The notes under the pieces were generated by a model, which did not search any database, was not told the origin of the DNA, and saw nothing but the letters and a program-made list of their open reading frames with translations. From a virus, in IMG/VR virus record IMGVR_UViG_3300021964_000456, positions 1-25,744 of that record: 25,744 nucleotides of DNA. One strand, given 5' to 3'. Below, piece after piece: positions 1 to 25,744 of the stretch. The first letter of the stretch is position 1, and each line of letters begins with the position of its first letter. Both the position numbers and the translations under genes were made by a program.

Positions 1-1443
1 TAAATTAACCTGTGAACCATAATTCATTGGAGGAGGCGAGGGTGGTTGTACTGCCTGACCACTAGGAGATGTTTGTGGATATTGATTACTTGCAAAGTTC
101 ATACCTAATCCCATAATATTTGCTAAATCTTGAGTAGATTGACTACTCTTTTGACTTTGTAATTTTTCTTCCATATCCATAAGTTTAATAAACTCTTTCT
201 GTTGATCAGGAAGAGGTTCTACACCACTACCTGTTTGAGACATAGACATAGAAGGCTGAGGCTGCTGTGGCATAACAGATTGTTGTGGCTGTACCTGAAC
301 ATTAATTGGAATAGATTGTTGTGGTTGAGGTTGTGCTAACATACTAGCCATAGCTGAAGGTGCTTGAGGAGTAGCCATACCACCCTGTTGTAGTCCTACT
401 ATACCACCTTCTGCTGCAGTTCTTGTTCCTAGAAAATTATATTCATAAGGACTAAATGAGGGTGGTCTTACACCACCCTGCTGTAATCGTTTCATAATTT
501 CTTCTGCTGTTTCAGTAGGATATTGTCTTTTTCCTCCTACGAATTTATATTCAGGAAATTTTGCAGGTTGACGTTCTTCTGGCTCTGGTTCTTTATAAGG
601 TTCATCAAATCCACCTGTTAATGCTGCTATACCTAATGGAGCATATGTAAGAGGCTGTTTAGCTTTTTGTAGCGCTATATCTTTAAAAGTAGCATCTGAA
701 GGTATACCACCTAATTGAATAAATTGTTCTTTAGTAACAGGACCTGCAGGAATAGCTTCTTTACCCATTAATTTTCCTAAAGCACTTGGTTCATATGCTT
801 TTTCTAAAGAAAAAGTTGGTTTTAGTAATCCTTCACTAGATACAGAAGCTAAGTCTACAGCAGGACTAGCTGGTAAGCTTGCACTTATTGTTGGTGCATT
901 AGTAGCAGAATTTAAAAAATTAGCAGATAAAACATCAGGAGAAGAAGGAAAAGATTCAGCTAAGGCTGCTCCAAGAGCTTCGTCACTCGCATCTAATGCG
1001 GCTAAACCAGCACTTTCTGCAGCAGTTTCAGTTAGTCCCGGTGTTGCACCTCCTAAAATTGAACCAATACCAAAAGACAAAAGACCAGAAGTAACACCAC
1101 CTAGTAAAGCTTCTCCCGGCTTTTGACCAGCAAGTAATCCACCAGCCGCAGTTCCTAAACCTGACCCAATAGCTGTAGCACCTAAACCACTACCTAAAGC
1201 AGTACCTAAACCGGGAAGAATAATTGATCCAGCAATACCACCTATAACAGGTAATAATGATTTCATATTAAAAGCTTCTGGTAAACCAGTTTCAGGGTTA
1301 ATAGTAAGCTGTCCTAGTGAGGCTAGTCCCTGAATCTCAGGTTTAGACATATGTACAAGTTCTGTATCTCCATAACGTCCTTGCATAGCCATAAGGCTAG
1401 ATAAACCACTATACGGTGCGTCTCTATTTACCATTAGTGCCAT
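1..1443 (-). CDS. Gly/Ala- and Gln-rich virion protein, possible ejection protein (partial)
   Basis: The reading frame is open from the ATG at 1443 to the left edge with no stop, so the C-terminus is missing; 481 codons are visible. It starts MALMVNRDAPYSG. A hydrophobic Gly/Ala/Leu-rich stretch follows at about residues 62-135, with repeated GSGLG- and GGLL-like patterns that could insert in a membrane. The C-terminal third is rich in Gln, Pro and Ser, with repeated QQGG motifs. It lies downstream of the P22 gp10-like tail gene, two small genes away. I recall similar N-termini from marine phages, where these proteins are annotated only as structural. A role as an internal or ejected protein is inferred from position and the membrane-like segment. 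It could instead be another tail component. The reading frame is secure; the function is not. Confidence 0.72.
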   Translation of the reverse strand, partial: MALMVNRDAPYSGLSSLMAMQGRYGDTELVHMSKPEIQGLASLGQLTINPETGLPEAFNMKSLLPVIGGIAGSIILPGLGTALGSGLGATAIGSGLGTAAGGLLAGQKPGEALLGGVTSGLLSFGIGSILGGATPGLTETAAESAGLAALDASDEALGAALAESFPSSPDVLSANFLNSATNAPTISASLPASPAVDLASVSSEGLLKPTFSLEKAYEPSALGKLMGKEAIPAGPVTKEQFIQLGGIPSDATFKDIALQKAKQPLTYAPLGIAALTGGFDEPYKEPEPEERQPAKFPEYKFVGGKRQYPTETAEEIMKRLQQGGVRPPSFSPYEYNFLGTRTAAEGGIVGLQQGGMATPQAPSAMASMLAQPQPQQSIPINVQVQPQQSVMPQQPQPSMSMSQTGSGVEPLPDQQKEFIKLMDMEEKLQSQKSSQSTQDLANIMGLGMNFASNQYPQTSPSGQAVQPPSPPPMNYGSQVNL

Positions 1444-1444
1444 A

Positions 1445-1666
1445 TTATTTAGTCCCTTGTTTTAAATTCATGTAGTGTGACTGTGGTTTGGTCATATCTG
1501 CGTGTAAAGTATTTGTATTATTATACAATGAGTCTTTAGAATACGCCATACCATTTCCAGTTCTAGCCCCAAAATAATCTGTTTGAGGTGCTAATCCGTT
1601 ATTTACATTTTCTATGTAAGTGCTATTATAGATTAAATCTATCATATTCTTATAATTATTGTGCAT
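1445..1666 (-). CDS. Small conserved phage protein, 73 aa
   Basis: This 73-residue protein begins MHNNYKNMIDL. I chose the ATG at 1666 because it overlaps the stop of the preceding gene as TAATG, the same coupling used at many junctions here. A TTG six codons upstream would give a longer form but lies inside the neighbouring gene. The protein is polar and rich in Asn and Tyr, with no signal peptide, membrane segment or motif that I recognise. It sits between the tail gene group and the partial Gly/Ala-rich virion protein, so a tail or ejection accessory role is possible. No function can be assigned. Confidence 0.7.
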   Translation of the reverse strand: MHNNYKNMIDLIYNSTYIENVNNGLAPQTDYFGARTGNGMAYSKDSLYNNTNTLHADMTKPQSHYMNLKQGTK

Positions 1667-1944
1667 TAGTGAAAGTCTACCCAACCTGTACCTGAGACAT
1701 AACCCTTGTATTTCTGTACACTTGTAGCAAAGACTATAAAACCTTCTTCTGGTCTACCAATCTCATTAATGCTAACTACAGTACGTACTCGTGTAGCTGG
1801 TGATAAATCTACTTCTAGGTCACGTTGTTCTAACAGAAACTTCATTTCTGCTGCATAACGAATAAGATCATCGTAAAGCTGCCTACTATCAACCATATCT
1901 ATATTAGCATAGTATGGAAGTTCAGGATAAAGTTTTGCTACCAT
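1666..1944 (-). CDS. Small conserved tail-region protein, 92 aa
   Basis: This 92-residue protein starts MVAKLYPELPYY. It begins at an ATG overlapping the stop of the gp10-like tail gene (TAATG at 1944) and ends in a TAATG overlap with the next gene. It has a helical N-terminal half (residues 18-45, DSRQLYDDLIRYAAEMKFLL) and a beta-rich C-terminal half containing RTVVSINEIGRPEEGFIVFA. I see no known motif. The tight coupling to the tail gene suggests co-production and perhaps a structural accessory or assembly role, but this is inference. Confidence 0.75.
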   Translation of the reverse strand: MVAKLYPELPYYANIDMVDSRQLYDDLIRYAAEMKFLLEQRDLEVDLSPATRVRTVVSINEIGRPEEGFIVFATSVQKYKGYVSGTGWVDFH

Positions 1945-3800
1945 TATCTACCACCATCAGGTTGAATAGCTAGTCGTATACTACCCCAACGCCAGCTAGT
2001 ACCAGAGTCAGATGAAGATACACGTATAGCAGCCTGTCTACCTCTAGCTCTCATATCAATCTTTTCTGTACCATTATTAATAGTAAATGGACCTTTAGTA
2101 ATTGTAGAACCACTTGGATATTGTTTAGTATCAATACTAAATTGAATAGAACCTTGATTAATAGTATAGTCAGGAATAATACGATCCATAAACATTAAGT
2201 TATCACCATCTTCAATATCAAAGTCTGCTGACTCAATGTATGATGTTAATGCTTGACCATCGCCAGTATATACTGATACAGGTTCATTATCCCAATAATA
2301 ATTATCTGCTCCTACACTTACAGCACCATTAGTAATTGTATTATCAAATACAACCCTATCTTCAAAAGTATTAAAGAAACCTGTACCAAATACCCAATGA
2401 TTTTCTACTGTATTATATATAATATAACGATTAGGTTCTAAAGAATCATTAGCTGGATATAACCAAATTACTTCGTGAAACTCTGAATTAGTTCCTGCAT
2501 ATACTTTATCTGCCTGTGACATATTAAAGCTATCATAAATATGACGACGAACTGTACAGTTTAGTTTTTGTACTCTACCATTAAATGCAAAGAAGTCATT
2601 AATACCCATCCAATAAGTAACACCTTCTAGTGCTACTGCGGCATGTGGACCAATAAGACCAGCATTATTACCTAGTAGTGTATTATTAAAGATAAAGGGA
2701 GGACCAACAAAGTTTAGTGCATACATAGCACGATCAGTCCAAATATGAATAGCATTACGTGAACGAATACCCCCAACAATTTCTGTACCATCTACTAGCT
2801 GTATTTCACCTGATGTAGAAGAAATACTTGGTTGCCAGTTAGTATAATCTTCCTGATCTGACCAACGTACCAGAAGAGGATTAAAAATAGAAGTACCTGC
2901 TTCATTTGTTCCTAAAGCAATAACGTGTCTATCATTTGGTGACACAACAATGCTGTTAATTTTAGAAGGACTAGTAGCTACAATAGTTGCTCTTTGTGGT
3001 GTACTACTAGCATCTGCATCCCAATAGAATAACTCTGATCCTCGACGTACAGCTAGAAGGTCTTCGCCCCAGTTATCCATTGACCACTGATTAGCAGCAA
3101 AGATAATATTTGAAGAAGAAGCTGCCGTATTCCAAGCACGTTCACCTGTTGTTGAAGCACCTGCATTATATACACCAGCACTATAACCCAAACCCTGAAT
3201 ACTCTCAGTTTGTTCTGTAGGAATAAGAAAACTTGCAGTAGCTATACCTACATCTGTAAAGTTTGAATCTGCTGTATAATTGAGAGTAAATGCAAAATTA
3301 TTTAAACCTGACTTACTTGTTATTTTATAAGTAGGTCCACCAAAAGCTGTAACTGCAAAGTCTGTTCCTTCAGAAAAACCGGGAATAGATGTGCTAGAAA
3401 ACGTAACCCAGTCACCAACACTTACTCCATGATTAGTTAAACTTACAGATACAATAGGAGAACCAGACTGAACATTCATAACACTTGTTAATGTTGTAAC
3501 AGTTCTTATAGGTGTTACATCATAATTAACACCACTAAAGAAAATATTAAGACGTTGTTCTGTTCCTGTAGCTAATAACTTTTCAGTTGAATTATTAATC
3601 CAAGAATGTAAAACTCTAGATGTTCCAATAATAGCTGTAGTAGAATGCTTTCGATAACCTCTTAAATTCTCAGGTTTTCCTTCACGAAAGCGTACACGAT
3701 CACCATCATACCACTTACCCTCCTCAGAATACTGAGTAGACTCACGGTGAAAGCCGGGCAGAAAGTTTAGTTTCTGTAAACGTGAAGAAGAACTAGGCAT
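1944..3800 (-). CDS. P22 gp10-like tail hub / nozzle protein
   Basis: This 618-residue protein begins with LNFLPGFHRESTQYSEEG at residues 11-28, followed by WYDGDRVRFREGKPENLRGY. That N-terminus is characteristic of the family related to P22 gp10 (tail accessory or packaged-DNA stabilisation protein), which plugs and extends the tail tube of short-tailed phages. The rest is beta-rich and repetitive, with many Trp and Tyr residues, consistent with a propeller- or nozzle-like fold. Around residues 375-415 it has the segment GLIGPHAAVALEGVTYWMG, which I associate with this family. It lies upstream of two small coupled genes and downstream of the collar-domain fibre. This gene is a main reason for inferring a podovirus-like tail. 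The exact position of the protein in the tail is inferred. Confidence 0.82.
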   Translation of the reverse strand: MPSSSSRLQKLNFLPGFHRESTQYSEEGKWYDGDRVRFREGKPENLRGYRKHSTTAIIGTSRVLHSWINNSTEKLLATGTEQRLNIFFSGVNYDVTPIRTVTTLTSVMNVQSGSPIVSVSLTNHGVSVGDWVTFSSTSIPGFSEGTDFAVTAFGGPTYKITSKSGLNNFAFTLNYTADSNFTDVGIATASFLIPTEQTESIQGLGYSAGVYNAGASTTGERAWNTAASSSNIIFAANQWSMDNWGEDLLAVRRGSELFYWDADASSTPQRATIVATSPSKINSIVVSPNDRHVIALGTNEAGTSIFNPLLVRWSDQEDYTNWQPSISSTSGEIQLVDGTEIVGGIRSRNAIHIWTDRAMYALNFVGPPFIFNNTLLGNNAGLIGPHAAVALEGVTYWMGINDFFAFNGRVQKLNCTVRRHIYDSFNMSQADKVYAGTNSEFHEVIWLYPANDSLEPNRYIIYNTVENHWVFGTGFFNTFEDRVVFDNTITNGAVSVGADNYYWDNEPVSVYTGDGQALTSYIESADFDIEDGDNLMFMDRIIPDYTINQGSIQFSIDTKQYPSGSTITKGPFTINNGTEKIDMRARGRQAAIRVSSSDSGTSWRWGSIRLAIQPDGGR

Positions 3801-3802
3801 TA

Positions 3803-4840
3803 TTAGGTCTTAATAATATAGTTAAGAATAATTGTAGGCTGTACGTTATTATGTGCAGAATTTCCACCAGTACTTCCAGTAGTACCACCGCTAGTATCTT
3901 GAACCTGATAAGGAGAAGGATCAGCGGGATTTCCTGCGCGTTGATTCCATAATTCATACGTACTATGAGTATGTGCTGCTAGTTCAGAAACTGTTAGTGT
4001 ATGTGTTTCTGCACCACCAGTACCACCAAGAACATCACCATCTACACCACCTGATTGACCTGTTAGACGGTTAGCACTTGCTCCGCCCATATCATCCTGA
4101 CCAGCAACAAGACGACCACGAAGATCAGGTAGATTAAAGGTTGTTGATCCATCACCTACACCATAGGTAGTTCCAACAGCAGAGAATAGATCACTGTATG
4201 TAGTACGACTAATTGCTTGACCATAACAAAATAGATATCCAGAAGGCTCTGAAGTTCCAGCATAAGGAATAACAATACCAGCAGGAACAGTCGCTATACC
4301 TGTTAAATTACCACCACCTCCATAAAATTCTGTAGCTGATACATTACCACTAACGGTAATAGACGAAGCAGAAACAGTAGAAGTAGTTATACTTGTAGCT
4401 GTAAAAGTATTTGCTGTAAATGTAGCTACTGATGTAGGAGGGTCAACTGAATAAATATTTGTTCCATCACAAGAAATAAGAGAATTATTTTGCTGAGTTA
4501 GTGTAATTGCACTACCAGAAACTGTTTTAACTTGAACAGCAAATGATCCTGTAGTATTCTCACGAATAAAATAAGTTTTTTCTTCTGACGGAATAGTAAT
4601 AGTTACATTAGCAGTTAGAGTACCTGCAAACTCTAGAGAAGCATTTCGTGACTGATCAACAGCACCATTGTTATCACTAAGAGTAATACCTGTGCTGCTT
4701 ACAGAGACAATCTCATAACCAGCAATAGCATCATCTATTAGGTCAATTACGTTAGTATTTAGAATACTACCCCAACTGTTTGGATTTTCTCCATCACCTT
4801 GTTTCTCTAAACCTAGACGATTTGTATACGTACTAGCCAT
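3803..4840 (-). CDS. Tail fibre with C-terminal tail collar domain
   Basis: This 345-residue protein has an N-terminal segment, residues 8-25, with LGLEKQGDGENPNSWG, a motif I know from the attachment region of other phage tail proteins. Ser/Thr-rich linkers follow to about residue 180. The C-terminal part (about 185-345) is a phage tail collar domain: VPAGIVIPYAG, then TTFNLPDLRGR at 233-243, then HTLTVSELAAHTH at 280-292, and the terminal HNNVQPTIILNYIIKT. These are classic collar features, including the His pairs that bind metal in related fibre tips. The likely role is receptor contact at the fibre tip. The start overlaps the preceding stop (TAATG), with AAGGAG upstream. Family identity is strong; the receptor is unknown. 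Confidence 0.9.
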   Translation of the reverse strand: MASTYTNRLGLEKQGDGENPNSWGSILNTNVIDLIDDAIAGYEIVSVSSTGITLSDNNGAVDQSRNASLEFAGTLTANVTITIPSEEKTYFIRENTTGSFAVQVKTVSGSAITLTQQNNSLISCDGTNIYSVDPPTSVATFTANTFTATSITTSTVSASSITVSGNVSATEFYGGGGNLTGIATVPAGIVIPYAGTSEPSGYLFCYGQAISRTTYSDLFSAVGTTYGVGDGSTTFNLPDLRGRLVAGQDDMGGASANRLTGQSGGVDGDVLGGTGGAETHTLTVSELAAHTHSTYELWNQRAGNPADPSPYQVQDTSGGTTGSTGGNSAHNNVQPTIILNYIIKT

Positions 4841-5043
4841 TAGACTTCTTCTCCTTTATCTTTTTTCTCACACTTAGAATATAAAAGATTTGTATATGGA
4901 TTTTCATTAGTTGCTATTTTAACATATTCTTCATAACTTTGACAAAGCTCTAATGTTAAAAAATTTTTTGTTATAGATTTTTGAACTAGAGGTTCTTGAT
5001 TAGCTATAAAAATAAAACTTATTATAGAAAAGTATTCAAACAT
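4840..5043 (-). CDS. Small Cys-containing protein with hydrophobic N-terminus
   Basis: This 67-residue protein has a hydrophobic N-terminus (about residues 2-14, FEYFSIISFIFIA) that could be a short signal or membrane segment. A polar, charged region follows with two Cys, in LCQSYEEY and YSKCEKKD, which could form a disulfide outside the cytoplasm. A strong ribosome binding site (GGAGGA) precedes the ATG, and both ends overlap neighbours as TAATG, so the gene looks real. It lies between the putative fibre chaperone and the collar fibre. It might be a small lysis or envelope accessory protein, but nothing in the sequence decides this. Confidence 0.7.
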   Translation of the reverse strand: MFEYFSIISFIFIANQEPLVQKSITKNFLTLELCQSYEEYVKIATNENPYTNLLYSKCEKKDKGEEV

Positions 5044-5615
5044 TATTCCTCCAATTCAGGCCAATCAAAAAGAATACCTGACTTACTTGTAGTGCCATCA
5101 TCATTTAGTGTATAAGTAACAAATAAATTAGCAACATCATCTATATCTACAGCCTGAGTAATGCTGTCTTCCATTGCTGCAGCAGCCAAACGTATTTCAT
5201 TTCTCCAAACTTGAATATTAGAAGGAATATTAATATTTGTGTCAGTCTTACGAATAATAGCCCAGTCAGTTTGAGACAGTAGACTACCCTGCTGTTCTTT
5301 TACCTGTAAAATAAGCTGTGATTTAAGACCAAGAGTTACAACCTGTTTACCCTTTTCGTCTAGTAGAGGATCACCATTTTCATCTACTTCATCTGTATCA
5401 TCTAGTTTCTTAGCTTTAGATGTAATTGTACCATCAGGATTTTGTGACCAAGTATATAAACGACTATCAGGTGGTGTTTGTGGAATAATCTCTACCAACC
5501 CAATAGCTTCTTTTTCCTCTCTTGACCATATATGCCAATTAGAAGGATGCTGAATACCATTATTATCGGTCCATGCCTTACCTTCTTTAATTGTTTTTTC
5601 ATTATATTGCCACAT
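5043..5615 (-). CDS. Putative tail fibre assembly / chaperone-like protein
   Basis: This 190-residue protein starts MWQYNEKTIKEGKAW and has an N-terminal region with GIQHPSNWHIWS and EKEAIGLVEI. A C-terminal segment reads LLSQTDWAIIRKTDTN followed by VWRNEIRLAAAAMED. The motifs 'SQTDW' and 'WR.EIR' are typical of the phage tail fibre assembly family, which sits next to fibre genes and helps fold or attach them. Here it lies between a LamG/SPRY-like adhesin and a collar fibre, which fits. AGGAGA lies seven bases upstream of the ATG. Which fibre it serves cannot be told from the sequence. Confidence 0.68.
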   Translation of the reverse strand: MWQYNEKTIKEGKAWTDNNGIQHPSNWHIWSREEKEAIGLVEIIPQTPPDSRLYTWSQNPDGTITSKAKKLDDTDEVDENGDPLLDEKGKQVVTLGLKSQLILQVKEQQGSLLSQTDWAIIRKTDTNINIPSNIQVWRNEIRLAAAAMEDSITQAVDIDDVANLFVTYTLNDDGTTSKSGILFDWPELEE

Positions 5616-5627
5616 GTTTATTTTCTC

Positions 5628-8060
5628 CTATCGGGCGTTGGCGGTTTTAAAGGGGGATTCGGCAAATGCTGCCACGATCATAGTGTCACCGCTGTCATTG
5701 ATGTCGTAACCACTACCAACTCTAATTTTAAACCCGTTGCTCAAAATATCTAATTCCGCAGACGTGGCTTCTGCATTAGCAAGATTAGGATAGATTAGTT
5801 TATCCGTAACATTGTATGGATTTCGAGTAGTATCAAAAAGTCGCCAACTACCTGTTGAGCCACTAGATACTTTTACAAGAACGTAAGCTGGCCTAAATCC
5901 CGTGTAAATAAAAGGACCATTTGAGGAACTATTCCCAGCGAACGACGTGAACTTGCTGAAGCCGTCTACTTCTGTGAAAGCATATTGGACATATGTTCTA
6001 CCTGATGTATTAAAATTAGCGAGGGGATTGGCAGAACTAGAACCCTCCGTAAGCGTAAGCGTTGACGATGAAATAGCAGTAAAATAACCGCTGCTGGGTG
6101 TAGCAATTTGGGCATTAGCAGAATTTAGTTGGATATAAGAAGTTACGGCATTTAAATCTTTATGCCACACCCACGGATTGCCATTTCCACTTCTATCGAA
6201 AATTATAAGCATAGATGGGGCAATACCTAAACCATGGCCCACTGTGGCATTGTTTGTACTATTACCGGTATAGCTTATAACACTAAACCCTGAAGTGGTA
6301 TTAACCGCAACCGTTGACGTAATACTACCATCCGTATTACTACTACCACTAGTATTATCAGCTAACCACTGCCATGCTACATAATTTTCAGTATTAGTAT
6401 TTACTTCAACATTCGACCCAACGGTAAAGCCGTCAGTATCAAATGTTGATAACCCTTCAGTGTCAGTTACCTCTGCGGCTGCTGCATTACTGTGTAGGTC
6501 TTTTGTCGCTCCTCGTACAGAATCATACAGCATATGGTTGTCAGCAGCAGAACGGTTCTTAATCCACACAAAGTCAGGCTGGAACGTACTGTTCTCAGAT
6601 TGATTTACTTCAAGACCACCAGAGCCAATAGCTGTGCCGTTACCAGTGTATAGCGTCGTCTGAAAATAGGCTGACGGGTCTACGATGTTATCTGGTAAGG
6701 CACTGGAATTAAGGGGCAAGAAATCCGTAGGTGGAGTGTAGGCAAACGCACTCTGACCAAAATTAAATTCTTGGAAATTACCTGAACTGGTGCCGTACCC
6801 GGAAGTTGCAGGAAAGAGTGGAGATTGTATGATGCTGCCAGCAACTTCGCCGGTTCCTCCTGCGGGATCACCGGAGTTAAACCATGTGCCGTTCAAACCA
6901 ATCCAGAGTTTTCCAGCGTCTTCGTCGAAAGCGTACATATTTACGTCGCCGCTGCCAGCCCCTGTATATGTCGTACCCGCTACGCCATTACGATCTACCC
7001 GCCCAAGTGTCGCTACTAAGCCGATACAGTCTGCGCCAAAAGCTCCACCGGGGTAGTCGTTTTGAATTAGAAATGCTCTTGGGAAAAGTCCTGTCCGAAG
7101 TGTGCCAGTGCCGTCATAAGTGTTTGTCACTTCCCAGTAACATTTGCCTAGCACTCGCTGAGTTGCTGCACATCCTATAAAAAAGGAAGTGCCATCGGAA
7201 GTGTTTCGCCACTTGAGATTACCTTCACTCATCGCCGAGCTTCTCGTAAGTGGGCTAGAAAGAGGTGACAAATTACACCAGTTGTTAGATGGCGAGTCAG
7301 ACATCTGATCTGCACTGGTCAAGCCGCTGCTGGTGAAGTTGTTGCCGTTGCCGCTGTAGTCAGTGCCTAGAGCAGCAGAGTTTTCGCCTGTGATGTAAAA
7401 TCCGTTGGTGCCGTAGCTGCCAGAGTATTCTTTCGCAATCCACTGTCCGGTGGTGGCATTAACTTCGCCAAAGCTAGAAGGGTCGAGGGACTGCCCATCG
7501 ACCATAATAATTTCCGAAAGATAGCCGTCAATGCCACGGTTAGTAGCAATCGTATTAGCCCCGATCCTTTGCAGATAAGTAGTATTGAAATTGCTACCAT
7601 AATTCTGCGAAGGAAGAGTTGGACTGTTTAAGGCTTGCACTACACCGTTGACATAAATCCGAACACGATCTGTGGCTGTTGCCTGTGTGTCATCGTAACG
7701 AAGAACTAGGTGATACCACGCTGATGGGTCACGATACACAGCGGTTGTTTGTATACTAGCACTGAACCCATTAAACGTAAAAAATTGAATTTTATCGTTG
7801 TAAAAACCGATATTATCATATCGTGCCGGTGAACCACCGCCGTCTCCAGCGCCAATGATTCCTTCCTGTGTATTTACGCTTCCGATATCGCTACCGCGCT
7901 TTATCCAACACGAAAATGTCCAAGTGTTATCATTCCCAGCACTACTAGGTGTGCGCTGCATATATGGAGTATTATCGTCATTAAACCGGATCGACTGATC
8001 AATGGTGTAGCCACCACCAGCACCTGATGCTCCTGCAATTATGTCGTTTTGAAATACCAT
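5628..8060 (-). CDS. LamG/SPRY-like tail adhesin, 810 aa
   Basis: This 810-residue protein appears modular. Residues about 20-210 look like a concanavalin-like LamG domain: NTWTFSCWIKRG, AWYHLVLRYDDTQ, RVRIYVNGV and GYLSEIIMVDGQSLDPSSFG. Residues about 300-450 look like a SPRY domain: GKCYWEVTNTYDG, GLFPRAF, AGKLWIGLNGTWF and FNFGQSAFAYTPP. The rest (about 460-810) contains repeats common in marine phage tail proteins, such as FQPDFVWIKNRSAADNHMLYD and VAWQWLADN. These folds bind glycans or proteins, so host-surface recognition is the natural inference. The gene is visibly richer in G+C than its neighbours: I count 34 of 60 bases at 6841-6900. This suggests separate origin by transfer. The ribosome binding site is weak. 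Confidence 0.78.
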   Translation of the reverse strand: MVFQNDIIAGASGAGGGYTIDQSIRFNDDNTPYMQRTPSSAGNDNTWTFSCWIKRGSDIGSVNTQEGIIGAGDGGGSPARYDNIGFYNDKIQFFTFNGFSASIQTTAVYRDPSAWYHLVLRYDDTQATATDRVRIYVNGVVQALNSPTLPSQNYGSNFNTTYLQRIGANTIATNRGIDGYLSEIIMVDGQSLDPSSFGEVNATTGQWIAKEYSGSYGTNGFYITGENSAALGTDYSGNGNNFTSSGLTSADQMSDSPSNNWCNLSPLSSPLTRSSAMSEGNLKWRNTSDGTSFFIGCAATQRVLGKCYWEVTNTYDGTGTLRTGLFPRAFLIQNDYPGGAFGADCIGLVATLGRVDRNGVAGTTYTGAGSGDVNMYAFDEDAGKLWIGLNGTWFNSGDPAGGTGEVAGSIIQSPLFPATSGYGTSSGNFQEFNFGQSAFAYTPPTDFLPLNSSALPDNIVDPSAYFQTTLYTGNGTAIGSGGLEVNQSENSTFQPDFVWIKNRSAADNHMLYDSVRGATKDLHSNAAAAEVTDTEGLSTFDTDGFTVGSNVEVNTNTENYVAWQWLADNTSGSSNTDGSITSTVAVNTTSGFSVISYTGNSTNNATVGHGLGIAPSMLIIFDRSGNGNPWVWHKDLNAVTSYIQLNSANAQIATPSSGYFTAISSSTLTLTEGSSSANPLANFNTSGRTYVQYAFTEVDGFSKFTSFAGNSSSNGPFIYTGFRPAYVLVKVSSGSTGSWRLFDTTRNPYNVTDKLIYPNLANAEATSAELDILSNGFKIRVGSGYDINDSGDTMIVAAFAESPFKTANAR

Positions 8061-8066
8061 TTAAAT

Positions 8067-8285
8067 TTAATTTTCTTCTTTATTTTCTACAATTAAAGAA
8101 TCTGTCAACATTTTAACAAAAGCACTTTTACCAACTTCTAACTGATCAACATTAAATTTAGCAGAAGAAAGTTTTCTATCTAAGTCAGCAATATGATTTA
8201 CAAACATCTGCTGTTCTTGTGTCATGTCTTCGTAGTTGTATTCAACATCATCAATAACAATGGGTGTCTTTTCATTTTTCCCCAT
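8067..8285 (-). CDS. Small acidic protein, 72 aa
   Basis: This 72-residue protein begins MGKNEKTPIVIDDVEYNYED. I place the start at the ATG at 8285 because AAGGAG lies six bases upstream. A longer form from 8357 would overlap the previous gene by 44 bases without such a site. The protein is acidic and mostly helical (MTQEQQMFVNHIADLDRKL), with the layout of small cyanophage and marine phage proteins of unknown function: a short beta N-terminus, then a helical hairpin. It lies between the long tail fibre and the LamG/SPRY adhesin and could assist either. I do not recognise a defined function. Confidence 0.75.
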   Translation of the reverse strand: MGKNEKTPIVIDDVEYNYEDMTQEQQMFVNHIADLDRKLSSAKFNVDQLEVGKSAFVKMLTDSLIVENKEEN

Positions 8286-8313
8286 AATTATCTCCTTTTC
8301 TTTATGTGTTAAG

Positions 8314-8637
8314 TTAAGCTGCCCACGGCGTACCGCTACCCTCAGTAGGGTTTTCAATTACATTAAGTTGTGAAGTTACATTAGCTTCAATAGAAGCTAC
8401 TTCTTCTGGACCTAGTGCATCCTTTGTCCACTTCAATGCTTCTTCTTCAGTAATGTCAGCATATGGAATAAAGTTTGAAAGATCATCAGTAGGAATTCCG
8501 ACCGATCCATAAACTCTAGCCTGATTGCCTTGATCATCAGAATCAATACACTGCCAGTGTGAATTATTTACTACATCAGTTTGACCATCTAGTGAAAGAG
8601 CATAATCAAGCTGAACGATAGACCAAGTAATAGCCAT
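8314..8637 (-). CDS. Conserved fibre-adjacent phage protein, 107 aa
   Basis: This 107-residue protein starts MAITWSIVQLDYALSLDGQTDVV and continues with HWQCIDSDDQGNQARVYGSV. It ends in a helical part (EEEALKWTKDALGPEEVASIE). Small proteins with this 'ITW.I..LD' start and a Trp in the middle are common next to tail fibre genes in marine phages, as far as I recall; their function is not established. AGAGGAAA upstream of the ATG supports the start. It may be a fibre-associated structural or assembly protein, but that rests only on position. Confidence 0.75.
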   Translation of the reverse strand: MAITWSIVQLDYALSLDGQTDVVNNSHWQCIDSDDQGNQARVYGSVGIPTDDLSNFIPYADITEEEALKWTKDALGPEEVASIEANVTSQLNVIENPTEGSGTPWAA

Positions 8638-8665
8638 TTTAATTTTCCTCTTCTATTTCTATTTA

Positions 8666-11600
8666 TTAACTTACGTTAAGGGTTGCAACAGCATGAATTG
8701 CAGTTGTAGTATAAACAATATAATCAATTCTGTCAACTGATCCTGCAGCAGTAGACAATGTAGGTGCAGTGCCACCAGCAAATTTCCAGTATGTACCAAA
8801 GGATAATGTTCTTGATCCTGTACCATCCTGTACTACAAAAATACTGCCTGTCTGACCTGCATCAATGTTTGTTGGATTGGCAAGTGTACGGTTGCCACCA
8901 AGCGTCACAGAGAAGTTCTGATTAGCATCAAAATTAGGCGTGATAGTTGCGCCGTCTGTTAGTGTACCAATGTCTGCTTTAGCTGCTTTGGTTATGTGAA
9001 GCTGTTTGGCTGGTGACGTAGTACCAATACCGACATTGCCGCTGCTGTTAATACGCATACGTTCTGTATTGTTCACGCTAAATGAATGTATTCCAGAGCC
9101 AAGAACATTATTATAATTCATAACTTGACTAGATTCAGTCATAGTTATCTTACCGACACTCAGACCATCTGACGTGCGTGCCAAGTCAAACTGCCCATTC
9201 GAGCCAGTTGAACCCGACTTGAGAATACCATTAGCCGTCACTGTGCCGCTGGTGTCGATACGCATACGTTCAGTGCCACCGGTAAGCCAACGATGTATTC
9301 GTGCCACTCCAGCATTATTAGCGTAAGCGGCATTATACCAAACGCCATCAGCATCAGTGCCTACATTTAACGCTTGTCCAGCAGTTGAGCTTCCAATAAC
9401 CGCACCGGTTGTCATATTCCCAGATGTTGCTGGACTAGCTGCTGCGCCTTGTGAAACAAACAGCTTTGCACCAAGCGTTGTAGTGGTGTTAATACCGACG
9501 TTGCCATTGCCATCTATACGCATACGTTCAGCCATAGAAAGAGCCGAACCAGCAGCACCATTAGGCGGTGCAGTTTGTATAGCTAATTCACCAGCAGTAT
9601 TTCTTAATACCCAACCACCCTGAGAAGCTACAGAGTTTTTCCAACCACCATTAAAGTAGGCACCACCGGCAAAATAGTCGCCATCGCTGCTTACTATAGC
9701 ACCTCCCGCATTGACGTTAAATCTTGCAAGAGGTGACGTAGTACCAATACCTAAATTGCCGGTGCTATCAACAACAACGTCAACAGAAGTTGTCGGCGTT
9801 CCGCCTCTGCCAATATAGAAATAGTCCGACGAAGGATGCTTACCTGCGTGGAACCATGAGCCAGTACCATTTCTATATGTAAAGGCAGGAAAAGTTCCAC
9901 CAAGTGCGGCAACAACATCACTTGAACCGCCTGTCGCAATATCTAGTTTGCCATCAGGTGACGAAGTACCAATACCGACGTTGCCACCGTTAAAGAACGT
10001 AATGCCAGAACTTCTAACGGCACCAGTTAAAGTTCCAGAGCCGTTGCGGACTGCTAGTTCAATGTTGTTGCTTGCATCCATAAACAAGCCGCTGTCATTA
10101 GCAACGCCAACCGTTTGCCCATTGATAATCCATCCAGCAGAAGCAGCCGTTCTTTGTACGTTTAAATTGCCATCAGGTGCCGTAGTACCAATACCGACGT
10201 TGCCCGCGCTATCGATAAGTATGCGTGTGCTGTTATTATAGCCACGAATCTGAAGGTCATTTTCGCTAGTGTCGTAATAAAGACCAGCGCGTACAGTATC
10301 TGCGATATCGCCTAAATAAATCGCAGCATCGCCGCCACTTGGACCAACAGTGAGCGTCTCAGCAACCGTGCCATTTTGTCTAAATCGAAGGCTTGATGTG
10401 CCGTCGAGGACGTGAAACTTAGTTGCTGGTGAAGCAATACCAATACCGACGTTGCCACTGCTGTCAATTGTCAAACGTGGTACCACTGCTGTGGCATCTC
10501 TGATATAGAATTTGCCTCCAAGAGCAGTAACAGAATAATCTTGCGACGTATCAGTTTCTTCAAGATAAAGAACAGGACCACTGCCTGATAATTTTAGCTT
10601 TGGTGCATAAGCTAGATCAGTGGTGTCGCTAGTTGTACCAATAAGCACATTGCCGCTGCTGTTGATACGGAGGCGTTCTGTGTTGTTAACGCTAAATGAA
10701 TGTATGCCAGAACCAAGAACATTATTATAATTCATAACTTGACTAGATTCAGTCATAGTTATTTTACCAACACTCAAACCATCAGAAGTTCGTCCTAAGT
10801 CAAACTGCCCATTTGAGCCAGTTGAACCCGACTTGACAACACCATTAGCCGTAAATGTACCACCAACAGAAGCTGAAGTTACTACTGTTAGTGTGTTAAA
10901 TGTGCCACTATCAGCAGAAACATTTCCTTCAATTATTCCATTGATTGAAGTAATTGAATCAAGGTTTATTTGTGTTAGTGCAGAAACTGCAGCTACTTCA
11001 GTAACTGTAGCAGCAGATACTCCAGCAATTAGAAGTTCATCTGTATCAATATTAGTAGCTGAAACAATACCAAATAAAGCTGATCCTGTAACTGCTAGTG
11101 CAGTACTTACAGATACTGAACCAAAGTTTTGATTTGCACTTACAGCAACTGTACCACTAACTGGTATAGTAGTTGTTACTGCAGCATCTATAGTTAGTTT
11201 AATACCTGTACCAGCCGTAATAGCTTTTACTGTACCACCTTCTGCAGATGGAACATTAACAAGTCCTGAACCATCGCCAACAAAAAATCCTGCACTAACT
11301 ACATTATTAAATGTAGCATCTGTAGCTGATATTTTAGTTGCATTAATTGTTCCAGTAACGCTTAGTGATGCAGGACTAAACTGACCTGCAATAACTAGAT
11401 TACCACCAACTGAAACATTTGAACTAAAGTCACCAGTTGTACCAGCAAAAGTACCACCAGTAAATGTATTAGCTGTTACACCTGAAACACTGACACTTGT
11501 TGCTGCACCAGCACTTACAACCTGTCCTACAGAATTTATTTCTATATTAGTTGCTGGACCATATGAAGCTGATACAACTCCAGTAGGATTAAGAGCAATA

Positions 11601-11941
11601 GTAGGATTACCTTCAGTTCCATCAGCATTAGTAATTGAAACACCTGTACCACCTGTAAGTGTTCTTCCATAAACATTACCACCACTTACAGCAATGATAC
11701 CTGTAGCACCTGTTAAGTCAGCAATATTATTTAGTGCTGAAGCATTTGCCGTAAGAGTAACACCATTTAATTGAAAAGTACCATCAATATTTACAGCACT
11801 CTGGCTAAGTTGTAAAGCTGAATTATTTCCTTGTCCATCCTGTACAGTTTGTACTGAAGCAGTTAATCCATTATTACCACTACCAACCTGTAAGAGTTGT
11901 TTATAAGTATTAGCAATTTGTGTTCCGGTAAGTGTAGCCAT
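8666..11941 (-). CDS. Long repetitive tail fibre, 1091 aa
   Basis: This 1091-residue protein begins MATLTGTQIANTYKQLLQVG, an N-terminus I associate with virion-attached phage fibres. Residues 1 to about 365 are Ser/Thr/Val-rich beta repeats. From about 430 onward there are several copies of the 'GNVGIGTTSP' motif, often after 'ERMRIDSSG', known from trimeric fibres and adhesins. The C-terminal part (about 995-1091) has FSVTLGGNRTLANPTN, DAGQTGSIFVVQDGTGSRTL and WKFAGGTAPTLS, a common fibre end domain. I see no peptidase S74 self-cleaving chaperone at the end, although the repeats often accompany one. A 206-bp in-frame duplication flanks the middle section. Base composition shifts near 10,850, suggesting a chimeric gene. 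Probable role: host receptor binding. Confidence 0.85.
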   Translation of the reverse strand: MATLTGTQIANTYKQLLQVGSGNNGLTASVQTVQDGQGNNSALQLSQSAVNIDGTFQLNGVTLTANASALNNIADLTGATGIIAVSGGNVYGRTLTGGTGVSITNADGTEGNPTIALNPTGVVSASYGPATNIEINSVGQVVSAGAATSVSVSGVTANTFTGGTFAGTTGDFSSNVSVGGNLVIAGQFSPASLSVTGTINATKISATDATFNNVVSAGFFVGDGSGLVNVPSAEGGTVKAITAGTGIKLTIDAAVTTTIPVSGTVAVSANQNFGSVSVSTALAVTGSALFGIVSATNIDTDELLIAGVSAATVTEVAAVSALTQINLDSITSINGIIEGNVSADSGTFNTLTVVTSASVGGTFTANGVVKSGSTGSNGQFDLGRTSDGLSVGKITMTESSQVMNYNNVLGSGIHSFSVNNTERLRINSSGNVLIGTTSDTTDLAYAPKLKLSGSGPVLYLEETDTSQDYSVTALGGKFYIRDATAVVPRLTIDSSGNVGIGIASPATKFHVLDGTSSLRFRQNGTVAETLTVGPSGGDAAIYLGDIADTVRAGLYYDTSENDLQIRGYNNSTRILIDSAGNVGIGTTAPDGNLNVQRTAASAGWIINGQTVGVANDSGLFMDASNNIELAVRNGSGTLTGAVRSSGITFFNGGNVGIGTSSPDGKLDIATGGSSDVVAALGGTFPAFTYRNGTGSWFHAGKHPSSDYFYIGRGGTPTTSVDVVVDSTGNLGIGTTSPLARFNVNAGGAIVSSDGDYFAGGAYFNGGWKNSVASQGGWVLRNTAGELAIQTAPPNGAAGSALSMAERMRIDGNGNVGINTTTTLGAKLFVSQGAAASPATSGNMTTGAVIGSSTAGQALNVGTDADGVWYNAAYANNAGVARIHRWLTGGTERMRIDTSGTVTANGILKSGSTGSNGQFDLARTSDGLSVGKITMTESSQVMNYNNVLGSGIHSFSVNNTERMRINSSGNVGIGTTSPAKQLHITKAAKADIGTLTDGATITPNFDANQNFSVTLGGNRTLANPTNIDAGQTGSIFVVQDGTGSRTLSFGTYWKFAGGTAPTLSTAAGSVDRIDYIVYTTTAIHAVATLNVS
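9033..9238 (-). repeat. Direct repeat copy A within tail fibre gene
   Basis: This 206-base stretch matches 10647-10852 in the same orientation, exactly 1614 bases (538 codons) apart, so the two copies are in frame. My hand alignment finds about 19 mismatches and no gaps. Both copies encode KSGSTGSNGQFDL, then VGKITMTESSQVMNYNNVLG and the start of a GNVGIGT repeat (residues about 902-970). Confidence 0.9.
10647..10852 (-). repeat. Direct repeat copy B within tail fibre gene
   Basis: This is the partner of the copy at 9033-9238 (residues about 364-432 of the fibre), roughly 91 percent identical by hand count. It sits at the point where the AT-rich N-terminal coding region gives way to the G+C-richer section, and so may mark a recombination junction. 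Confidence 0.9.
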
Positions 11942-12219
11942 TATATACTATTCCAATAGTTGTCAGTGTCTTCCCAAATTAGTGTAGCATTTTCCCAATC
12001 AACTGCTCGTTCAGCATTAAGTTCTGGACGTGGATTGCGAATTGCTGGATTATCTCGTACATCAGGTGTACGGTTTTGTGGATGATTTTTTAGATCATAT
12101 GCACCTTCATAGTCAGTAGGACAAACAAGCATTCCATAACTGTTAAGTTTCATTACACGGTGTGGATACACAAATCCACAAGTATCACATACCGCTAAAG
12201 CTCTTTTAGTGCTTGCCAT
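11941..12219 (-). CDS. Zinc-ribbon-like small structural protein, 92 aa
   Basis: This 92-residue protein has CDTCGF (Cys11, Cys14) near the N-terminus and then LVCPTD (Cys33). The last ligand position of a CxxC pair is Asp36 instead of Cys; His20 lies between. A C-terminal tail follows with HPQNRTPDVRDNPAIRNPRPE. The pattern 'CxxCGF..., G..VCP.., HPQ' is one I know from small zinc-ribbon proteins encoded between neck and tail genes of phages, where two CxxC pairs are usual. Zinc binding with three Cys plus Asp or His is plausible but unproven. It ends in a TAATG overlap with the tail fibre start, so it is probably made together with the fibre and may help to join it to the tail. Confidence 0.72.
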   Translation of the reverse strand: MASTKRALAVCDTCGFVYPHRVMKLNSYGMLVCPTDYEGAYDLKNHPQNRTPDVRDNPAIRNPRPELNAERAVDWENATLIWEDTDNYWNSI

Positions 12220-12224
12220 AATTA

Positions 12225-12899
12225 TTAAACTCTATTTAGATTTGGCACTATACGTAGATTTGCTCTTTCTTTATCTTCATCCATAGCCCTAGCTAGACGT
12301 TCTTCATACTCAGCTTTAATAAACTGAATACGTCCACCCTCAATACCGGGACGTTTCATTGACATAAAGTAAGATAGTCCTGCAGTAAGACAGGGATAAA
12401 AACGTCTAGAAATATCTGCAGTCTGCACTGCTGATTTATTTACATCTTGAGTATAACGCACTTGTTCAATTTTTAAAAGGTCTGTTGTATTCTCTGGAAT
12501 AGGCCAGAGATACATTGTTGGATTATCACGATTACGACGAATAGCATACTGTGATGGACGACCTGTCTGACCTTTACGTGGTATCTTGAGATATTCTTCC
12601 ATTGTAATACGTTCTAGTTGAAGATCAGTATCATCACGATTAAGAACAACTTCAAGAACATCTACAGTGCTAGAAGCTAGAGCATAGGCTGTTACACTGG
12701 TTGAAACAGAAACTGTAGTTGTATTAGCAGTCCAGAGCAGTATACCACGATTCTGCCAATCCTGTAGCAAAAGATTAATTGAACGACGAGCAGACTTAGG
12801 ATCATGTCCTAGTGTCTGTTCTCCACCAATCATCTCCATTGCTTCTTGAATAACTTCATCAATATCCATTGAGAAGTTATATGTACCGCTAGTAGTCAT
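12225..12899 (-). CDS. Head-tail adaptor, P22 gp4-like
   Basis: This 224-residue protein has helices at the N-terminus (VIQEAMEMIGGEQTLGHDPK) followed by SARRSINLLLQDWQNRGILLW. Its body contains VLEVVLNRDDTDLQLERITMEEY and ends with a helical KAEYEERLARAMDEDKERANL. This layout (helical bundle, beta insertion, C-terminal helix with basic tail) matches the P22 gp4 family, which binds below the portal ring and closes the DNA-filled head. 'RRSINLLLQDWQNRGILLW' is a recurrent family signature. The gene starts in a TAATG overlap-type junction at 12899 near the basic protein cluster. A second adaptor-like gene lies at 16103-16759, so this is probably the one nearest the tail. Confidence 0.78.
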   Translation of the reverse strand: MTTSGTYNFSMDIDEVIQEAMEMIGGEQTLGHDPKSARRSINLLLQDWQNRGILLWTANTTTVSVSTSVTAYALASSTVDVLEVVLNRDDTDLQLERITMEEYLKIPRKGQTGRPSQYAIRRNRDNPTMYLWPIPENTTDLLKIEQVRYTQDVNKSAVQTADISRRFYPCLTAGLSYFMSMKRPGIEGGRIQFIKAEYEERLARAMDEDKERANLRIVPNLNRV

Positions 12900-13102
12900 T
12901 ATTTTTTACCTTTTGCTAACATAACAGACATTTTTTGACCTGCTTTGTTTTTTGCTGTAGAAGACAAATCTTTAAAATGAACGACCTTTTTAGAAGTTTT
13001 AGTATGTGTCTTTCCAGTATGAATTGATCCATCAGGCATTTTGTGAACATCACCCTTAAATGGAACACCTGTTTTAGAAAAGTGTAACATTCCTTTAGCC
13101 AT
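12899..13102 (-). CDS. Small basic His-containing protein, 67 aa
   Basis: This 67-residue protein (MAKGMLHFSKTGVPFKGDVH...) has 15 Lys, three acidic residues and five His. It looks disordered except for a possible short beta segment around VHKMPDGSIHTGKTHT. It overlaps the end of the 35-aa basic gene by eight bases, and its stop overlaps the start of the adaptor gene (TAATG), with AAAGG before that start. Similar 'MPDG..HTGKTHT' small proteins occur in phages, to my memory, without known function. It belongs to the basic cluster discussed under findings. Confidence 0.75.
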   Translation of the reverse strand: MAKGMLHFSKTGVPFKGDVHKMPDGSIHTGKTHTKTSKKVVHFKDLSSTAKNKAGQKMSVMLAKGKK

Positions 13103-13202
13103 TTTTCTTAGTACCCTTATTCTTTTTAATAGATGCTTTTTTTCTTTTCTTAGATGGTGGTTTAGTAATTTGTTGTTTTATATTAGAACGACCTATAGCC
13201 AT
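13095..13202 (-). CDS. Very small basic protein, 35 aa
   Basis: A 35-codon frame starts at the ATG at 13202 and encodes MAIGRSNIKQQITKPPSKKR followed by more Lys. It has 13 Lys/Arg and no acidic residue. The stop overlaps the start of the next gene by eight bases (ATGGCTAA). I recall small 'MAIGRS.I..QI.KPP' proteins from marine phages, which supports this being real. The ribosome binding site is weak, so expression may depend on coupling. It looks like a short nucleic-acid-binding peptide, but no function is known. Confidence 0.68.
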   Translation of the reverse strand: MAIGRSNIKQQITKPPSKKRKKASIKKNKGTKKNG

Positions 13203-13248
13203 TTTATTAACTTACTGTGCTTAATATTTTTTTTCATTTTATTAATTC

Positions 13249-13545
13249 TTAACATCTCCAACGTTTACGTGCTTGACGCAAACGACTATTAGGGTCTTTA
13301 GCTGCTTTAGGAAACTTTTTCATTTGACCGGCTGATCTAGCACAATATGATTTACGTCTAGCTGCACGTTTACCAGTAGGCTTCTTTTCAGTCACAGCAG
13401 TCTTCAGCTTAGAGCCGGGATTTTGTCTACGGTATTTAGCAACACCCTTAGCTGTCATACCAGCACCAGATTTAGTGGGACGTTTATCACCACTCTTGAT
13501 GCTCATTCCCTTCATACCCTTACCTGTGCGTTTACGTACAGCCAT
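13249..13545 (-). CDS. Conserved basic protein, DUF6321-like, 98 aa
   Basis: This 98-residue protein has 33 Lys/Arg against three acidic residues. Its core reads MTAKGVAKYRRQNPGSKLKT (residues 30-49), then RAARRKSYCARSAGQMKK, then AKDPNSRLRQARKRWRC at the end. This succession (GVAKYRR.NPGSKL, RRKS.CAR..GM, DPNSR...A..RW.C) matches, as I remember it, the DUF6321 family of small proteins in cyanophages and other marine viruses; the accession should be checked. The family function is unknown. The charge and conserved Cys suggest DNA contact or packaging, by inference. AGGAG lies eight bases upstream and the start overlaps the preceding stop (TAATG). Confidence 0.82.
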   Translation of the reverse strand: MAVRKRTGKGMKGMSIKSGDKRPTKSGAGMTAKGVAKYRRQNPGSKLKTAVTEKKPTGKRAARRKSYCARSAGQMKKFPKAAKDPNSRLRQARKRWRC

Positions 13546-13793
13546 TATTTAACTCTCCTAAATCTCTTTGTTTTTTTCGCTATTTTTTTTGGCTGCTTCA
13601 CGAACTGTTTCCCTGCAGCACTCCCACGCCTCTTTGCTCTTGTGGTCGCTGCATACTCCGCACTCGACATAGCCTTGATAGCCTTTTCTGGAAGATATCT
13701 CTCTCCGGTCTTTCCAGAAGGTTTTCCTGACTTGGTTCGCCATTTTTGTTTAGTCCATGCTTTTAGGCTGCGCTGTGACTTTTTAAGAGCCAC
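13545..13793 (-). CDS. Conserved basic protein, 82 aa, GTG start
   Basis: This 82-residue protein carries 28 Lys/Arg and three Glu. It starts MALKKSQRSLKAWTKQKWRT and continues with GERYLPEKAIKAMSSAEYAA and a Lys-rich end. The pattern 'LKKSQ.SLK.WTKQ.WRTKSGK, GERYLP.KAI..L' is widespread in marine phages and large algal viruses, from memory, as a domain of unknown function. The start is GTG at 13793, with AGGA seven bases upstream, right after the stop of the 34-aa gene. The end overlaps the next start as TAATG. It could bind nucleic acid given the charge and Trp pair, but this is untested. Confidence 0.8.
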   Translation of the reverse strand: MALKKSQRSLKAWTKQKWRTKSGKPSGKTGERYLPEKAIKAMSSAEYAATTRAKRRGSAAGKQFVKQPKKIAKKTKRFRRVK

Positions 13794-13794
13794 T

Positions 13795-13899
13795 TTATTT
13801 TCCTACAAGAGCTTTTGCTGCTGCTTTGCAACGTGTAGAAATAACTTTTAAAACACGTACAATAACATGCACTAAACAAATTTTACAATTACAGTTCAT
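13795..13899 (-). CDS. Tiny Cys-rich peptide with CxCxxC, 34 aa
   Basis: A 34-codon frame starts with the ATG at 13899, which overlaps the preceding stop as TAATG, and ends one base before the GTG start of the next gene. The product begins [20 protein letters not shown] and has Cys3, Cys5, Cys8 and Cys24. A hydrophobic helix with interspersed Arg/Lys follows, ending in a basic AAAKALVGK tail. It has seven Lys/Arg and no acidic residue. The exact fit between its neighbours is the main argument that it is a gene. The cysteines may bind metal, and the helix may be amphipathic. No function is known to me. Confidence 0.66.
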   Translation of the reverse strand: MNCNCKICLVHVIVRVLKVISTRCKAAAKALVGK

Positions 13900-14117
13900 T
13901 ATTTATAACCTCCTCCAGCTTTTTTATACTCACTAGCTAGTAGTTGTGCCTTACGGGCTGACCATTGACCGGGATTACCTCCCTTACCACCAGCTTTTAT
14001 TTTTTCAAATAAACGCTTACGCATTGAAGGTTTAGTATAATTACCAGCCTGATTAACTTTAGACTTAGGCTTTGCGATAGTTTTTCTTGACTTTGTTTTT
14101 GGACGTTTTACTACCAT
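13899..14117 (-). CDS. Conserved basic protein, 72 aa
   Basis: This 72-residue protein has 21 Lys/Arg and two Glu. A disordered basic N-terminus (residues 1-22) precedes a conserved core: [20 protein letters not shown], then [20 protein letters not shown] and the end GGGYK. I know this core ([38 protein letters not shown]) from cyanophages and other marine phages, where its function is unknown. The ribosome binding site AAAGGA is followed by the ATG at 14117, inside the 3' end of the 59-aa gene, with a 53-base overlap. The core looks like a small folded helical domain, and a DNA-binding role is inferred only from charge. Confidence 0.82.
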
Positions 14118-14244
14118 TAGCTTTCCTTTTACCAGCTTTTTGAAGTGCTATAGCAATAGCTTGTTTCTGTGGTTTACCAGCTTTTACTTCTCTACGAATG
14201 TTTTCACTGATAACTTTTTGACTTTTTCCTTTTTTAAGAGGCAT
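14065..14244 (-). CDS. Small basic protein, 59 aa, overlapping its neighbour
   Basis: A 59-codon frame begins at the ATG at 14244, which overlaps the stop of the membrane protein gene (TAATG), and stops at 14065. It encodes [20 protein letters not shown] followed by [20 protein letters not shown]. It has 20 Lys/Arg and two Glu. The 'SQK.IS.NI, G.P.KQA.AIAL.KAG' pattern is a recurrent small phage helical domain, to my memory. The last 18 codons overlap the 72-aa gene in another frame and probably encode a disordered tail. The domain match and coupling make it credible; the function is unknown. Confidence 0.75.
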
Positions 14245-14687
14245 TATCTAGCATTCTTTACCATTGAAGCACCAAAATACATTCCAACAATAGCAGAAAG
14301 TAAATGTGTGTCTAGGGGTGTTATTACTAATCCTTTAAAAGCCTGCCACTTAATAATTTCTTGTCCCTCAGTTAAAAAAAGAAAACCGGGATTCCACTGT
14401 GTATATCCTACTGTTACTTCTATGTCAGGCCAAAAGACTGATACTATTTTAGGCCAAATAATAATTGCAGCTACTGCAGATAATGCAATAATACGCCGTG
14501 TAATTTGAAAACCTTTATTCTCATAACGTCTTGCTAAGTCAGTAGCTTTTGATTTAGCAGCTAATCCACTTATTGCTCTTTGAAAAGCATCTTGTTTAGC
14601 TTTTTGACTTTGACTCCAAATAGTCATTACTCCAGATAGTAATCCAGAGCCAAGCATTGTTATAAGTTCTAAAGGCAAACCGCCCAT
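14244..14687 (-). CDS. Membrane protein, holin candidate, 147 aa
   Basis: This 147-residue protein has probable membrane segments at about residues 6-24, 65-86 ([20 protein letters not shown]) and 127-143 ([16 protein letters not shown]). Between the first two is a basic amphipathic helix ([20 protein letters not shown]). Size and topology resemble marine phage membrane proteins that are often proposed as holins or virion membrane components. It sits inside the basic protein cluster rather than next to the lysozyme-like gene, so the lysis role is uncertain. The start is two bases after the previous stop, and its own stop overlaps the 59-aa gene start. A virion role in genome delivery is an alternative. 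Confidence 0.7.
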
Positions 14688-14689
14688 AA

Positions 14690-14803
14690 TTAAGCTTTCA
14701 TTACCTTTCCAGCACCACGCATAGCAACACCACAGCCACGACCTATTTTACCACCAGCTTTACGATAAGTAACTTTACCACCCTTTTTCATCTTCTTCGC
14801 CAT
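14690..14803 (-). other. Internal in-frame start giving a 37-aa basic protein
   Basis: Inside the 398-aa gene, the ATG at 14803 is preceded by AAGGA four bases upstream and opens the last 37 codons (MAKKMKKGGKVTYRKAGGKI...). The product has GRGCG and a basic end, and I recall free-standing phage proteins of this type. It may be a translated short isoform or the remnant of a separate gene now fused in frame. Confidence 0.45.
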
Positions 14804-15886
14804 TATATCCTTTTTAAGATACCCACCATCTTTTTCTTGGACAGAAAAATCAAAAGCGTCATCAGAACTGTCTGCTTTTATTTTGCCAAAGGGTGTGTCA
14901 TAAGTATCAATACCACGCTCATATTTTTTACGAGGAGTGTATGTCGTAGTAGATTTTTTAGATACTGTTCCACTAGGAGCATCTTTATCAGGTCTAAAAG
15001 AAAGATCAGGTTTTTTAACAGGCTTCATTCTTTTTGCTCCAACTTCATCAGAAGTTTGAGAATCTAGTTTTCGTGCTGCACTAGCACTCATTTTACCAGT
15101 AGGTGTATCTACCTTCTTAGTAGGCTTCTTAGGGTTAAAACCTTCTTTAATATTTTTTCCATCCTTACCCCTAGTGGCTAAGTAAGTAGGAATAGCTACA
15201 CCGGATGCTACTAAGGCTGCTTTTTGAGTCTTAGTTAAACCATCTTTATATGGAATAGGTTTTCCTCTAAGTCCAGAAGACTTTGGTGGAGTCTTTGATT
15301 TTGAACCACCTTTTGTTGGTGGAGTCTTTGATTCTAAAGCTTTTTGACTCTTATTCTTATTACCCGGTCTTGATCGAAAAGGAGTTTTACTTTGTGAAGG
15401 TGCTCCCTCCATAGCTTTTTTAGCTCTTTGCTTCGTTGTGGTTGTTGGGCTTTTTGAAGTCTTTGATTTTGAACCACCTTTTGTTGGTGGAGTCTTTGAT
15501 TTTGAACCACCTTTTATAAGACTACGAACACCTTTTACAGCTTTTGCAAATTTACCAAGTGGTGTAAAACCAACTAAATTTACTGCGGTTTTAATATTAC
15601 TGCTACTAACTACAGCTCCTGCAGCTTTCTTACCAGCTTTTTTAGCTTTTGCAGGAGAAGCTCCCTTTCGGAGTGCTTGTCTTTCTGCTTTTTTACCTGC
15701 TTGATTTGCACGTTTTTCCATAGCAGTTATTGCTGTTTTACCTTTTCCTTGTCCTGCATCACGAATGGTTTTAGACGTTAAAGACCCTCTACCTCTTTTC
15801 GCTCTCATTTTTTGAAGTTCATCAAATTTTTTTGGATTACCCTGCTTTAATTTTAATTCTGATTTAGAAAGTTTACGTTCAGCCAT
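14690..15886 (-). CDS. Large basic, low-complexity protein, 398 aa
   Basis: This 398-residue protein is dominated by Lys, Ser, Thr, Gly and Pro and looks mostly disordered. Residues 1-90 are Lys/Arg-rich. About 125-215 contain repeats of GGSKSKTPPTKGGSKSKT, and about 222-240 hold a short hydrophobic segment (LVASGVAIPTYLATRG). The final 37 residues, MAKKMKKGGKVTYRKAGGKI onward, have the look of a separate small protein, with their own in-frame start and ribosome binding site. AAGGA lies seven bases before the first ATG. The composition resembles histone H1 or protamine tails, so DNA binding is a reasonable guess. It could also be an internal virion protein injected with the genome. No enzyme motif is seen. 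Confidence 0.72.
   Translation of the reverse strand: MAERKLSKSELKLKQGNPKKFDELQKMRAKRGRGSLTSKTIRDAGQGKGKTAITAMEKRANQAGKKAERQALRKGASPAKAKKAGKKAAGAVVSSSNIKTAVNLVGFTPLGKFAKAVKGVRSLIKGGSKSKTPPTKGGSKSKTSKSPTTTTKQRAKKAMEGAPSQSKTPFRSRPGNKNKSQKALESKTPPTKGGSKSKTPPKSSGLRGKPIPYKDGLTKTQKAALVASGVAIPTYLATRGKDGKNIKEGFNPKKPTKKVDTPTGKMSASAARKLDSQTSDEVGAKRMKPVKKPDLSFRPDKDAPSGTVSKKSTTTYTPRKKYERGIDTYDTPFGKIKADSSDDAFDFSVQEKDGGYLKKDIMAKKMKKGGKVTYRKAGGKIGRGCGVAMRGAGKVMKA
15285..15515 (-). repeat. Short repeats encoding GGSKSKTPPTK
   Basis: Two blocks, about 15285-15333 and 15456-15515, share a near-identical 33-base unit containing gtctttgattttgaaccacc. They encode repeated SKTPPTKGGSKSKT in the 398-aa basic protein. 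The block nearer the N-terminus has two full GGSKSKT units, the other one and a half. These are coding repeats that probably vary in number between relatives. Confidence 0.8.
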
Positions 15887-15916
15887 AATATTATCCTTAT
15901 AATTATCTTCTGTTAC

Positions 15917-16090
15917 TTAGTAAAGTCGATTATGTGAGCAGTTATACTTACCAGTTTTACCACCCTTTTTCATCTTCTTCATGTAACCACCACCCATTTT
16001 ATAGCCCATGTTATTACGAACTTCACGTGGTAATTTTCCTAAAGACTTTTTCTTATCTGAAGTAACTTTCATAAGGTTTTGATCGTACAT
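15917..16090 (-). CDS. Small basic Gly/Lys-rich protein, 57 aa
   Basis: A 57-codon frame starts at the ATG at 16090 with a strong AGGAGA site five bases upstream and ends at 15917. It encodes MYDQNLMKVTSDKKKSLGKL, then PREVRNNMGYKMGGGYMKKM, then KKGGKTGKYNC and SHNRLY. It has 15 Lys/Arg and three acidic residues. A 25-base stretch encoding KKMKKGGK is identical to one in the 398-aa gene (14774-14798), so the two are related by a shared module. It lies between the adaptor-like gene and the large basic gene. The function is unknown. Confidence 0.78.
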   Translation of the reverse strand: MYDQNLMKVTSDKKKSLGKLPREVRNNMGYKMGGGYMKKMKKGGKTGKYNCSHNRLY

Positions 16091-16102
16091 TTGTCTCTCC
16101 TG

Positions 16103-16759
16103 TTAATTAGAATTAGGTACTAGATTGTCATCTGCACCTGCAGGACTTGCTGGCGCTTGCATATCATCTCTACGTGTTCTACGTGCCTGATTGCGCTGTA
16201 GATCAAGTACTTGACTGTACTGCTGTTGATATAGTCCAGCAGTTTGATAATCTTTTTGAAACATTGAAGCTTCAACCATGCAAGCATTAAACAAAAGATC
16301 ATAACAAAAATCTGTAAAATAATTTGTATTACTTGCTGAAGTAAGTGTAGTAGGTCTAGAAATGTAAACAACCTCTCCTGAATAGGTAGAGGCTGGTGTA
16401 GGAGCAACTACTACTGTTGAGCCATTACGTTGACCATAGTAACGTGGTTCTGAAGTTGAAGCACTTACAGGCCAGTAGTCATTAATAAATTCATCAGTTC
16501 TCATAAGAAGATTAATCTTAGAACTATTACTTACAATATTAATATTTTTAACAATGCGTGTGCCACTTGGCAGTGTAACTTTATTATTACCACTAGACAC
16601 AGCAACTGAAGTATAGGTAACTAACCCATAATCATCTAGGTCTTTGACAAGTCTTTCCTCTGCTCTATTCACTATATTTGGAATAAAGTTAAGAAACTCG
16701 GTGCTATCATTTTCAGTAGCAGCGATTAGTTCATTGACCAGATAAGTATAGTTAGCCAT
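16103..16759 (-). CDS. Head-tail adaptor-like protein, 218 aa
   Basis: This 218-residue protein starts MANYTYLVNELIAATENDST and has FIPNIVNRAEERLVKDLDDYG near residues 25-45. A beta region follows (VTLPSGTRIVKNINI, LLMRTDEFINDYWP), then helices with DFCYDLLFNACMVEASMFQK. An Arg/Gln-rich C-terminal helix and disordered tail (LDLQRNQARRTRRDDMQAP) end the protein. This layout matches the phage portal-adaptor family (P22 gp4 and SU10-type adaptors) placed soon after the capsid gene. The role is to join the portal to the tail. The start overlaps the stop of the 101-aa gene by eight bases. The second adaptor-like gene at 12225-12899 may act one ring further down. Confidence 0.72.
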   Translation of the reverse strand: MANYTYLVNELIAATENDSTEFLNFIPNIVNRAEERLVKDLDDYGLVTYTSVAVSSGNNKVTLPSGTRIVKNINIVSNSSKINLLMRTDEFINDYWPVSASTSEPRYYGQRNGSTVVVAPTPASTYSGEVVYISRPTTLTSASNTNYFTDFCYDLLFNACMVEASMFQKDYQTAGLYQQQYSQVLDLQRNQARRTRRDDMQAPASPAGADDNLVPNSN

Positions 16760-17057
16760 AGAATACAGCCACCGTAGCAGCAGACGTAGGTGCAGAAACT
16801 TTTACTGTTCCATTCATATCCATGCCTAGATCAGTAAAATAAATTTCTGAAGCATCATTTGCAGTTGTTAGAGTAAACTTAATATTGTTACCCTTAATAT
16901 TTCCATAAGCATCTGTTGAAGTACCAGTGATAAGGAAAGTACCTACACCAGTAGCAAATAGAGAACGAATGCGAGTATCAGAAACTGTTACACTTGATGT
17001 AACATCTAGAACTGTACCACTGCCTACAACATATCCTTCTCGAAGAGTTGTTGTCAT
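16752..17057 (-). CDS. Small beta-rich structural protein, 101 aa
   Basis: This 101-residue protein (MTTTLREGYVVGSGTVLDVTS...) is rich in Val, Thr, Gly and Ser and predicted to be almost all beta, with no Cys. It is the first gene after the capsid terminator and a candidate promoter, and it overlaps the adaptor gene by eight bases. GAGAGG lies upstream of the start. Its place between capsid and adaptor genes would suit a head decoration or completion protein, but I recognise no family. Confidence 0.75.
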   Translation of the reverse strand: MTTTLREGYVVGSGTVLDVTSSVTVSDTRIRSLFATGVGTFLITGTSTDAYGNIKGNNIKFTLTTANDASEIYFTDLGMDMNGTVKVSAPTSAATVAVFYG

Positions 17058-17092
17058 TTTAGCCTCTCATAAATAAATATTAATATTTTTTT

Positions 17093-17101
17093 ATTATAAC
17101 A
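17093..17101 (-). promoter_or_regulatory. Candidate extended -10 promoter behind the capsid terminator
   Basis: On the minus strand this reads TGTTATAAT, a perfect extended -10 element (TGn plus TATAAT), 36 bases before the start of the 101-aa gene and just past the terminator. A second TATAAT lies at 17106-17111. No good -35 element is visible, as expected for extended -10 promoters. The region is very AT-rich, so chance is not excluded. Confidence 0.4.
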
Positions 17102-17108
17102 CTAGATT

Positions 17109-17169
17109 ATAAAATAAAAAAGGCAAAGGAGTGTAAAAAGAATTGTTTCTCTCTACACCCCCATGCCTT
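17109..17169 (-). terminator. Rho-independent terminator after the capsid gene
   Basis: On the minus strand, AAGGCATGGGGGTGTA (17169-17154) pairs with TACACTCCTTTGCCTT (17135-17120) across an 18-base loop. There is one U-U mismatch and two G-U pairs, and the stem is followed by TTTTATTTTA. It begins about 20 bases past the capsid stop. This is the only clear terminator in the window and would set capsid-operon levels apart from the tail genes. Confidence 0.88.
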
Positions 17170-17188
17170 AGTCTAGTTCAACAGATTC

Positions 17189-18133
17189 TTAGGAGGAACC
17201 TGAAGCACCATAGAAGCCCCGCCAATCGGACCAGCCGAAGCTATACCGTTCACGAGCCTTGAACCGGAGATTACCAGTGTCAAAATCTGGTTCCATCTTT
17301 GTTGCAAGCTGTGCACGAACAAACATTTTGCTACCATTAGGAACATCAGTCTTAATGTACCAAGCGTTTGTATCGGTGAACCGACGATTAACAAAGAAAC
17401 CACCGGGAACAAGACCCTGATTACGAATTGAATTGATCTTGTTCTGATTGGTTGCGCCATTCGTTGCCGTTGTTGGGTTTACACCAATAACAGTCGTCAT
17501 CTGGCTGTTCAGAATCTGGTCTGCAGTAAATGCAAGATCAGATGGAACATGAAGTGACTCAGCCTGTGCACCGATTAGAATGCCACGATCATCTTTGGTT
17601 TTTGAGATTGTGATAAGCGCAGTCTCAAGTGAAGCCTCAGAAAGATCGGTAGCACCCAAAGTATTGGATTGATTTCCATCACCAATAGTTGGATGTGCCG
17701 CTGAGAATAGTGCAACACCATCACCACCAAGATAGCTTGCGCTAAAGCCGTTATTGAAAACGTCTGCAGCTTTTACCTGCTTGGTGTTTGCCATTGCACG
17801 GGCAAGACCACGCGCACGAAGTTTGGCAAAGGTGTCATAGAGGTTGTCTTCCATAGCTTCTTCAGTGACTGCGAAAGCAAGGGCAACTGTCTCGTGTGTG
17901 TACCGAGCAGTGTAACCTTCCTGTGCGTCGTCATACTGAACTGCAGCACCTTCACTTTTAACAGGTGCAGTGCCGAAGCCGGTAAATAGAACTTCTTCTT
18001 CAAATGCACGATCTGAATTTTCTACTTCGTAAAGTGGTTCATGTTCATTATCCACTTCACCATATTCCATTCCAAATATAGCATTTAGACCGGGAAGAAG
18101 TTCTTTTGCAATACTAGAGCGATTAATAGCCAT
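17189..18133 (-). CDS. Major capsid protein, Mu gpT-like
   Basis: This 314-residue protein starts MAINRSSIAKELLPGLNAIF. It has GYTARYTHETVALAFAVTEE (about 73-92), a helix rich in Arg/Ala (LRARGLARAMANTKQ) and LFSAAHPTIGDG (about 142-153). Later come SEASLETALI, DRGILIGAQAESLHVPSDLA and NAWYIKTDVPNGSKMFVRAQ. These match the Mu gpT family of HK97-fold major head proteins, particularly the 'LFSAAHP' segment. The protein would form the icosahedral shell around scaffold and portal. AAGGAG lies nine bases before the start. A strong terminator follows the stop, consistent with high, separately controlled expression. No N-terminal delta domain or protease is seen nearby; a separate scaffold gene lies upstream. 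Confidence 0.88.
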   Translation of the reverse strand: MAINRSSIAKELLPGLNAIFGMEYGEVDNEHEPLYEVENSDRAFEEEVLFTGFGTAPVKSEGAAVQYDDAQEGYTARYTHETVALAFAVTEEAMEDNLYDTFAKLRARGLARAMANTKQVKAADVFNNGFSASYLGGDGVALFSAAHPTIGDGNQSNTLGATDLSEASLETALITISKTKDDRGILIGAQAESLHVPSDLAFTADQILNSQMTTVIGVNPTTATNGATNQNKINSIRNQGLVPGGFFVNRRFTDTNAWYIKTDVPNGSKMFVRAQLATKMEPDFDTGNLRFKARERYSFGWSDWRGFYGASGSS

Positions 18134-18154
18134 TGTTATTTACTCCTTCTTCCC

Positions 18155-18739
18155 TTAGTTAACTGAAGCATCAGCAGAAATATAGGCATCAACATGCTTG
18201 ACAATACGTACTTCAAGCTGTGGGAATGCGATTTCTGCAGCGACATCAGGGTTGTTACCCGGTTCGTCAACAAAGGCAATAGGACGAAGCATACCAGTAC
18301 CGGTAGTACGTGTACTAGCATTAAGACCAAATCCTGATTTACCTGTGTAAGTTGAACCAGCTCCTAGAGTAACATTAAAGTTTTGTGAGTTAATGTCACC
18401 AATAGAGACTGAAGCATCAGCCTGAATAACAAAAGTTGCTTCTGGGTTATCAACAACCATTGCATAAGCTTCTGTTACAGATGTACCAGAAGGCCAGTAA
18501 GCTGACCATTTTGGTTCACCATTAGCGACATAACGGCAACCCATAAATACACCTAGTGCTTTATCGGTTGTAGTTGCAAGGACGTTTACGTATCCTGCAG
18601 CATTCGTAACAATATCTCCAGTAAAGATATTTGAATTATAAGCACTGGCAATACGATATTCATTTTGACCAGAACTATTAGGTGCACCACCACGAATGCG
18701 AGAAGGACGTAGACCGTCAAGTGCTTTTGTAGTAGACAT
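18155..18739 (-). CDS. Capsid-adjacent protein, possible head decoration, 194 aa
   Basis: This 194-residue protein (MSTTKALDGLRPSRIRGGAP...) is beta-rich with GDIVTNAAGYVNVLATTTDK, then GVFMGCRYVANGEPKWSAYW, and near the end IAFPQLEVRIVKHVDAYIS. It is made just before the capsid gene, which lies 21 bases downstream. The single compact beta-type domain and the location fit a head decoration or cement protein, similar in place to those beside many capsid genes. AAGGAAAG precedes the ATG. I recognise it as a conserved neighbour of this capsid type in marine phages but cannot name a family with certainty. Confidence 0.65.
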   Translation of the reverse strand: MSTTKALDGLRPSRIRGGAPNSSGQNEYRIASAYNSNIFTGDIVTNAAGYVNVLATTTDKALGVFMGCRYVANGEPKWSAYWPSGTSVTEAYAMVVDNPEATFVIQADASVSIGDINSQNFNVTLGAGSTYTGKSGFGLNASTRTTGTGMLRPIAFVDEPGNNPDVAAEIAFPQLEVRIVKHVDAYISADASVN

Positions 18740-18804
18740 ATTACACTTTCCTTTCTATGTTCTATACATTGACATGTACACTTATCGGCCTACAGTATTC
18801 AACC

Positions 18805-19290
18805 CTAGTCCTGAAACTTGGGTTGTTTACCGCGACTAATTTGTGTACGGCTTTGATTAGAGATAGGCATTCGAGAATCTGAACTATTCATTAGCTGTGC
18901 ATTAACTGCATCAACCATTTCTCGACTACGGTTCTCATAAAATTCTTGACGAGATTCAGCAAGCTCTGCTGGCATTTTTGCCAAAGCTAAGTCTCCACGA
19001 CAGACTGCACCTTCATATCGTCCACCCTCTCTCACGTCAGAGGACTGTAGCATTTCAGGAACTTCTTCTGCTTGTACAAATTCCCAACCCTCGGCTGTCC
19101 GTTTACCTACGTTTTGATAGTCTTCTTGATTACGAATACTAATCCTAATCCATCTTAGTGCCATACCTTCGTTATCAAAACGAATACGAACTGATGGAGG
19201 AATCTCTAGCCAATTAGGTTCTTCAAATGTTGTACGACGTTGATCCATTTCCCTATTATTACTACTACGTGATTCATTTCGTGTTGTCAT
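18805..19290 (-). CDS. Uncharacterised head-operon protein, 161 aa
   Basis: This 161-residue protein has a polar N-terminus (residues 1-25, Arg/Asn/Ser-rich). A central part follows with WLEIPPSVRIRFDNEGMALR, then WIRISIRNQEDYQNVGKRTAEGW and FVQAEEVPEM. The Gln/Ser/Arg-rich tail (about 125-161) looks disordered. The middle resembles a compact fold with 'LRWIR', 'N..K....GWE.V' and 'GDLALAKMP' patterns that I associate with head-region proteins in marine phages. It lies between the scaffold-like and putative decoration genes. GGAAGGAT precedes the start. Its role is unknown; a capsid-assembly or minor head role is plausible. Confidence 0.7.
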   Translation of the reverse strand: MTTRNESRSSNNREMDQRRTTFEEPNWLEIPPSVRIRFDNEGMALRWIRISIRNQEDYQNVGKRTAEGWEFVQAEEVPEMLQSSDVREGGRYEGAVCRGDLALAKMPAELAESRQEFYENRSREMVDAVNAQLMNSSDSRMPISNQSRTQISRGKQPKFQD

Positions 19291-19311
19291 TGTAATATCC
19301 TTCCCACGCTA

Positions 19312-20352
19312 TTAAGAAATTTCTGTGTACTCGCCATCGGCTTGTTCAGCCTTTAGCTTTTCCGCAGCATATTGTTCAAGTGAAATACCCCACTTATTAG
19401 CTCGTCTAACATCTTCTTGAGATAGTTTGACTTTATTGCTTCGTGAGGCTTGCGGTGTGCGTGAAGCACCTGCAACTACTTGAGCAGAATTTGACGGAGT
19501 ATCCTGCAACCGTGGTGTTACCATTTGCTGACTTGCATCAGCTACTGGCTCTTCATATAAGTGAGGAAATTGGTTTCGTAGTTTATTATCAATTTCCTCA
19601 TAAAAATCGTCATCCGAAGGATCATAACCCTCGCTTTTTAGTTCTGCATCTGCAGCTAGTGCTGCTGCAGTTCTAATCTGGTCTTGACCAAACCAAGGAT
19701 TTTTACTTGCCCAAGCTACAGCTTTTGGATCATATTGATTTTGCTGCTGCTCTGGCATATGCTCTTCAGGTGTCTGACCTGCAGCCTCAATACGGGCATT
19801 ATATTCTTCCCATGCTTGCTGCTGCTGTTTAACAATCATAGACTCAGCATAAGCCTTAGACATTTCTTCTTGTGCAGCAAGCATACGATCTGTATCACCA
19901 GAATCTGCTGCTTGCTTAAATATTTCCCTAGCTTGCTCAATACGACTACTAATTTGTCCTTGAGTACTATCAATGCTAGTTTTTAAACTACTCGATAATT
20001 CTTTTTCTTTAGTTTTTACAGAACCACGAAGATTTTCTACTTCACTACGAAGCTTTTCAATTTCTTCTTCGCGTTCCTTACGCTGACGAATTAATTGTTT
20101 AATTCTTTTTTCAGCGCCTTTTGTTTTAATTCCTTCAAGCTCTTCAGGTTTTTCTTCTTCCTGTGCTTCTGCTGTGACATCTTGAACTTTATCTTTGTCA
20201 ACAGTATTAGCTTCTTGCTTTAGTTCCTCCGACTGTTCTGCTGGTTCACTGTCTTCAATCTCATATTCTACTGTTGAAGTTTCTTTATTAGAACCAGAAA
20301 CATCAATTTCAGACCATTCTTCTAGGTCTACTTGTGTTTCAGTATCACTCAT
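19312..20352 (-). CDS. Putative capsid scaffold protein
   Basis: This 346-residue protein has the usual scaffold layout. An acidic, disordered N-terminus (1-75, rich in Glu/Asp/Ser) comes before a coiled coil from about 78 to 125 (KRIKQLIRQRKEREEEIEKL and onward). A further helical region follows at about 135-200 (ISSRIEQAREIFKQAADSGD, MLAAQEEMSKAYAESMI). The rest is mixed, with a basic C-terminal part (about 300-346: RSNKVKLSQEDVRRANKWGI) that may contact the capsid. The place upstream of the capsid gene and behind portal fits a scaffold. No protease motif is seen. AAGGAAGAG is at the ribosome binding site. Function is inferred from layout and position. Confidence 0.72.
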   Translation of the reverse strand: MSDTETQVDLEEWSEIDVSGSNKETSTVEYEIEDSEPAEQSEELKQEANTVDKDKVQDVTAEAQEEEKPEELEGIKTKGAEKRIKQLIRQRKEREEEIEKLRSEVENLRGSVKTKEKELSSSLKTSIDSTQGQISSRIEQAREIFKQAADSGDTDRMLAAQEEMSKAYAESMIVKQQQQAWEEYNARIEAAGQTPEEHMPEQQQNQYDPKAVAWASKNPWFGQDQIRTAAALAADAELKSEGYDPSDDDFYEEIDNKLRNQFPHLYEEPVADASQQMVTPRLQDTPSNSAQVVAGASRTPQASRSNKVKLSQEDVRRANKWGISLEQYAAEKLKAEQADGEYTEIS

Positions 20353-20409
20353 TACTCTTCCTTTCTTATCGCTAGGTGCGAAACTAACGGTTACGGCTTA
20401 TAATTAGTT

Positions 20410-20438
20410 ATTATAAACTAATTAATTTAGTTAGACAA
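20410..20438 (-). promoter_or_regulatory. Candidate promoter inside a dyad before scaffold gene
   Basis: On the minus strand TTGTCT (20438-20433) and TATAAT (20415-20410) are separated by exactly 17 bases, a good sigma-70 arrangement with a perfect -10. The -10 forms the loop of a perfect 9-bp inverted repeat: taattagtt at 20401-20409 and aactaatta at 20416-20424. It could drive scaffold-to-capsid genes, and the dyad could be an operator. The region is AT-rich. Confidence 0.45.
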
Positions 20439-20846
20439 ATTAAATGTTGGGTCTAGATTACTAGGGTTGTCTACACGCATAATAATCTGGTCGTCAAATA
20501 ATAGTAAAAGTTTTACACCCTTATAAACAAACTTCTGACCAATAAGTTTACCATAAGCTACATAGTCACCCTTTTTACACCAAGCACCATTTGGAAACTT
20601 TACTTCGTCGTCATAAGCTAGATCACCAAGGGCTAAAACTTTACCTACAGTTGTTAAATATGCAATATCGTCTTTTGTTGAGTCAGGTAAGAGAATACCA
20701 CCCTTTGTTTCTTTTTTAATTGAAACAGGACGAATTAACACATGATAACCCGGTAATTTAGGTAAATCTTCGTCTTTAATATCTACATCTTCATCAGTAA
20801 TCCACTCAGAATTAGATACTGCTTTACCCATAGAATGTACTTGCAT
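20427..20846 (-). CDS. GroES-like co-chaperonin (Cpn10 family)
   Basis: This 139-residue protein matches GroES after a 28-residue acidic extension: LPGYHVLIRPVSIKKETKGG at 31-50, ILLPDSTKDD right after, TVGKVLALGDLAY at 66-78, WCKKGDYVAYGK at 89-100 and KLLLLFDDQIIMRV at 112-125. The mobile-loop tripeptide that docks on GroEL is present as ILL (51-53) after GG. It should act in the cytoplasm with host GroEL, as T4 gp31 does for its capsid protein. Sitting between portal and scaffold, it is probably dedicated to folding of capsid proteins. No GroEL-like gene is in the window. The start overlaps the stop of the preceding gene (TAATG), with AGAGGAAC upstream. Confidence 0.88.
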   Translation of the reverse strand: MQVHSMGKAVSNSEWITDEDVDIKDEDLPKLPGYHVLIRPVSIKKETKGGILLPDSTKDDIAYLTTVGKVLALGDLAYDDEVKFPNGAWCKKGDYVAYGKLIGQKFVYKGVKLLLLFDDQIIMRVDNPSNLDPTFNLSN

Positions 20847-21037
20847 TATTGTTCCTCTTCGTATACTCGAATTTTTACAATGTTTTGAATGTTTTCTTTC
20901 GCCAGTTCTAGTCCTTCTATTCTTCCGACTACCTGACGATACTCATCATAACTTGAACTTCCGCCATATGCAAGTAAATTTTTTAAATCTTCGACTTGTT
21001 TATCAAGCTCTTTTGTTATTTCTTCCCATAGTGTCAT
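20846..21037 (-). CDS. Small coiled-coil protein behind the portal, 63 aa
   Basis: This 63-residue protein reads MTLWEEITKELDKQVEDLKN followed by LLAYGGSSSYDEYRQVVGRI and EGLELAKENIQNIVKIRVYE. It consists of two helices joined by a Gly/Ser loop, a helical-hairpin design. Both ends overlap neighbours (TAATG with portal and with the co-chaperonin). I know similar portal-adjacent 60-70 residue proteins in marine phages, where the function is unknown. A portal-assembly or scaffold partner role is possible. Confidence 0.8.
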   Translation of the reverse strand: MTLWEEITKELDKQVEDLKNLLAYGGSSSYDEYRQVVGRIEGLELAKENIQNIVKIRVYEEEQ

Positions 21038-23574
21038 TAATTTTTGTTAGCCTCTTTTGCAAAACCTGATATCATATCAGCAGCTTTTAGCATCTTGGCT
21101 GTATCTGCAGATTCCTGAGACTTAGCAAGGTCCATAATAGCATCAAGTGCTGCAATAGCCTTCTTAGCATTACGATCCTTTTCTTTTTCCTCAACATTAA
21201 TAGAAGTACGAATACCCTCTTTCATCATGTCAATCTGTATCTGTGCTTCCTTCAGGTCAAGTTCGCGGTTCTTCATCGCAGCTTCAACACTTTCCTTAGC
21301 TGTCTGTGCCTGTACCTTAGACTGCTCAACTTGTAGACGCTGCTGTTCAATCTGAACCATCTGAGCTTCAGGTGTAGCCATCTGCTGCATTTGTGCTGCT
21401 GCCTGATTAGCTTGAGCAACCTGTTGTGCTGCTTCAGCCATAACCATTTCCATAACTCTAGGATCATTAGGATCAACCTGACCAGATGCAATAGCTTCTG
21501 GACCATACTGTTCAACAAGCTGTTGGGCTGTTCCTTCAACTTGTTCCTGATATTTCATAATCATATGTTCCTGCATGTTAGCTTCAAGAACAGGAACAAT
21601 ACGCTGCATTAGAGGATTAGCACCATTTTGAGGGTCTTGAATGTAAGCCATCTTAGTTTGAATGTGTGCATCATGGTTCTGACCCATAAAGGCTTTAATT
21701 GGTAGACCCTTAACTGCAGCCATAATATCTGAAACTGGATCAAGTGGTACAGACTGTGGCTTGCGTGGCATAATCTTGTCAAGGTTTGGTAAATTAGCAG
21801 ACTGTAGAATAGAACGATTAAGTTCTTCCATGTCAAACATACCGGGAGGTGACTGCTGTGCAAGCTGTAGAGCCATCTGAGCCATCATCATGCGGTGAGC
21901 ATTAGAGGGAATGTTAGGATCAGATACTGGAATAATATCAATTCGACCATCAAAGTCTGACTTGTAAATTGTTAGTGTGTTTTCTGGAATATCTACAAGT
22001 GATTCTTCAGGTAGATATTCATAGTTAATACGACCAAGAATTTTAAATTCGTCTTTTTGAGATTTGTGTAGGCGCTTGTGAATAGCAGAAAAGAATTTAC
22101 TGCTTGCTTCAAGTAGTGCCATTGTTGTACCAACTGGTCCATAACTTGCTGCATCAGATACAATCTGCTCTGTGCTATCAGCAAACTTTTGTGCGGCGTT
22201 GGAGACAAAGCCTAACATTTGGAATAGAGTCTGCGAAGGTTCTTTGTATGGTAGTGGTATAATCATCTTAGACAGATCATTACCAACTGCCTCAACCTCT
22301 TTCCATTCACCGGGAGCAATAGGATCATTATCTCCAACCATTCGCAACCCTTTAGCTTTAAAACCTCCGGGTAGATTAGCAAACTGTCCAGCGTCAACTA
22401 AACCACGCATAGCAGCAGTAGCTGTCATTGTAAGATTGCCAAGGAAATGAATTAAACCCAAACCATAGAAACCAAAGCCGGGTACAAAACGATAGTGTGT
22501 AAAGAATATTTTCTTTTCTCTACGCTTATCTTTAATATCATAGTTACGACGAATAGAAAGAACTCGTCTCGTTTTCTGTTCAATAGTTACAATATATGGA
22601 AGTGACAGACCGTCATTATCTCCGTGAAACTGCTTCGGTAAATCTAGATAGCAGTGTTGTTCAAGAAGAACATATTGTGGGTCATTTTGTGAAGAAGGGG
22701 AAAGACCCAAGATCGTATCCATCTTCTGAGCCATTGGGGTTTGTTCTGGCATAGAAGCATCAGGCAGGTCAACGTCGGCATACATACCTGCGGCTATGTC
22801 GCGTTGCATTTCAACTGGACTACGATAAATCACATGAGTATAACGGTCTGCCCGTCGCAGGTCCGTCGCATAATAACTAATATAAAATTGATCGATTGGA
22901 ACAAATTCAGATACAGGACGGTTTAAACCCTGATCAAAGTATGTTTTTTTGAATGCTGATCCAATAAGGGGTAGATGAAACAACATACGTTCAAATTCGT
23001 CAAAGTATTCTGTAATCTGATCAGTAACTTGATAGTTCATAAATTCTTTGACACGATTAGCCTGTTCCTGCTTCTCTTCAGTAACATCACCAACAATTTG
23101 TGACTTTACAGGACCGGCAGGAGGAAATAATTCTTGTGTAGCTTTTGACTGAAACTTAACTGCTGACTCAATAAGAATAGGATGCACAGCAGTACAAGCA
23201 CCCTCAAATGGTTCAGACGCTTCTTCAAGTTTTAGACCTAGTAGATCAAAACCACGTTCAAACATACTTTCCCATTCTGAACGTGATTCTTTATCTGCTT
23301 CAAAGTTATCTATAACTTTAGCAGCAATTTCTTCTAGCTCATCTTCATCCATATCTTCTGCTAGATTACGATAAAACTCTTCTGGCTCTTCTTTTTGCTG
23401 TACCTTTGATCTTTCATCTGGTGGAGGACGAAACTCAACAACAATACCACCATCTTCTGGGTCAATCTCCATAAGAGCTTCATTGCCGTTCTCATCTAGT
23501 TCACCAGTAGCTTCAATCTCAATTGATAACTCACCTACTGGAATTGGATCAAAGGGATTACGTTCAGTTGCCAT
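21037..23574 (-). CDS. Portal protein
   Basis: This 845-residue protein is of the large P22-like portal type. Its acidic N-terminus (1-105) is followed by FERGFDLLGLKLEEASEPFE and AVHPILIESAVKFQSKATQE (about 115-150). A core with LIGSAFKKTYFDQGL follows, and then WEKVEAVGNDLS-like and LFQMLGFVSNAAQKFADST segments around 430-470. The C-terminal part (about 690-810) is Gln-rich helical barrel or coiled coil (QQVAQANQAAAQMQQMATPE). It would form the dodecameric ring at the unique head vertex through which DNA passes. It lies after terminase and before the co-chaperonin, scaffold and capsid genes. A weak ribosome binding site precedes the ATG, three bases past the preceding stop. The WEKVEAVG-like wording is approximate: the sequence there reads EWKEVEAVGNDLSKM. 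Confidence 0.9.
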   Translation of the reverse strand: MATERNPFDPIPVGELSIEIEATGELDENGNEALMEIDPEDGGIVVEFRPPPDERSKVQQKEEPEEFYRNLAEDMDEDELEEIAAKVIDNFEADKESRSEWESMFERGFDLLGLKLEEASEPFEGACTAVHPILIESAVKFQSKATQELFPPAGPVKSQIVGDVTEEKQEQANRVKEFMNYQVTDQITEYFDEFERMLFHLPLIGSAFKKTYFDQGLNRPVSEFVPIDQFYISYYATDLRRADRYTHVIYRSPVEMQRDIAAGMYADVDLPDASMPEQTPMAQKMDTILGLSPSSQNDPQYVLLEQHCYLDLPKQFHGDNDGLSLPYIVTIEQKTRRVLSIRRNYDIKDKRREKKIFFTHYRFVPGFGFYGLGLIHFLGNLTMTATAAMRGLVDAGQFANLPGGFKAKGLRMVGDNDPIAPGEWKEVEAVGNDLSKMIIPLPYKEPSQTLFQMLGFVSNAAQKFADSTEQIVSDAASYGPVGTTMALLEASSKFFSAIHKRLHKSQKDEFKILGRINYEYLPEESLVDIPENTLTIYKSDFDGRIDIIPVSDPNIPSNAHRMMMAQMALQLAQQSPPGMFDMEELNRSILQSANLPNLDKIMPRKPQSVPLDPVSDIMAAVKGLPIKAFMGQNHDAHIQTKMAYIQDPQNGANPLMQRIVPVLEANMQEHMIMKYQEQVEGTAQQLVEQYGPEAIASGQVDPNDPRVMEMVMAEAAQQVAQANQAAAQMQQMATPEAQMVQIEQQRLQVEQSKVQAQTAKESVEAAMKNRELDLKEAQIQIDMMKEGIRTSINVEEKEKDRNAKKAIAALDAIMDLAKSQESADTAKMLKAADMISGFAKEANKN

Positions 23575-23577
23575 TTT

Positions 23578-24390
23578 TTATATTGCCTTTGGTTGGTAAT
23601 TATATGGATTACGTTCTACTACAGAACCGCCTTGTTTCTTTGTTTTAGGTGCTAAATTTTTAATCTTTTCAGCTACTCGTTTTGCTCTATCTGGTGTATC
23701 TTTTTTAGCCCAATTTGAATTTAAAGCTTCATCTGCAGCTTTTTTAAATTTACCTTTTCTATAAAGTTTTAGTGTATTTTTAAATTTTGATACTGATGGT
23801 TTACCCATTTGATAAATCATTTCAGCTAAAGGAAGAACTTGATCTTCAGATAACTTAGGAAGTAATTCTTTAGCTTCTTTAATTGAATTTTTCCAACGTG
23901 TTAATCCAACAGACTCTACAATATCTTTAGGAACTGTATCTCCTACTTTTAATTTTTTCTTTCCTATAGTTTTAAGAAAATTTTTATCTACAAGAATACC
24001 AGCGCCTAAAGTTGGTTTATTTTTTGTATCTAGATATACTACATAACTATCAGAATTTTTATTATATTTAGTTGGATCATTAAAATTATATTCACCAAAT
24101 TCTTCAGGAACTACTTCATTACTATAATAAATCTTAGAATAATCAGGTTTTACTTTAGGAAGAGGAGCTTCTTTTTCCTCAGAATAAATCTTAGAATAAT
24201 CAGGTTTTACTTTAGGAAGAGGAGCTTCTTTTTCCTCAGAATAAATCTTAGATAATATATCTTTAAGAGCTGTGTTAGAAGCATCTTCTTGAGTCATAAC
24301 AGGATTTACATTATTACTAGGTACATCACCCGAGGACAACATTGAAGATAATCCTATAGATGCTAAACTTAATAAACCTTTGCCAATCAT
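23578..24390 (-). CDS. T4-lysozyme-like (GH24) protein with altered active site
   Basis: This 270-residue protein has a mildly hydrophobic N-terminus (2-20) and a 19-residue tandem repeat (about 50-87, EEKEAPLPKVKPDYSKIY). A GH24 domain follows (about 100-245). Alignment to T4 lysozyme is clear: VVYLDTKNKPTLGAGILVD (117-135) for the active-site hairpin and MIYQMGKPSVSKFKNTLKLY (191-210) in the C-terminal lobe. DTPDRAKRVAEKI follows at 231-243. Asp121 and Thr127 match catalytic Asp20 and Thr26, but the position of Glu11 is Asn112. The protein may therefore be inactive or use another residue. The tail ends in KKQGGSVVERNPYNYQPKAI, a C-terminus I recall from other phage proteins. The place between terminase and portal suggests a virion or late lytic role. 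Confidence 0.8.
   Translation of the reverse strand: MIGKGLLSLASIGLSSMLSSGDVPSNNVNPVMTQEDASNTALKDILSKIYSEEKEAPLPKVKPDYSKIYSEEKEAPLPKVKPDYSKIYYSNEVVPEEFGEYNFNDPTKYNKNSDSYVVYLDTKNKPTLGAGILVDKNFLKTIGKKKLKVGDTVPKDIVESVGLTRWKNSIKEAKELLPKLSEDQVLPLAEMIYQMGKPSVSKFKNTLKLYRKGKFKKAADEALNSNWAKKDTPDRAKRVAEKIKNLAPKTKKQGGSVVERNPYNYQPKAI
24127..24252 (-). repeat. Perfect 57-bp tandem repeat in lysozyme-like gene
   Basis: Two identical 57-base units lie at 24127-24183 and 24184-24240, followed by 12 bases of a third copy to 24252. The period is 19 codons, so the frame is kept. They encode a Pro/Lys/Glu-rich linker ahead of the lysozyme domain. The lack of any difference between units points to a recent duplication. 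Confidence 0.95.
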
Positions 24391-24429
24391 TATATTGCCT
24401 TCTTCACAAGAAATATTAATAATTATGAT

Positions 24430-24458
24430 AATATATCATATAATTAAATTTTATACAA
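24430..24458 (-). promoter_or_regulatory. Candidate promoter before the lysozyme-portal genes
   Basis: On the minus strand TTGTAT (24458-24453) and TATATT (24435-24430) are 17 bases apart, in the 69-base gap between the methyltransferase and lysozyme-like genes. A 7-bp inverted repeat (tatgata at 24424-24430, tatcata at 24434-24440) overlaps the -10. The region is almost all A and T, so this is weak evidence. Confidence 0.3.
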
Positions 24459-24459
24459 C

Positions 24460-25101
24460 TCAGACGTATTTAAAAATATAATCCTGTACTGTCTTGCCTA
24501 CGCAAGTCATGCCTAAATCATTACAGATGTAGTCAGCAATATCCTGTCTAGAAATACCAAAGCTCTCACAGTTATTCTTAATCTCAATATTAATTACTGG
24601 CTTAGTTTGTTTAATGGTTTCTGCTGCACCCTTGAGAAACTGCATTTCAAAGCCTTCTACATCAACCTTGATATAGTCTACATTATCAAACTCAAAGCTG
24701 TCTAGAGTACGCATTTCTGCAGTATACTCTGCATTCTCTGCAGCTATAGACGCTGTACCGCTATTACCCTCTGTTACATAGCCTAGTGATATTTCTTTTT
24801 CGTACTTGTCACCTAAAGCACAGTCATAAATTTTGTATTCATTCTTAGACTCACTCAAGTTTTTATTTAGACAATCTCTATGATCTTTAATTGGCTCGAA
24901 GCAGATTGTCATGTTAAACATACGAACAAGATCAACTGCCCATGTTCCTACATGTGCACCAACATCAATAGCTGTACCATAGTTATTTACAAAACCCAAG
25001 CTGTGAAACCTGTGTGGTTTCTGATATTCTTCTCCGTTAAAGTGATTATCCTTAACTGGAAAGTAAAACTTATTTCTTTTTTCTAGTATTGTAGATGACA
25101 T
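24460..25101 (-). CDS. FkbM-family SAM-dependent methyltransferase
   Basis: This 213-residue protein carries the SAM-binding motif AIDVGAHVGTWAVDL (44-58) and an acidic-loop FEP (68-70). It also has DYIKVDVEGFEMQFLKGA (142-159), the FkbM signature, followed by KPVINIEIKNN. The family transfers methyl groups from S-adenosylmethionine, often to hydroxyls of sugars or other small molecules. The phage substrate is unknown; a glycan, a modified nucleoside or a surface component is possible. The length is near that of the domain alone, with no signal peptide, so it is cytoplasmic. It is inserted between terminase and the lysozyme-like gene, where structural genes are expected, and looks like an accessory (moron-type) gene. 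AAGGGG lies eight bases before the start. Confidence 0.85.
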   Translation of the reverse strand: MSSTILEKRNKFYFPVKDNHFNGEEYQKPHRFHSLGFVNNYGTAIDVGAHVGTWAVDLVRMFNMTICFEPIKDHRDCLNKNLSESKNEYKIYDCALGDKYEKEISLGYVTEGNSGTASIAAENAEYTAEMRTLDSFEFDNVDYIKVDVEGFEMQFLKGAAETIKQTKPVINIEIKNNCESFGISRQDIADYICNDLGMTCVGKTVQDYIFKYV

Positions 25102-25137
25102 TGTTATACCCCTTCTTCTTCTTATTCTTTTATTATT

Positions 25138-25157
25138 GTCACTACACTAGTAGTAAC
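25138..25157 (-). repeat. Short hairpin after the terminase stop
   Basis: An inverted repeat (gtcactac, then gtagtaac, four-base spacer) lies just past the terminase stop. On the minus-strand transcript it forms an 8-bp stem with one G-U pair, but no U-run follows (AATAATAAAAG). It is therefore not a typical terminator. It may protect the end of the message or process it, or mean nothing. Confidence 0.35.
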
Positions 25158-25158
25158 A

Positions 25159-25744
25159 CTAAACTCTCCAGTATGCAACTCTTTTCTGTCGTCTTGGGTT
25201 TTCATCGTCTTCCCAATCAGCATCTTCGATATGTTCAATACGCCAACTCTCCTTTAGATATAGCGCAGCCATAGTCAAGGCATCAACTTGGTCATCGTGT
25301 GGCGCATACGGAAAAGTAGTTACTTCTTCTGCTAATTCGTCAGCCCACTGTTTGTATGCTGGCAGATAGATACGCCCAGACTCAAACAGAGGCGTAATAG
25401 CATTCAGCCGTGTTGTTTTATCTTTGTCTGGATTGTATTCCAGAACAGGCAGACCAGCCCTACGCATATCCTGAATTAACGACTGACCACTAGCTTTCTT
25501 TTCTACCAGACAGACATCCGGCCTGTGTGTTTTAAACTGGTCTTGAGCAATTCTTCGTAGGTCTGGATACTCATACCTACCTCTCTTGCTGCCAAGCAGT
25601 ATCATATTGCTTACAATCTGTTCTACGCCAGTATCTTCATCTTCATATACTGAATGAAAAATACCCCATGTCTGTATCACACTAAAGTCTGCTGTGCTGC
25701 TAGTAGAAAAGGCTGTATCGTATGTTTGCAATACAAACTCACAT
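25159..25744 (-). CDS. terL: Terminase large subunit, C-terminal nuclease part (partial)
   Basis: The frame is open to the right edge (no start inside the window), so only about 194 C-terminal codons are seen and the ATPase domain lies outside. The visible part is the RNase H-like nuclease domain. LQTYDTAFSTSSTADFSVIQ holds the first catalytic Asp. RPDVCLVEKKASGQSLIQDM holds the acidic residue of the second motif. HDDQVDALTMAALYL holds the last Asp pair. With the ATPase part it would cut concatemeric DNA and pump it into the prohead through the portal. Its position at the head of the structural genes fits. The tail after the last motif is acidic and then basic (EDADWEDDENPRRQKRVAYW). Confidence 0.93.
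   Translation of the reverse strand, partial: CEFVLQTYDTAFSTSSTADFSVIQTWGIFHSVYEDEDTGVEQIVSNMILLGSKRGRYEYPDLRRIAQDQFKTHRPDVCLVEKKASGQSLIQDMRRAGLPVLEYNPDKDKTTRLNAITPLFESGRIYLPAYKQWADELAEEVTTFPYAPHDDQVDALTMAALYLKESWRIEHIEDADWEDDENPRRQKRVAYWRV

Follow-up and report, generated by a model that had tools for sequence, protein, structure and literature searches.

The gene next to the terminase gene in the window, the 25,744-nucleotide stretch analysed here (positions 1 to 25,744 of IMG/VR record IMGVR_UViG_3300021964_000456), encodes a genuine FkbM-family methyltransferase. It lies between the terminase large subunit gene (terL) and the portal gene, an interval that varies among related phages and holds a wide range of accessory genes in them. 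Sequence comparison indicates that it is an old, co-inherited gene of its lineage that has been kept under selection, and on balance we consider O-methylation of a sugar, in a glycan that the phage's own glycosyltransferases would build, to be its most likely activity.

The window is a virus record of 25.7 kb whose completeness as a genome is not established. The minus strand carries, in order, terL (cut by the window end), the FkbM gene, a lysozyme-like gene, the portal gene, a 63-aa ORF and a gene for a GroES-like co-chaperonin, with the major capsid protein gene coming three more ORFs later (Table 1). The sequence-only reading had placed an FkbM methyltransferase between terminase and portal-side genes and was correct in this: the gene adjoins terL, while the lysozyme-like gene stands between it and the portal gene. 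The lysozyme-like protein had no Pfam match. Read by eye, its translation has a 19-residue direct repeat near the N-terminus, its gene has a G+C content of 0.29 compared with 0.39 for the fragment, and the protein is just 38% identical in loci L082 and L083 although their terL and portal are 99% identical to those of the window. On the tail side, parts of a repetitive protein match several separate genes at 17103-24412 of the relative G001, which suggests duplicated tail-fibre modules.

Table 1. Positions of the features described in the window; motif positions are residues of the FkbM protein.
Feature	Position	Strand	Basis or remark
FkbM-family SAM-dependent methyltransferase, 213 aa	24460..25101	minus	ORF, ATG to stop; Pfam, PHROG, NCBIfam
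FkbM motif I, DVGAHVGTW	residues 46-54
FkbM motif FEP	residues 68-70
FkbM motif KVDVEGFE	residues 145-152
Terminase large subunit (terL), C-terminal RNase H-like part	25159..25743	minus	PF17289 1.6e-13; remainder beyond window end
Lysozyme-like protein, 270 aa, second occupant of the terL-portal slot	23578..24390	minus	phrog_13211 baseplate hub/tail lysozyme 1.6e-13
C-terminal tag GGSVVERNPYNYQPKAI, coding region at the end of the lysozyme-like gene	23581..23631	minus	AAGG shortly upstream of portal start
Portal protein, 845 aa, downstream slot border	21037..23574	minus	phrog_1216 1.6e-38
Basic protein, 98 aa, downstream of the capsid gene	13249..13545	minus
Repetitive tail-side protein, 1091 aa	8666..11941	minus

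The FkbM protein belongs to the Pfam family PF05050 (Methyltransf_21; 9.5e-16, 58.8 bits against a cut-off of 22.7) and to the NCBIfam family TIGR01444 (fkbM_fam; 82.8 bits against a cut-off of 37.7), and it matched the PHROG phrog_8156, a methyltransferase, at 9.1e-28. Residues G48, G52, E69, K145, D147, G150 and E152, which belong to the SAM-binding and KxDxEGxE-type positions of the family, were invariant in an alignment with 23 relatives. The structure model (pLDDT 92.4) has a class I SAM-methyltransferase fold with the FkbM protein 2py6 as the nearest solved structure, which was the top Foldseek match (3.9e-8) and ranked first by Z (15.0, rmsd 2.5 over 163 residues), yet tied, as FkbM, COMT and RNA methyltransferases have equal Z and the fold comparison names no substrate. 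The assignment to the FkbM family is therefore confirmed by Pfam, NCBIfam and the predicted fold together. Like known FkbM-family enzymes (PF05050, TIGR01444, solved structure 2py6), the protein has the family domain and overall fold, the motif for SAM binding and an acidic residue following strand 2; it differs in being a short stand-alone phage form located between terL and portal.

The spacing of terL and portal was examined by a scan of viral contigs for portal proteins that was blind to FkbM. Among the best 80 loci, terL and portal were both readable in 57, and the interval was shorter than 200 bp in 18 of these and longer in 39, with FkbM inside it in three. Interval lengths ranged from 30 to 3,092 bases across all 65 loci with both ends. 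The five closest two-ended loci in the portal scan (portal at least 85% identical) included one with FkbM, L004, while the other four (L005, L006, L007 and L079; portal approximately 88% identical to that of the window) had none, two of their intervals being empty and two holding another gene. As the interval varies in both occupants and length among relatives, FkbM breaks no otherwise fixed block, and the earlier proposal that the gene interrupts a conserved packaging block was not supported. The nearest annotated phages by portal, at 38-41% identity, were phages DSL-LC04 and 023Pt_psg01, the pelagiphages HTVC027P and HTVC023P and the roseophages CRP-901 and CRP-902. The HTVC023P-type pelagiphages and CRP-901-type roseophages resemble the window in that HTVC027P, like DSL-LC04 and 023Pt_psg01, has large genes between terL and portal (in CRP-901 terL and portal overlap), and differ from it in having no annotated FkbM there.

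When ten proteins from the slot and its surroundings were compared with Pfam, the slot gene of G001 showed an SLT domain, a G015 protein a ribonucleotide reductase barrel and one further protein a weak match; the remaining seven had none. The G001 occupant (L172:4983-5630) is an SLT transglycosylase (PF01464, 5.9e-26), another cell-wall enzyme, in a phage with FkbM beside ribonucleotide reductase. Look-alikes of the 98-aa basic protein were seen by eye inside the slot of two other loci (L013:3610-3903 and L015:2740-3048), as if structural-side genes were also moving into it.

A second scan of viral contigs was made with an FkbM alignment, and its best 80 loci were divided into 50 at 58% identity or more and 30 less similar ones. 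Both borders were readable in 38 of the 50 and FkbM lay between them in 38/38, while the remaining 12 had one border present; the 30 less similar loci showed no terL or portal of the window's type in the stretch examined. The dN/dS of FkbM was 0.042-0.063 against six relatives; in the corresponding terL comparison L085 was set aside because of saturation and L086 because its terL is partial and out of frame. The low dN/dS and the constant position in all 38 readable relatives indicate that the presence of FkbM is more than chance.

FkbM distances followed those of the packaging genes, with Mantel r values of 0.94 for terL and 0.88 for portal and none of 2000 permutations as high (14 of 31 loci, 17 near-identical ones having been dropped). 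On a terL tree of 65 rows at least seven changes were needed to account for the presence of FkbM, and well-supported branches require four or more of these, whereas shuffling gave a mean of 20; this tree mixes loci of the portal and FkbM scans, so that the share with FkbM in it is not a frequency, and L128 was excluded as it is on the same contig as L025. A branch of moderate support (92/85) placed the 34 slot copies together on one side in an FkbM tree of 59 rows, and the replication-side FkbM genes adjoined them. One scan of cellular genomes, which relied on two short conserved peptides and was not exhaustive, gave three relatives, all distant (28-37% identity), and a fresh capture from a host was rejected on this result. 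A profile search for FkbM in 12 related records, which may be fragments, gave five with and seven without a match, three of the latter being 47-54 kb long.

The Mantel correlations, the dN/dS near 0.05 and the recovery of no more than distant cellular relatives in the one genome scan argue for an old, co-inherited and repeatedly lost gene rather than a fresh acquisition, with repeated loss most simply explaining its patchy presence. The suggestion of a likely acquired accessory gene was therefore borne out as to accessory status, FkbM being absent from the close relatives L005, L006, L007 and L079, while recent acquisition was not supported, given the tracking of terL and portal, the one-sided slot group and the distance of the cellular relatives in one genome scan. 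That FkbM is always present at this place in the lineage, the outcome named in advance as speaking against the proposal, was rejected on the strength of the changes on the terL tree, the seven of 12 records without a match and its presence in three of 57 intervals.

FkbM genes at 46-56% identity were located outside the terL-portal slot. Ribonucleotide reductase (phrog_367) is the direct neighbour of the gene in L150; the L136 gene has DNA polymerase on one side and ribonucleotide reductase on the other, and that of L131 is near a primase-helicase. The contig of L150, G001 (59.4 kb), has a portal 60% identical to that of the window, and in gene content and order it is like the relative G015 (50.7 kb), whose FkbM gene occupies the slot. 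This likeness, with FkbM in different positions, indicates that the gene occupies two alternative places in one lineage.

The sequence-only reading had also noted no partner glycosyltransferase in view, which holds for the 25.7-kb fragment, but a protein with the MptE-like domain PF01973 (open frames of 728-837 aa) was found in all six of the searched related records of at least 40 kb. The absence from the window is thus probably a window-edge effect. Over all related records the protein was present in 10 of 17, the shorter ones often ending before that region. The domain assignment of this large partner was supported at 56.8 and 61.4 bits (cut-off 34.6), while with scores of 24.5 and 30.3 bits against the NCBIfam model FlagModPseD, which has a cut-off of 670, it is not filed as Maf/PseD. 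The large partner also contains a methyltransferase-like stretch, and its N-terminal region looks glycosyltransferase-like by eye from an acidic motif; the MptE-like alignment gave no solved relative by sequence.

Directly before the MptE-like gene in the three relatives mapped (G001, G012 and G015) is a gene for a protein of 251-262 aa. A model of its homologue in L136 (pLDDT 85.7) has a GT8-type GT-A fold, with the best match to the GT8 protein 3tzt (Z 16.3, rmsd 2.8 over 190 residues), and all 50 of the top structural matches listed were glycosyltransferases or glycogenins. Five of 11 members matched the Pfam family PF01501 (Glyco_transf_8) at 0.01 or better (best 3.2e-5) and the two with bit scores given, 16.9 and 16.7, were below the cut-off of 24.3; given these weak matches the protein is referred to as GT8-like and is not filed as GT8. 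The one solved chain that matched the GT8-like alignment by sequence, SUMO-2 at 0.002, was taken as chance.

Part of the distant relatives of the FkbM gene had a GT8-like gene nearby. Among 13 distant phage loci (L094, L095 and L152-L162), eight had one in the stretch around FkbM, within 1.6 kb in seven cases, although two of the eight are near-copies (L161 of L154 and L159 of L158); none was seen in the stretch examined for the other five (L094, L095, L152, L156 and L160). One of three cellular loci, the Burkholderiales metagenome-assembled genome (MAG) locus L163, had a GT8-like gene 11 bases from FkbM and, on the other side of FkbM, a gene resembling the N-terminal part of the large MptE-like protein, while the stretches examined for L164 and L165 contained no GT8-like gene. 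At the nearer FkbM loci outside the slot (L131-L136 and L138-L150) a GT8-like gene was present 4-5.4 kb away in 10 of 19, and neither a GT8-like gene nor one like the large protein was found in the 130 other loci scanned (0/130). FkbM relatives occurred in 32 of 50,697 GenBank phage records, and 16 of the 18 records with a GT8-like relative also had an FkbM relative; 14 of these 16 are Caulobacter phages, and there the listed places are separated by tens of kilobases. Only a single gene lies between FkbM and the GT8-like gene in Pelagibacter phage Mosig.

Based on the relatives, we infer that FkbM is paired with the GT8-like and MptE-like proteins, the genes for which would lie outside the 25.7-kb record. 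The GT8-fold enzyme and the MptE-like protein of approximately 730-840 aa would build the glycan, their genes in relatives being in the replication half, a part outside the window's fragment, and FkbM would act as an optional tailoring enzyme, as related phages with the MptE-like protein and without FkbM exist. Ancestrally FkbM was probably beside the glycosyltransferases, an arrangement seen in one bacterial locus and a number of distant phages, and in the lineage of the window it probably moved to the terL-portal slot, after which it was inherited with terL and lost several times. The substrate would be a sugar, and the position among packaging genes together with the weak similarity of the large partner to PseD flagellin modification proteins suggests late expression with those genes and a protein-bound glycan, perhaps of the virion, as acceptor. 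Counting against the pairing are the large distance between FkbM and the glycosyltransferases in the window's lineage and three related records of 47-54 kb in which the MptE-like protein is present but nothing matched FkbM.

The proposed tailoring role has a counterpart in bacteria. FkbM genes serve as tailoring genes in bacterial flagellin glycosylation islands, and a single FkbM gene can be all that distinguishes one island from another, according to PMC4875605. Those islands, as presented there, resemble the phage case in that FkbM is optional and the glycosyltransferases are in the same genome. They differ in that their genes are clustered, while the FkbM gene of the window is detached among packaging genes and has no link to flagellin. 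Named phages with FkbM relatives (Mosig, Tetraselmis viridis virus S20, DSL-LC06, MW202462 and Ochrobactrum phage vB_OspM_OC) were 24-30% identical to the window's protein, and four of the five stretches, vB_OspM_OC being the exception, had an annotated glycosyl-, mannosyl- or heptosyltransferase within 4 kb of FkbM. None of the five stretches (up to 4 kb on each side) had FkbM annotated between terL and portal, which sets them apart from the window; in MW202462 FkbM is approximately 1.5 kb upstream of a terminase gene. The word FkbM is absent from the main texts of PMC9599517 and PMC10149686.

An alternative that we regard as unlikely is that, late in infection, FkbM alters the lipopolysaccharide or capsule on the host surface and so blocks superinfection or the loss of progeny to debris. 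The placement of the gene among late genes would fit such a role, as would phage DSL-LC06, where FkbM adjoins an annotated heptosyltransferase with glycosyltransferases and a KpsC-like protein further on, but the large partner is weakly, and far below the FlagModPseD cut-off, most like enzymes that act on proteins.

It is a good deal less than probable that FkbM methylates a nucleotide, a nucleotide sugar or a modified DNA base, serving nuclease evasion or the tuning of nucleotide pools, and we give this only a minor place. The neighbourhoods in L150, L136 and L131 with ribonucleotide reductase or replication genes point in this direction, as does Mosig, in which FkbM is less than 4 kb from both ribonucleotide reductase subunit genes; related HTVC023P-type pelagiphages carry thymidine hypermodification genes, as stated in PMC9599517, and G015 encodes a 2OG-Fe(II) oxygenase. 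However, the glycosyltransferase genes share those neighbourhoods, the GT8-like gene is the shared neighbour in distant phages and one bacterial locus, and no Pfam family named for DNA hypermodification was found among the 23 G015 and 18 G001 proteins scanned, a subset of the ORFs. Highly improbable is a recently captured host gene carried as a passive passenger without a phage role, which the G+C content of FkbM (0.357 against 0.39 for the whole fragment) and its patchy presence might suggest and against which stand the low dN/dS, the co-inheritance with terL, the one-sided slot group and the recovery of just three, distant cellular relatives in one scan.

Many of the other occupants of the slot share a strictly C-terminal tag of 17 residues with the consensus GGS(V/I)(V/I)ERNPYNYxx(K/R)AI. 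Thirty slot genes, near-copies included, end in this tag, and their bodies without it fall into three BLAST groups of 21, 7 and 2. A DNA-pattern scan of viral contigs gave 56 stretches, in which a peptide pattern without an end condition identified 61 occurrences, among them previously found and near-identical contigs, and the tag was 17-18 residues before a stop in 61/61. It was directly before portal in 41 cases and in four it ended the first of two tandem genes; two more lay past the portal start, at distances of 3.4 and 11.1 kb downstream, and 14 had no portal match in the stretch. Among 14 tags compared, third codon positions differed 375 times and the other two 139 and 122 times. The last codons of the tag contain an AAGG ahead of the portal start, but its strictly C-terminal place, its occurrence in some cases away from portal and this third-position excess count against mere read-through of the portal ribosome-binding site. 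Loci that bear the tag include L086, L091, L216, L226, L239, L244 and L253.

Pfam searches with 27 chosen tagged proteins (E at most 0.001) gave three ART-PolyVal, two Phage_L5_gp82 and one Phage_lysozyme2 matches. The tagged slot protein L086:1176-2750 had a sub-threshold match to ART-PolyVal, the ADP-ribosyltransferase of polyvalent proteins (3e-6, 28.5 bits against 31.2). Lysozyme domains and virion packaging are among the themes of polyvalent phage proteins in PMC5512222, and a literature search with three spellings of the tag motif gave no match. Our guess is that the tag may be a virion-targeting address for slot proteins. FkbM itself has no tag. We tentatively raise the possibility, which we rate as less likely than not, that the slot is a dedicated swap site for infection-time effectors, in which many occupants that bear the tag (among them lysozymes, proteins resembling ADP-ribosyltransferases and some with no known domain) would be addressed to the virion and ejected with the DNA, while the untagged and older FkbM would act inside the cell on phage glycans.

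A phage FkbM gene is easily dismissed as an orphan accessory, and its glycosyltransferase neighbourhood in distant relatives provides a testable class of substrate. The slot around it marks a site of accessory-gene exchange in these marine phages, and the tag on other occupants, if it is a virion address, would make ejected phage proteins easy to find from sequence.
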